Shown: piece after piece, positions 1 to 43,979 of the stretch
Position numbering within the stretch: the first letter of the stretch is position 1
How the letters are laid out: every line of letters starts with the position of its first letter
Assembly: GCA_019348495.1 (NCBI GenBank)
Contig: JAHWJI010000008.1
Location: forward strand, 1-43,979
Reading direction: 5' to 3'
DNA length: 43,979 nucleotides
DNA from: Actinomycetota bacterium
GTDB taxonomy: Bacteria; Actinomycetota; Acidimicrobiia; Acidimicrobiales; CADCSY01
The notes under the pieces: model-generated
The model's database searches: none
Told to the model about the DNA's origin: nothing
What the model saw: the letters and a program-made list of their open reading frames with translations, nothing else
Position numbers and translations under genes: made by a program

Positions 1-5
1 GGCAG

Positions 6-79
6 TGGGCGCTGAGGGACTCGAACCCCCGACCCCCTCCTTGTAAGGGAGGTGCTCTCGCCAACTGAGCTAAGCGCCC
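6..79 (-). tRNA. tRNA-Val (anticodon TAC)
   Basis: Read on the minus strand, the sequence folds as a complete cloverleaf. The acceptor stem pairs GGGCGCT (79-73) with AGCGCCC (13-7), and position 6 gives an A discriminator. The anticodon stem CCTCC/GGAGG encloses the loop CTTACAA, so the anticodon is TAC, which reads valine GTA codons. The T arm carries GGTTCGAGTCC. CCA is not encoded. It starts 31 bases after the stop codon of murA on the same strand, so it may be read through from that gene or have its own promoter inside the murA end. Confidence 0.95.
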
Positions 80-110
80 GGACACGCCGGCAGCGAGCCC
101 GAGGGCCAGC

Positions 111-1433
111 CTAGGACGGGGCCGGGGGGCCCTTCCTGTTGATGTGGAGCCCGAGCTCGGCGAACGCCTCCAACGGACGGTGGTAGCCGCGCTCGAGGTG
201 GTGCACGTCGTGGAGCAGCGACGGGCCCTCCGCCGCGGCGGCGGCGATCACGTAGCCGAAGCCGCCGCGGATGTCGGGCACGGTGATCTCCGCGCCTCGC
301 AGGGCCGACGGGCCCCGTACCACGGCCGAGTGCATGGCGGTGCTCTCGTTGAACCGGCAGTCCCGCCCGCCGAGGCAGGCGTCGAACAGCTCGATCTCGG
401 CCCCCATCTCCTGCAGGGCGGTCACGTAAGGGAAGCGGTCCTCGTAGACGGTCTCGTGCACCACCGACATGCCCTCACACTGGGAGAACAGCACCACGAG
501 CGGTGGCTGCCAGTCGGTCATGAACCCCGGGTGGGCGTCGGTCTGGACCACGGCCGTTCGCAGCCGCCCGGCCGACACCGCCAGCCAGTCGTCAGTGATC
601 TCGAATCGGGCCCCCATGCGGTGCAGCGTGGAGATGGCGGTGACCAGCCGGCCCTGGCCGCACCCGTACACCCGGACCGTTCCGCCGGTGACCAGGCCGG
701 CGACCAGGTAGCTGAAGGCTTCGATGCGGTCGCCGTCGAGTCGGTGCTCGCCTCCCCGCAGACGGTCGACCCCCTCGATCACGAAGCGACGGTCAGGGCG
801 GAGCTCGATGCGGGCGCCCATGCGCTGGAGGAACAGAGCCAGCTCGATGACCTCCGGTTCGACCGCCGAGTTCTCCACCACCGTGCGTCCCTCGGCCAGC
901 ACTGCGCTGAGCAGCACCGTCTCGGTGGCGCCCACGCTGGGGAAGGGCAGGCGGATGCGGGCCCCGTGCAGCCTGAGCGCCTTGGCCTCCAGGCCATCGG
1001 GGGTCATCAGCACCTCGGCTCCCATGGCCTCCAGGGCCGAGACGTGGAAGTCGAGGGGCCGGCTCCCGATGCGATCACCCCCCACCAGGGGCACGAACAC
1101 CTCACCCATGCGATGCAGCAGCGGGCCGACCAGGAGGATGGGGATGCGGTTCAGTCCCCCGTAGGACAGCGGCACCCGACCCGTGTGGATGCTGTCGGGC
1201 TCCACCACGACGGTGTCGCCCTCGACGTCCACCAGGCACCCGAGCGAACGCAGCATCTCGGCGGTGATCTCGATGTCGCCGATCTGCGGGCAGTTCCTGA
1301 CGGTGCTGGGGGAGTCTCCCATCACGGCTGCCACCATGTGCTTGGTGACGGCGTTCTTGGAGCCGCGCACGGTCACATCACCCTGGAGGGGACCGACAGG
1401 CTCGATGCTCCAGGACGGGGCGGCGTTCGACAT
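111..1433 (-). CDS. murA: UDP-N-acetylglucosamine 1-carboxyvinyltransferase (Asp-type MurA)
   Basis: Cytoplasmic EPSP-synthase-fold enzyme that transfers enolpyruvate from PEP to UDP-GlcNAc, the first committed step of peptidoglycan synthesis. The 440-residue protein keeps the family signatures: GSKNA with Lys26 (E. coli Lys22), SVGATET near residue 166, TDWQ with Asp307 (Asp305), and DIRGG with Arg389 (Arg397). The loop that normally reads GGCTIGARP reads GGDRIGSRP here, so the Cys that fosfomycin alkylates is Asp120 (codon GAT, 1074-1076). Asp at this site is known from mycobacteria and chlamydiae and gives fosfomycin insensitivity; that this protein is resistant is inference. ATG at 1433 begins MSNAAPSW, directly before the conserved fold; the upstream in-frame extension is Arg/Pro-rich and looks non-coding. 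The protein is rather diverged, so a second MurA elsewhere in the genome is possible. Confidence 0.9.
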   Translation of the reverse strand: MSNAAPSWSIEPVGPLQGDVTVRGSKNAVTKHMVAAVMGDSPSTVRNCPQIGDIEITAEMLRSLGCLVDVEGDTVVVEPDSIHTGRVPLSYGGLNRIPILLVGPLLHRMGEVFVPLVGGDRIGSRPLDFHVSALEAMGAEVLMTPDGLEAKALRLHGARIRLPFPSVGATETVLLSAVLAEGRTVVENSAVEPEVIELALFLQRMGARIELRPDRRFVIEGVDRLRGGEHRLDGDRIEAFSYLVAGLVTGGTVRVYGCGQGRLVTAISTLHRMGARFEITDDWLAVSAGRLRTAVVQTDAHPGFMTDWQPPLVVLFSQCEGMSVVHETVYEDRFPYVTALQEMGAEIELFDACLGGRDCRFNESTAMHSAVVRGPSALRGAEITVPDIRGGFGYVIAAAAAEGPSLLHDVHHLERGYHRPLEAFAELGLHINRKGPPAPS

Positions 1434-1509
1434 GTGGGGCCAGCCTAGAGTGCCCCGACCGCCCCGACCCCGCCTGCGGTGGAGGCCGGGACGAACGCGG
1501 GTCCCAGGC

Positions 1510-2040
1510 TCAGTCGGTCTTCGCTGTGGCCGACCGACCAGGACGGCCGGCGGGGTGGTCGCGAGCCCGGGCCAGGGCGACGAGGGCACTGGCCGCCTCG
1601 TGTTGGAGCTCGGGCAACTCCTCGCGGGGGAACCAGCCCACCTCCACGATCTCGGGGGAACAGGGCGTGGCCGCCGCCCCGTCGCCGTCCACCCGGGCCT
1701 GGTAGACGACGTCGACCCGCCGAGGACCGGGGTCTATGACCACCGCCGGCTCACCCACCAGCTCGACGGCCAGGCCGACCTCCTCGTTCGCCTCTCGTAT
1801 GGCGGCATCGGCCACCTCCTCGCCGCGGCTGGCCAATCCCCCGGGGAAACCCCACCGCTGCCGATAGGAGTGACGGACCAGTAGCAGAGCACCGTCGGCT
1901 CGCTCCACCACACAGATCGCCCCCACCGTGAACGACGGGCTCATGCGATGGACGATGAAGAGCCGGGACGATCGGGGCAGGCGCCGGTACATGCGCAGCA
2001 AGAGGAGGTGGGCCTTCGCCCGCAACCGGCTAGCGCCCAC
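1510..2040 (-). CDS. NUDIX hydrolase
   Basis: A small cytosolic pyrophosphohydrolase of the NUDIX superfamily, acting on a nucleoside diphosphate linked to some group. The Nudix box GX5EX7REUXEEXGU is perfect, running from GLASRGE through REANEEVGL. It is preceded by the usual beta strands (FTVGAICVV, ALLLVRHSY) and RWGFPGG. The substrate cannot be told from sequence. I chose GTG at 2040, which overlaps the end of the inositol-monophosphatase-family gene by 11 bases and keeps a basic N-terminal helix (LLLLRMYRRLPRSSR) typical of this actinobacterial subgroup. ATG at 1992 gives a 160-residue product and is an acceptable alternative; neither start has a strong Shine-Dalgarno sequence. The overlap suggests translation coupled to the upstream gene. 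Confidence 0.85.
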   Translation of the reverse strand: MGASRLRAKAHLLLLRMYRRLPRSSRLFIVHRMSPSFTVGAICVVERADGALLLVRHSYRQRWGFPGGLASRGEEVADAAIREANEEVGLAVELVGEPAVVIDPGPRRVDVVYQARVDGDGAAATPCSPEIVEVGWFPREELPELQHEAASALVALARARDHPAGRPGRSATAKTD

Positions 2041-2788
2041 GCCCGGCCTGACCGCCGTTGGCCCCCAGGATCTGGTCGAGCAACGCCGGGGTGGCTGCCG
2101 CCGTCGGCGAGCGCCGGGCACCGTGATCGAGCACCACCAGCTCCCGGCCCCCGACGTCGGCCACCGCTGCCCCAGCCTCCTGGCACACGAGCAACCCGCC
2201 CAGGTAGTCCCAGGGACCGAGGGCGGAGGGCGACGTGCTGGCGTAGCCATCGAGTCGACCGGCGCCCACGTAGCAGAGATCGAGAGCAGCGGCCCCGAGC
2301 GACCGGTACTGCGACCAGCCCCAGTGGATGGGAGGGAGCCCGGACACAGCCACGATGGCCTCGCCCATCTCCCCGCAGCCCGACGCTCGGATGGTCCTAC
2401 CGTCGCAGCGGGCGCCGCAACCCCGCACCGCCTCGAAGCGCTCTCCCGAGGCCTGGTTGACGACGACCGCAGCCAAGGGGCCGTTGCCGTCGACGGCGCA
2501 CAGGCTGGTGGCGTACCAAGGCAGACCGCGGCTGGCGTTGGTGGAGCCGTCGACCGGGTCGAGCGCCACCACCACGTCCCGCTCGGGGTGATGCGTCCCC
2601 GACTCCTCGCTGAGCACGCCCAGGCCGTGGCCGACCAGCACGGCGACGGCGGCGGCGTCAGCCACCACGTCGATGGCGTACTGACCGCTGCGCTCGGTGG
2701 ACGGTCGCCAGTCGTCGACGTCGGCCAGGCTTCGGTGGACCGCCCCGGCCGCCTCGTCCAACACGTCGAGGAGCACACGGGCGGTCAC
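2030..2788 (-). CDS. inositol monophosphatase family protein
   Basis: Metal-dependent sugar-phosphate phosphatase of the IMPase/FBPase/CysQ fold, about 252 residues. All three metal-binding signatures are visible: SEESG (the GEE motif), LDPVDGSTN (the DPIDGT motif) and WDYLGGLLVCQEAGA (the WDxAAG motif). Known members hydrolyse inositol-1-phosphate, 3'-phosphoadenosine phosphate, histidinol phosphate or fructose-1,6-bisphosphate; the sequence does not decide between them. I set the start at GTG 2788 (VTARVLLDVLDEAAG) because the further extension to 2842 is Arg/Pro-rich and runs toward the divergent gene at 2887. Its 3' end overlaps the NUDIX gene, so the two form a likely operon. Confidence 0.85.
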   Translation of the reverse strand: MTARVLLDVLDEAAGAVHRSLADVDDWRPSTERSGQYAIDVVADAAAVAVLVGHGLGVLSEESGTHHPERDVVVALDPVDGSTNASRGLPWYATSLCAVDGNGPLAAVVVNQASGERFEAVRGCGARCDGRTIRASGCGEMGEAIVAVSGLPPIHWGWSQYRSLGAAALDLCYVGAGRLDGYASTSPSALGPWDYLGGLLVCQEAGAAVADVGGRELVVLDHGARRSPTAAATPALLDQILGANGGQAGRGR

Positions 2789-2886
2789 CCGGGCGACGGT
2801 ACCTCCGGGACGCGCCGGCCAGGGCCGACGCGGACTCCTCACCGTGACTGCGGCCCAGCCGGGACGAGGCCGATACCCTCGCCTCC

Positions 2887-3456
2887 GTGGCCGTCATCGA
2901 TGTCCCCGGGTACGTGGCCGAGCTCAAGGACCACGCGGTGGACCACACGTTCCACGTGCACGACGAGCGCCACTTCGTGGAGACCTACTCGCTGCGCCAG
3001 GCCTGGGAGGTCGACCTGCACCCCGAGGAGGGCTGCGAGGGCCCCCTCGACCTGCACCTCTCCCTCGAGGTCGACCCCCGCGTGCTCCTCGCCTTCGAGG
3101 ACGCGGTGATCGCACTCGACGACGGCGACCACCCGCCGGACGAGTACCACTTCCCGCTCACGTTCACCTGGGCACTGCCACCCCTCCCCCAGGGACCCGA
3201 TCTGTTGCTGCTGGCCACCGAGCTGGCTGGGGTGGGGGGGCCCGACCTGCCGCTGGAGGCGTCGGCCATCGACTCCTACGCCTCGGCCACCGACGCACCC
3301 GAACGCAGCCTCACCGTCGTGGCCCGCCTCCAGGTGTCGCTGGCCCAGGTGCTCCAGGGTGAAGAGGCGCTGTGCGAGACGCTCGACCGCTGCCTGGCCG
3401 TGAGCCGCTTCCTGCTGGACCGGGCGCCGGCGTGGCTAGGGGAAGGGCTGAGTTAG
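2887..3456 (+). CDS. conserved-looking protein of unknown function
   Basis: A 189-residue soluble, acidic protein starting at GTG 2887. I do not recognise a family. It has alternating hydrophobic strands (DLHLSLEVDP, YHFPLTFTWALP, LTVVARLQVSLAQV), a His-rich early stretch (DHTFHVHDERHF) and no signal peptide or membrane segment. Codon usage has the expected high third-position GC and the reading frame is free of low-complexity shadows, so it is probably a real gene. It diverges from the inositol-monophosphatase-family gene with about 100 bases between them and is followed by two tRNAs. Confidence 0.7.
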   Translation: MAVIDVPGYVAELKDHAVDHTFHVHDERHFVETYSLRQAWEVDLHPEEGCEGPLDLHLSLEVDPRVLLAFEDAVIALDDGDHPPDEYHFPLTFTWALPPLPQGPDLLLLATELAGVGGPDLPLEASAIDSYASATDAPERSLTVVARLQVSLAQVLQGEEALCETLDRCLAVSRFLLDRAPAWLGEGLS

Positions 3457-3491
3457 CTCGGGCTCATCCGCTGCTAGCGTCCGAGGCGCGT

Positions 3492-3564
3492 TCCGGGGTA
3501 GCTCAATTGGCAGAGTGCCGGCCTGTTAAGCCGTTTGTTGTGGGTTCGAGTCCCACCCCCGGAG
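3492..3564 (+). tRNA. tRNA-Asn (anticodon GTT)
   Basis: Complete cloverleaf. Acceptor strands TCCGGGG (3492-3498) and CCCCGGA (3557-3563) pair, with a G discriminator at 3564. The anticodon stem GGC/GCC holds the loop CTGTTAA, giving anticodon GTT for asparagine. The T arm is GTGGGTTCGAGTCCCAC. CCA is not encoded; a short T-rich run (CTTTTCTTATC) follows. The next tRNA begins 33 bases downstream on the same strand, so the two are probably one transcript. Confidence 0.95.
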
Positions 3565-3596
3565 CTTTTCTTATCAGTTCAGAAGCTCGAACCTGC

Positions 3597-3672
3597 GGGC
3601 CCGTAGCTCAGTGGTCAGAGCGGGGGACTCATAATCCTTTGGTCGCAGGTTCGATCCCTGCCGGGCCCACCA
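3597..3672 (+). tRNA. tRNA with CAT anticodon (Ile2 or elongator Met)
   Basis: Complete cloverleaf: acceptor GGGCCCG (3597-3603) pairs with CGGGCCC (3662-3668), discriminator A at 3669, and genome-encoded CCA at 3670-3672. The anticodon loop CTCATAA gives anticodon CAT. The short D loop (AGCTCAGTGGTCAGAGC) and C4/C5 in the acceptor stem resemble E. coli tRNA-Ile2, whose C34 is converted to lysidine by TilS to read AUA. Elongator tRNA-Met normally has a longer D loop and different acceptor pairs. It lacks initiator features (the GGG/CCC anticodon stem pairs and unpaired position 1). I lean toward Ile2. Confidence 0.9.
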
Positions 3673-3703
3673 TGACCGTGACCGTCGGCCCGGTGGTCGG
3701 CCG

Positions 3704-4288
3704 ATGACCGGCGCCGGTGGCGTCCGTCTGGGACGATCCTCCATCGACGAGCGCGACCGGCGCCTGGCCGCCGCCCGCCGAGCCGAGCTGACCTACGACC
3801 ACGTCGGCTCCACCCTCCACCCCGAGCGCTTCCCGGGGCGAGCGCCCCGCAAGGTTCGGCGCACCCTGACCGGACTCGGTGACCACACCTTCATCACCGC
3901 CGCCGACGGCCTACGGGCATGGGTGCCCCAGCGCCACCTGGGTGCGGGCATACACCCGCCCCTGGCAGCTGTCGCGGTCGGCGAGACCCTGCTCGTGATC
4001 CTTGCCCTGGGCCCCGTCGAGGTGACGGCGCCCAACCGGGTCGTCTGGGTCTTCGACGAGCCCGACCGCTTCGGCTTCGCCTATGGGACCCTTCCGGGGC
4101 ACCCTGCATCCGGCGAAGAGGCGTTCATGGTGGAGCGGGTCGACCATGGCCGCCTGGACCTCAGTGTCACCGTCGACGCCACTCCCGCCACTCCCGCCGG
4201 GCGGGCCCTGGCGCCCCTGGTGGCCCAGGTCCAGCGCCAGGCCGTCAACCGCTACCTCCAGGGGCTGGCCATGCACATCCAAGGTTGA
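3704..4288 (+). CDS. DUF1990 family protein
   Basis: A 194-residue cytosolic protein matching DUF1990 by eye: an N-terminal TYDHVGSTLHPE segment, a central VWVFDEPDRFGFAYGTLPGHPASGEEAF block that is the family's hallmark, and a C-terminal QRQAVNRYLQGL helix. The family is widespread in actinobacteria and has no established biochemical role; the fold is thought to be START/polyketide-cyclase-like. ATG 3704 lies 32 bases after the CAT tRNA. The MFS transporter follows 58 bases downstream on the same strand and may be co-transcribed. Confidence 0.85.
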   Translation: MTGAGGVRLGRSSIDERDRRLAAARRAELTYDHVGSTLHPERFPGRAPRKVRRTLTGLGDHTFITAADGLRAWVPQRHLGAGIHPPLAAVAVGETLLVILALGPVEVTAPNRVVWVFDEPDRFGFAYGTLPGHPASGEEAFMVERVDHGRLDLSVTVDATPATPAGRALAPLVAQVQRQAVNRYLQGLAMHIQG

Positions 4289-4346
4289 CCCGGCCGGCGT
4301 CGTCGAGGATGCCCGCCGCCGTGCAGGACGCCCGTAGCCTCGCCGG

Positions 4347-5687
4347 GTGTCCGTGCGCCCCCCGACCACGCCGGCGACGTCCCTCGTCCGGACGGGGACG
4401 GCGCGCGCCGCCCTGGCGCAGCGCAGCTTCCGCATCGTGTTCCTGGGCTCCTTCGCCTCCAGCATCGGCACCTGGATGCAGACGGTCACCCTCGGGGCCT
4501 ACGCCCTCGAGCTGTCCGGGTCCCCCACCTTCCTCAGCCTGGTGCTCTTCGCCCAGCTCGGGCCCATGTTGGTGCTGTCGGTCGTGGGGGGCGCCCTGGC
4601 CGACGTGGTCGACCGGCGCCGCCTGCTCATCGCCGCCGAGATGCAGCAGTTGGGGGCATCGGCCGCCCTGGCTGTCCTGGTGGCCACCGGCGAGCCGTCC
4701 CGGGCCGCGCTGCTGGGCGTGGTCGCCCTCATCGGCATCGGCAGTGCCATCCACATGCCCACCTTCAGCGCCGTGCTCCCGACCCTGGTGGAACGCAAGG
4801 ACCTGGCCGGCGCCGTCTCGCTCAGCTCCACCCAGATGAACGTGGCCCGGGTGGTGGGCCCCGCCCTGGGCGGCCTGGCGTTCGCCGCCTTCGGAGCTGC
4901 GTCGGTGTTCGCCATCAACGCCGTCACCTACCTCTTCATCATCGGAGCCGTGGTGGCCGTGCGCATCCCGCCCGTGCAGGTCGCCCCTGGCGACGTCGCC
5001 TCGGGGTGGCGACGCCTGGCCGGCGGCTTCGCCGTGGCCCGCCGAGACCGACTGGTCCGGCGGTGCCTGGTGACCATGGCCGGGTTCGCCTTCTTGTGCA
5101 TGCCCTTCATCGGCCAGATGCCCACGATCGCCGGGCGCAACCTGGGCATCGATCCGTCCAGCACCGCCTACGGTCTCCTCTACACCTGCTTCGGCCTGGG
5201 GGCCGTCGTCGGCGCCGTGTCGATCGGGACGTTCCTGGCCGGTTGGCCCAGGCCCCACCTTGTGCGCCTCGGCCTGGTCGGATTCGCCATCTCCCTGGGC
5301 GTCTTCGCCACCCTGCGGTCGCCGGCGCCGGCCTACCCCGTGGCCCTCGTCGTGGGCTTCTTCTACTTCGCCATGGTCACGGCGCTGTCGGTGGTGCTCC
5401 AGGAACGACTGGCCGACGCCGTGCGGGGCCGGGTCATGGCCCTGTGGGTGATGGCCTTCGGCGGGACGATACCCCTCGGCCTCCTGGTCGCCGGACCCCT
5501 GGCCGAGCGTACGTCGATCAGCCTGGTCATGGGCTACGGGGTGGTGGCCGCCCTCGCCCTGGCTGTCTACGCCGAGCTCGACCGCGTGGGCGACGACGAG
5601 CGTGGCGACGCCGTCGTCCCGGCGCCGGCGTCCGTGGCACCAGCCGTGGCCCCGGACCCTCCCGCGCCACCACCGGGCTGCCCATGA
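4347..5687 (+). CDS. MFS transporter (DHA3/EntS-like exporter)
   Basis: A 446-residue inner-membrane protein with about 12 hydrophobic segments, of the MFS_3/transmembrane secretion effector type. Diagnostic features are FLGSFASSIGTWMQTVTLGAYALELSGSP in TM1 and its loop, GGALADVVDRRRLL as the loop 2-3 motif A, and PTLVERKDLAGAVSLSSTQMNVARVVGPALGG at TM5. Relatives export siderophores, macrolides or other small molecules by proton antiport; the substrate here is unknown. GTG 4347 is the only sensible start. The C-terminus is a short Pro/Ala-rich tail. The gene ends against a hairpin shared with the convergent murF. Confidence 0.88.
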   Translation: MSVRPPTTPATSLVRTGTARAALAQRSFRIVFLGSFASSIGTWMQTVTLGAYALELSGSPTFLSLVLFAQLGPMLVLSVVGGALADVVDRRRLLIAAEMQQLGASAALAVLVATGEPSRAALLGVVALIGIGSAIHMPTFSAVLPTLVERKDLAGAVSLSSTQMNVARVVGPALGGLAFAAFGAASVFAINAVTYLFIIGAVVAVRIPPVQVAPGDVASGWRRLAGGFAVARRDRLVRRCLVTMAGFAFLCMPFIGQMPTIAGRNLGIDPSSTAYGLLYTCFGLGAVVGAVSIGTFLAGWPRPHLVRLGLVGFAISLGVFATLRSPAPAYPVALVVGFFYFAMVTALSVVLQERLADAVRGRVMALWVMAFGGTIPLGLLVAGPLAERTSISLVMGYGVVAALALAVYAELDRVGDDERGDAVVPAPASVAPAVAPDPPAPPPGCP

Positions 5688-5716
5688 GGGGCATGCGGCT
5701 CACCAGGTCGGTTCGC

Positions 5717-5740
5717 GCTCCTGGAGGTCGATCCAGGAGC
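5717..5740. terminator. bidirectional hairpin terminator between MFS gene and murF
   Basis: A perfect 9-bp inverted repeat, GCTCCTGGA at 5717-5725 and TCCAGGAGC at 5732-5740, with a 6-base loop. It lies in the 83-base gap between two genes that end toward each other (stops at 5687 and 5771-5773). There is no T tract, which is common for actinobacterial terminators, so efficiency cannot be judged. Confidence 0.6.
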
Positions 5741-5770
5741 CGTCGGCGCCACGAAGCGCACCCGGCCCGG

Positions 5771-7081
5771 TCAGCCCGGCGCCGACAGGCGGGCCGCCAG
5801 GCGCTCCAGCCCCGCCACCCGGCTGCCCTTGACCAACACGGCGTCCCCCTCGCCCAGGGGTCCCAGCGCGGCCAGGGCCTCGTCGGGCCCGCCCACCACC
5901 TCACCGCCGTAGGCCGGCTCGCCCACCGCCACCACCCGGATGCCGAGCTCAGCCGCCAGGGCCGCCACCGCCCGGTGCTCCCGGGCCGACACGTCGCCCA
6001 GCTCGGCCATGGTCCCGAGCACGGCGATCCGGCGACCGGCGTCCAGCTCGGCCAGCGCCCGTAGGGCGCCGGCCACAGACACCGGGTTGGCGTTGTAGGC
6101 GTCGTTGAGGACCAGCGCCCCCGATGGCGAGCGGACCAGGTCCATCCGCCAGGGCGAGAGCGAAGCCCGGGCCAACCCGTCGGCCACCGCGGCCGGAGCG
6201 ACGTCACACGCCAGGGCACCCGCCGCCGCAGCCAGGGCGTTGGACACCTGGTGGCGCCCCCGGACCGAGAGGCGAACCTCTGCGTCGCCCCACGGTGAGC
6301 GCATGGTGAACGACGGTCGGAGCTCGTCGTCGAGGACCACGCCCTCGGCCGTCACCTCCGCTGCCGGCGCCAGGCCGAAGCGCAGCACCGACGCACTGGT
6401 CACCGCGGCCATGGCCGCCACCAGGGGGTCGTCGGCGTTGAGCACGGCGGTGCCACTGGCCGGCAGCGACTCGACCAGCTCGGCCTTGGCCCGGGCCACC
6501 TGCTGGAGCGTGCCGAAGGTCTGGGTGTGGACCAGGCCGACGTGGGTGACCACCCCGACGGTGGGCTGGGCCAGGTCGCACAACAAGCGGAGGTCGCCCG
6601 GCGCCCGGGCACCCATCTCCACCACCACCGCCTCGACGCCGTCGGGGGCGGCGAGGAGGGTGAGGGGGACGCCCAGCTCGTTGTTGAACGAGCCGGTGCT
6701 GGCCGACGTCAGCCAGCGGGCGCCGAGGGCCGCGGCCAGCAGGTCCTTCACCGAGGTCTTGCCCACCGAGCCGGTCACCGCCACCACCCGATCGCCCAGG
6801 CGGGAGCGGGCGTGGCGGCCGAGGGCGGCCAGCGCGGCCAGGGTGTCGTCGACCACCACGGCGGTGCCGTACCGGGGGGGGCGGTGGCTGAGGTAGGCCG
6901 GCGCGCCAGCGGCCAGGGCGTCGGGGATGAAGTCGTGGCCGTCGCGCCCGGCCACGACGGGCACGAACAGCTGGCCGTCACCGAGCCGGCGGGAGTCGAT
7001 GGCCACCCCATCCACCTCGACGTCGGCGCCGATGAGCTGGCCGCCCGTCACCCGGGCCACCTCGGAGGTCCACCACCGCAT
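5771..7081 (-). CDS. murF: UDP-N-acetylmuramoyl-tripeptide--D-alanyl-D-alanine ligase
   Basis: Cytoplasmic ATP-dependent Mur ligase that adds D-Ala-D-Ala to the UDP-MurNAc-tripeptide, the last soluble step of peptidoglycan precursor synthesis. The 436-residue protein shows the N-terminal UDP-binding region (GVAIDSRRLGDGQLFVPV), the P-loop VTGSVGKTSVKDL, the MurF signature SFNNELGVPLTLL, VVEMGARAPGDL, NADDP and LNDAYNANPVSVAGAL. Length and motif order are normal. It is not embedded in a dcw cluster here (no murE or mraY next to it). Its ATG (7081-7079) overlaps the ATG of ddl on the opposite strand, so its promoter must lie inside the ddl coding region. Confidence 0.95.
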   Translation of the reverse strand: MRWWTSEVARVTGGQLIGADVEVDGVAIDSRRLGDGQLFVPVVAGRDGHDFIPDALAAGAPAYLSHRPPRYGTAVVVDDTLAALAALGRHARSRLGDRVVAVTGSVGKTSVKDLLAAALGARWLTSASTGSFNNELGVPLTLLAAPDGVEAVVVEMGARAPGDLRLLCDLAQPTVGVVTHVGLVHTQTFGTLQQVARAKAELVESLPASGTAVLNADDPLVAAMAAVTSASVLRFGLAPAAEVTAEGVVLDDELRPSFTMRSPWGDAEVRLSVRGRHQVSNALAAAAGALACDVAPAAVADGLARASLSPWRMDLVRSPSGALVLNDAYNANPVSVAGALRALAELDAGRRIAVLGTMAELGDVSAREHRAVAALAAELGIRVVAVGEPAYGGEVVGGPDEALAALGPLGEGDAVLVKGSRVAGLERLAARLSAPG

Positions 7082-8207
7082 GGCCCGCTACCGTGCCACA
7101 CCCGTGGTCGACGTCACCTCCTCGCCCGCCCTGCCCGGGCGCGTGCGGCTGGTGGTGCTCTTCGGGGGCCGTTCGGCCGAGCACGAGGTGTCGTGTGTCT
7201 CGGCCGCCTCGGTGCTGGCCGCCCTCGACCGGGACCGCTACGACGTGTGGCCCATCGCCATCACCGGCGACGGTCACTGGGTGCGCGCCGAGGAGGCCCG
7301 GGCCGCGCTGATGGCCGGAGCCGGCGCCCTCCCGCCGGCACTGGCGACGGTGGGACCCCGGGTCGATCCGCTGCCCGAGCTGGTCGCCTCGACCGGTGAC
7401 GGCCCCACCGTGGTCTTTCCCCTGCTCCACGGTCCCCAGGGGGAGGACGGCACCGTCCAGGGGCTCCTGGAGCTGGCCGGGCTGGCCTACGTGGGCGCCG
7501 GCGTGTTGGGATCGGCGCTTTGCATGGACAAGGCCAAGGCCAAGGACGTGCTCTCCGCCGCCGGCCTCCCCCAGGCCCGTCACCTGGCCCGGCGCGGCCA
7601 CGAGGTCGACGACCACCTGCCGGCGCGGGTCGGTGACGAGCTGGGTTGGCCGGTGTTCGTCAAGCCCGCCAACCTGGGCTCGTCGGTGGGGATCTCCCGT
7701 GTGGGCGGCCCCGACGACCTGGGCGCCGCCGTCGAGGTGGCCCTGGCCTACGACGAGTGGGTGGTCATCGAGGAGGCGGTCACCGGCCGGGAGATCGAGT
7801 GCGGGGTGCTGGGCAACGCTGAGCTGGCGGTGTCGGTCCCCGGCGAGATCATCCCCGGCGCCGAGTTCTACGACTACGACGACAAGTACTCGGGCGCCGG
7901 GGCCGAGTTGGTGGTCCCCGCCGTGCTCCCCGACGCCGTGGCCGACGACGTCGGGCGCCTGGCCGTGGCCGCCGCCACCGCACTGCGGGCCGAGGGCATG
8001 GCCCGGGTCGACTTCTTCTACGAAGCACAGGGTCGGGGGTTGCTGGTCAACGAGGTGAACACCATCCCCGGCTTCACGCCCCAGTCGATGTATCCCCGCC
8101 TGTGGGTGGCCTCGGGCGTGCCCTACCCCGAGCTCGTCGACCGCCTCGTGGCCCTGGCCCTGGAGCGTCACGACCGCCGGGCCGGCCGCGTCGGGCGTCC
8201 CCGCTGA
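7080..8207 (+). CDS. ddl: D-alanine--D-alanine ligase
   Basis: ATP-grasp enzyme joining two D-Ala, the substrate for the divergently encoded MurF. The motifs are clear: LFGGRSAEHEVSC at the N-terminus, PLLHGPQGEDGTVQGLLELAGLAYVGAGVLGSALCMDK, FVKPANLGSSVGISRV (ATP binding), EIECGVLGN, FYDYDDKYSG and the C-terminal metal site VNEVNTIPGFTPQSMYP. With ATG 7080 the product is 375 residues. GTG at 7143 would remove 21 N-terminal residues and is also plausible, because the conserved part starts at VRLVVLFGG. It ends 9 bases before the stop of the convergent TetR gene. Confidence 0.95.
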   Translation: MARYRATPVVDVTSSPALPGRVRLVVLFGGRSAEHEVSCVSAASVLAALDRDRYDVWPIAITGDGHWVRAEEARAALMAGAGALPPALATVGPRVDPLPELVASTGDGPTVVFPLLHGPQGEDGTVQGLLELAGLAYVGAGVLGSALCMDKAKAKDVLSAAGLPQARHLARRGHEVDDHLPARVGDELGWPVFVKPANLGSSVGISRVGGPDDLGAAVEVALAYDEWVVIEEAVTGREIECGVLGNAELAVSVPGEIIPGAEFYDYDDKYSGAGAELVVPAVLPDAVADDVGRLAVAAATALRAEGMARVDFFYEAQGRGLLVNEVNTIPGFTPQSMYPRLWVASGVPYPELVDRLVALALERHDRRAGRVGRPR

Positions 8208-8216
8208 GGCGTTCGA

Positions 8217-8816
8217 TCAGGGCTCGGCCACCAGGGCGCAGCGCAGGAAGCCGAGCAGCTCGGTGCGGCGCCGGACCAGGGTCCGGGCGGTGGGATCCAC
8301 CCCCACCGCCCGTAGCACCTCGACCTCGGTGGCCGCGCCGATGACCGTGGAGTAGACCGACAGCAGCAGCAGCCGGGGGTCGTGACGGCGCATGCGTCCG
8401 GCCGCCATCTCCTCCTCCAGGAAGGCCCCGGCCCGCACCACCAGGGGGTCGAGGACCTCCACCAGCCGGGTGGCGGTGGGCGGGCCCAGCCGGCTGACCT
8501 CTCTGAGCAGGCCCAGCAGCTCGGGGCGGCGAGCGGCCAGGCGGAACACCGCCCGCACCAACGCCTCCACCCGGTCGAACCCCGGGCCGGCCCGGGCGAG
8601 GGCCACCTCGAGGGCTTCGCCCAACTCTGCCGCCGAGTGGTCGACCACCGCCATCAAGAGCCCCTCCTTGGTCCCGAAGTGATGCAGGATCGTCTGTTTG
8701 CGCAGGCCCAGGCCACCCGCCAGGCTGTCGAGCGATGTGGCGCCGTAGCCGCGGGCGGAAAAGCTCATCAGGGCGCCGTCGAGGATCCGGGCCCGGGTGG
8801 CGGCTGCGTCCTTCAC
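8217..8816 (-). CDS. TetR family transcriptional regulator
   Basis: A 199-residue TetR-type repressor. The N-terminal helix-turn-helix is well formed (ATRARILDGALMSFSARGYGATSLDSLAGGLGLRKQTILHHFGTKEGLLMAVV), with the usual LHHFGTKEGLL. The remaining ~140 residues are the helical ligand-binding and dimer domain, with no recognisable ligand signature. It diverges from the acyl-CoA reductase operon with only 24 bases between the two starts, and those bases contain a perfect palindrome. The natural inference is that it represses both itself and the operon and responds to an acyl-CoA or related lipid intermediate. The ligand is not shown by sequence. Confidence 0.92.
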   Translation of the reverse strand: MKDAAATRARILDGALMSFSARGYGATSLDSLAGGLGLRKQTILHHFGTKEGLLMAVVDHSAAELGEALEVALARAGPGFDRVEALVRAVFRLAARRPELLGLLREVSRLGPPTATRLVEVLDPLVVRAGAFLEEEMAAGRMRRHDPRLLLLSVYSTVIGAATEVEVLRAVGVDPTARTLVRRRTELLGFLRCALVAEP

Positions 8817-8817
8817 T

Positions 8818-8829
8818 TACCATATGGTA
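8818..8829. promoter_or_regulatory. putative TetR operator palindrome
   Basis: TACCATATGGTA is a perfect 12-bp palindrome. It lies one base upstream of the TetR start codon and 11 bases upstream of the GTG of the acyl-CoA reductase gene. It is AT-richer than anything nearby. Size and placement fit a TetR-dimer half-site pair that would block initiation of both divergent genes. That it is bound by the adjacent regulator is inference. Confidence 0.6.
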
Positions 8830-8840
8830 GACAACTCCCC

Positions 8841-11243
8841 GTGATCGCCGACGCCCTGCACGGACGCCGCCTCCTGGTCACCGGGGCCACCGGGTTCCTG
8901 GGTACCGCCCTGGTCGAGCGTCTCCTGCGCTCGGTGCCCGGATGCGAGCTGGTCCTGTTGGTGCGGGCCGGCCGGCGGTCGACACCGCAACGGCGGGTGC
9001 AGCGCGAGGTGCTGCGCAACGACGCCTTCGACCGCTTGCGCGCCGATCTGGGCGATCGCTTCGACGAGGAGGCGGCCCGGCGGATCACCGTCATCGCCGG
9101 CGACGTGGGCATGGACGGGCTGGGCCTCGACGACGCCGGCCGGGCCGCCCTCGCCTCCTGCGACGTCGCCATCCACGCCGCCGCCGCCGTGGCCTTCGAC
9201 TCCCCCCTCGATCGGGCCGTGGAGGTCAACCTGCTCGGTCCCACCCGGGTGGCCGAGGCGCTGCGCTCGGCGGGATCGACGGCCCACCTGGTCTCGGTCT
9301 CGACCTGTTACGTGGCCGGCAACCGCCGGGGCCGCGCCGGCGAGGTGGCGGTGTTCGACACGCCCTTCGGCCCCAAGCCCAGTTGGCGCGACGAGGTCGC
9401 CGCTGCCCGCCGGGCGCGGGCCGACACCGAGGCCGAGAGCCGCACCCCGCCCCTGCTGGCGCGCTTCGCCAAGGAGGCCCGGGCCGAGCTGGGGGCGGCG
9501 GGCATCCCGCTGCTCGCCAGCAGAGCCGAGCGGTTTCGGGAGACCTGGGTGGCCCACACCATGGTGGAAGCGGGGCGGGCCCGGGCCCGGGCGCTGGGCT
9601 GGCCCGACGCCTACGCCTACACCAAGGCCCTGGGCGAGCAGGCTCTGTGTGAGACCAGGGGCGACCTCCCCGTCACCCTGGTGCGCCCCTCGATCATCGA
9701 GTCGGCCCTGGCCGAGCCCCGTCCGGGGTGGATCCGGGGCTTTCGCATGGCCGAGCCGGTCATCATCACCTACGCCCGGGGCCTGCTCAAGGAGTTCCCG
9801 GGTATCCCCGAGGGCGTGGTCGACGTCATCCCCGTCGACCTCGTCGTGGCCGCGGTGATCGACGCCGCCGCCCGGGGGCCCAAGCCCACGCCGGCGCCGG
9901 CCATCGTCCAGGTGGCGTCGGGTTCGGCCAACCCGCTGCGCTACCGCCACCTGGTCGACATGGTGCACGACTGGTTCAGCCAGCACCCCCTCTACGACGC
10001 CAAGGGCCAGCCCATCGTGGTCCCCCGCTGGTCCTTCCCGGGCCGGGGCCGGGTCCAACACCAGCTCCAGCGGGCGGTCAGGGCCATAGATCTGGCCGAG
10101 AAGGCGCTGGGGGCGCTGCCGCTGCGTGGCAGTCAGGCCCGCTGGGCCGCCGATCTCGAGGAGCGCCGGGCCGAGGCCTCCCGGGCGCTGGACTACGTGG
10201 AGCTCTACGGTGCCTACGCCGAGACCGAGGCCGTCTTCGCCGTCGACGAGCTCCTGGCCCGCTGGTCGACCCTCGACGCCACCGACCAGGCGAGCTTCGG
10301 CTATGACCCCGGGGTCGTCGACTGGGACCACTACGTCACCCAGGTCCACCTGCCCTCGGTGGTGGAGCACGCCCGGGTGCGGGTCACGCCCGGTTCCCGC
10401 ACCGGCCCCAGCCGGTCCCAACGCCTGCGCGACCGGGTACTCGCACCCGAGCGCCACCTGGCCGCCTTCGACCTGGAGAACACCCTCGTCGCCTCCAACG
10501 TGGTCGACTCCTACTCCTGGCTGGCCACCCGCCGGCTGCCGCCCGACGAGCGGCTGCGCTTCGCCCTGCGCACCCTGGCCGAGGCCCCGGCGTTGCTGGC
10601 GCTCGACCGCCAGGACCGGGGCGACTTCCTGCGTCACTTCTACCGCCGGTTCGAGGGGGCCCCGGTAGCCCAGCTGGAAGAGGACGCCACCCAGCTGCTC
10701 AGCCACCTGTTGTTGACCAAGTCGTTCCCGGCCGGCATCCGCCGGGTGCGCCAGCACCGTCGCCTGGGTCACCGCACGGTGCTCATCACCGGCGCCCTCG
10801 ACGTGGTGGTCGAGCGCAACCTGGCCCCACTGTTCGACGACATCGTGTGCGCCCGCATGAGCCCTCAGGCGAGCCGGGGCGACCGGGGGGGGCCCAGGTG
10901 GAACGGGGAGCTGACCGGCGCCCCGCCCACGGGGGAGGCACGGGCCCAGGCCATGGCCGACTACGCCGAGGCCGAGGGCCTGCGCCTGGAGGAGGCCGTG
11001 GCCTACGCCGATTCGGCCAGCGACCTGCCCATGCTCGAGGCGGTGGGCTTCCCGGTGGCGGTCAACCCGGAGATCCGACTGGCCGCCGTCGCCCGCAAGC
11101 GGGGCTGGCTGGTCGAGCAGTGGTCGAAGTCGCCGGGCGGGCCCCGGCCCTTGCTGCCCATCGGCCCGGTCACGCAACGCACGTCCTTCGCCCGTCGCCC
11201 GGCCGCCACGGCCGCCGTGGCCGAGCGGGGGAGGGATCGGTGA
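8841..11243 (+). CDS. fatty acyl-CoA reductase fused to HAD-IB phosphatase-like domain
   Basis: An 800-residue fusion. Residues ~1-370 are an extended SDR of the NAD_binding_4/fatty acyl-CoA reductase type: VTGATGFLGTALVERLL (NADPH binding), SVSTCYVAG, catalytic YAYTK (Tyr and Lys four apart), LVRPSIIESA and VDVIPVDLVVAAVI. A linker-like helical region follows to ~540. Residues ~540-760 are a HAD-IB domain: FDLENT (motif I), LITGALD (motif II), ADSASDLPML (motif IV). Motif I normally reads DxDxT; here the second Asp is Glu546, and the expected motif III Lys is replaced by Arg in TGEAR, so phosphatase activity is doubtful. The SDR part should reduce an acyl-CoA to an alcohol or aldehyde. GTG 8841 directly follows the palindrome; no better start exists. 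First gene of a coupled operon, ending in a GTGA overlap. Confidence 0.85.
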   Translation: MIADALHGRRLLVTGATGFLGTALVERLLRSVPGCELVLLVRAGRRSTPQRRVQREVLRNDAFDRLRADLGDRFDEEAARRITVIAGDVGMDGLGLDDAGRAALASCDVAIHAAAAVAFDSPLDRAVEVNLLGPTRVAEALRSAGSTAHLVSVSTCYVAGNRRGRAGEVAVFDTPFGPKPSWRDEVAAARRARADTEAESRTPPLLARFAKEARAELGAAGIPLLASRAERFRETWVAHTMVEAGRARARALGWPDAYAYTKALGEQALCETRGDLPVTLVRPSIIESALAEPRPGWIRGFRMAEPVIITYARGLLKEFPGIPEGVVDVIPVDLVVAAVIDAAARGPKPTPAPAIVQVASGSANPLRYRHLVDMVHDWFSQHPLYDAKGQPIVVPRWSFPGRGRVQHQLQRAVRAIDLAEKALGALPLRGSQARWAADLEERRAEASRALDYVELYGAYAETEAVFAVDELLARWSTLDATDQASFGYDPGVVDWDHYVTQVHLPSVVEHARVRVTPGSRTGPSRSQRLRDRVLAPERHLAAFDLENTLVASNVVDSYSWLATRRLPPDERLRFALRTLAEAPALLALDRQDRGDFLRHFYRRFEGAPVAQLEEDATQLLSHLLLTKSFPAGIRRVRQHRRLGHRTVLITGALDVVVERNLAPLFDDIVCARMSPQASRGDRGGPRWNGELTGAPPTGEARAQAMADYAEAEGLRLEEAVAYADSASDLPMLEAVGFPVAVNPEIRLAAVARKRGWLVEQWSKSPGGPRPLLPIGPVTQRTSFARRPAATAAVAERGRDR

Positions 11244-12472
11244 AGGCCCTACAGGTCGAGCGATCACTCCCCCGCTTCGCCGTGGCCCGGGCCGCAAGCG
11301 CCGTGGCCCCGGGCCGGGGAGCCAGGGTCGGTCCCCTGCGCCTGGCCGAGATCGACCCGCCGGCACCGCCCGGTCCGGGATGGCAGCGGGTGCGGCCCCG
11401 ACTGGCGGGCATCTGCGGCTCCGACCTGGCCACGGTCGACGGCAAGGCGTCGCCGTGGTTCGAGCCTGTCGTCAGCTTCCCCTTCGTGCCCGGTCACGAG
11501 GTGGTGGGCGAGCTGGACGACGGTCGTCGTGTGGTGCTCGAGCCGGTCCTGGGCTGCGCCACCCGCGCCATCGACCCCCCGTGCCCGGCGTGCGCCCAAG
11601 GCGACCTCAGCCGCTGTCGCAACATCGCCTTCGGATGCCTCGAGCCCGGTCTCCAGACGGGCTACTGCTCCGTCACCGGTGGCGGCTGGTCGCTGGCGCT
11701 CGTCGCCCACGACAGCCAGCTCCACACCGTGCCCGAGGCCATGAGCGACGAGGCTGCGGTCATGGTGGAGCCTGCTGCCTGCGCCCTGCGGGGGGCGCTC
11801 AAGGCCCAGGCCGGACGCGAGGGTGTGGTGGTCGTGATCGGCGCCGGCACCCTCGGGCTGTGCGCGGTGGCCGCCCTGCACCGCTGGGTCGCCCCGGCCC
11901 GCCTCCTGGTGGGGGCCAAGCACCCCCAGCAGCACCGGCTGGCCGGCGAGCTGGGAGCGACCGACGTGGTGGCCCCGTCGTCGCTCCCCAGAGCCGTGCG
12001 CCGGGCCACCGGATCGTCGGCCTTCGGACAGTCCGGTGACGACTCGTCGCCCCCGGCTCGGGCCGGCGGCTCGTCGCCGATGATGCAGCTCACCGGCGGC
12101 GCCGACGCGGTGGTCGATTGCGTGGGCAGCGCCACCAGCCTGGCCCAGGCCCTGGCCATCGTGCGCCCCGGGGGCCGTATCGTGATGGTCGGCATGCCCG
12201 GCCCCCTCGCCGTCGACCTCACCCCCCTGTGGCAGCGGGAGGTCGAGTTGGTGGGGGCCTATGCCTACGGGTTCGAGCCCGGGCCGGGCCGGCGCACCTT
12301 CGACCTGGCCTTCGAGCTGGTGGCCGACGCCGGACTCGATCGCCTGGTCTCGGCCACCTACCCCCTGCACCGCCACGTGGCCGCCCTGGCCCACGCCGCC
12401 GAAGCCGGAGGGCGGGGCGCGGTCAAGATCGCCTTCGACCTCCGCCGAGAAAGGGAACGGGACCGCATATGA
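11240..12472 (+). CDS. zinc-dependent alcohol dehydrogenase family protein (MDR)
   Basis: A 410-residue medium-chain dehydrogenase/reductase. The catalytic zinc region is GICGSDLATVDG with PFVPGHEVVGE. The structural zinc lobe is CPACAQGDLSRC with a further Cys in GCATRAIDPPC. The Rossmann motif is VVVIGAGTLGLCAV. It probably oxidises or reduces an alcohol/aldehyde made by the upstream reductase. An unusual Ser/Gly/Pro-rich insertion of about 30 residues (coding ~12005-12085) interrupts the cofactor domain between AGELGATDVV and GGADAVVDCVG, the position of a surface loop in relatives. Start GTG 11240 overlaps the upstream stop as GTGA; its own TGA overlaps the next ATG. Confidence 0.85.
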   Translation: MKALQVERSLPRFAVARAASAVAPGRGARVGPLRLAEIDPPAPPGPGWQRVRPRLAGICGSDLATVDGKASPWFEPVVSFPFVPGHEVVGELDDGRRVVLEPVLGCATRAIDPPCPACAQGDLSRCRNIAFGCLEPGLQTGYCSVTGGGWSLALVAHDSQLHTVPEAMSDEAAVMVEPAACALRGALKAQAGREGVVVVIGAGTLGLCAVAALHRWVAPARLLVGAKHPQQHRLAGELGATDVVAPSSLPRAVRRATGSSAFGQSGDDSSPPARAGGSSPMMQLTGGADAVVDCVGSATSLAQALAIVRPGGRIVMVGMPGPLAVDLTPLWQREVELVGAYAYGFEPGPGRRTFDLAFELVADAGLDRLVSATYPLHRHVAALAHAAEAGGRGAVKIAFDLRRERERDRI

Positions 12473-12651
12473 ACACAGCATCGGCCGAAGGCCGATTCGA
12501 TCCCTCAGCCACGAGTCGGGTGGCACCCAGGGAGGTCGGACGGGTGGCGCCGAGGGGAGGGGCCCACGGACGCCGGAGGCGTCCGATGGGAGGGGTCCCG
12601 CTCGGTGACAGGACCCGTCCAACCGGGAGCAAGGGTGGCGGGACCCGATGA
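12469..12651 (+). CDS. possible 60-residue basic microprotein
   Basis: An open frame of 60 codons fills the gap between the dehydrogenase and the LarA-like gene. Its ATG (12469) overlaps the dehydrogenase TGA, and its TGA (12649-12651) overlaps the ATG of the next gene, so both junctions show the 4-base coupling used throughout this operon. The product would be Arg/Gly-rich, without a membrane segment, with a short internal repeat (VAPR-EVGR-VAPR). Against it: the codons are unremarkable, there is no recognisable fold, and the DNA holds two strong hairpins that could instead be the functional part. The double overlap may also serve only to keep ribosomes moving to the next gene. Confidence 0.4.
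   Translation: MNTASAEGRFDPSATSRVAPREVGRVAPRGGAHGRRRRPMGGVPLGDRTRPTGSKGGGTR
12480..12590 (+). repeat. two strong hairpins in the operon's only wide intercistronic gap
   Basis: Hairpin 1 is ATCGGCC (12480-12486), loop GAA, GGCCGAT (12490-12496). Hairpin 2 is CGGACGCC (12567-12574), loop GGA, GGCGTCCG (12578-12585), extended by CCCA (12563-12566) with TGGG (12587-12590) around a bulged A. Both are perfect in the core. Between them lies an imperfect direct repeat of CGGGTGGC-CC-AGGG. They would form in the mRNA between the dehydrogenase and LarA-like genes and could slow RNase decay or attenuate transcription. Confidence 0.55.
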
Positions 12652-14234
12652 GCCCAAGGCCGGGATTCGTCCTGGAGGTCGACCGGTCCACGCCGCCGAC
12701 GCTGTTCATGCACGGCAACGGCTACCGCCTGGAGCACCTGCCGGTGGGCAGCCGGATCGTCTACCCGCCCGAGCCCCTGCCCGTGGTGCGCGACATCGAC
12801 GGCGCCATCCGCGACGCCCTGCTCCACCCCGTCGACTCCGACCCGCTGCCGGCGCTGCTGTTCCCCGGCATGCGCCTGACCATCGCCTTCGACGACATCT
12901 CGCTGCCGCTTCCCCCCATGCGCCGGCCCGATGTGCGCCAGCGGGTGATCGAGGCCGTGCTCGACCTGGCCGCCGAGGCCGGTGTCGACGACGTCCACCT
13001 CATCGCCGCTCTGGCCCTGCACCGGCGCATGACCGAGGCCGAGCTGCGCCACGCCGTGGGCGACCGGGTCTACGACGCCTTCGCCCCCCGGGGCCTGCTC
13101 TACAACTTCGACGCCGAGGACCCCGACGCCCTGGCCTCTCTGGGCGAGACCTCCCAGGGCGAGGAGGTGGAGATCTCCAAGCGGGCGGCGGAGTCCGACC
13201 TGCTCGTCTACGTCAACATCAACCTGGTGGCCATGGACGGTGGCCACAAGTCGACAGCCACGGGCCTGGCCTCCTACCGCAGCCTGCGCCACCACCACAA
13301 CGTGCGCACCATGCAGCACAGTCGCTCGTTCATGGACCAGCACCGCTCCGAGCTGCACTCGTCGAACTGGCGCATGGGCGAGGTCATCCGCAACGCCGGC
13401 GTCAAGATCTTCCAGATCGAGACGACGCTCAACAACGACACCTTCCCCAAGCCCTTCGACTTCCTCCAGAAGCGGGAGTGGGAGTGGTCGCTGCGTGACC
13501 GCTCCTCCTACCTGGCGTCGACCAAGGCCCTGGCCCGCACCCCCGACCGCGTCCGGCGCTCGATCTTCCAGTCGGTGCTGGCCCCCCACAACATGACCGG
13601 GGTCAACGCCGGTGACGTCGAAGCGGTGCACGAGCTGACCACGGCCAAGGTGATGGAGCAGCAGTTGGTCCACGTCGAGGGCCAGGCCGACATCCTCACG
13701 CTCGGGCTGCCTCACATCTGCCCCTACAACGTGCACTCGGTCATGAACCCGATCCTGGTCATGTGCACCGGCCTGGGCTACTTCTTCAACCTCTACCGCC
13801 GGCGCCCGCTGGTGCGCGAGGGCGGGGTGCTCATCGTCAGCCACCCCACGCCCTGGGCCTTCCACCCCGTGCACCACCCCAGCTACATCGACTTCTTCGA
13901 GGAGGTGCTGACCGAGACCACCGACCCACTGGAGATAGAGAAGACCTACGAGCAGTCCTTCGCCGAGGACGAGTGGTACCGCCACCTCTACCGCACCAGC
14001 TACGCCTACCACGGGGTCCACCCCTTCTACATGTGGTACTGGGGGGCGCACGCCCTCCAGCACCTGGGCGGGGTGATCATCGTGGGCGGCGACGCCAAGG
14101 CGGTGCGCCGCCTCGGTTTCAAGCCGGCCACCACCATGGGCGACGCCCTGGAGATGGCCAGCGACGTGGTCGGCCGCGATCCCTCCCTCACCCACTTCCA
14201 CTGCCCGCCGCTGATGCTGGCCGAGGTGACGTGA
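12648..14234 (+). CDS. LarA-like (lactate racemase/DUF2088 domain) protein
   Basis: A 528-residue protein whose first ~210 residues resemble LarA, the nickel-pincer (NPN) lactate racemase: IAFDDISLPLPPM (LarA D-x-T-R-P segment), HLIAALALHRRMTEAELRHAVG (LarA AtGxHrp segment with His125), and NLVAMDGGHKSTATGLASY (LarA SGG-K segment with Lys201). By eye, LarA Arg75 is Leu here, and the catalytic His174 position is not His (Ile/Asn). His108 and the cofactor-linking Lys184 appear kept. The C-terminal half is large, aromatic- and His-rich, and unlike lactate racemase. No larB, larC or larE cofactor genes lie in the window. Function unknown; a racemase/epimerase of a hydroxyacyl intermediate is one idea. 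Starts with ATGA, ends with GTGA overlap. Confidence 0.7.
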   Translation: MSPRPGFVLEVDRSTPPTLFMHGNGYRLEHLPVGSRIVYPPEPLPVVRDIDGAIRDALLHPVDSDPLPALLFPGMRLTIAFDDISLPLPPMRRPDVRQRVIEAVLDLAAEAGVDDVHLIAALALHRRMTEAELRHAVGDRVYDAFAPRGLLYNFDAEDPDALASLGETSQGEEVEISKRAAESDLLVYVNINLVAMDGGHKSTATGLASYRSLRHHHNVRTMQHSRSFMDQHRSELHSSNWRMGEVIRNAGVKIFQIETTLNNDTFPKPFDFLQKREWEWSLRDRSSYLASTKALARTPDRVRRSIFQSVLAPHNMTGVNAGDVEAVHELTTAKVMEQQLVHVEGQADILTLGLPHICPYNVHSVMNPILVMCTGLGYFFNLYRRRPLVREGGVLIVSHPTPWAFHPVHHPSYIDFFEEVLTETTDPLEIEKTYEQSFAEDEWYRHLYRTSYAYHGVHPFYMWYWGAHALQHLGGVIIVGGDAKAVRRLGFKPATTMGDALEMASDVVGRDPSLTHFHCPPLMLAEVT

Positions 14235-15196
14235 GCCGGTTGCCGTCGCTGCCGTCGCTGCCCGGAGCGCGGTTCCGGGTGCCCCGGCCCGGGTTCCCCT
14301 GGTCGGCGCCCCTGGTCCCTCGGGGCTACGAACGTCCGCCGGCGGCTCCCCACACCGGTGCCGACTACGACACGGCCTGGGCCCGCCGCCCCCTGGCCCG
14401 CCACGTCCGGCTGCTCGTGCTGGAGGGGCCCATCCGCTTGGGCGTGCGGGCGCTGACGGCGCCCGAGCGCACCGGCCTCGATCGCCTCGACGGCCTGGAG
14501 GGCGCCGCCATCTTCGCCGCCAACCACCACAGTCACCTCGACACCCCCCTGCTGCTCACGTCCCTGCCCGAGCCCTGGCGCCACCGCGTGCTGGTGGCGG
14601 CCGCGGCCGACTACTTCTTCACCAACCGGCTCACGTCGGCTGCCTCGGCCCTCGCCATCGGGGCCATCCCCATCGAGCGCACCCGCATCGAGCGACGCTC
14701 AGCCGACCGTGCTGCGGGCCTCATCGACGACGGCTGGAGCCTGCTCATCTTCCCCGAGGGTGGCCGCAGCGCCGACGGCTGGGGCCGGGGCCACCGGGGT
14801 GGGGCCGCCTACCTGGCCCTGCGCACGGCGGTGCCGGTGGTGCCCATCCACGTGGAGGGCACCGGCGCCATCTTCGGCAAAGGCGACAAACGGCCCACGC
14901 CCGGCACCAGCCGGGTCACCTTCGGCGCCCCCCTGCACCCCCGGGACGGCGAGAGCGCCACCCGCTTCGCCGGGCGCATCGAGACCGCCGTCGCCGCGTT
15001 GGCCGACGAGGCCACCACCGACTGGTGGTCGGCCCGCCAGCGGGCGGCCAGGGGTACCTCCCCCTCGCTCAGCGGCCCCGAGGGCTCCTCCTGGCGGCGG
15101 ACCTGGGCCTTGGGCGAGCGCCGCCGGCCCCGCCGCTCGGGCTCCAGCCGATCCCGCTCCTCGGGCGCCCACTCCCCCGCCTGGCCCCGTATCTGA
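14231..15196 (+). CDS. PlsC-like 1-acylglycerol-3-phosphate acyltransferase family protein
   Basis: A 321-residue glycerolipid acyltransferase (PlsC domain). The catalytic HX4D motif is NHHSHLDTPLL, the phosphate-binding motif is FPEGGRSADG, and a downstream VPVVPIHVEGTGAIFGKG block matches the family. An N-terminal ~80-residue Pro-rich region and a basic Arg/Ser-rich C-terminal tail (after residue ~280) flank the core. It should acylate a lysophosphatidate-like or fatty-alcohol-derived acceptor at the membrane. GTG 14231 overlaps the LarA-like stop (GTGA). It is the last gene of the operon. Pairing of PlsC with HAD-IB domains is known in actinobacteria as single fusions; here the HAD is fused to the reductase instead. 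Confidence 0.88.
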   Translation: MSRLPSLPSLPGARFRVPRPGFPWSAPLVPRGYERPPAAPHTGADYDTAWARRPLARHVRLLVLEGPIRLGVRALTAPERTGLDRLDGLEGAAIFAANHHSHLDTPLLLTSLPEPWRHRVLVAAAADYFFTNRLTSAASALAIGAIPIERTRIERRSADRAAGLIDDGWSLLIFPEGGRSADGWGRGHRGGAAYLALRTAVPVVPIHVEGTGAIFGKGDKRPTPGTSRVTFGAPLHPRDGESATRFAGRIETAVAALADEATTDWWSARQRAARGTSPSLSGPEGSSWRRTWALGERRRPRRSGSSRSRSSGAHSPAWPRI

Positions 15197-15228
15197 CCCT
15201 CGCGTCGGCCACCCGCCCGGAGCCCCCA

Positions 15229-16260
15229 TCACCGTTCTGGCAGTGAAAGCGTTGCAGTCAACACCACGTTTCCACTGCCAGAACGTGGCAAGAGCATGGG
15301 CTCGAAGGATGAGTCAGCCGTTTTCCGACGTTCGGCATCGGCGATGGCAGACCGGACCTCGGTTACGACCTTCTCGGGATGCTCCCACACCTGCTCGTCG
15401 GTGAAGCGCAGCACCTCGAATCCGGCGGCCCGAAGAGCCGCATCCCTCCGGGCATCGCTCTCACGGTCGAGCTTGGAACTGTGGTGAAGCTCGCTGTCGA
15501 CCTCAGCAACGATGTGCCAGCGGCGAAAGAGATGGTCGACCCGCCCGATCCAGGACTCCGCGCCCAGGTCGACCTGACACGACGGCGTCTCGATCCCGGC
15601 CTGCGCCAACACGGCGAGGAACCGGGCCTCGAGACCGCTCTCAGGAGGGATGTACCCCGCGCCACGAGCCATGAGGAGTTGGCGCATGAGGCCACTTCCG
15701 GTCCTCCCGTGCTCGAGCAACTCGATGGTGACTCCCCGGATGGTCTCCAGCGTGACCAACCTACGGGTCAGCGCGTTGTCGAGCGCCCGCTCGGTGCGTC
15801 CCGGTTGGAGGCACCCGGCCAGATCGAAGACCGTGCGGGCGACGGTGGTGACCGGGATGCCTTCGGCCCCGGTGCAGTGGTGTGGAGGAAGGAGCCGAGG
15901 CCGGTGAAGGACCGCCTGAAGTCCTCCTTGCCGGCGCATCGCTCGGCTGCGGTGTCTGCTCATCTCCACGTCGGGTGACGCAAAGCCGGGGAGGCCCCAC
16001 AAGCGAGCTGCTGCCCTCCCGGAGATGACGGTTCCCTCGCCGTAGTGGAGCACGGCCACCATGCACCGCTGGCGGAACGTCCGCCTCGAGCCAGCCATCC
16101 GCAGCACCTGCGATGTCGCCTCCTCCCACTCCCCACTGCGCACTCGCCGGTCCACCGCCCATCGATCACCGCCGAGGTGGCGAACCTGCGACCGTGAGAC
16201 GACGCTGTGCTGTTGCTCGGCCAACCGGCGCGCGGCCTGATCGAGCCCGACGTTTCTCAT
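15229..16260 (-). CDS. AbiEi-type winged-helix / DUF559 (Vsr-like) endonuclease domain protein
   Basis: A 343-residue protein. The N-terminal ~90 residues (HSVVSRSQVRHLGGDRWAVDRRVRSGEW) resemble the AbiEi antitoxin winged helix. The C-terminal ~110 residues match DUF559/Vsr-like nucleases: GRVDHLFRRWHIVAEVDSELHH with D, ExD and H in order, then RDAALRAAGFEVLRFT. No AbiEii toxin partner is adjacent. Start ATG 16260; TTG 16290 is possible. The last ~18 codons coincide with an imperfect palindrome and a homologous palindrome lies upstream of the gene. In the corresponding reading frames the two copies both encode SGSG...SLPER, so one is a diverged copy of the other. Role unknown; defence, autoregulation or mobility are all possible. 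Confidence 0.75.
   Translation of the reverse strand: MRNVGLDQAARRLAEQQHSVVSRSQVRHLGGDRWAVDRRVRSGEWEEATSQVLRMAGSRRTFRQRCMVAVLHYGEGTVISGRAAARLWGLPGFASPDVEMSRHRSRAMRRQGGLQAVLHRPRLLPPHHCTGAEGIPVTTVARTVFDLAGCLQPGRTERALDNALTRRLVTLETIRGVTIELLEHGRTGSGLMRQLLMARGAGYIPPESGLEARFLAVLAQAGIETPSCQVDLGAESWIGRVDHLFRRWHIVAEVDSELHHSSKLDRESDARRDAALRAAGFEVLRFTDEQVWEHPEKVVTEVRSAIADAERRKTADSSFEPMLLPRSGSGNVVLTATLSLPER
15233..15285. repeat. palindrome A at the 3' end of the DUF559 gene
   Basis: Outer arms CGTTCTGGCAGTG (15233-15245) and CACTGCCAGAACG (15273-15285) are perfectly complementary over 13 bp, enclosing 27 bases. It starts two bases after the stop codon of the minus-strand DUF559 gene, so it forms the end of its coding sequence. 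It is related to palindrome B by an inverted duplication. Confidence 0.85.
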
Positions 16261-16325
16261 GCCATGAAAGGTAACCAGGGTATGCGACAACAGCCGCGAG
16301 CACCTGGGCTACACCCATCGTTCAC

Positions 16326-16379
16326 CGCTTCTGGCAGTGGGATCGTGGTCGTGGCCGCCACGTTTTCACTGCCAGAACG
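16326..16379. repeat. palindrome B upstream of the DUF559 gene and of gltB
   Basis: Arms TTCTGGCAGTG (16329-16339) and CACTGCCAGAA (16367-16377) pair, and a nested stem CGTGG-CCG-CCACG sits inside. It lies 66 bases upstream of the DUF559 ATG and 78 bases upstream of the gltB ATG, in the region that should contain both promoters. Aligned with the minus strand of palindrome A it is the same length and matches at most positions. Confidence 0.85.
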
Positions 16380-16456
16380 ATGTGGTGGAGCGGTCTGGCG
16401 GCGTGAGGCAAGACGGCGACGGCCTGGGTTGGGGGCTGCGGTAGCGTTGGGCGGGT

Positions 16457-20956
<4,500 letters not shown>

Positions 20957-21001
20957 CCCCTCATGGGGCAGAGGAAGCGCATCTGCGCCACACCGCGAAG
21001 A

Positions 21002-21032
21002 AAGCCAGCCCGGGGGGGGACGGGGCTGGCTT
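21002..21032 (+). terminator. hairpin terminator after gltB
   Basis: AAGCCAGCCC (21002-21011) and GGGCTGGCTT (21023-21032) form a perfect 10-bp stem around a G-rich loop, 46 bases past the gltB stop and 82 bases before the LysR start. A TTCCTC run follows the stem. This separates gltB from the LysR gene. Confidence 0.75.
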
Positions 21033-21114
21033 CCTCGTGGTGCTGACTCCAGGCTACGCCCGGCCCGGCCATCTTCCCACTAGTTGTTGGTGATATGTGC
21101 CATCCTTTCTGGCG

Positions 21115-22038
21115 ATGGACCTGCGCCAGCTCGCCGCCCTCGTGGCCATCGACGAGGAGGGCAGCTTCTCGGCCGCCGCCGGCCGCCTCCACACCGTGCA
21201 GTCGAACGTCTCCACCCACATCGCCCGCCTGGAGCGGGAGCTGGGCACCCCCCTCGTCGACCGCTCGATGGGCAAGCTCACCCAGGAGGGGCAGGCCGTG
21301 GTGGCCCGGGCCCGCCGGGTCCAGTCCGAGCTCGATGCGCTCGTCGCCGACGTCGCCTCAATGCGCGACGAGGTGGCCGGCCAGGTCCGCCTGGGCGTCA
21401 TCGGCACCACCGGCCGGTGGCTGTTGCCGCCGCTGCTCGCCGCCATGGCCGAGCGCCATCCCAAGGTGCGAGTCGCCGTCCTGGAGGGCAACACCACGTC
21501 GCTGCTCCCCCAGCTGCTGGCCGGGGCCTTGGACCTGGCCGTGGTCAACCTACCCATCGACGACCACGACGTCGTCATGGAGGCGCTGTTCGAAGAGGAC
21601 CTCGTCCTGGTCGCACCCCACGGCCACCCGCTGGCCGAGCGTGACCGTGTCGGCCTCGACGAGCTGGCCCACCACGAGCTCCTCCTGCCTCCGCCCGGCA
21701 CCTCCATCCGCGTCGAGCTCGACCGGGCGGCCGAGGCGGCCGGGGTGGTGCTGCAGGCCAAGGCCGAGCTCGACGGCCTGCGGCTCATCGCCTCGTTGGC
21801 CTTCGAGGGCTTCGGCGCCGCCGTGCTGCCGGCCACGGCCGTACCCCGCTGGCTCGACGGCGCCTGGCGCCTGGTGCGCATCCACGGGTTGGGTCGGCGC
21901 AGGGTGAGCATCGCCCGGCGCCGGGCCGGGCTCCCCTCGGCGCCGGCCCGGGCCCTGCACCAGGTCGTGGTCGACGTCGTGGCCGAGCGGGCGAGCAGCC
22001 AGCCCAGCGTGGATCTCGACGTGGCGTCTTGCCGATGA
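21115..22038 (+). CDS. LysR family transcriptional regulator
   Basis: A 307-residue LysR-type regulator. The N-terminal helix-turn-helix is typical: MDLRQLAALVAIDEEGSFSAAAGRLHTVQSNVSTHIARLERELGTPLVDR. The effector domain follows (VRLGVIGTTGRWLLPPLLAAMAERHP, DLAVVNLP). ATG 21115 starts the conserved MDLRQL; a second ATG 18 bases upstream is less likely. Its TGA overlaps the ATG of the carboxylase-like gene (ATGA), so unlike most LysR genes it is co-translated with a downstream gene on the same strand rather than diverging from its target. Targets may be this operon or gltB. Confidence 0.92.
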   Translation: MDLRQLAALVAIDEEGSFSAAAGRLHTVQSNVSTHIARLERELGTPLVDRSMGKLTQEGQAVVARARRVQSELDALVADVASMRDEVAGQVRLGVIGTTGRWLLPPLLAAMAERHPKVRVAVLEGNTTSLLPQLLAGALDLAVVNLPIDDHDVVMEALFEEDLVLVAPHGHPLAERDRVGLDELAHHELLLPPPGTSIRVELDRAAEAAGVVLQAKAELDGLRLIASLAFEGFGAAVLPATAVPRWLDGAWRLVRIHGLGRRRVSIARRRAGLPSAPARALHQVVVDVVAERASSQPSVDLDVASCR

Positions 22039-23381
22039 CCTGGCCCGTCGGCCTCTCCTCGGGGGTCCCCGGCAGCGTCTCTGCCTCGATCGACGAGCTC
22101 GGCGGTCGATCGGTGGTCCTGGTCAGGATCGATCCCGGTCAGCGCCGGGGCGCCCTCGATGCCGAGGCCGGCGCCAACCTGGCCGCCGCGGCCGAGGCCG
22201 CCCTCGACGTCCGACTCCCCCTGGTCGGGGTCATGGCATCGAGCGGCGCCGACGTCAACGACGGGATCCCCGCCCTGCACGGGTGGGGTCGTGCCGCCCG
22301 GGCCTTCGCCCGCTGCAGTGGCGTGGTCCCCATCCTCGTGGCCGTCACCGGGCCGACCCTGAGCGGCCCGGCCCTGCTCCTCAGCATGGCCGACGTGGTC
22401 GTCATGACGGCCACCGCCTCGGCCTACGTGGTGGGCCCCGCCGCTGTCTCCTCCTTCACCGGCGAGGACGTGACGCCCGAAGCCCTGGGCGGCGTCGGGG
22501 TGCACGCCCACCAGACGGGCGTGGCCGCGGCCGTGACCGACGACGAGGCCTCCGCCATGGAGATGCTGGCCGCCGTGCTGGCCCACCTCCCCGACCACTG
22601 CGACGCCGAGGCCCCCCACTGGCCCACCGCCGACCCCGTCGAGCGACCCACGCCGGAGGCCGGCGCCCTCCTCCCGCCTACCAGCACCGGCAGCTACGAC
22701 GTGCTCGAGGTCGTCCGATCCGTGGTGGACGAGGGGGAGGTGCTCGAGCTGTGGGCGGCGTGGGCGCCCAACCTGGTCACGGCCCTGGCCACGGTCGGCG
22801 GTCGGCCGGTGGGGACCGTGGCCAACCAGCCGCTGGCCCTGGCGGGAAGCATCGACATCGCCGCCAGCCAGAAGGGGGCCCGCTTCGTCGGCCTCTGCGA
22901 CGCCTTCAACCTGCCGTTGGTCACGCTGGTCGACACATCGGGCTTCTTCCCGGGCAAGGACCGAGAATGGCGGGGCATGATCCGCCACGGCGCCCAGCTC
23001 GTGGGCGCCTACGCCCGGGCCAGCGTCCCCCGGGTGTGCGTGGTGTTGCGCAAGGCCTACGGCGGGGCCTACATCGTGATGGACTCCAAGACCATGGGCA
23101 ACGACATCTGCCTGGCCTGGCCCAGCGCCGAGATGGCGGTCATGGGCGCCCGCCAGGCGGCCGAGATCCTCCACCGGGGTGACGACGTCGAGGCCCGCGC
23201 CGTCCGGGAGGCCGAGTACGCGGCCACCCTGCTCAACCCCTGGACTGCTGCCGAGCGGGGCTACGTCGACGCCGTCATCGACCCGGCCGACACCCGCCGG
23301 GCCGTGGGAGCGGCCCTGGAGGTGCTGCGGTCCAAGCGGGAGCGGCTCCCCAACCGCAGCCATGACAACCTGCCGCTGTAG
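22035..23381 (+). CDS. acyl-CoA carboxylase beta-subunit (carboxyltransferase) family protein
   Basis: A 448-residue protein of the AccD/PccB carboxyltransferase fold (two crotonase-like halves). The C-terminal half is intact: LPLVTLVDTSGFFPGKDREW, RKAYGGAYIVMDSK (oxyanion Gly-Gly near residue 342) and AWPSAEMAVMGARQAAEI. The N-terminal half keeps TGEDVTPEALGG, but the family's GGAR segment reads SGAD and its AGGAVY oxyanion segment reads LSGPALLL; it also lacks about 50 N-terminal residues relative to ~520-residue relatives. It might be a degenerate or specialised subunit. No biotin carboxylase or BCCP gene lies in the window. ATG 22035 overlaps the LysR stop. Confidence 0.8.
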   Translation: MTWPVGLSSGVPGSVSASIDELGGRSVVLVRIDPGQRRGALDAEAGANLAAAAEAALDVRLPLVGVMASSGADVNDGIPALHGWGRAARAFARCSGVVPILVAVTGPTLSGPALLLSMADVVVMTATASAYVVGPAAVSSFTGEDVTPEALGGVGVHAHQTGVAAAVTDDEASAMEMLAAVLAHLPDHCDAEAPHWPTADPVERPTPEAGALLPPTSTGSYDVLEVVRSVVDEGEVLELWAAWAPNLVTALATVGGRPVGTVANQPLALAGSIDIAASQKGARFVGLCDAFNLPLVTLVDTSGFFPGKDREWRGMIRHGAQLVGAYARASVPRVCVVLRKAYGGAYIVMDSKTMGNDICLAWPSAEMAVMGARQAAEILHRGDDVEARAVREAEYAATLLNPWTAAERGYVDAVIDPADTRRAVGAALEVLRSKRERLPNRSHDNLPL

Positions 23382-23412
23382 GCACCCCCTCCGCCGACCT
23401 ACGGTGGAGCCC

Positions 23413-24747
23413 ATGGGCGATTCCATCACGCTGACCGACGACCGCACCGGGGCCACCGTGACGGTGCCGCTCGAGGCGGACAACACCATCCCCTCTTCGG
23501 CGCTGCGGGCGCTCGACCCGGGCCTGCGGGTCTACGACCCCGCCTTCGTCTCCACCGCGTCGTGCGCCAGCCAGATCACCTACGTGGACGGCCAACGGGG
23601 CGTCCTGCGCTACCGGGGCTACCCCATCGAGCAGCTGGCCGAGCAGTCGACCTACCTGGAGGTCGCCTACCTGCTCATCCACGGCGAGCTGCCGACCGCC
23701 GACCAGCTCGATGCCTGGCGCCAGGACGTCACCATCCACACCTACGTTCACGAGAACGTCAAGCACTTCATGCAGCAGTTCCACCACGATGCCCACCCCA
23801 TGGGCATCCTCGTGTCGACCGTGGCCGCGCTGTCGACCTTCTATCCCGATGCCAAGCTCATCTTCGACGCCGAGGTGCGTCACAAGCAGATCGTCCGCCT
23901 CATCGCCAAGATGCCGACACTGGCCGCCTTCGCCCACCGCTTCAGCGTGGGCATGCCCTTCGTGTATCCCGACAACGACCTGGACTACGCCACCAACTTC
24001 TTGTCCATGATGTGGCGGGTGGGCAGCCCCTGCTACGAAGGTGACCCGGTGTTGGCTCGGGCCCTCGACGTGTTGTTCATCCTCCACGCCGACCACGAGC
24101 AGAACTGCTCCACCACGGCCATGCGCAGCGTCGGCTCCTCCCACGCCGATCCGTACTCCGCCACCGCGGCCGCCGCCGCCGCCCTCTACGGGCCCCTCCA
24201 CGGCGGGGCCAACGAGGCGGTGATCCGCATGCTCGACCACATCGGCACCGTCGAGGCCGTGCCCGCCTTCCTCGAAGGGGTCAAGCGGGGCGAGGGACGC
24301 CTGATGGGCTTCGGCCACCGGGTCTACAAGCACTACGATCCCCGCGCCCGCATCGTCAAGCAGACCGCCGACGAGGTCTTCGCCGCGGTGGGCACCAACC
24401 CTCTCCTCGAGGTGGCCCTGGCCCTGGAGGAAGCGGCGCTGTCCGACGACTACTTCGTGGAGCGCCAGCTCTACCCCAACGTCGACTTCTACTCCGGGCT
24501 CATCTACCAGGCCATGGGCTTCCCCCTGGAGATGTTCACCGTGCTCTTCGCCATCCCCCGTACCGCCGGCTGGATGGCGCACTGGGTGGAGCTGCTGGGC
24601 GACCCCGACCAGCGCATCGCCCGACCCCGTCAGCGCTACGTCGGCTCGAGCGAGCGAACCTACGCGCCGGCGGGCCAGCGAGCGAAAGGAGGTGACGGTG
24701 GCGATACGCTTCCCCCGCCGGCCACCGCCCGCCCGAGGAGGGACTGA
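23413..24747 (+). CDS. gltA: citrate synthase
   Basis: A 444-residue hexameric-type (II) citrate synthase condensing oxaloacetate and acetyl-CoA. Visible landmarks: YRGYPIEQLAEQSTYLEVAYLLIHGELP, HADHEQNCSTTAMR, GPLHGGANEAV and GFGHRVYKHYDPRA with the catalytic histidines, NVDFYSGLIYQAMG with the catalytic Asp, and RPRQRYVG near the usual C-terminus. About 20 further residues (Gly/Pro/Arg-rich) extend past the normal end, and this stretch contains a perfect Shine-Dalgarno sequence. ATG 23413 follows GGTGGAG at proper spacing. The stop TGA overlaps the ATG of a microprotein (TGATG). Confidence 0.95.
   Translation: MGDSITLTDDRTGATVTVPLEADNTIPSSALRALDPGLRVYDPAFVSTASCASQITYVDGQRGVLRYRGYPIEQLAEQSTYLEVAYLLIHGELPTADQLDAWRQDVTIHTYVHENVKHFMQQFHHDAHPMGILVSTVAALSTFYPDAKLIFDAEVRHKQIVRLIAKMPTLAAFAHRFSVGMPFVYPDNDLDYATNFLSMMWRVGSPCYEGDPVLARALDVLFILHADHEQNCSTTAMRSVGSSHADPYSATAAAAAALYGPLHGGANEAVIRMLDHIGTVEAVPAFLEGVKRGEGRLMGFGHRVYKHYDPRARIVKQTADEVFAAVGTNPLLEVALALEEAALSDDYFVERQLYPNVDFYSGLIYQAMGFPLEMFTVLFAIPRTAGWMAHWVELLGDPDQRIARPRQRYVGSSERTYAPAGQRAKGGDGGDTLPPPATARPRRD
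24685..24695 (+). promoter_or_regulatory. perfect Shine-Dalgarno sequence inside the gltA end
   Basis: AAAGGAGGTGA matches the 16S anti-SD over its full core, five bases before GTG 24698. That GTG opens a frame that runs into the PRC-barrel gene, but its first ~69 codons give an Arg/Pro-rich sequence and overlap the better-supported microprotein. It may recruit ribosomes for the downstream genes rather than mark a true start. Confidence 0.45.
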
Positions 24748-24908
24748 TGGAGATCGTCGTCGCTGTCGTCGCCGTGGTCGTGTTGCTCCTGGTCCTCGCC
24801 GTGGTCGTGCAACGCAAGCGGCGTTCGGGCGGAGTGATCGCGGCCGAGAGCCGCGCGTCGAGCCGATCCCGGATCGGGCGCGGCCGACCGGGGGGCAGGT
24901 CGACGTGA
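24747..24908 (+). CDS. 53-residue single-pass membrane microprotein
   Basis: An open frame of 53 codons coding MEIVVAVVAVVVLLLVLAVV as a single transmembrane helix, followed by QRKRR and a Ser/Arg/Gly-rich basic tail, which predicts N-out, C-in topology. GGAGG (24737-24741) lies five bases before the ATG. The ATG overlaps the citrate synthase TGA, and its own TGA overlaps the GTG of the PRC-barrel gene (GTGA). The strong ribosome site, double coupling and clean hydrophobic helix make it a real gene. It might anchor or assist the PRC-barrel proteins; that is inference. Confidence 0.75.
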   Translation: MEIVVAVVAVVVLLLVLAVVVQRKRRSGGVIAAESRASSRSRIGRGRPGGRST

Positions 24909-25498
24909 GCGTGCACCCCTCGCTGTTGTTGCGAGCCACCGAGCTCATCGGCCACCCAGTCGTCACCCTCGACGGCGGTGAGGCCGTCGCCGAGGTCAAA
25001 GACGTCGTCTACGGCACGACCGAGGCTGCGCTCCTGGGCTTCACCCTGCGCCACCGGGGCTTCCTCGGTGGCCCCATGAAGGAGGTGCTGGCCTGGGACA
25101 GGGTGTCGGCCCTGGGCCGCCATGCGATCATGATCGCCACCGCCGGCGACCTGGGTGAAGGCGACGACGAGCTGGTCGAGGAGGTCAAGGACTCCCGGGG
25201 CCGCAACGTGCTCGGCAGCGAGGTCATCACCGATGCCGGCCAGCGCCTCGGGGAGGTGACCGACGTCGTCGTCCTCGTGGCCGACGAGCCCGAGGTGGTG
25301 GGCTACGAGATCGGCGGCAGCGAGGTCCTCACCCCCCGTTCGGGGGGCCACGTCTTCATCCCCCTGCCCGACACCCTGGCCGTGTCGGGCGAGGCCCTCA
25401 TGGTCCCGGCCGCAGTGCAGGACTTCGTCAGCGACGACCTGGCTGGCTTCGGGGCCTCGGTCGAGCGCTTCCGCGACCACCTGCGGACCAGCTCGTGA
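24905..25498 (+). CDS. PRC-barrel domain protein
   Basis: A 197-residue soluble protein with two PRC-barrel-like repeats: residues ~8-80 (ATELIGHPVVTLDGGEAVAEVKDVVYG...LGFTLRHRGFLGG) and ~95-165 (GSEVITDAGQRLGEVTDVVVLV...VVGYEIGG). PRC barrels bind partner proteins or RNA, as in RimM and photosynthetic reaction centre H subunits; here no partner domain is fused. GTG 24905 is chosen because it overlaps the microprotein stop. A second PRC-type gene follows after 10 bases. Confidence 0.75.
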   Translation: MSVHPSLLLRATELIGHPVVTLDGGEAVAEVKDVVYGTTEAALLGFTLRHRGFLGGPMKEVLAWDRVSALGRHAIMIATAGDLGEGDDELVEEVKDSRGRNVLGSEVITDAGQRLGEVTDVVVLVADEPEVVGYEIGGSEVLTPRSGGHVFIPLPDTLAVSGEALMVPAAVQDFVSDDLAGFGASVERFRDHLRTSS

Positions 25499-25508
25499 GG
25501 GATCGGCC

Positions 25509-25961
25509 GTGAGGCGACTGCTGAAGGAGCTGACCGGCGCCCGGGTCATGAGCAAGGCCAGTGCCCAGAAGATGGGCAAGGTGGAAGGGGTGCTCACCGA
25601 CGTGCCGCCCCGCCGGGTGGTCGCCCTCCAGGTAGGGCGCGACCAGCTGGTCGACTGGGGTGACGTCAGCGGCGTGGGGGCCGACACCGTGGTCGTCGAG
25701 AGCGAGGACAGCGTGCGCCACGCGGCCGACGCCCGCGAGGAGCGGGCCATGGCCGGCGACTTCGACTTGAGGGGAAAGCGGGTGCTCTCCGACCACGGCA
25801 ACGAGCTCGGCACCGTCACCGAGGTGGAGCTCGACGAGGTCAGCGGTGCCATCGAGGCGGTCGAGACCACCGAGGGACGGGTGGCGGCCGATCGCCTGCG
25901 GTCCGTGGGGACGTACTGCGTGGTGGTGCGCCACGACCCCGCATCGGCGCTGGCGGGGTAG
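25509..25961 (+). CDS. second PRC-barrel-like protein
   Basis: A 150-residue protein starting at GTG 25509, 10 bases after its neighbour. It again shows two short beta-barrel repeats: GARVMSKASAQKMGKVEGVLTDVPPRRVVALQVGR and GKRVLSDHGNELGTVTEVELDEVSGAIEAVET. The pattern of a repeated (K/R)V-x-(S/D)-x-G-x-x-(L/M)G-x-V-x-x-V is that of PRC barrels. No catalytic residues are evident. It probably works with the preceding protein, possibly as a heteromer. Confidence 0.7.
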   Translation: MRRLLKELTGARVMSKASAQKMGKVEGVLTDVPPRRVVALQVGRDQLVDWGDVSGVGADTVVVESEDSVRHAADAREERAMAGDFDLRGKRVLSDHGNELGTVTEVELDEVSGAIEAVETTEGRVAADRLRSVGTYCVVVRHDPASALAG

Positions 25962-26009
25962 TCCGAGAAGCGACGTCGCGGGAACGCCCCCTGTGGGTAG
26001 GGCGGGGCC

Positions 26010-27056
26010 ATGCGCATCGTTGTGACGGGAGCGACGGGCAACGTGGGCACGTCCCTGCTCGAGTTGCTCGGGTCCGAACCCGGGGTCGACTCGGTGCTGG
26101 GCCTGGCCCGTCGGCCACCTTCGGCCTCGTCGCAGCCCAAGATCGACTGGGACGGGGTCGACGTCACCACCTCCGACCTCGCCACCCGCTTCCGAGGGGC
26201 CGACGTGGTGATCCACCTGGCCTGGGTCATCCAGCCCTCCCACCACGTCGAAGCCATGGCGGCCATCAACGTGGGGGGCAGCGCCCGGGTCCTGGCCGCC
26301 GTGGCCGAGGCCAAGGTGCCGGCCCTGGTCTACGCCTCGTCGGTCGGCGCCTACTCGCCCGGGCCCAAGGACCGCCGGGTCGACGAATCGTGGCCCACAG
26401 AGGGTTTCCCCTCCAGCTTCTACAGCCGCCACAAGGCGGCCGTGGAGCGCATCCTCGACGGCTTCGAGACGGAGCACCCCGAGGTGCGGGTGGTGCGGCT
26501 TCGCAAGGGCCTGGTGTTCAAGCGAGAGGCCGGCGAGCGCATCCGCGCCCTGTTCCTCGGCCCCCTCGTGCCCGTGGGCCTGCTCCGCGCCTCGCTGATC
26601 CCCGTGGTCCCCGACACACCGGGGCTGGCCGTCCAGGCCGTGCACACCCTCGACGCCGCCCACGCCTACCGCCTGGCCGCCCTGCAGGAGGCGCGCGGGG
26701 CCTACAACATCGTGGCCGACCCCGTCCTCGACGTGGCCGAGCTGGCTCGTCTGCTCTCGGCCCGGCCGGTGCCGTTGCCGGCCAGCGCCCTGCGAGCGGC
26801 GGCCGAGCTCACCTGGCGCCTGCGCCTCCAGCCCACGCCGCCGGGATGGGTCGACCTCGCCCTCGGGGCGCCACTGCTCGACGCCTCCCGGGCCCACCGG
26901 GAGCTGGGGTGGGCACCGAAGATCAGCGCCGGTGACGCCCTGCTCGACCTGCTCGACGGCCTTCGCCACGGGGCGGGCCTGCCCACGCCGGCCTCAGCAC
27001 CGAGGAGGCAGGGATGGAGCCACAAGCTCAAGTCGGCGGCAGCGGCTCGTCACTGA
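26010..27056 (+). CDS. NAD-dependent epimerase/dehydratase family protein (extended SDR)
   Basis: A 348-residue extended short-chain dehydrogenase. VTGATGNVGTSLLELL is the NAD-binding loop; DVVIHLAWVIQPS, VYASSVGAYSPGP and SFYSRHKAAVERIL supply the Ser and the YxxxK catalytic pair. VVRLRKGLVFKREAG resembles sugar-epimerase relatives. Substrate unknown. It follows the PRC genes by about 50 bases on the same strand. Its last 29 bases overlap the end of the convergent STAS gene. Confidence 0.85.
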   Translation: MRIVVTGATGNVGTSLLELLGSEPGVDSVLGLARRPPSASSQPKIDWDGVDVTTSDLATRFRGADVVIHLAWVIQPSHHVEAMAAINVGGSARVLAAVAEAKVPALVYASSVGAYSPGPKDRRVDESWPTEGFPSSFYSRHKAAVERILDGFETEHPEVRVVRLRKGLVFKREAGERIRALFLGPLVPVGLLRASLIPVVPDTPGLAVQAVHTLDAAHAYRLAALQEARGAYNIVADPVLDVAELARLLSARPVPLPASALRAAAELTWRLRLQPTPPGWVDLALGAPLLDASRAHRELGWAPKISAGDALLDLLDGLRHGAGLPTPASAPRRQGWSHKLKSAAAARH

Positions 27057-27438
27057 TGATGGGCAGCAGCCCCTCGAGATCGAGGACGTCGATGACGCGT
27101 CGGGTCACCGCAGGGGGTGATCGGACGAGGAGGTGATGCTCGTGCTCGCCGAGCAGTCTGGCCGCGGCACACAGCGCGTCCAGACCGGCCACCCCGAGGA
27201 ACTCCACCCCCCCGAGGTCGACCACCACGTCGCTCCCCTTGGTCGCCAGCGCGACGAGCTGGTCCCGAAACGCAGCGGCGTTGGAAAAGTCGATCTCGCC
27301 CCGCACGCGCACCTGCGGGGGCTGACCATCGAGGGTGACGTCGACGCCGACCACCGGCTTGCGGGCGCGCTCCGCTGCTTGGGGCGCTTGCGTTGCGAGC
27401 TCTTCGGCCACGCATCCTCCGACCGTCGATGGAGCCAT
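27028..27438 (-). CDS. STAS domain protein (anti-anti-sigma factor)
   Basis: A 136-residue protein whose last ~100 residues form a STAS domain: VRVRGEIDFSNAAAFRDQLVALATKGSDVVVDLGGVEFLGVAGLDALCAAARLL. In family members a Ser/Thr in the D-(L/M)-x-x-x-x-(F/Y)-(L/M/I)-(D/S)-S/T segment is phosphorylated; here the segment reads VEFLGVAGLDAL, so the usual phosphorylatable Ser appears to be Gly or Ala, which would block the standard switch. ATG 27438 follows AGGGGG. It lies 130 bases downstream of an RsbW-like kinase gene on the same strand. Confidence 0.85.
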   Translation of the reverse strand: MAPSTVGGCVAEELATQAPQAAERARKPVVGVDVTLDGQPPQVRVRGEIDFSNAAAFRDQLVALATKGSDVVVDLGGVEFLGVAGLDALCAAARLLGEHEHHLLVRSPPAVTRRVIDVLDLEGLLPIISDEPLPPT

Positions 27439-27568
27439 CCTGGGAGACCCCCTGAGGGATCGGTAGCGGCTGCCGAGGTCTGGAGCAGTGCCGGGTCCCA
27501 TGTCCTTGCCTGACCGGTCCCATCTTACCGCCCAGAACCCGTGCGTACAGGGTGCATGGCGGCGTCTC

Positions 27569-27955
27569 TCAGCCAGGTGGGGAGGGCGCCGCCAGCTCGA
27601 ACCACACCGTCTTGCCGCGCTCGTCGCGGTCGCTGCCCCACCGGTCGGCCAGCGCGTCGACGAGGAGCACGCCCCGTCCTCCCGCACCGCCGCCACGCTC
27701 GTCGCCGCCCACCACCACGGCCCCCTCGGTGCTGGCATCGTGGAGCTCCACCCGCAGCCGTTCCCTCTCGTGGGACAGCTTCAGCACGCTGTCACTGCGG
27801 GCGTGGAGCACGGCGTTGGTGACCAGCTCGCTCACCAGGAGCACCACCACGTCGGTCAGATCCTCGACACCCGATCCCGAGAACGATCGCAAGACGAACC
27901 TTCGGGCGAGCGCGGGACTGCTGACGTCGGCCGGGAGCTCGATCACCATCTCCAC
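27569..27955 (-). CDS. RsbW-like ATP-binding protein (anti-sigma/HATPase_c_2)
   Basis: A 128-residue GHKL ATPase of the anti-sigma serine kinase type. It shows the N box ELVTNAVLHA, a degenerate G1 region (VELHDAST) and GRGVLLVDALADRWG. Such proteins bind a sigma factor or phosphorylate a STAS partner. The start may be GTG 27955 or ATG 27949 two codons later. The gene diverges from the ECF sigma gene (start 28026) with 70 bases between, and is upstream of the STAS gene, so a small regulatory module is plausible. Confidence 0.85.
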   Translation of the reverse strand: MEMVIELPADVSSPALARRFVLRSFSGSGVEDLTDVVVLLVSELVTNAVLHARSDSVLKLSHERERLRVELHDASTEGAVVVGGDERGGGAGGRGVLLVDALADRWGSDRDERGKTVWFELAAPSPPG

Positions 27956-28025
27956 CGAGGTGAGCTACCCCACAGATGCGAAGGCCAACAGTTGAGGAGC
28001 CCGTCCTGGGCCCGAACTACGATCT

Positions 28026-29009
28026 GTGACCGTGGCCGTCAGTGCCGACAGCATCGTCGCCAGCGAGGTCCGGCCCGAGGACTTGGAGCAGTACCGCCGC
28101 CAGCTCACCGGCTACTGCTACCGGATGCTGGGTTCTGTGTTCGAGGCCGACGACGCCGTGCAGGAGACGATGGTGCGGGCGTGGCGGAACCTCGACGGCT
28201 TCGAGGGCAGATCGTCGCCGCGGTCGTGGCTCTACCGCATCGCCACCAACGTCTGTCTCGACATGCTCCGTGGCCGCCAGCGCCGGGCCCTGGCGATGGA
28301 CTTCGGACCGGCCGGATCGCCGGAGTCCTTCACCGGTGACCAGCGCCCCGAGCACACCTGGGTGTCGCCGATGCCCGACGCCCGCGGCCTGCCCGACGAC
28401 AGCGACCCGGCCGAGCTGGCGGCTTCGAGGGAGACCATCCGCCTGGCGTTCATCACCGCCCTGCAGCACCTTCCGGCCCGCCAGCGAGCCGTGCTGCTCC
28501 TGCGCGAGGTCCTGCGTTGGCAGGCAAGCGAGGTGGCGGAGCTGCTCGACACCAGCGTGGCGTCGGTCAACAGCGCGCTCCAGCGGGCTCGGGCCACACT
28601 CGCCGCACGCAACGTCGACAGGGAGCACGAAGCGGTGGTGGGAGTCGGCCAACAGGAGCTCCTCGCCCGCTACGTGGACGCCTTCGAACGCTACGACATC
28701 ACCTCCCTCGTCTCGCTCCTCCACGGCGACGCCGTCATGTCGATGCCGCCCTACGACTTCTGGCTGCGTGGCCCGGTCGACATGGGTCGATGGTTCCTCG
28801 GCCAGGGCAGTGGCTGTCGTGGCTCGCGCCTGGTGGCCACCGCGGCCAACGGCTGCACCGCCTTCGGCTCCTACCGCTCCGACGGACAGGGTGGCCACCG
28901 GCCGTGGTCCATCCAGGTCATCGAGGTCGCAGGCGACCGGATCGTGGGACACCACAACTTCCTCGACACCACCCTGTTCACGGTCTTCGGCCTCCCCGCT
29001 CGGCTCTAG
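28026..29009 (+). CDS. ECF RNA polymerase sigma factor with SnoaL-like C-terminal domain
   Basis: A 327-residue sigma-70 family member. Region 2: YCYRMLGSVFEADDAVQETMVRAWRNLDGFEGRSSPRSWLYRIATNVCLDMLR. Region 4: LPARQRAVLLLREVLRWQASEVAELLDTSVASVNSALQRAR. About 125 extra C-terminal residues (LLARYVDAFERYDITSLVSLLHGDAVMSMPP...) form a SnoaL/NTF2-like domain, the arrangement of the SigG/TIGR02960-like group, where the tail modulates activity in place of a classical anti-sigma factor. GTG 28026 is the start. A strong hairpin follows the gene. Confidence 0.9.
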   Translation: MTVAVSADSIVASEVRPEDLEQYRRQLTGYCYRMLGSVFEADDAVQETMVRAWRNLDGFEGRSSPRSWLYRIATNVCLDMLRGRQRRALAMDFGPAGSPESFTGDQRPEHTWVSPMPDARGLPDDSDPAELAASRETIRLAFITALQHLPARQRAVLLLREVLRWQASEVAELLDTSVASVNSALQRARATLAARNVDREHEAVVGVGQQELLARYVDAFERYDITSLVSLLHGDAVMSMPPYDFWLRGPVDMGRWFLGQGSGCRGSRLVATAANGCTAFGSYRSDGQGGHRPWSIQVIEVAGDRIVGHHNFLDTTLFTVFGLPARL

Positions 29010-29018
29010 CCCGAGGGT

Positions 29019-29040
29019 GGATGGCGGTTGCTCGCCATCC
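29019..29040 (+). terminator. hairpin terminator after the ECF sigma gene
   Basis: GGATGGCG (29019-29026), a 6-base loop and CGCCATCC (29033-29040) form a perfect 8-bp stem 10 bases after the stop codon. No T tract follows. It separates the sigma gene from the lipoprotein gene at 29128. Confidence 0.65.
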
Positions 29041-29127
29041 GTCTACCAATGATGTAATGGGGTTGTAAGGGCGCAGCCCCTCGTGGAGGACGCAGTGCCG
29101 GGCATGGTGGCGTGATGGCGATGCGCG

Positions 29128-30189
29128 GTGACTGATCTGACCACCCCCCGCCACCTCCGGCTCCTCCGCCAGCCCCTCCGGCGGCGGCTGGCGGCCATCA
29201 TCTTGGTGGCGGCGCTGCCGGGATGCGGTGGCGACCGCGTGGAGGTCGCGCCCCCGCCGGCGCCTGCGCCCGACCTCCCGCCGGCGGCGGAACCGGCGCA
29301 GTCACCGGTTCCTTCCGAGGCGCCTGCCGGCGAGGTCCTCGACCTCGAGACCGGCGGTGGACCGGAGGGCATGGTGGCCGACCCCGTCACCGGTCTGGTG
29401 GTGATCGCCCTGCGCCAGCCCAACCGCCTGGTCCTGGTCGACGGCCGCGCCGGGGAGGTGCTGCGAACGGTCCCGGTGCCAGGTGCCGCTCGCCATCTCC
29501 AGCTGGCCGCGCCGGGAGGGCCCGTGCTCGTCCCCGGTGAGGACAGCGACGTCCTGGCCGAGGTGACCCTGCCCGACGGGAACGTGACGGCCGAGACCAC
29601 CGTCGGTCGACAACCGCACGACGCCGCCGCCGTCGACGGTCGCACCTTCGTGGCTGACGAGATCGGGGGCACGACGTCGGTGATCGAGGACGGTGCGGTG
29701 GTGCGGGCCTTCCCCGAACCGGTGCAGCCCGGCGGCGTGGTGGTGACGGGGGGCCGGGTAGGCGTGGTCGACGTGCGGGGCAACACCCTCTCGGTCTATG
29801 ACACTGCCGGGACGCGCACGTTCGCTTCGGTCGAAGCCGGGGCCGGGCCCACCCACGCGGTGGCTGACGACCGGGGTGGCGTGGTGGTGGCCGACACCCG
29901 AGGAAACGCGCTGCTGGTCTTCCGGCTGGACCCGCCCGAGCTGGTCGAGCAGGTGGCGCTGCCGGGCACGCCCTACGGCCTGGCCGTCGACCCAGGACGT
30001 GACATGCTGTGGGTGACGCTGACCGCCGCCAACCGACTCGTCGGGTTCCGCTTCACCGACGGCCCTCTCGAGCAGGTGACGAGCCTGCCCACCGTGCGCC
30101 AACCCAACACCGTCGCCGTCGACCCGCTGACCGGGCGGGTGTTCGTGGCCAGTGCCACCGACGGCACGCTGCAGATCCTCGCTCCCTAG
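29128..30189 (+). CDS. secreted lipoprotein with YVTN-type beta-propeller
   Basis: A 353-residue exported protein. An Arg-rich n-region and hydrophobic AAIILVAALPGCGG form a lipoprotein signal with the lipobox ending at Cys33. A Pro/Ala-rich linker (~residues 38-70) precedes a repeated beta-propeller pattern: DPVTGLVVIALRQPNRLVLVD, DVRGNTLSVYD, DTRGNALLVF, DPLTGRVFVASATDGTLQIL. The repeats match YVTN/NHL-like surface propellers that bind ligands or proteins outside the cell. GTG 29128 start. No partner gene is obvious. Confidence 0.8.
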   Translation: MTDLTTPRHLRLLRQPLRRRLAAIILVAALPGCGGDRVEVAPPPAPAPDLPPAAEPAQSPVPSEAPAGEVLDLETGGGPEGMVADPVTGLVVIALRQPNRLVLVDGRAGEVLRTVPVPGAARHLQLAAPGGPVLVPGEDSDVLAEVTLPDGNVTAETTVGRQPHDAAAVDGRTFVADEIGGTTSVIEDGAVVRAFPEPVQPGGVVVTGGRVGVVDVRGNTLSVYDTAGTRTFASVEAGAGPTHAVADDRGGVVVADTRGNALLVFRLDPPELVEQVALPGTPYGLAVDPGRDMLWVTLTAANRLVGFRFTDGPLEQVTSLPTVRQPNTVAVDPLTGRVFVASATDGTLQILAP

Positions 30190-30304
30190 GAGGGTCTAGC
30201 GAGTCACTCCACCACCTGACCGGCAAGGCCCGTCGTCGTCGTGATGCCGTGTTGTCCCCCCGGCCCGGCCGACAGCAGCACGTGGGCCAGGTCATCATGG
30301 GGTG

Positions 30305-31126
30305 ATGAGCACGGCTGAGGGGGGGGCCGACGAGCCGGTTGGGATCTTCGGGGGCAGCGGGTTGTACCGGCTGCTCGACGGGGTCGAGGAGGCGGAGGTC
30401 GAGACTCCCTACGGGCTGCCCTCGGGACCGGTGAGCAGGGGGAACGCGGGCGGGCGGGCGGTGGTCTTCTTGCCCCGCCACGGCCTCGACCACCAGTTCC
30501 CGCCGCACCGGATCAACTACCGGGCCAACCTGTGGGCGCTGCATCACCTAGGGGTTCGCCGCATCCTCGGCCCGTGCGCCGCCGGCTCCCTCCAGCCCCA
30601 TCTCCACCCCGGCGACGTGGTGGTGTGCGACCAGCTGGTCGACCGCACCTGGGGCCGCGAGGGCACCTTCTTCGACGGGCCCGAGCCCAACCACATCGCC
30701 TTCGCCGACCCCTACTGCGACGACCTGCGCCGGGTGGCGCTGGCGGCGGTGACAGCCCAGGGGATGCGCGGCGTCGATGGGGGAACGGTCGTGGTCGTTC
30801 CCGGCCCCCGGTTCTCGACTCGGGCCGAATCCCGCTGGTTCCGTGCCCAGGGTGGCGATGTCGTCAACATGACCCAGGCCCCCGAGGCCGCCCTGGCCCG
30901 GGAGCTGGGCCTGTGCTACGCCACCCTCGCTCTGGTCACTGACTACGACACCGGCGTGGAGGACCGGGTCGACGTGGCCCCGGTGTCCCAGGAGGCGGTG
31001 TTCGCCTTCTTCGAGGAGAACCTCGACCGCCTCCGGGAGGTGCTGTTCCACGCGGTGGGACGGGTCAGCGCCCAGGCCGGCTCCTCGTGCACCTGCGCCG
31101 CGGGCGCCGGTGGCGTCACCCCCTGA
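30305..31126 (+). CDS. S-methyl-5'-thioadenosine / purine nucleoside phosphorylase family protein
   Basis: A 273-residue PNP/MTAP family enzyme that cleaves 5'-methylthioadenosine or a 6-oxopurine nucleoside with phosphate. Evidence: GIFGGSGLYRLLDGVEE at the N-terminus, FLPRHGLDHQFPPHRINYRANLWAL, VVVVPGPRFSTRAESRWF and DVVNMTQAPEAALARELGLCYATLALVTDYD. The NMTQAPEA and TDYD residues favour the MTAP/MTIP branch. The C-terminus carries a Cys-Thr-Cys (residues 262-264), as CXC motifs do in heat-stable archaeal MTAPs. ATG 30305 is used; the GTG one codon upstream is equivalent. It is convergent with the methyltransferase gene. Confidence 0.88.
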   Translation: MSTAEGGADEPVGIFGGSGLYRLLDGVEEAEVETPYGLPSGPVSRGNAGGRAVVFLPRHGLDHQFPPHRINYRANLWALHHLGVRRILGPCAAGSLQPHLHPGDVVVCDQLVDRTWGREGTFFDGPEPNHIAFADPYCDDLRRVALAAVTAQGMRGVDGGTVVVVPGPRFSTRAESRWFRAQGGDVVNMTQAPEAALARELGLCYATLALVTDYDTGVEDRVDVAPVSQEAVFAFFEENLDRLREVLFHAVGRVSAQAGSSCTCAAGAGGVTP

Positions 31127-31141
31127 CCTCGGCCCCGACGT

Positions 31142-31816
31142 TCACCCCTCGACTGCGGGGCCGTTGCCGGCGGGAACGAGGTGGGCGAACCAGCGCTGCT
31201 CGCCGGTGGGGCAATGCAGGCGCGCCACCCGCAGGCCGGCGCCGGCCGCCAACGGGCCGAGGGCGTCGGCGGCGACCACCGCCCATTGGAACCATGAGCT
31301 GTGGCCGCGCTCGCCCACCAGGCGAGCCCGACAGCACTGCGTGCGCTGTCCCGGGCCTTGCACCTCGGCCACGATCGACCCATGGGGAGCGGCCAGCTCC
31401 CGGCAGCGGGCCAGCAGCCGGAGGGGGTCGCCGCCGATGCCGATGTTGCCGTCGAGCAGCAACACCGACCGCCATCGCCCCTCGTGGGGTAGGGGGTCGA
31501 ACACCGAGCGCCGCAGGACCTTGGCGCCTCGACTTCGGGCAAGGACCACCGCACCCGGCGCCGGGTCGATTCCCAGGGCGGCCACACCCAGCCGGTCGAG
31601 GGCGGCCACGATGCGCCCCGGGCCGCAGCCGACATCGAGCACCGGCCCCTCCAGAGCGGCCACCAGGCGCTGCTCGAGCGGGCTGGGTTCCCCATGCCAG
31701 CGGGGCGCGTCGAGGGGGAGTCGGCACCCGTCGTCGCTCCAGAGGCTCACCTCGCTGCCGGTTCGCACCGCGACAGCTGCAGAGGGCGTGGCCAGCATGC
31801 CGGCAGCGGGTGTCAC
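31142..31816 (-). CDS. class I SAM-dependent methyltransferase
   Basis: A 224-residue Rossmann-fold methyltransferase: PVLDVGCGPGRIVAALDRLGVAALGIDPAPGAVVLAR is SAM motif I through II, followed by SVLLLDGNIGIGGDPLRLLARCRELAAPHGSIVAEV. The acceptor is unknown. GTG 31816 is chosen because it overlaps the DUF2064 stop as GTGA; ATG 31798 is an alternative six codons later. It is the last gene of a minus-strand run GT2, DUF2064, methyltransferase, suggesting methylation of a glycan or glycolipid intermediate. Confidence 0.82.
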   Translation of the reverse strand: MTPAAGMLATPSAAVAVRTGSEVSLWSDDGCRLPLDAPRWHGEPSPLEQRLVAALEGPVLDVGCGPGRIVAALDRLGVAALGIDPAPGAVVLARSRGAKVLRRSVFDPLPHEGRWRSVLLLDGNIGIGGDPLRLLARCRELAAPHGSIVAEVQGPGQRTQCCRARLVGERGHSSWFQWAVVAADALGPLAAGAGLRVARLHCPTGEQRWFAHLVPAGNGPAVEG

Positions 31817-32520
31817 GGGCTGGTCGCCCGGATGTGCTCGAGGTGGCCCTGCAGCCGGGCGGGGCCCAGGCGGCCGCACACGGTCGAGGTACGGCTGGTG
31901 GGGATCTCGGCCGCCACCTCCACCAGGTCGGCCACAGTGTCGATGTCCCGGCGCAGGCCGGCGAGCACCACCTCGAAGCCGAGCCGGCGAAGTCGCCGTC
32001 GCTGGTCCTGACCCGTGCGCGACGTGCTCATGGCCACCCCCTCGAACACGGCGCCGTGGTCGCCCTGGGCCAAGGCCGGCAGCCCGATCGCCCACCACCC
32101 ACCGTCGACCGCGGGGGCGAGGACCGCTCTGCGCTCGGTCCCCCCGGCCAGCAGGGCCAGCAGCGCGTCGAGCTCGGCGGGGCCGACCTGGGGTGTGTCC
32201 ATCCCGATCTGGACCCCTGCTCCGCCCGTGTCGGTCCAGGCGTTGGCGAGGCGTGCGGCGAAGGTCGCCCCCCGCTGGGGCACCACGTCCAGGCCCGGGG
32301 GGAGCCACGGGCCGATGTCGCCGTCGAGGGCCACGACCTTGCGGCCGGCGCCGCAGGCGGCCACGGCGTCGAGCGTGTCAGCCAGGGCCGCCTCGGCCAC
32401 CGCCGCCGCCTCCTCGGGAGAGCAGGGCGGGCACAGCCGGGTCTTGACCGCCCCGGCGACCGGGGCCTTGGCCATGACCAGGAGGTGCGGTTCTTTGGAT
32501 GCCAGCCTCCTGGGCGTCAC
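31813..32520 (-). CDS. DUF2064 (TIGR04282-type) glycosyltransferase-like protein
   Basis: A 235-residue GT-A-fold protein of the DUF2064 family. LLVMAKAPVAGAVKTRLCPPCSPEEAAAVAEAALADTL is the family's nucleotide-binding start, and VQIGMDTPQVGPAELDALLALL with APAVDGGWWAIGLP are the other signatures. Members commonly sit beside GT2 genes, as here, and are thought to be nucleotidyl- or glycosyltransferases, but their activity is not well established. GTG 32520 overlaps the GT2 stop (GTGA), and its stop overlaps the methyltransferase GTG. Confidence 0.88.
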   Translation of the reverse strand: MTPRRLASKEPHLLVMAKAPVAGAVKTRLCPPCSPEEAAAVAEAALADTLDAVAACGAGRKVVALDGDIGPWLPPGLDVVPQRGATFAARLANAWTDTGGAGVQIGMDTPQVGPAELDALLALLAGGTERRAVLAPAVDGGWWAIGLPALAQGDHGAVFEGVAMSTSRTGQDQRRRLRRLGFEVVLAGLRRDIDTVADLVEVAAEIPTSRTSTVCGRLGPARLQGHLEHIRATSP

Positions 32521-33167
32521 CGCAGGGCCCTGCTCATGTCGCTGACGGTGCGCAGTGTGCCCGTCACGGTCCCCGTCACCTTGGAGCGCCCGATGCGGGG
32601 GTGGTAGGCCACCTCGGCCTCGGTCAGCCGCCACCCTTGCGCCGCCGCCCGCAGCACCATCTCCAGGGGCCATCCGAAGCGGCGGTCCTGGATGCCCAGT
32701 GCCACCAGCTCGTCCCGGCGCGCCGCCCGCATGGGGCCGAGATCGGACAGGCTCAGTCCCGTCCGTCGCCGTAGCTCCCAGGCCAACACCGCGTTGGCGG
32801 CGCGGGCATGGACCGGCCATGCCGACGCGCGGGTGGGGCGGCGAGCGCCGAGGGCCAGGTCGGCTCGCCCGTCGAGCACGGGACCGGCCACCCGGAGAAG
32901 GTCCGACGGGTCGAGCGAGCCATCTCCGTCCATGAAGCACACCACGCCGTCGTCCGGCCCCGACGCCAGCAACCCTGCCCAGCACGCCGCCCCGAAACCT
33001 CGCCGGGGCTCCGCCACCACCACCGCCCCGTGCGCCCGGGCGATGTCACCCGACCCGTCGAGGGAGCCGTTGTCGACGACGACGGGACGGTAGCCCTTCG
33101 GCATGGCGGTCAGGAGGGCCGGCAGGGCCGCGGCCTCGTCCAGGACGGGGATCACGACGTCGGGCAC
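32517..33167 (-). CDS. family 2 glycosyltransferase
   Basis: A 216-residue GT2 enzyme. VVIPVLDEAAALPALLTAMP, VVDNGSLDGSGDIARAHGAVVV and VCFMDGDGSLDP (DxD-like metal site) place it with polyprenyl-phosphate sugar transferases such as DPM synthase. There is no C-terminal membrane domain, so it is a short, soluble or peripheral form. GTG 33167 starts the gene. It leads a three-gene coupled unit and diverges from the response-regulator operon with 93 bases between. Confidence 0.88.
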   Translation of the reverse strand: MPDVVIPVLDEAAALPALLTAMPKGYRPVVVDNGSLDGSGDIARAHGAVVVAEPRRGFGAACWAGLLASGPDDGVVCFMDGDGSLDPSDLLRVAGPVLDGRADLALGARRPTRASAWPVHARAANAVLAWELRRRTGLSLSDLGPMRAARRDELVALGIQDRRFGWPLEMVLRAAAQGWRLTEAEVAYHPRIGRSKVTGTVTGTLRTVSDMSRALR

Positions 33168-33260
33168 GGCGACGTTCTAGCCAGACTGGCCTTACAACCC
33201 ATGCCCGAGATCCTCACAATTCGATGAACTCGTGGCCTGGGCCTGCTCGGGCTGGCCAAA

Positions 33261-33998
33261 GTGGCATCCGTGGCCGGCGTGTTCGATGCTCCAGTGGTGG
33301 CCGCGCGCGTACTGATCGTCGAGGACGACCCCACCGTCGCCGAGGTCGTCGCCCGTTACCTGCAGCGCGAGGGCTACCAGGTGGAGGCGGTGGCCGACGG
33401 CGCCCTCGGGCTGGATCGGGCCCTGGCCGACCCTCCCGACCTGGTGGTGCTCGACCTCATGGTGCCCTCGCTGGGTGGCCTGGAGCTCTGCCGGCGACTG
33501 CGGGCCGTCGCCCCGGTCCCGGTGATCATGCTCACCGCTCGGGGCGAGGAAGCCGACCGCATCGCCGGCCTGGAGCTGGGGGCCGACGACTACGTGGTCA
33601 AGCCCTTCTCGCCCCGCGAGCTCACCGCTCGGGTCAGAGCCGTCCTGCGGAGGGCAACGGCTCCGCCGGTGCCGGCCGAGGAGCTGGCGGTGTTGACCGA
33701 TGCCGGGCTGGAGCTCGACATGGTGGCCCACGAAGCCCGCCTCGACGGCGCCCCGGTCGCCCTCACCGCCAAGGAGTTCGACCTCCTGGCCCATCTCATG
33801 CGCCATCCCCGCCGGGCCTTCCGCCGCCAGGAGCTGCTGGAGGCCATCTGGGGCTTCAGCTACGGGGACACCTCGACGGTCACCGTCCACGTGCGCCGGC
33901 TGCGGGAGAAGATCGAGGTCCACCCCTCCGCCCCCCGTCTCGTGTGCACGGTCAGGGGTGTGGGCTACCGCTTCGAACCGTCACCGGTCGAGGCGTGA
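33261..33998 (+). CDS. OmpR/PhoB-family response regulator
   Basis: A 245-residue two-component regulator. The receiver domain (RVLIVEDDPTVAEVVARYL) has phospho-acceptor Asp65 in LVVLDLMVPS, the Thr in MLTARG and Lys in YVVKPFSPREL. The C-terminal winged helix (ALTAKEFDLLAHLMRHPRRAFRRQELLEAIWGFSYGDTSTVTVHVRRLREKIE...RGVGYRFE) binds DNA. GTG 33261 is the first start; later GTGs would shorten the leader by a few residues. It is coupled to the histidine kinase by GTGA. Confidence 0.93.
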   Translation: MASVAGVFDAPVVAARVLIVEDDPTVAEVVARYLQREGYQVEAVADGALGLDRALADPPDLVVLDLMVPSLGGLELCRRLRAVAPVPVIMLTARGEEADRIAGLELGADDYVVKPFSPRELTARVRAVLRRATAPPVPAEELAVLTDAGLELDMVAHEARLDGAPVALTAKEFDLLAHLMRHPRRAFRRQELLEAIWGFSYGDTSTVTVHVRRLREKIEVHPSAPRLVCTVRGVGYRFEPSPVEA

Positions 33999-35356
33999 CC
34001 GCCCCCCGTCGCGCCCCGTGGGGGTCGTGGCGGCTGGTCGCCCTCGGCGTCGCCGGCCTGACCGCGGCGGGGCTGGTGGCGGCCGCCGGTGGCGTCCCCG
34101 CCGGCGAGGCGGTTCGCCTGGTGGTGCAGTCGTGCCTCGGAGCGGCGGTGACGGGCCTGGTGGTCTCCGGCCTGCTCTTCCTGGTGCGGAGTCGTCCCAT
34201 CGGGGCCCAGGTCGTCCTCGCCGCCCTTGCTCCGGTGCTGGCAGTGGCCCTCGGCGTGGGGTGGGCGGCGTCTCAGATGTTCATCACGCGCCACGACCTG
34301 TGGGTCCTGTGGGTCCTGCTGGTAGGGGCAGGAACGACCGGGCTCGTCATCGCCCTGCTGCTGGGTCGCCGGGTGGCCGAGGCCAGCGCGTCGGTGAGCG
34401 AGATGGCTCGCCGTCTGGGCGAGGGTGGCCCAGGGGCGTCGTTGCAGCCCGGAGAGCGACGGCCGAGCGGTGACGGGCCCCACGAGCTGGCCGAGCTCGC
34501 CGCCCAGCTCGAGCAGACCTCGGCCCGCTTGGCCGACGCCCAGGCCCAGTCAGCGGCCGCCGAACGCAGTCGTCGCGAGCTGGTGTCGTGGGTGTCCCAC
34601 GACCTGCGCACCCCCCTGGCCGGGATACGGGCCATGGTGGAGGCCCTGGAGGACCGCGTCGTGGACGATCCCGAGACTGTGGCCCGCTACCACCGCACCA
34701 TGCGCCGAGAGACCGACCGCCTCGCCGGCCTGGTCGACGACCTCTTCCAGCTGTCGACGATCCACGCCGGGTTGCTGGCGCTCGACCTCCAGCCGGTCGC
34801 GCTCGACGAGGTGATCGCCGACGCCATCGCCGGTGCGTCCATCGCCGCCCGGGCCAAGGGCATCACCCTGGTCGACCAGGTGGACGACCCGGCACCGGTG
34901 GTGGAGCTGTCCACGCCCGAGATGGCGCGAGTGGTCCGCAACCTCTTCGACAACGCCATCCGCCACACGCCCGCCGGCGCCACGGTGGTAGCCCGTGTCG
35001 CCCTCGACGCCAGCGGCGAGCGTGCCGAGGTCTGGGTCCAAGACGCCTGTGGGGGCATACCCGAGGGTGACTTGGACCAGGTCTTCGACCTGGCCTACCG
35101 AGGGGACAGCGCCCGCACCCCCGGGGACGGTGGCGCCGGGCTGGGCCTGGCCGTGGCCCGGGGGTTGGTGGAGGCCCACCACGGCCACATCAGCGTCCGC
35201 AACGAGGGCGAGGGTTGCCGCTTCACGCTCTCGCTGCCGTGCGCGCCGCCGTCCTCCTCCCAGGCTCGCGTCCACCCCCGACCAGATGGTCACCGCGAGC
35301 CCCAGACGAACCGTCTCGACCACCAGATCCCACGACGAGGGCCGAGAACCGGGTGA
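33995..35356 (+). CDS. sensor histidine kinase
   Basis: A 453-residue membrane kinase. Four hydrophobic segments fill the first ~130 residues with only short loops, so it may sense within the membrane rather than through an extracellular domain. A HAMP-like/coiled segment (LAELAAQLEQTSARLADAQAQ) leads to HisKA (ELVSWVSHDLRTPLAGI), the N box RNLFDNAIRHTP, a G1 box reading QDACGGIP and the G2 box GGAGLGLAVARGLVEAHHG. A Pro/Arg-rich tail follows the ATPase. GTG 33995 overlaps the regulator stop; its TGA overlaps the epimerase GTG, so the signal system is in one operon with sugar genes. Confidence 0.92.
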   Translation: MTAPRRAPWGSWRLVALGVAGLTAAGLVAAAGGVPAGEAVRLVVQSCLGAAVTGLVVSGLLFLVRSRPIGAQVVLAALAPVLAVALGVGWAASQMFITRHDLWVLWVLLVGAGTTGLVIALLLGRRVAEASASVSEMARRLGEGGPGASLQPGERRPSGDGPHELAELAAQLEQTSARLADAQAQSAAAERSRRELVSWVSHDLRTPLAGIRAMVEALEDRVVDDPETVARYHRTMRRETDRLAGLVDDLFQLSTIHAGLLALDLQPVALDEVIADAIAGASIAARAKGITLVDQVDDPAPVVELSTPEMARVVRNLFDNAIRHTPAGATVVARVALDASGERAEVWVQDACGGIPEGDLDQVFDLAYRGDSARTPGDGGAGLGLAVARGLVEAHHGHISVRNEGEGCRFTLSLPCAPPSSSQARVHPRPDGHREPQTNRLDHQIPRRGPRTG

Positions 35357-36432
35357 GGGTCCTGGTCACCGGCGGCGCCGGCTTCATCGGCTCGCGGGTC
35401 GTCGCCCACCTGCTCGACGGCGGGGCCGAAGTCCGGGTGCTGGACCGCCTCGATCCCGGGGTCCACGCCGTGGCCCCGGAAGTGGACTCCCGGGCCGAGC
35501 TCATGGTGGGCGACGTCACCGATCCGGCCGTGGTGGCCGCCGCCGTGGCCGCGGTCGACGCCGTGAGCCACCAGGCAGCCAAGGTGGGCCTGGGCGTCGA
35601 CTTCGGCGATGTCGGCGCCTACGTGGCTGCCAACGACGTGGGCACGGCCAGCCTCCTCACTGCCCTGTGGAGTCGCCGGTTCAGGGGGCGTCTGGTGTTG
35701 GCCAGCAGCATGGTCGTCTACGGAGAGGGACGGTCGCGCTGTCCCCGTCACGGCCTGGTCTCGCCCGCCCCCCGCCTGCCGGCCGACATGGAGGCGGGGT
35801 CGTTCGACCCCCCCTGCCCGTTCACCGGCTGCACGGCACGCCTCGAGGTGGCGGCAGTGGCCGAGGACACACCGGCCGATCCCCTCAACGTCTACGCCGC
35901 CACCAAGCTCCACCAGGAGCACCTGTGCCGGCTGTGGGGGCGGGAGGCGGGAGCAGCGACGGTGGCGCTGCGCTACCACAACGTCTACGGGCCGGGGATG
36001 CCCCGAGACACCCCCTACGCCGGGGTGGCGGCCATCTTCCGCTCGGCCCTGGCCGCCGGGCAGGCGCCCCAGGTCTTCGAGGACGGTGGCCAGACCCGCG
36101 ACTTCGTCCACGTCGACGACGTGGCCCGGGCCAACGTCCTGGCCCTCACCGTCCCGAGCGCCACCGGCGCCTACAACGTGGCCAGCGGCACCCCCCACAC
36201 CGTGTTGGACATGGCCGAGGCGTTGGCCGCGGCCATGTCCGAGGGAACGGCCGGTCCTGGCGCCGGTCCCCGCCCGGTGGTGACCGGGCGGTGGCGCCCC
36301 GGCGACGTCCGCCATGTCGTGGCCTCCCCCCAGCGGGCGGCCGACGAGCTCGGCTTCACCGCCACCGTCAGCTTCGAGCAGGGCATGGCCGAGCTGGCCA
36401 CGGCCGCCACGCGAGGTCTCGCACGCGGGTGA
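35353..36432 (+). CDS. NDP-sugar epimerase (dTDP-L-rhamnose 4-epimerase-like)
   Basis: A 359-residue extended SDR. VRVLVTGGAGFIGSRVVAHLL binds NAD, SSMVVYGEG and YAATK (181-185) are catalytic, and RYHNVYGPGMPRDTPYAGVAAIFR is the sugar-nucleotide loop. A distinctive insert after VVYGEGR carries Cys130, His133, Cys155 and Cys160 (CPRHG ... CPFTGC), which could hold a zinc ion. Such an insert is, as I recall, found in the dTDP-L-rhamnose 4-epimerase-like subgroup. Starts at GTG 35353 (GTGA overlap) and ends in a GTGATG overlap with the membrane glycosyltransferase. Confidence 0.85.
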   Translation: MRVLVTGGAGFIGSRVVAHLLDGGAEVRVLDRLDPGVHAVAPEVDSRAELMVGDVTDPAVVAAAVAAVDAVSHQAAKVGLGVDFGDVGAYVAANDVGTASLLTALWSRRFRGRLVLASSMVVYGEGRSRCPRHGLVSPAPRLPADMEAGSFDPPCPFTGCTARLEVAAVAEDTPADPLNVYAATKLHQEHLCRLWGREAGAATVALRYHNVYGPGMPRDTPYAGVAAIFRSALAAGQAPQVFEDGGQTRDFVHVDDVARANVLALTVPSATGAYNVASGTPHTVLDMAEALAAAMSEGTAGPGAGPRPVVTGRWRPGDVRHVVASPQRAADELGFTATVSFEQGMAELATAATRGLARG

Positions 36433-37889
36433 TGGGGGCGGTCGAGACCGGACGTCGCATCAGGGCGACCCCGGTGGCGGTGTTCCTGGTCGCCGCCGGC
36501 GTGAGCGTGGCCCTGTCGGCCTCGGTTGCCTCGGGCCCGGTCATCCTCGACGGGCGTTGGGGGATCCTGGCCGAGCTTGCCCTATGGGGCCTGCTGTGGG
36601 TCGCCGCCGTCGCCGCCACCCGGCGACTGCCGACCCGTCTCGCGCTCGGGATGGTTCTGGGTGCCGGGCTGGCGCTGCGCCTGGCGGCCCTGGCCGGGCC
36701 GCCGGTCACCTCCGACGACCTGTACCGCTACGCCTGGGACGCCCGGGTGCAGGCGGCGGGGATCAACCCCTATCTCCACCCGCCGGCCAGCGAGGAGCTG
36801 GCCGGCCTACGGGAGTCGTGGCTGTGGCCCTCCGAGACCGGGTGCGCCGAGATCGATCGACCGCCCGGTTGCACGAGGATCAACCGTCCGGCGGCGCCCA
36901 CCATCTACCCGCCCCTGGCGCAGTCCTGGTTCGCCGTCGTCGCCGCCGTCGGTCCCGACAACGCCCGTCACACGACCTGGCAGGTGGCTGGCCTGGCCAC
37001 CGAGGTGGGCGTGCTGGCCCTGCTGCCCGTCGCCCTCGGGCGCTGGGGCGGTGACCGTCGCTGGAGTGCCCTGTACGCACTGTGTCCCGCGCCGGTGGTC
37101 GAGATCGTCCAGAACGGCCACGTGGACGGCTTGGCCATCCTCTTGGTCCTCGGTGCCCTGTGCGTGGTCGCCCCGACAGGGAGGTCGGCTCAGGCCCATC
37201 TCGTGTCCCGGGCGCCGTCGTGGCGCCACTTCGGCGCTGGGGCGCTCATCGGCGCCGCCGCCATGGTCAAGCTCTACCCCGCGGTGGTGCTCCCGGCTCT
37301 GGTGGCGGTGGGAATCGGTCGGCGCCTCCCCGTCCTGGCCCGGGCTTGCGCCGGTGCCCTCGCCGTGGCCGTCGTCGCCTACCTGCCCCACGTCCTCGAA
37401 GTGGGGTGGCGGGTCCTGGGTTACCTTCCCGGCTACCTGGAGGAGGAGGACTACGCCGAGGGGGGCCGCTTCCTGATCGCAACCGCCCTCGGGCTCCCTC
37501 CGGTCGCGGGCGGGGCCCTCTCCCTGATCGCCGTTGTCGGGGTGGGTGGCTGGGTCCTGGTCCGACGACCCTCGCCACCAGTGGGCGCGGCGGTGCTGTT
37601 GGGGGCCCTGCTGCTGGCTACCTCGCCGGTGCAGACCTGGTATGGCGTCGCTCTGCTCGCGGTGGCCACACTCGCCGGTCGACCGTGGTGGGCGGCAGTG
37701 GTCGTGGCCGCCTACCCCTACTACTTCGCGGTGATCCTCGACCACCCCCACGCAGTGGGACTGGGTCGCATCGCCTACGGCACCGCCCTGGTCGTGGTGG
37801 TGGCTTCCGTCGCCTCGTCCTCCCGCACCCTTCTCCCTTCGACGTCGCCGCGCCGCCCAGCGTCGCCGGGTTCTGCGACCATGGGGTAG
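36429..37889 (+). CDS. GT-C (GT87/mannosyltransferase-like) integral membrane glycosyltransferase
   Basis: A 486-residue polytopic membrane protein with about 10-12 hydrophobic segments. The extracytoplasmic loop after TM3 reads VTSDDLYRYAWDARVQAAGINPY, the paired-acid motif of GT-C transferases that use polyprenyl-phosphate sugars; LPHVLEVGWRVLGYLPGYLEEE and PVQTWYGVAL are typical later segments. It probably adds mannose or a similar sugar to an envelope glycan. GTG 36429 or ATG 36432 can start it. The upstream epimerase and the divergent GT2 could supply donor sugars. Confidence 0.85.
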   Translation: MMGAVETGRRIRATPVAVFLVAAGVSVALSASVASGPVILDGRWGILAELALWGLLWVAAVAATRRLPTRLALGMVLGAGLALRLAALAGPPVTSDDLYRYAWDARVQAAGINPYLHPPASEELAGLRESWLWPSETGCAEIDRPPGCTRINRPAAPTIYPPLAQSWFAVVAAVGPDNARHTTWQVAGLATEVGVLALLPVALGRWGGDRRWSALYALCPAPVVEIVQNGHVDGLAILLVLGALCVVAPTGRSAQAHLVSRAPSWRHFGAGALIGAAAMVKLYPAVVLPALVAVGIGRRLPVLARACAGALAVAVVAYLPHVLEVGWRVLGYLPGYLEEEDYAEGGRFLIATALGLPPVAGGALSLIAVVGVGGWVLVRRPSPPVGAAVLLGALLLATSPVQTWYGVALLAVATLAGRPWWAAVVVAAYPYYFAVILDHPHAVGLGRIAYGTALVVVVASVASSSRTLLPSTSPRRPASPGSATMG

Positions 37890-37893
37890 CCGT

Positions 37894-37909
37894 CGTGACG
37901 TCCGTCACG
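37894..37909. promoter_or_regulatory. 16-bp palindrome, possible operator
   Basis: CGTGACG (37894-37900), TC, CGTCACG (37903-37909) is a perfect inverted repeat just after the GT-C stop and 41 bases before the next gene. A weaker CCTCC/GGAGG hairpin follows at ~37916-37930. It could be an operator for the downstream genes or part of a terminator. Confidence 0.4.
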
Positions 37910-37950
37910 CCACGCCCTCCGATTGGGAGGCTTCGCTGACATCGACAGCT

Positions 37951-38745
37951 TTGCCGGAAGCCACCAGGGCCGGTGCGAGCAGCCCCCGGCTTCGCATCGC
38001 GACGCTCAACGTCCGCAACACCGCCGACCGGTGGAGGCAACGCCGCGAGCTGGTCTTGGCCCAGCTCGGGGAGCTCGCCCCCGACGTCATCGGCGTGCAG
38101 GAGCTCCGGCGCTGGCCCAGCCAGACCGAGTGGATCACGAGGCGCCTCAACCAGTCGCTCCCGGCCGGGCCGCCCTACCTGTACCACTCGGCGGCAAAGA
38201 CCGGGCTGTGGGGGCTGTGGGAGGGAATCGCCGTGCTCAGCCGACTGCCGGTCGTGGAGCGGGGGTCTCTGGACCTGCGCGGCCAGAACCGAGTGGCGAA
38301 CTGGGTGCGGGTGCGACTTGTCGACGGCTCGCTCCTCGAGGTCTACAACGCCCACCTGTCATCTGGCGACGAAGCGCTGCGGGACAGCCAGGCCCGCCTG
38401 ATCATGGACCACATGGCGACGCAGCCCGAGATCCCCAAGCTGGTGGTCGGCGACCTGAACGCCCGGCCGGCCTCGTCGACCCTGCGCGTGCTGGGCGAGC
38501 AGCTCCGCTCTGCCTACGCCCTCGTCCACGGCCAGGAGCCGACGAAGACGTGGTCGACCCCGCTCCGCCCCGGCGTCGGGCGCGCAAGCGTGATCGACTA
38601 CGTGCTCGTCGACGACCACGTCGAGGTCCTCGACGCCTGGTTGACCTTCGACAGGCCCGCCCCGAGCGACCCAACCCTGTTCCCCTCCGATCACTACGGT
38701 GTCGCGGCGACGGTCAGGCTCGGTCCCAGTGACGGCCTCGGATGA
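37951..38745 (+). CDS. endonuclease/exonuclease/phosphatase (EEP) family protein
   Basis: A 264-residue metal-dependent phosphoesterase. RIATLNVRNT supplies the metal-binding Asn, VIGVQELRRWP the Glu, EVYNAHLSSG the His, KLVVGDLNARP the Asp and Asn, IDYVLVDD the Asp, and PSDHYGVAATVRL the terminal Asp-His pair. The full active-site set is present. Substrates in the family range from DNA to inositol phosphates and sphingolipids. TTG 37951 is the only in-frame start that fits. There is no signal peptide. Its TGA overlaps the antiporter ATG (ATGA). Confidence 0.85.
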   Translation: MPEATRAGASSPRLRIATLNVRNTADRWRQRRELVLAQLGELAPDVIGVQELRRWPSQTEWITRRLNQSLPAGPPYLYHSAAKTGLWGLWEGIAVLSRLPVVERGSLDLRGQNRVANWVRVRLVDGSLLEVYNAHLSSGDEALRDSQARLIMDHMATQPEIPKLVVGDLNARPASSTLRVLGEQLRSAYALVHGQEPTKTWSTPLRPGVGRASVIDYVLVDDHVEVLDAWLTFDRPAPSDPTLFPSDHYGVAATVRLGPSDGLG

Positions 38746-40010
38746 TCCACGCCGATCGCCTCCTCATCCTCGCCGGGCTGGCGCTGGTGCTCATCGGCTT
38801 GTCCTCTCGAATGGTGAAGCGCTATGCGCTCAGCCCCGTGCTGCTCGCACTGGGCGCAGGCATCATCGTGGGTCCCCATGTCCTGGGCCTCATCGAGCCG
38901 GAGACCGTGGTGGCCCGGGGCAAGCTGCTCGAGCAGCTCTCGCGCGTCGCCCTCGCCTTCGCCGTGTTCGACATCGCGCTGCGCACCCGGCCATCGGACC
39001 TGCGGGCCAACGCACGTCGGATCGGCGTATTGCTGCTCGTGCTCATGCCGGCCATGTGGCTGGTCACGTCCCTCGGCGCCGCGCTGTTGCTGGGCCTGCC
39101 CCTGGCCCTGGCCCTGTTGCTGGGGGCGGCGTTGACGCCGACGGATCCCGGGGTGGCGTCGGCGCTGGTCACCGGCATCCTTCCCAACCGCATGCTGCCC
39201 CGCCGGGTGCGAATGAGCTTGCAGGTCGAAGCCGGCGGCAACGACGGGCTCGCCCTTCCCTTCGTGGTCTTCGCCGGCCTCGTGGCGACACTTCCCCAAG
39301 GAGAGGTACTGGGGCAATGGGCGGTCGAGGTGGCGCGCCAGTTGGGGACGGCGCTGGTCGTGGGAACCGTCGTCGGGCTCTCGATGCGCGGGCTCACCCA
39401 GGTCGCAGACGTCGAGCGCCTCGCCGAGGAGGACTGGTTCCCCCTTGCCAGCAGCGGTGTCGCCCTCACGGTGCTGGGGCTGGCCCACCTCCTCGGAGGC
39501 ACCGGCATCTTCGCCGCGTTCGTCGCCGGCCTGTTCTTCAGTGAGGGGCTGCCCGAAGGGCTGCGGCGACCGATCCACACGGTGCACCGGTCGGTGACCA
39601 AGGTGGCGTTGACCGTCGTGTTCCTGGCCTTCGGCGCGGTCCTCCCCATCCAACGCTGGTGGCCGGTACTGGGCGCCGGCGGCATCGCCTTCGCCCTGTG
39701 GTCCCTCGTGGTGCGCCGTCTGCCGGCGGGCTTCCCCGTGCTCCGGCTCAGCGGTACCGGGGCGCTCTCGTCCGCCTTGATCGCCTGGTCCGGGCCCTTG
39801 GGCGTCGCTGCCATCTACTACCTGGCCTACATCGAGCGGTACCGGGTCAGCGAGTACGAGCGGATCTTCCTCGCCGGCTCGCTGGCCGTCACCGTCTCGG
39901 TGTTGGGCCACGGCTTGACGTCGGCGAGCGCCGTTCGGGCCTACGGGGCGGCGGCGGGCACCGAGGTGCCCGAGGGCGAGGAGGTGCAGCTCGAAGGGCC
40001 CTTGCCGTAG
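38742..40010 (+). CDS. cation:proton antiporter (CPA family)
   Basis: A 422-residue membrane protein with about 12 hydrophobic segments. LSPVLLALGAGIIVGPHVLGLI, LGAALTPTDPGVASALVTG (the TPTDP motif) and LQVEAGGNDGLALPFVVFAG (the ExGxNDG ion-binding helix) place it with Na+/H+ or K+/H+ exchangers. An acidic C-terminal tail (EVPEGEEVQLEG) is short, with no regulatory TrkA domain. ATG 38742 is coupled to the EEP gene. Role: pH and monovalent cation balance; the ion is not decidable. Confidence 0.9.
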   Translation: MIHADRLLILAGLALVLIGLSSRMVKRYALSPVLLALGAGIIVGPHVLGLIEPETVVARGKLLEQLSRVALAFAVFDIALRTRPSDLRANARRIGVLLLVLMPAMWLVTSLGAALLLGLPLALALLLGAALTPTDPGVASALVTGILPNRMLPRRVRMSLQVEAGGNDGLALPFVVFAGLVATLPQGEVLGQWAVEVARQLGTALVVGTVVGLSMRGLTQVADVERLAEEDWFPLASSGVALTVLGLAHLLGGTGIFAAFVAGLFFSEGLPEGLRRPIHTVHRSVTKVALTVVFLAFGAVLPIQRWWPVLGAGGIAFALWSLVVRRLPAGFPVLRLSGTGALSSALIAWSGPLGVAAIYYLAYIERYRVSEYERIFLAGSLAVTVSVLGHGLTSASAVRAYGAAAGTEVPEGEEVQLEGPLP

Positions 40011-40054
40011 CCGGGCTCGCCACGCGCCGACTACTGTCTCGCGGCGACGCCGTG

Positions 40055-40071
40055 GGCCGGTGCAACCGGCC
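40055..40071 (+). terminator. hairpin between antiporter gene and qcrB
   Basis: GGCCGGT (40055-40061), loop GCA, ACCGGCC (40065-40071) is a perfect 7-bp stem 44 bases after the antiporter stop. It may terminate the antiporter message or sit in the qcrB leader, since a Shine-Dalgarno-like GAGGAG follows within 10 bases. Confidence 0.45.
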
Positions 40072-40088
40072 GAGAAGAGGAGCTGCCG

Positions 40089-40154
40089 TTGATCAGCTGC
40101 GCCTCAACAGGACAGGCCATGGGCCGCCGGCGCCCGCCCGGGGGCCCAGCGTGA
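40089..40154 (+). CDS. possible 21-residue leader peptide of qcrB
   Basis: A TTG-initiated frame preceded by GAGGAG at good spacing runs 21 codons (MISCASTGQAMGRRRPPGGPA) and its TGA overlaps the qcrB GTG as GTGA. qcrB itself has no clear ribosome site. The arrangement suggests that qcrB translation is coupled to this short frame. The peptide has no recognisable function and chance cannot be excluded. Confidence 0.3.
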   Translation: MISCASTGQAMGRRRPPGGPA

Positions 40155-41500
40155 TAAGCGCCGCCAGCCGCTGGATCGACGACCGGCTCGGAGCATCGCG
40201 CTTCGCCCGGACCACGTTGAACAAGATCTTTCCCGACCACTGGTCGTACCTGCTCGGCGAGTTCGCCCTCTACTGCTTCGTCATCCTGCTCTTGACCGGC
40301 GTCTTCCTCACCTTCTTCTTCGAGGCCAGCACCGAGAAGGTGGTGTACGAGGGCGGCTACGCCCCGCTCCAGGGCGTCACCATGACCGCGGCCTACCGCT
40401 CGACGCTCGAGCTCAGCTTCGACGTGCGCGCCGGGCTGGTCATGCGCCAGATCCACCACTGGGCGGCCCTGTTGTTCCTCGCCTCCATCGTCGCCCACCT
40501 CTGCCGCATCTTCTTCACCGGTGCCTTCCGCCGGCCCCGTGAGCTCAACTGGATGGTGGGGGTGACCCTGCTCCTGCTGGCGGTGGCCAACGGTTTCACC
40601 GGCTACTCCCTCCCCGACGACCTGCTGTCGGGGACGGGGCTGCGCATCTTCTACTCGATCTTCCTGGCCGTCCCCGTCATCGGGACGTGGCTGACGTTCC
40701 TCATCTTCGGCGGAGAGTTCCCCGCCCACGACATCATCTCCCGGCTGTACATCATCCACGTGCTGCTGGTGCCGGCGGCCATCGTGGGGCTGCTGGTGGC
40801 CCACATGGGCATCATGTGGCGACAGAAGCACACGCACTTCCCCGGTCCCGGCCGCACCGAGCGCAACGTGTCCGGCATCCGGCTGTGGCCGACCTACGCG
40901 ACCAAGACGCTCGGGGTCTTCGCCCTCGTGACCGCCGTGCTGGCCGCCCTCGGGGGGCTGGTCCAGATCAACCCGGTGTGGCTCTACGGCCCCTTCGAGC
41001 CCGCCGACGTCACCACCGCGGCCCAGCCCGACTGGTACGTGGGCTGGATGGAAGGGGCGCTGCGGCTCTTCCCTCCCTGGGACTTCACCGTCTTCGGCTA
41101 CACCGTGTCCGAGGTGTTGATCCCCGGCGTCGTCGTTCCCGGGATCACCTTCGCCCTGCTCTACGCCTGGCCGTTCCTGGAGCGCCGCTTCACTGGCGAG
41201 CGGGAGGAGCACCACCTCCTCGACCGCCCGCGCGACCGGCCGGTGCGCACGGCCATCGGCGTGGGGGTGGTGACCTTCTACGGCGTCCTGCTGCTGGCCG
41301 GCGGCGACGACATCATCGCCGAGAAGCTGGGCCTGGGGATCATCCCGGTCGTATGGACCTTCCGGGTGCTGCTCTTCGTGCTCCCTGTGTTGATGGCCGC
41401 CTTCGCCTGGAAGCTCTGCCGGGACCTGGCCGCCGACGACCCGGCCCCCGAGGTCGAGGACGACGAAGTGACCCTGGTGGAAGAGCCGGCGCCGGCCTAG
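40151..41500 (+). CDS. qcrB: cytochrome bc complex cytochrome b subunit
   Basis: A 449-residue membrane subunit of the menaquinol:cytochrome c oxidoreductase. FPDHWSYLLGEFALYCFVILLLTGVFLTFFF and VMRQIHHWAALLFLASIVAHLCRIFFTGAFR contain the first haem histidines; IIHVLLVPAAIVGLLVAHMGIMWRQKHTHFPG contains the second pair. TAAQPDWYVGWMEGALRLFPPWDF is the Qo-site PEWY motif in its actinobacterial PDWY form. The C-terminal domain carries further TM helices and an acidic tail. It is shorter than the ~540 residues of mycobacterial QcrB, and no Rieske (qcrA) or qcrC gene lies beside it. GTG 40151 start. Confidence 0.92.
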   Translation: MISAASRWIDDRLGASRFARTTLNKIFPDHWSYLLGEFALYCFVILLLTGVFLTFFFEASTEKVVYEGGYAPLQGVTMTAAYRSTLELSFDVRAGLVMRQIHHWAALLFLASIVAHLCRIFFTGAFRRPRELNWMVGVTLLLLAVANGFTGYSLPDDLLSGTGLRIFYSIFLAVPVIGTWLTFLIFGGEFPAHDIISRLYIIHVLLVPAAIVGLLVAHMGIMWRQKHTHFPGPGRTERNVSGIRLWPTYATKTLGVFALVTAVLAALGGLVQINPVWLYGPFEPADVTTAAQPDWYVGWMEGALRLFPPWDFTVFGYTVSEVLIPGVVVPGITFALLYAWPFLERRFTGEREEHHLLDRPRDRPVRTAIGVGVVTFYGVLLLAGGDDIIAEKLGLGIIPVVWTFRVLLFVLPVLMAAFAWKLCRDLAADDPAPEVEDDEVTLVEEPAPA

Positions 41501-41516
41501 CTCGGGCGAGCCGCGA

Positions 41517-41927
41517 TCAGTCGAGCTGGAGGAGGTAGGCGGCGATGTTGCGGGCCTCCTCGGCGGTGACGCCGAGGTCGGGCATGGCGGTGCCGGGCTC
41601 GACCTGCTGGGGGTCCTGGATCCACCGGGCCAGGTTCTCGGGGGTGTTGCTCAGCTGGCCGGCCACGTAGGAGCGCTTGGCGAAGTGGGTCAGCGGCGGC
41701 CCGACAAGGGCGTCGGCCCCCTTCACCCCAGGGACGGTGTGGCAGGAGCCGCACCCGTAGGAGGCGATGAGCGACCGGCCCAGCTCGGGGTTGCCGGTGG
41801 CCACCGTGGAGCGGGCGCTCGGTTCGCCACCCTGGCAGCCCGCCAGGGCCAGGGCACCGGCCAGCGCCGCGGCCAGCGCCGGTACCCTCCAGCGACGACA
41901 CCGGCCCTCGCCCCACCACTGGCTCAT
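41517..41927 (-). CDS. c-type cytochrome lipoprotein
   Basis: A 136-residue exported mono-haem cytochrome. ATG 41927 has a strong GAGGAGGAG ribosome site. The signal VPALAAALAGALALAGC ends at a lipobox Cys. The haem site is YGCGSCHTVPGV, and GTAMPDLGVTAEEARNIAAYLLQL supplies the axial Met and the C-terminal helix of class I cytochrome c. Encoded with CtaG and oxidase subunit III, it is probably the electron donor or the detached cytochrome c domain of the caa3-type oxidase. It is convergent with qcrB, 16 bases apart. Confidence 0.9.
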   Translation of the reverse strand: MSQWWGEGRCRRWRVPALAAALAGALALAGCQGGEPSARSTVATGNPELGRSLIASYGCGSCHTVPGVKGADALVGPPLTHFAKRSYVAGQLSNTPENLARWIQDPQQVEPGTAMPDLGVTAEEARNIAAYLLQLD

Positions 41928-41950
41928 CGTCTCCTCCTCAGGTTCGCACC

Positions 41951-42757
41951 TCACGTTCGCACCAGGCCCCGGTCACCTCCGGGTTGGGACCGCTCGAGGG
42001 CGGCCAACCAGGCGCCGAACAACACCAGCGCAGCCACCACGGTGGCGATCCCGCCGACGCCCCACATCACCACTCCCGCCACCTGCTGGTCCTCCAGCGC
42101 CGCCGCCGGGTCGCCGGCGTAGACGGGGTACCAGGGCCGGCCGGCCAGGGTCATCAGCGCCCCCAGGGCGGTGGCGGGCAGGGCCCCCACGAACACCGCC
42201 ACCACCGCCGCCCCGCCGACGGAGCGGTGGCGGGCCCCGGCCACCGCCCACCAGAACACCACCGCGGTCACGAGGAAGCTGGCGTGCTCGAGGGCGTGGA
42301 GGGCCTGGGAGGCCAGGGCCGCCTGGTAGAGGGCGGGGGCGTGCCATACCCACAGGGCGCCCACCTGCAGCACGAGGCCAGCCACCGTCCAGCGGGCCCA
42401 CCCCGGGCCGGCATGGCTGGTGGCGGCCCGGCGCCACTCCGGCAGGAGACGCCGGCGCCATGCGCCGGGAAGCGCCCACAACACGGTGGGCAGGGGCGCC
42501 CCGACGGCGATCAGCGGGGCCGCCACCCCGACCAAGAGCACGTGTTGGACCATGTGCATGCTCAGCTTGGCCCCGGTGGCGGCGTCGAGGGGCGAGGCCA
42601 CGGCGACGGCCACCGCCGCCAGCCCGGCCATGTAGGCCAGGGCCTGTTCCCGTCGCACCACACGCCCCCGCCCGGCCGTGGACCACAGCCGGTGCAGGCC
42701 GACCAGGTAGGCGGCACCGGGCACGGTGACCAGGGCGACGCCGAGCGGGTCAGGCAC
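41951..42757 (-). CDS. ctaG: cytochrome c oxidase assembly protein (caa3_CtaG family)
   Basis: A 268-residue membrane protein with seven or so hydrophobic segments. SPLDAATGAKLSMHMVQHVLLVGVAAPLIAVGAPL and WVWHAPALYQAALASQALHALEHASFLVTAVVFWWAV are the histidine-rich helices of the Bacillus-type CtaG family, needed for caa3 oxidase assembly (probably CuB delivery or insertion). GTG 42757 overlaps the preceding membrane gene by 8 bases. The cytochrome c gene follows after 23 bases. Confidence 0.9.
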   Translation of the reverse strand: MPDPLGVALVTVPGAAYLVGLHRLWSTAGRGRVVRREQALAYMAGLAAVAVAVASPLDAATGAKLSMHMVQHVLLVGVAAPLIAVGAPLPTVLWALPGAWRRRLLPEWRRAATSHAGPGWARWTVAGLVLQVGALWVWHAPALYQAALASQALHALEHASFLVTAVVFWWAVAGARHRSVGGAAVVAVFVGALPATALGALMTLAGRPWYPVYAGDPAAALEDQQVAGVVMWGVGGIATVVAALVLFGAWLAALERSQPGGDRGLVRT

Positions 42758-43121
42758 AGGGATCGAGGAACAGCACGTAGCTGCCCTCCCACAGGATGAG
42801 GACCAACGAGAAGCCGCTCATGATGAGCCCGAACAGCCCGAGGAACCGCAGGCGCCCGCCCCTGCTCCCGGCGTCGTGGTCCTCCGACCCGCGCACGAGC
42901 GCCCAGCACCACCACAGGGCCACCACGGTGAAACCGGCCGTGACGGCGGTGACGAGGTGGAGCCCCCACTCCAGCGCCGGGCGTTCGCAGGTCAGCTCGA
43001 TGAGGCTGGCCAGGGCCGAGATGTGGACCATCCAGGCGGCGATGCCCCCCACGGTGCCCGCCCACGCCCTGACGCCCCCCTGCCCGGTGTCGGACCCGGC
43101 CTCGGCGGCAGGCGAGCTCAT
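42750..43121 (-). CDS. unknown membrane protein of the oxidase cluster
   Basis: A 123-residue protein with three predicted transmembrane helices: around residues 20-40 (AGTVGGIAAWMVHISALASLI), 53-76 (GLHLVTAVTAGFTVVALWWCWALV) and 92-115 (RFLGLFGLIMSGFSLVLILWEGSY). I do not recognise a family. Its ATG overlaps the subunit III stop (ATGA) and its end overlaps ctaG by 8 bases, so it is made with the oxidase. It could be a small extra subunit or an assembly factor. Confidence 0.8.
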   Translation of the reverse strand: MSSPAAEAGSDTGQGGVRAWAGTVGGIAAWMVHISALASLIELTCERPALEWGLHLVTAVTAGFTVVALWWCWALVRGSEDHDAGSRGGRLRFLGLFGLIMSGFSLVLILWEGSYVLFLDPCA

Positions 43122-43714
43122 CAGAGGTGGAGCGACACGTAGAGGGACGAGAACACGAAGATCCACACCACGTCGACGAAGTGCCAGTACAGGCCGAACA
43201 CCTCGACGGTGAGATGGCGCTCGGCCGAGAACTTCCCCTGCCAGGCCTTGATCTGCACGATCAGGTTCATGAGCAGCCCCACGAACACGTGGAGGCCGTG
43301 GAGCCCGGTGATGGCGTAGTACAGCGAGCCGTAGGCGTTGTCGCGCGCGCCGAAGTGCAGCTCGTCGTACTCGAAGCCGAGGTTGACCATGAAGGTGGCG
43401 CCGAGCAGGAAGCTGAGCAGCAGCCCCACTCGTAGGCGGCGCTGGTTGCCGTTGCGGATGCCGGCCTCGGCCCAGAAGATGGGCAGGCTGCTGCCGAGGA
43501 GCACCACGGTGAACAGCGAGATGCGGGCCAGCTCGGGTGGCTCGATCTCGCCGAGGGGCCACTCCGGGGAGCTGGCCCTGACGAAGAAGTACGACGAGAG
43601 CAGGGCGGCGAAGATCATGGCCTCGGTCATGATCAGCACGACCATGCCCCACCAACCGGTCTCGTAGCTCCGCCGGCGAGCGATGGCCCCGGGTACGGCG
43701 ACAGCGGTGGTCAT
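43121..43714 (-). CDS. ctaE: cytochrome c oxidase subunit III
   Basis: A 197-residue five-helix subunit III of a haem-copper oxidase. WGMVVLIMTEAMIFAALLSSYFFVRASSPEWPLG, LLGSSLPIFWAEAGI, YYAITGLHGLHVFVGLLMNL and HLTVEVFGLYWHFVDVVWIFVFSSLYV are the standard signatures, including the WHFVDxVW ending. AGGTG precedes the ATG at 43714. It follows the truncated oxidase gene at the window end by 19 bases. Confidence 0.93.
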   Translation of the reverse strand: MTTAVAVPGAIARRRSYETGWWGMVVLIMTEAMIFAALLSSYFFVRASSPEWPLGEIEPPELARISLFTVVLLGSSLPIFWAEAGIRNGNQRRLRVGLLLSFLLGATFMVNLGFEYDELHFGARDNAYGSLYYAITGLHGLHVFVGLLMNLIVQIKAWQGKFSAERHLTVEVFGLYWHFVDVVWIFVFSSLYVSLHL

Positions 43715-43733
43715 GACGACACCTGTGAACGGC

Positions 43734-43979
43734 TCATACCAGATCGGCCTCCGTTCGCCACGTCCACCAGAGGAGGCCGAGGACGGCCACGGCCAGGCCG
43801 GCCACCCCCACGACGATGGCCTCGACCAGCAGGCCGACGAAGAGCACGGCCAGGCCCAGCGCCAGCACGAAGGGCAGGTAGGTCTCCCGGGGGATGGCCA
43901 TGGTCTCCTCGGTCCCGGCGTCGAGGCCGGTGGTGATCGGCGTCTCCCGCTCCAGCGCCCCCGGTGTCCCGAGGCTGCG
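43734..43979 (-). CDS. 3' end of an oxidase gene, probably subunit I C-terminus or subunit IV (partial)
   Basis: The frame is open from the window edge to TGA at 43736-43734, giving the last 81 residues. After a hydrophilic stretch it has two membrane helices: YLPFVLALGLAVLFVGLLV and AIVVGVAGLAVAVLGLLWWTW. This resembles the C-terminal tail of fused actinobacterial subunit I or the small subunit IV; the 5' part lies outside. The position directly upstream of subunit III supports either. Confidence 0.65.
   Translation of the reverse strand, partial: RSLGTPGALERETPITTGLDAGTEETMAIPRETYLPFVLALGLAVLFVGLLVEAIVVGVAGLAVAVLGLLWWTWRTEADLV

Follow-up and report, generated by a model that had tools for sequence, protein, structure and literature searches.

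Replacement of the fosfomycin-target cysteine of MurA by aspartate is a well-known natural variation of the enzyme; in the genome considered here it is the form usual among the relatives and not a newly acquired resistance. The MurA proteins of M. tuberculosis, C. trachomatis and B. burgdorferi have aspartate at this site by nature, and changing it to cysteine confers fosfomycin sensitivity on those of M. tuberculosis and B. burgdorferi; E. coli MurA given the aspartate (C115D) is described as fully active and fosfomycin-insensitive (PMC4790336). The C119D form of E. faecium MurA keeps its kcat, with a doubled Km for UDP-GlcNAc, and is not inhibited by fosfomycin below 100 μM; the same paper states that aspartate greatly altered catalysis by E. 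coli MurA (PMC5652432), which is at odds with the full activity given in PMC4790336. A third source explains the resistance of M. tuberculosis MurA in the same way (PMC6378297). A literature search by titles and the opening lines of abstracts, covering few subscription journals, found no publications on MurA of the clade to which the enzyme considered here belongs.

This enzyme is encoded in what we call the window, a contiguous stretch of 43,979 nucleotides that was analysed as a whole and that comes from an Actinomycetota bacterium of the order Acidimicrobiales. The features to which we refer are as follows.

Positions 1433 to 111, minus strand: murA, 440 amino acids, a complete gene with its ATG start at 1433 and its stop at 113-111.
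Positions 1074-1076, minus strand (ATC on the plus strand): the GAT codon of Asp120, equivalent of E. coli Cys115.
Positions 348 to 392, minus strand: an extra loop, residues 348-362, with Cys353 and Cys359, missing from E. cloacae MurA (a gap in the alignment).
Positions 1510 to 1992, minus strand: a NUDIX hydrolase gene (PF00293), upstream of murA.
Positions 2030 to 2842, minus strand: an inositol monophosphatase family gene (PF00459), upstream of the NUDIX gene.
Positions 5771 to 7081, minus strand: murF, of the same pathway (TIGR01143, 357.5 bits against a cut-off of 288.6).
Positions 6927 to 8207, plus strand: the ORF of ddl, D-alanine--D-alanine ligase (TIGR01205, 326.9 bits against a cut-off of 245.65).

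The product of the first of these passes the NCBIfam murA equivalog model (TIGR01072) with 426 bits against a cut-off of 392.7, and stays far under that of the aroA equivalog, at 96.8 bits against 287.25. A structure model built from 33 aligned sequences (mean pLDDT 91.3, pTM 0.91) is predicted to have the MurA fold, its TM-score against MurA structure 1uae being 0.91 by query and 0.96 by target. Among the 50 Foldseek matches listed, ranks 1-43 are MurA entries by title, at 29-35% identity to the window MurA (entry 1naw is titled only 'enolpyruvyl transferase'), with C. difficile MurA C116D (6q0a) at rank 1 and E. cloacae MurA C115D (3v4t) at rank 19.

The ten residues which we take to be catalytic in E. 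coli MurA (K22, N23, R91, R120, R232, D305, R331, D369, R371 and R397) map through the alignment to K26, N27, R96, R125, R236, D307, R333, D387, R389 and R415, and all ten are retained, bearing out the statement, made before any comparison, that the rest of the active site is intact. In the set of 118 rows (88 of them distinct) with at least 55% identity, each is kept in 115 to 118, the exceptions being gaps, X, and Ala at the R397 position in two rows. Four divergent enolpyruvyl transferases (L126, L127, L279 and L280) have Cys at the fosfomycin site and lack two or three of the MurA active-site residues; they are NikO-like by resemblance only.

Translation of the minus strand from the ATG at 1433 makes the GAT at 1074-1076 codon 120 of 440 and places its Asp in the context VGGDRIGSRPLDFH. 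The sequence-only reading had thus given both the residue and its number correctly, though it left the minus strand unmentioned; its further claim, that Asp stands where the fosfomycin-target Cys is usually found, agrees with the alignment, in which Asp120 falls on the engineered Asp of E. cloacae MurA C115D (PDB 3v4t).

To describe how widespread this Asp is, we counted sequences as distinct if they differed over a 280-residue stretch, in a sample made up of order and family rows, named genomes and a phylum sample; from the last, the returned loci and a chosen set were read, and a fragment (L014) and two copies of the window gene (L002 and L003) were left out before counting. From 55% identity upwards, every one of the 88 distinct sequences, the window's included, has Asp; Cys is found in 48 and Asp in 8 of the 56 distinct sequences at 43-55%, and Asp in 87 and Cys in 26 of the 113 at 33-43%, counts that are not population frequencies because similarity rank partly decided which rows were fetched. 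From the 148 genomes of the order set the site was read in 108; the main matches of 37 were left unfetched, two genomes had no match and one (G003) gave only a fragment, from which the Asp/Cys site is absent. The MurA rows read from the order have Asp in 113 of 115 cases. Taken by identity, order and family rows have it in 39 of 39 at 55% or more (window included) and in 74 of 74 at 34-43%, and the two rows between these bands (L050 and L051) both have Cys. A further six rows from the order and family, with weaker matches, belong to AroA-like or NikO-like proteins, and two of these have Cys.

The Asp120 codon is GAT in the window gene and GAC in all five relatives compared, and because all 88 distinct sequences have Asp and the codons differ synonymously, the residue is no chance event. 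Five comparisons of murA with near relatives gave dN/dS values of 0.08-0.20; the Asp120 site is, to judge by these comparisons, under purifying selection. On the same evidence the Asp is an old, selectively maintained residue, usual in the lineage and not special to the source organism.

An unrooted tree of 96 rows splits MurA into two deep groups. One, mostly without the insert, contains mycobacterial-like rows, the order's majority type with Asp, and several Cys lineages; the other, with the insert, contains Streptomyces-like, Frankia and Isoptericola enzymes with Cys, the window's clade with Asp (29 of 29 rows, support 100), and rows from Chloroflexota and Ignavibacteriota that have one or the other residue. 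The labels mycobacterial-like (L294 and L295) and Streptomyces-like are our own presumptive ones. One row, L052, belongs by identity with the 74 rows at 34-43%, yet is placed in the insert group on a long branch. The Cys pair of the loop, possibly a disulfide or a metal site, is present in 79 of the 88 distinct sequences that reach 55% identity, in 55 of 56 at 43-55%, and in 2 of 113 at 33-43%.

Asp and Cys have been exchanged at least six times on this tree, five of the exchanges being forced by well-supported branches, and at least three times on a smaller tree of 53 rows; since the trees are unrooted, an Asp gained and a Cys gained look alike on them. When 14 rows of the window's clade were constrained to join 14 rows with Asp from the other deep group, a constraint group picked after the 96-row tree had been seen, the result was worse by 157.8 log units (p-AU 2.3e-26). 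Grouping of the window MurA with the mycobacterial-like Asp enzymes, from which Cys lineages separate it, is rejected on this analysis, and Asp is, as far as the tree goes, a residue of at least two separate MurA groups. On the same tree the MurA of Ornithinimicrobium sp. F0845 (L168) is sister to that of an order genome (G119), which suggests a horizontal transfer.

Some genomes hold both kinds of enzyme. In ten of ten genomes of Streptosporangiaceae type (G427-G436: Nonomuraea, Herbidospora, two Streptosporangium, Acrocarpospora, Thermocatellispora, Microbispora, Microtetraspora, Sphaerisporangium and Planobispora) an Asp-MurA of the window's clade is accompanied by a second full-length homologue with Cys (GGCNLG), and the three Cys copies examined keep the other checked active-site positions. 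The assignment to Streptosporangiaceae follows tree labels for five of the ten and is presumed for the others; Planomonospora (L154) is outside the count. Actinospica (L265) and Actinocrinis (L264) likewise pair the Asp-MurA with a Streptomyces-like Cys copy, and this copy of Actinocrinis passes the murA model. In the order to which the window belongs, a single family code may include genera with one MurA type and genera with the other (f2, f25 and f27, for example).

Three other cases were seen. One order genome (G075; C44 = L045, C45 = L107) has both types, both with Asp, through either true coexistence or contamination. Frankia sp. QA3 (G452; L194 and L266) mirrors the Streptosporangiaceae case, with a long-insert Cys MurA and a canonical-group Asp MurA. 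Streptosporangium subroseum and Microtetraspora sp. have a further MurA-like copy (L277 and L278), with Asp in PGGDAFC and on a very long branch.

As a tentative proposal, about which we are more doubtful than confident, a distinct Asp branch of long-insert MurA may run through Acidimicrobiales and some Actinomycetes, serving as the sole MurA in many Acidimicrobiales and perhaps as an inhibitor-proof backup beside the Cys-MurA in Streptosporangiaceae and Actinospicaceae.

The window genome, 2.2 Mb in 161 contigs and 98.12% complete, has two matches to the EPSP_synthase family: this murA, and a gene that passes the aroA model and sits between a prephenate dehydrogenase-like ORF and a cmk-like ORF (neighbours read by eye). 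The look for a second MurA that the sequence-only reading had recommended has therefore been taken, and within this family search and this assembly it found none; the other match is AroA. With the assembly in 161 contigs, a second MurA could lie in a gap. A single full-length relative and no second MurA were found in 11 of 12 family genomes, the window's own included, and in the remaining genome there is a fragment, lying at the end of a contig. Seven second matches in family genomes having a full MurA score at most 47.8 bits; five of them (L015-L019) are AroA-like by motif as read by eye, the motif table covering these five and leaving L020 and L021 outside. In one family genome (G007) the murA match contains a single TAG, which we take to be the ordinary gene end because the match reaches query residue 439 and other matches that extend to the C-terminus repeatedly show single stops as well.

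All 12 family genomes share the gene order inositol monophosphatase, NUDIX, murA. Besides murF and ddl in the window, murB and mraY are found elsewhere in the genome, each above its cut-off. The ORFs of murF and ddl overlap in head-to-head orientation; the true ddl start probably lies about 70 codons further in, because the TIGR01205 match begins only at residue 74. Beyond ddl, the ORF at 8382-11243 (plus strand) encodes two domains in one frame, the first fatty acyl reductase-like (NAD_binding_4) and the other a HAD phosphatase. For an assembly that is not closed, the evidence points to the window murA as the housekeeping MurA rather than a spare copy.

The Asp could be read as a resistance mutation that the source organism acquired under selection by fosfomycin, in the way that the same Cys to Asp change is associated with high-level fosfomycin resistance in clinical E. 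faecium (PMC5652432). The order and family rows speak against this, being uniform in Asp both at 55% identity or more (39 rows) and at 34-43% (74 rows), as does the synonymous difference from relatives at the codon itself. The genome also has no GlpT/UhpT-type importer above cut-off, the matches to TIGR00881 being weak (43.4 bits at best), though this model reaches its cut-off in just 2 of 14 control genomes. Because Asp is fixed in nearly all the order rows read, we reject the acquired mutation, which we consider extremely improbable. Scarcely more credible is that the gene encodes a non-essential paralogue or another enolpyruvyl transferase, AroA-like or NikO-like, in which case the Asp would say nothing of the cell's response to fosfomycin. 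Its PF00275 score is indeed below that of the genome's AroA (221.6 against 378.5 bits), and genomes of Streptosporangiaceae type have, beside their member of this clade, at least one other MurA homologue; but the window protein passes the murA equivalog model while falling far short of the aroA cut-off, no other MurA was found in the genome and the MurA is single in 11 of 12 family genomes, and all ten active-site positions match, two of which the NikO-like L126, L279 and L280 lack.

A reading of another kind, which concerns the origin of the Asp and not the behaviour of the enzyme and is compatible with a housekeeping, insensitive MurA, is that the clade has kept the residue for a reason other than fosfomycin, such as avoiding the covalent Cys-PEP state of Cys-type MurA structures. 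The titles of PDB entries 3su9, 3swd, 3swe and 8d84 describe Cys-type MurA with PEP covalently on the Cys together with UDP-MurNAc, and the occurrence of Asp in at least two separate MurA groups is also in its favour. The window genome has no match to the PEP mutase model (TIGR02320), which argues weakly against self-protection from a phosphonate of the organism's own; but this negative is a weak one, the cut-off being reached in 0 of 14 controls. None of the 22 genomes searched has a match to this model above cut-off, while 17 have a weaker one, including a genome of the same genus (G004, 70.4 bits), and the best, in Actinocrinis (G441), scores 296.1 against 319.55. We regard such a cause as possible, if on balance unlikely.

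The explanation that we hold with high confidence is that the window gene encodes the housekeeping MurA, that Asp120 replaces Cys115 in function and makes the enzyme fosfomycin-insensitive, and that the Asp is a long-standing feature of the clade, not a recent resistance mutation. The enzyme would join phosphoenolpyruvate to UDP-GlcNAc, the first committed step of peptidoglycan synthesis, with Asp120 taking over the part played by Cys115 in E. coli MurA, in proton transfer and product release. Asp120 would offer fosfomycin no thiol to alkylate, and the window MurA should therefore be insensitive to the drug; by analogy with the characterized enzymes it should also be active. For this particular protein we infer catalytic activity, drug insensitivity and essentiality. 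The original interpretation, that Asp here gives insensitivity as in mycobacteria and others, is well supported because MurA enzymes with Asp here are known to work and to be fosfomycin-insensitive, and the published precedents agree with it (PMC4790336, PMC5652432, PMC6378297). The observation is true and its interpretation sound; the feature is ordinary for the lineage.

For the source genome the consequence is a MurA predicted to be intrinsically fosfomycin-insensitive, as reported for mycobacteria, which matters little for that genome alone. Asp is the rule at this site in the order rows read, and some actinomycete families appear to carry Asp-type and Cys-type MurA together. Because Asp is common, occurs in at least two MurA groups and sometimes stands beside a Cys copy, the presence of murA in actinobacteria is no predictor of fosfomycin sensitivity; prediction for an actinobacterial genome requires reading the residue at the Cys115 site. 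Asp-type MurA is known in kind, and what comparison adds, of modest value, is that the long-insert group includes an Asp clade and that this clade elsewhere occurs beside Cys copies.

Among known systems, M. tuberculosis MurA resembles the window enzyme in being actinobacterial, in having Asp for the fosfomycin-target Cys and in being reported as fosfomycin-insensitive. The mycobacterial-like rows (L294 and L295, motif GGDAIGSRPLDMH), on which this comparison rests in place of M. tuberculosis MurA itself, differ from it in their 39-40% identity and in belonging to the other deep group, mostly without the insert. The long-insert MurA of Streptomyces-like (motif LGGCDIGGRPIDFHF), Frankia and Isoptericola type is at 45-49% identity, in the same deep group and with the insert and its Cys pair in common (the 55 of 56 distinct sequences in the 43-55% band), but has Cys at the fosfomycin site, so that sensitivity is expected. 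E. cloacae C115D (3v4t) and C. difficile C116D (6q0a) have the same residue at the same site as Asp120, but are laboratory mutants of Cys enzymes, and E. cloacae MurA is without the insert. The Asp-MurA proteins of Nonomuraea, Streptosporangium and Microbispora are of the window's own clade, with Asp and 64-66% identity; their genomes also have a Cys MurA homologue, whereas none was found in that of the window.

Follow-up and report, generated by a model that had tools for sequence, protein, structure and literature searches.

A TetR-linked operon of Actinomycetota combining a fatty acyl-CoA reductase, a LarA-type nickel-pincer protein and a glycerolipid acyltransferase: a candidate locus for O-alkyl glycerophospholipids

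The elb operon (ElbA-E) of Myxococcus xanthus, which serves the aerobic formation of alkyl-ether lipids, contains parts resembling fatty acyl-CoA reductases (FAR), HAD proteins and AGPAT acyltransferases but no AGPS domain (PMC9131029). The AGPS pathway (animals, MXAN_1676) uses the FAR product and an AGPAT-type acyltransferase together with an ether-forming FAD enzyme, and the anaerobic glycerol ester reductase/plasmalogen synthase (Ger/PlsA) provides sn-1 ether lipids in bacteria. In 2023, a putative Rubrobacter operon for 1-O-alkyl-glycerol phosphate was reportedly suggested by Sinninghe Damste. Two groups of LarA proteins are also relevant to the locus described here. The single-His LarA proteins of Blautia wexlerae and Streptococcus plurextorum (9q3j, 9q2u/9q3k), found in a sugar-metabolism gene context, have Asn at the position of the second catalytic His and keep the Ni ligand and the lysine that binds the nickel-pincer cofactor (NPN) (PMC12611868). 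The LarAH14/15/16 family (NF052592) has no known activity, and its Frankia group-14 member was inactive in seven racemase/epimerase assays; for homologues in which the second catalytic His is missing, some other hydride reaction was suggested as a possibility (Desguin 2020; PMC7583248).

The window, i.e. the whole 43,979-nt stretch of DNA that was analyzed, is a complete contig (C150) of genome G000 (2.2 Mb in 161 contigs, 98% complete). The genes of interest all lie within positions 8217–15196. A TetR-family regulator (8217–8816, minus strand; TetR_N, 5.5e-12) is transcribed divergently from an operon that comprises, on the plus strand, an 800-aa FAR-HAD fusion (8841–11243; Pfam NAD_binding_4, 9.8e-57, and HAD, 7.5e-25), a 410-aa medium-chain zinc dehydrogenase (11240–12472; Pfam ADH_N/ADH_zinc_N, 5.6e-18 for ADH_zinc_N), a 528-aa LarA homologue (12648–14234; Lar_N PF09861, 8.3e-37) and a 321-aa PlsC-type glycerolipid acyltransferase (14231–15196; Acyltransferase PF01553, 2.9e-17). 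The Pfam matches agree with the family assignments made in a preliminary description of this DNA, which had also proposed the divergent TetR gene and a 4-base overlap at every gene junction. The overlaps were read directly from the DNA: GTGA between FAR-HAD and the dehydrogenase (11240–11243), ATGA on either side of a 60-aa ORF (12469–12472 with the dehydrogenase gene and 12648–12651 with that of the LarA homologue) and GTGA between the LarA homologue and PlsC (14231–14234).

The 60-aa ORF (12469–12651, plus strand), previously counted among the operon genes, did not keep this status. Its product is Arg/Gly-rich and gave no match in family searches (Pfam, NCBIfam), and similarity to it was confined to the nearest relative (locus L034), the gap between the dehydrogenase and LarA genes of other relatives being mostly shorter and of different sequence. 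It was therefore rejected as a gene and is most likely a spacer.

Between the TetR gene and the operon lies a palindromic candidate operator, TTACCATATGGTAG (8817–8830), which includes a perfect 12-bp palindrome (8818–8829) and conforms to the family consensus TCTACCANNTGGTAGA. One match to the palindrome was found in the window and none in 100 shuffles, and the core TACCN4GGTA is present in 34 of the 36 TetR-FAR intergenic regions of relatives. In five of the 16 scanned genomes (G001, G013, G017, G054 and G143) the exact consensus site occurs at the operon only; sites with one mismatch were no commoner than in the reversed control. Given the recurrence of the palindrome and its sole exact occurrence at the operon in these five genomes, TetR most likely acts locally, on this operon. 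A wider TetR regulon, which could have revealed the pathway, was considered and rejected, since in these genomes the operon carries the only exact site.

Within the fusion protein, the FAR part (residues approximately 1–510) matches the FAR family and contains the NADPH-binding glycine motif GATGFLG at residue 15 and the pair Y258-xxx-K262, features that identify it as a fatty acyl-CoA reductase; the best PDB match is also a fatty acyl-CoA reductase (7eoz, 5e-62). The HAD-IB phosphatase-like domain (541–733) has DSxxD at 724, and its motif I reads FDLENT, with Glu replacing the second Asp in nearly all Acidimicrobiia, so that the reaction of this HAD phosphatase may be altered. Only reductase/SDR and HAD families were matched by the fusion protein, and no ligase or carrier domain was found by Pfam in the four operon proteins. 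A structure model of the fusion reached moderate confidence (pTM 0.57) and was left out of the conclusions. The zinc dehydrogenase is of the polyol/threonine dehydrogenase type and keeps the expected zinc ligands (C59, H86/E87, E177; GAGTLG is also present), while PlsC contains the motifs NHHSHLD (at 98) and FPEGGRS (at 174).

The LarA homologue belongs to the NPN-dependent LarA superfamily, as indicated by its Lar_N domain and by a full-length match to LarAH14/15/16 (NF052592; 896 bits against a cut-off of 740). Profile alignment placed LarA residues Asp72, His108, Lys184 and His200 at D83, H125, K201 and H217. The NPN-binding residues D83 (ribose), K201 (thioamide) and H217 (Ni ligand) are invariant in 24 sequences, and the catalytic His108 is likewise retained as invariant H125. 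In contrast, the second catalytic His174 is replaced by an invariant Asn (N192), and Arg75, which contacts the substrate carboxylate and the cofactor phosphate, by Leu86, invariant in 24 Acidimicrobiia sequences. This alignment suggests that NPN binding is retained but that the protein lacks both the carboxylate anchor and the usual acid/base pair acting from two sides; with these residues missing, a lactate- or malate-type racemase was rejected. The structure model of the protein (mean pLDDT 76) has as its nearest fold the single-His LarA 9q3k (E 2.5e-31). The single-His proteins are also nearest in sequence, but share only about 20% identity with the LarA homologue and have Lys at the Arg75 position.

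Genes for NPN synthesis are present in the genome of the window: LarB and LarC are encoded side by side and LarE elsewhere, all above their cut-offs, and the operon protein is the sole Lar_N protein of this genome. In a sample of the class, LarC was found in 19 of the 21 genomes with the LarA homologue (no match in G029 and G044) and in none of the 17 without it. Together, these observations indicate that the LarA homologue of the operon is what the cell makes the nickel-pincer cofactor for.

To follow the locus in relatives, 80 Acidimicrobiia loci were compared, with counts taken over testable loci only. FAR-HAD lies upstream of LarA in all 66 testable loci, so the two genes are neighbors in relatives, as the preliminary description required of a new system, and PlsC is directly downstream of LarA in 71 of 72. 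The dehydrogenase varies most among the members, lying between HAD and LarA in 56 of 66 loci, the minimal form being FAR-HAD-LarA-PlsC, as in L073, and a divergent TetR gene was found in 45 of 62. The LarA homologue is present in 135 of 148 genomes, mostly from the window's own order. Roughly a dozen other families of actinobacteria also have the gene set; the same gene order was observed outside the window's order (f67, f72, f73, f75, f76, f99, f104, f107, f110, f115 and f123), in some loci with TetR at the other end of the operon. The conserved order and its occurrence in distant families argue that the association is not due to chance.

Among 396 genomes of Actinomycetota, the LarA family (counted above its cut-off) was detected in 86, FAR-HAD in 95 and both in 84, or 89 when fragments at contig ends were included (Fisher p ~1e-71, a statistic that ignores kinship). 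Since families f7, f19, f22, f67 and f76 each mix members that have both genes with members that have neither, FAR-HAD and LarA appear to be gained or lost as a pair. Spread of the operon on plasmids was considered and rejected, as no close LarA was found in a plasmid collection.

A different form of the locus was identified in Rubrobacteraceae (family f77, recognized as such through a G334 contig whose tested sequence is identical to that of a plasmid of Rubrobacter tropicus). In nine of the loci inspected, the gene for PlsY (TIGR00023, 185 bits against a cut-off of 137) immediately precedes FAR-HAD, the two abutting or overlapping, and most of these loci have the order PlsY, FAR-HAD, dehydrogenase, LarA. 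No PlsC like that of the window was found beside LarA in the Rubrobacteraceae loci inspected. Thus, two unrelated glycerophospholipid acyltransferases join one core, PlsY upstream in Rubrobacteraceae and PlsC downstream in most taxa. According to PMC10821996, which cites Sinninghe Damste 2023, about 46% of the core lipids of Rubrobacterales are ether-linked; the operon is tied to ether lipids in Rubrobacter only through taxonomy. Rubrobacter G199 encodes two FAD-oxidase_C proteins, of GlcD and YdiJ type (NCBIfam), which those of G187 and G334 resemble, as judged by eye. The idea that FAR-HAD is the sole strong FAR in every carrier does not hold for G199 and G334.

The operon is comparable, by gene content, to myxobacterial elb, since in both cases FAR, HAD and an AGPAT-like acyltransferase are encoded together. 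It differs in that ElbD also has acyl-CoA synthetase (ACS) and ACP domains and ElbA/ElbE are NAD-dependent epimerase-like, and in that no LarA-type nickel enzyme has been described in elb (PMC9131029). The ether-forming enzymes of the other two routes are absent: G000 and G001 encode no protein of the FAD-oxidase_C family, to which AGPS belongs, and none with the BcrAD_BadFG domain of PlsA/Ger. The putative Rubrobacter operon of 2023 comes from the same bacterial family as the PlsY form of the locus and has the same presumed product, and this form may thus have been put forward before. The earlier statement that no system with this combination had been described consequently holds only in part, given the parallel in elb gene content and the operon reportedly suggested for Rubrobacter.

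Our preferred reading, to which we assign a probability of roughly 0.55, is that the operon, under the control of TetR, enables aerobic Actinomycetota to make O-alkyl (mixed ether/ester) glycerophospholipids; the lipid product and the chemistry of the LarA homologue are what we infer from the genes. This reading draws on the conserved gene order, the co-occurrence of FAR-HAD and LarA, the NPN-synthesis genes, the FAR motifs and the FAR structural relative, the zinc ligands of the dehydrogenase, the absence of the AGPS and Ger/PlsA families and the elb-like gene theme. In such a pathway, FAR would yield a fatty alcohol (or aldehyde) by reduction of an acyl-CoA, and at some step a phosphate would be taken off by the HAD domain. 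The redox chemistry of the glycerol backbone by which the alkyl chain becomes attached would fall to the nickel-pincer LarA together with the dehydrogenase, and PlsC (PlsY in Rubrobacteraceae) would add an ester chain. LarA would here act by one-sided hydride transfer on a non-carboxylate substrate rather than as a 2-hydroxy acid racemase. The glycerolipid role, formerly deduced from domain names, gains from the two different acyltransferases on one core and from the ether lipids of Rubrobacterales, the product itself keeping its inferred status; PlsC or PlsY next to FAR would fit other acylated lipids too.

Several points count against the O-alkyl reading. Ten of the 66 Acidimicrobiia loci lack the dehydrogenase gene, and a second strong FAR-type domain occurs in some Rubrobacter genomes. 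We know of no NPN enzyme acting on a lipid. Literature searches returned no paper linking DUF2088/LarA with lipids and no lipid analysis of any operon-bearing Acidimicrobiia.

A narrower version, for which the residues are compatible but which we regard as distinctly doubtful, takes the LarA homologue as a nickel-pincer alkyl-ether synthase in place of AGPS. LarA would abstract a hydride from C2 of acyl-glycerophosphate, the resulting C2 ketone would let the fatty alcohol displace the C1 acyl group, and the hydride would then be returned to the same face of C2. Since such a reaction would need neither a second catalytic His nor a carboxylate-binding Arg, it would fit a protein with one catalytic His and no such Arg. 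It would also make the LarA homologue the first NPN enzyme with a role beyond hydroxy acid isomerization.

The best surviving alternative to the O-alkyl reading, though an unlikely one, is that the operon makes another fatty-alcohol-derived lipid (a wax ester, alkyl phosphate, alkyl-linked head group or 1,2-diol lipid derived from a 2-hydroxyacyl chain), with LarA epimerizing a 2-hydroxy fatty acid or a head-group precursor. FAR proteins often feed wax esters, LarA enzymes act on 2-hydroxy acids, and NCBIfam names the family of the LarA homologue a hydroxyacid isomerase. However, the operon has no wax ester synthase gene, Leu86 and Asn192 occupy the places of the carboxylate-binding Arg and the second catalytic His, none of the seven racemase/epimerase activities was found in the Frankia group-14 protein (PMC7583248), and PlsY/PlsC point to glycerophosphate.

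It is still more improbable that LarA reverses the configuration at C2 in glycerol phosphate or in a lyso-lipid, supplying PlsY or PlsC with backbones of opposite stereochemistry. Inversion at a secondary carbinol is indeed LarA chemistry, PlsY or PlsC adjoins, bacterial PlsY and PlsC accept both stereoforms of glycerol phosphate according to PMC13400652, and the stereochemistry of Rubrobacter lipids is given as not determined in PMC10821996; but inversion normally requires both catalytic histidines, one of which is an invariant Asn here, and the acyl-CoA reductase would be left unexplained. Finally, a role of LarA in cell-wall synthesis, with D-lactate (or some other D-hydroxy acid) passing to the neighboring D-Ala-D-Ala ligase (Ddl) as with the lactate racemase of Lactiplantibacillus, is suggested by MurF (5771–7081) and Ddl next to the operon in the window and by Ddl beside it in 38 of the 80 Acidimicrobiia loci. 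It was rejected as positional and is extremely improbable, since in 38 further regions, almost all of them from other classes, neither Ddl nor MurF adjoins the operon while FAR-HAD and PlsC/PlsY remain, the second catalytic His is missing and Frankia LarAH14 showed no lactate racemase activity (PMC7583248).

The conserved gene set provides the LarAH14/15/16 family with a genomic context. Should the Rubrobacter operon of 2023 prove to be this operon, the lipid assignment made there comes first, and what is new would be how widely it occurs, the nickel enzyme with its residues, and the finding that AGPS and Ger are lacking. The gene set could be used as a marker of one group of ether lipids in the environment. 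It bears on how alkyl ethers form in aerobic bacteria, and its strict conservation in culturable Rubrobacter and in widespread Acidimicrobiia makes this question directly testable.

The genes encoding MurF and D-Ala-D-Ala ligase (Ddl) are divergently oriented and adjoin the TetR gene (window positions 5771–8207). According to the neighbourhood count, a Ddl gene is present near the operon in 38 of the 80 Acidimicrobiia loci and in none of the 38 further regions, nearly all of which originate from outside Acidimicrobiia. Downstream of PlsC, an ORF is located on the minus strand (15229–16290).

In several Rubrobacteraceae, two additional genes separate the dehydrogenase from LarA, as in Rubrobacter locus L187 (6804–7394 and 5516–6352). 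The product of one of these genes (approximately 196 aa) has no match in NCBIfam, and the other resembles 6-hydroxyaminopurine reductase, with a score below the family cut-off.

A further LarA subfamily was found at loci L166, L167 and L169 (genomes G162, G214 and G387). Its members share approximately 42% identity with the LarA homologue of the window, score below the NF052592 cut-off, and are not accompanied by the FAR-HAD operon at any of these loci. Within the sample, genomes G029 and G044 gave no LarC match, though both encode the LarA homologue and FAR-HAD; the missing match would stem either from gaps or from another way of supplying the cofactor.

In nearly all Acidimicrobiia, motif I of the HAD domain (10461–11039 in the window) reads FDLENT, with Glu at the position expected for the second catalytic Asp, whereas the Rubrobacter motif is FDVDGT.
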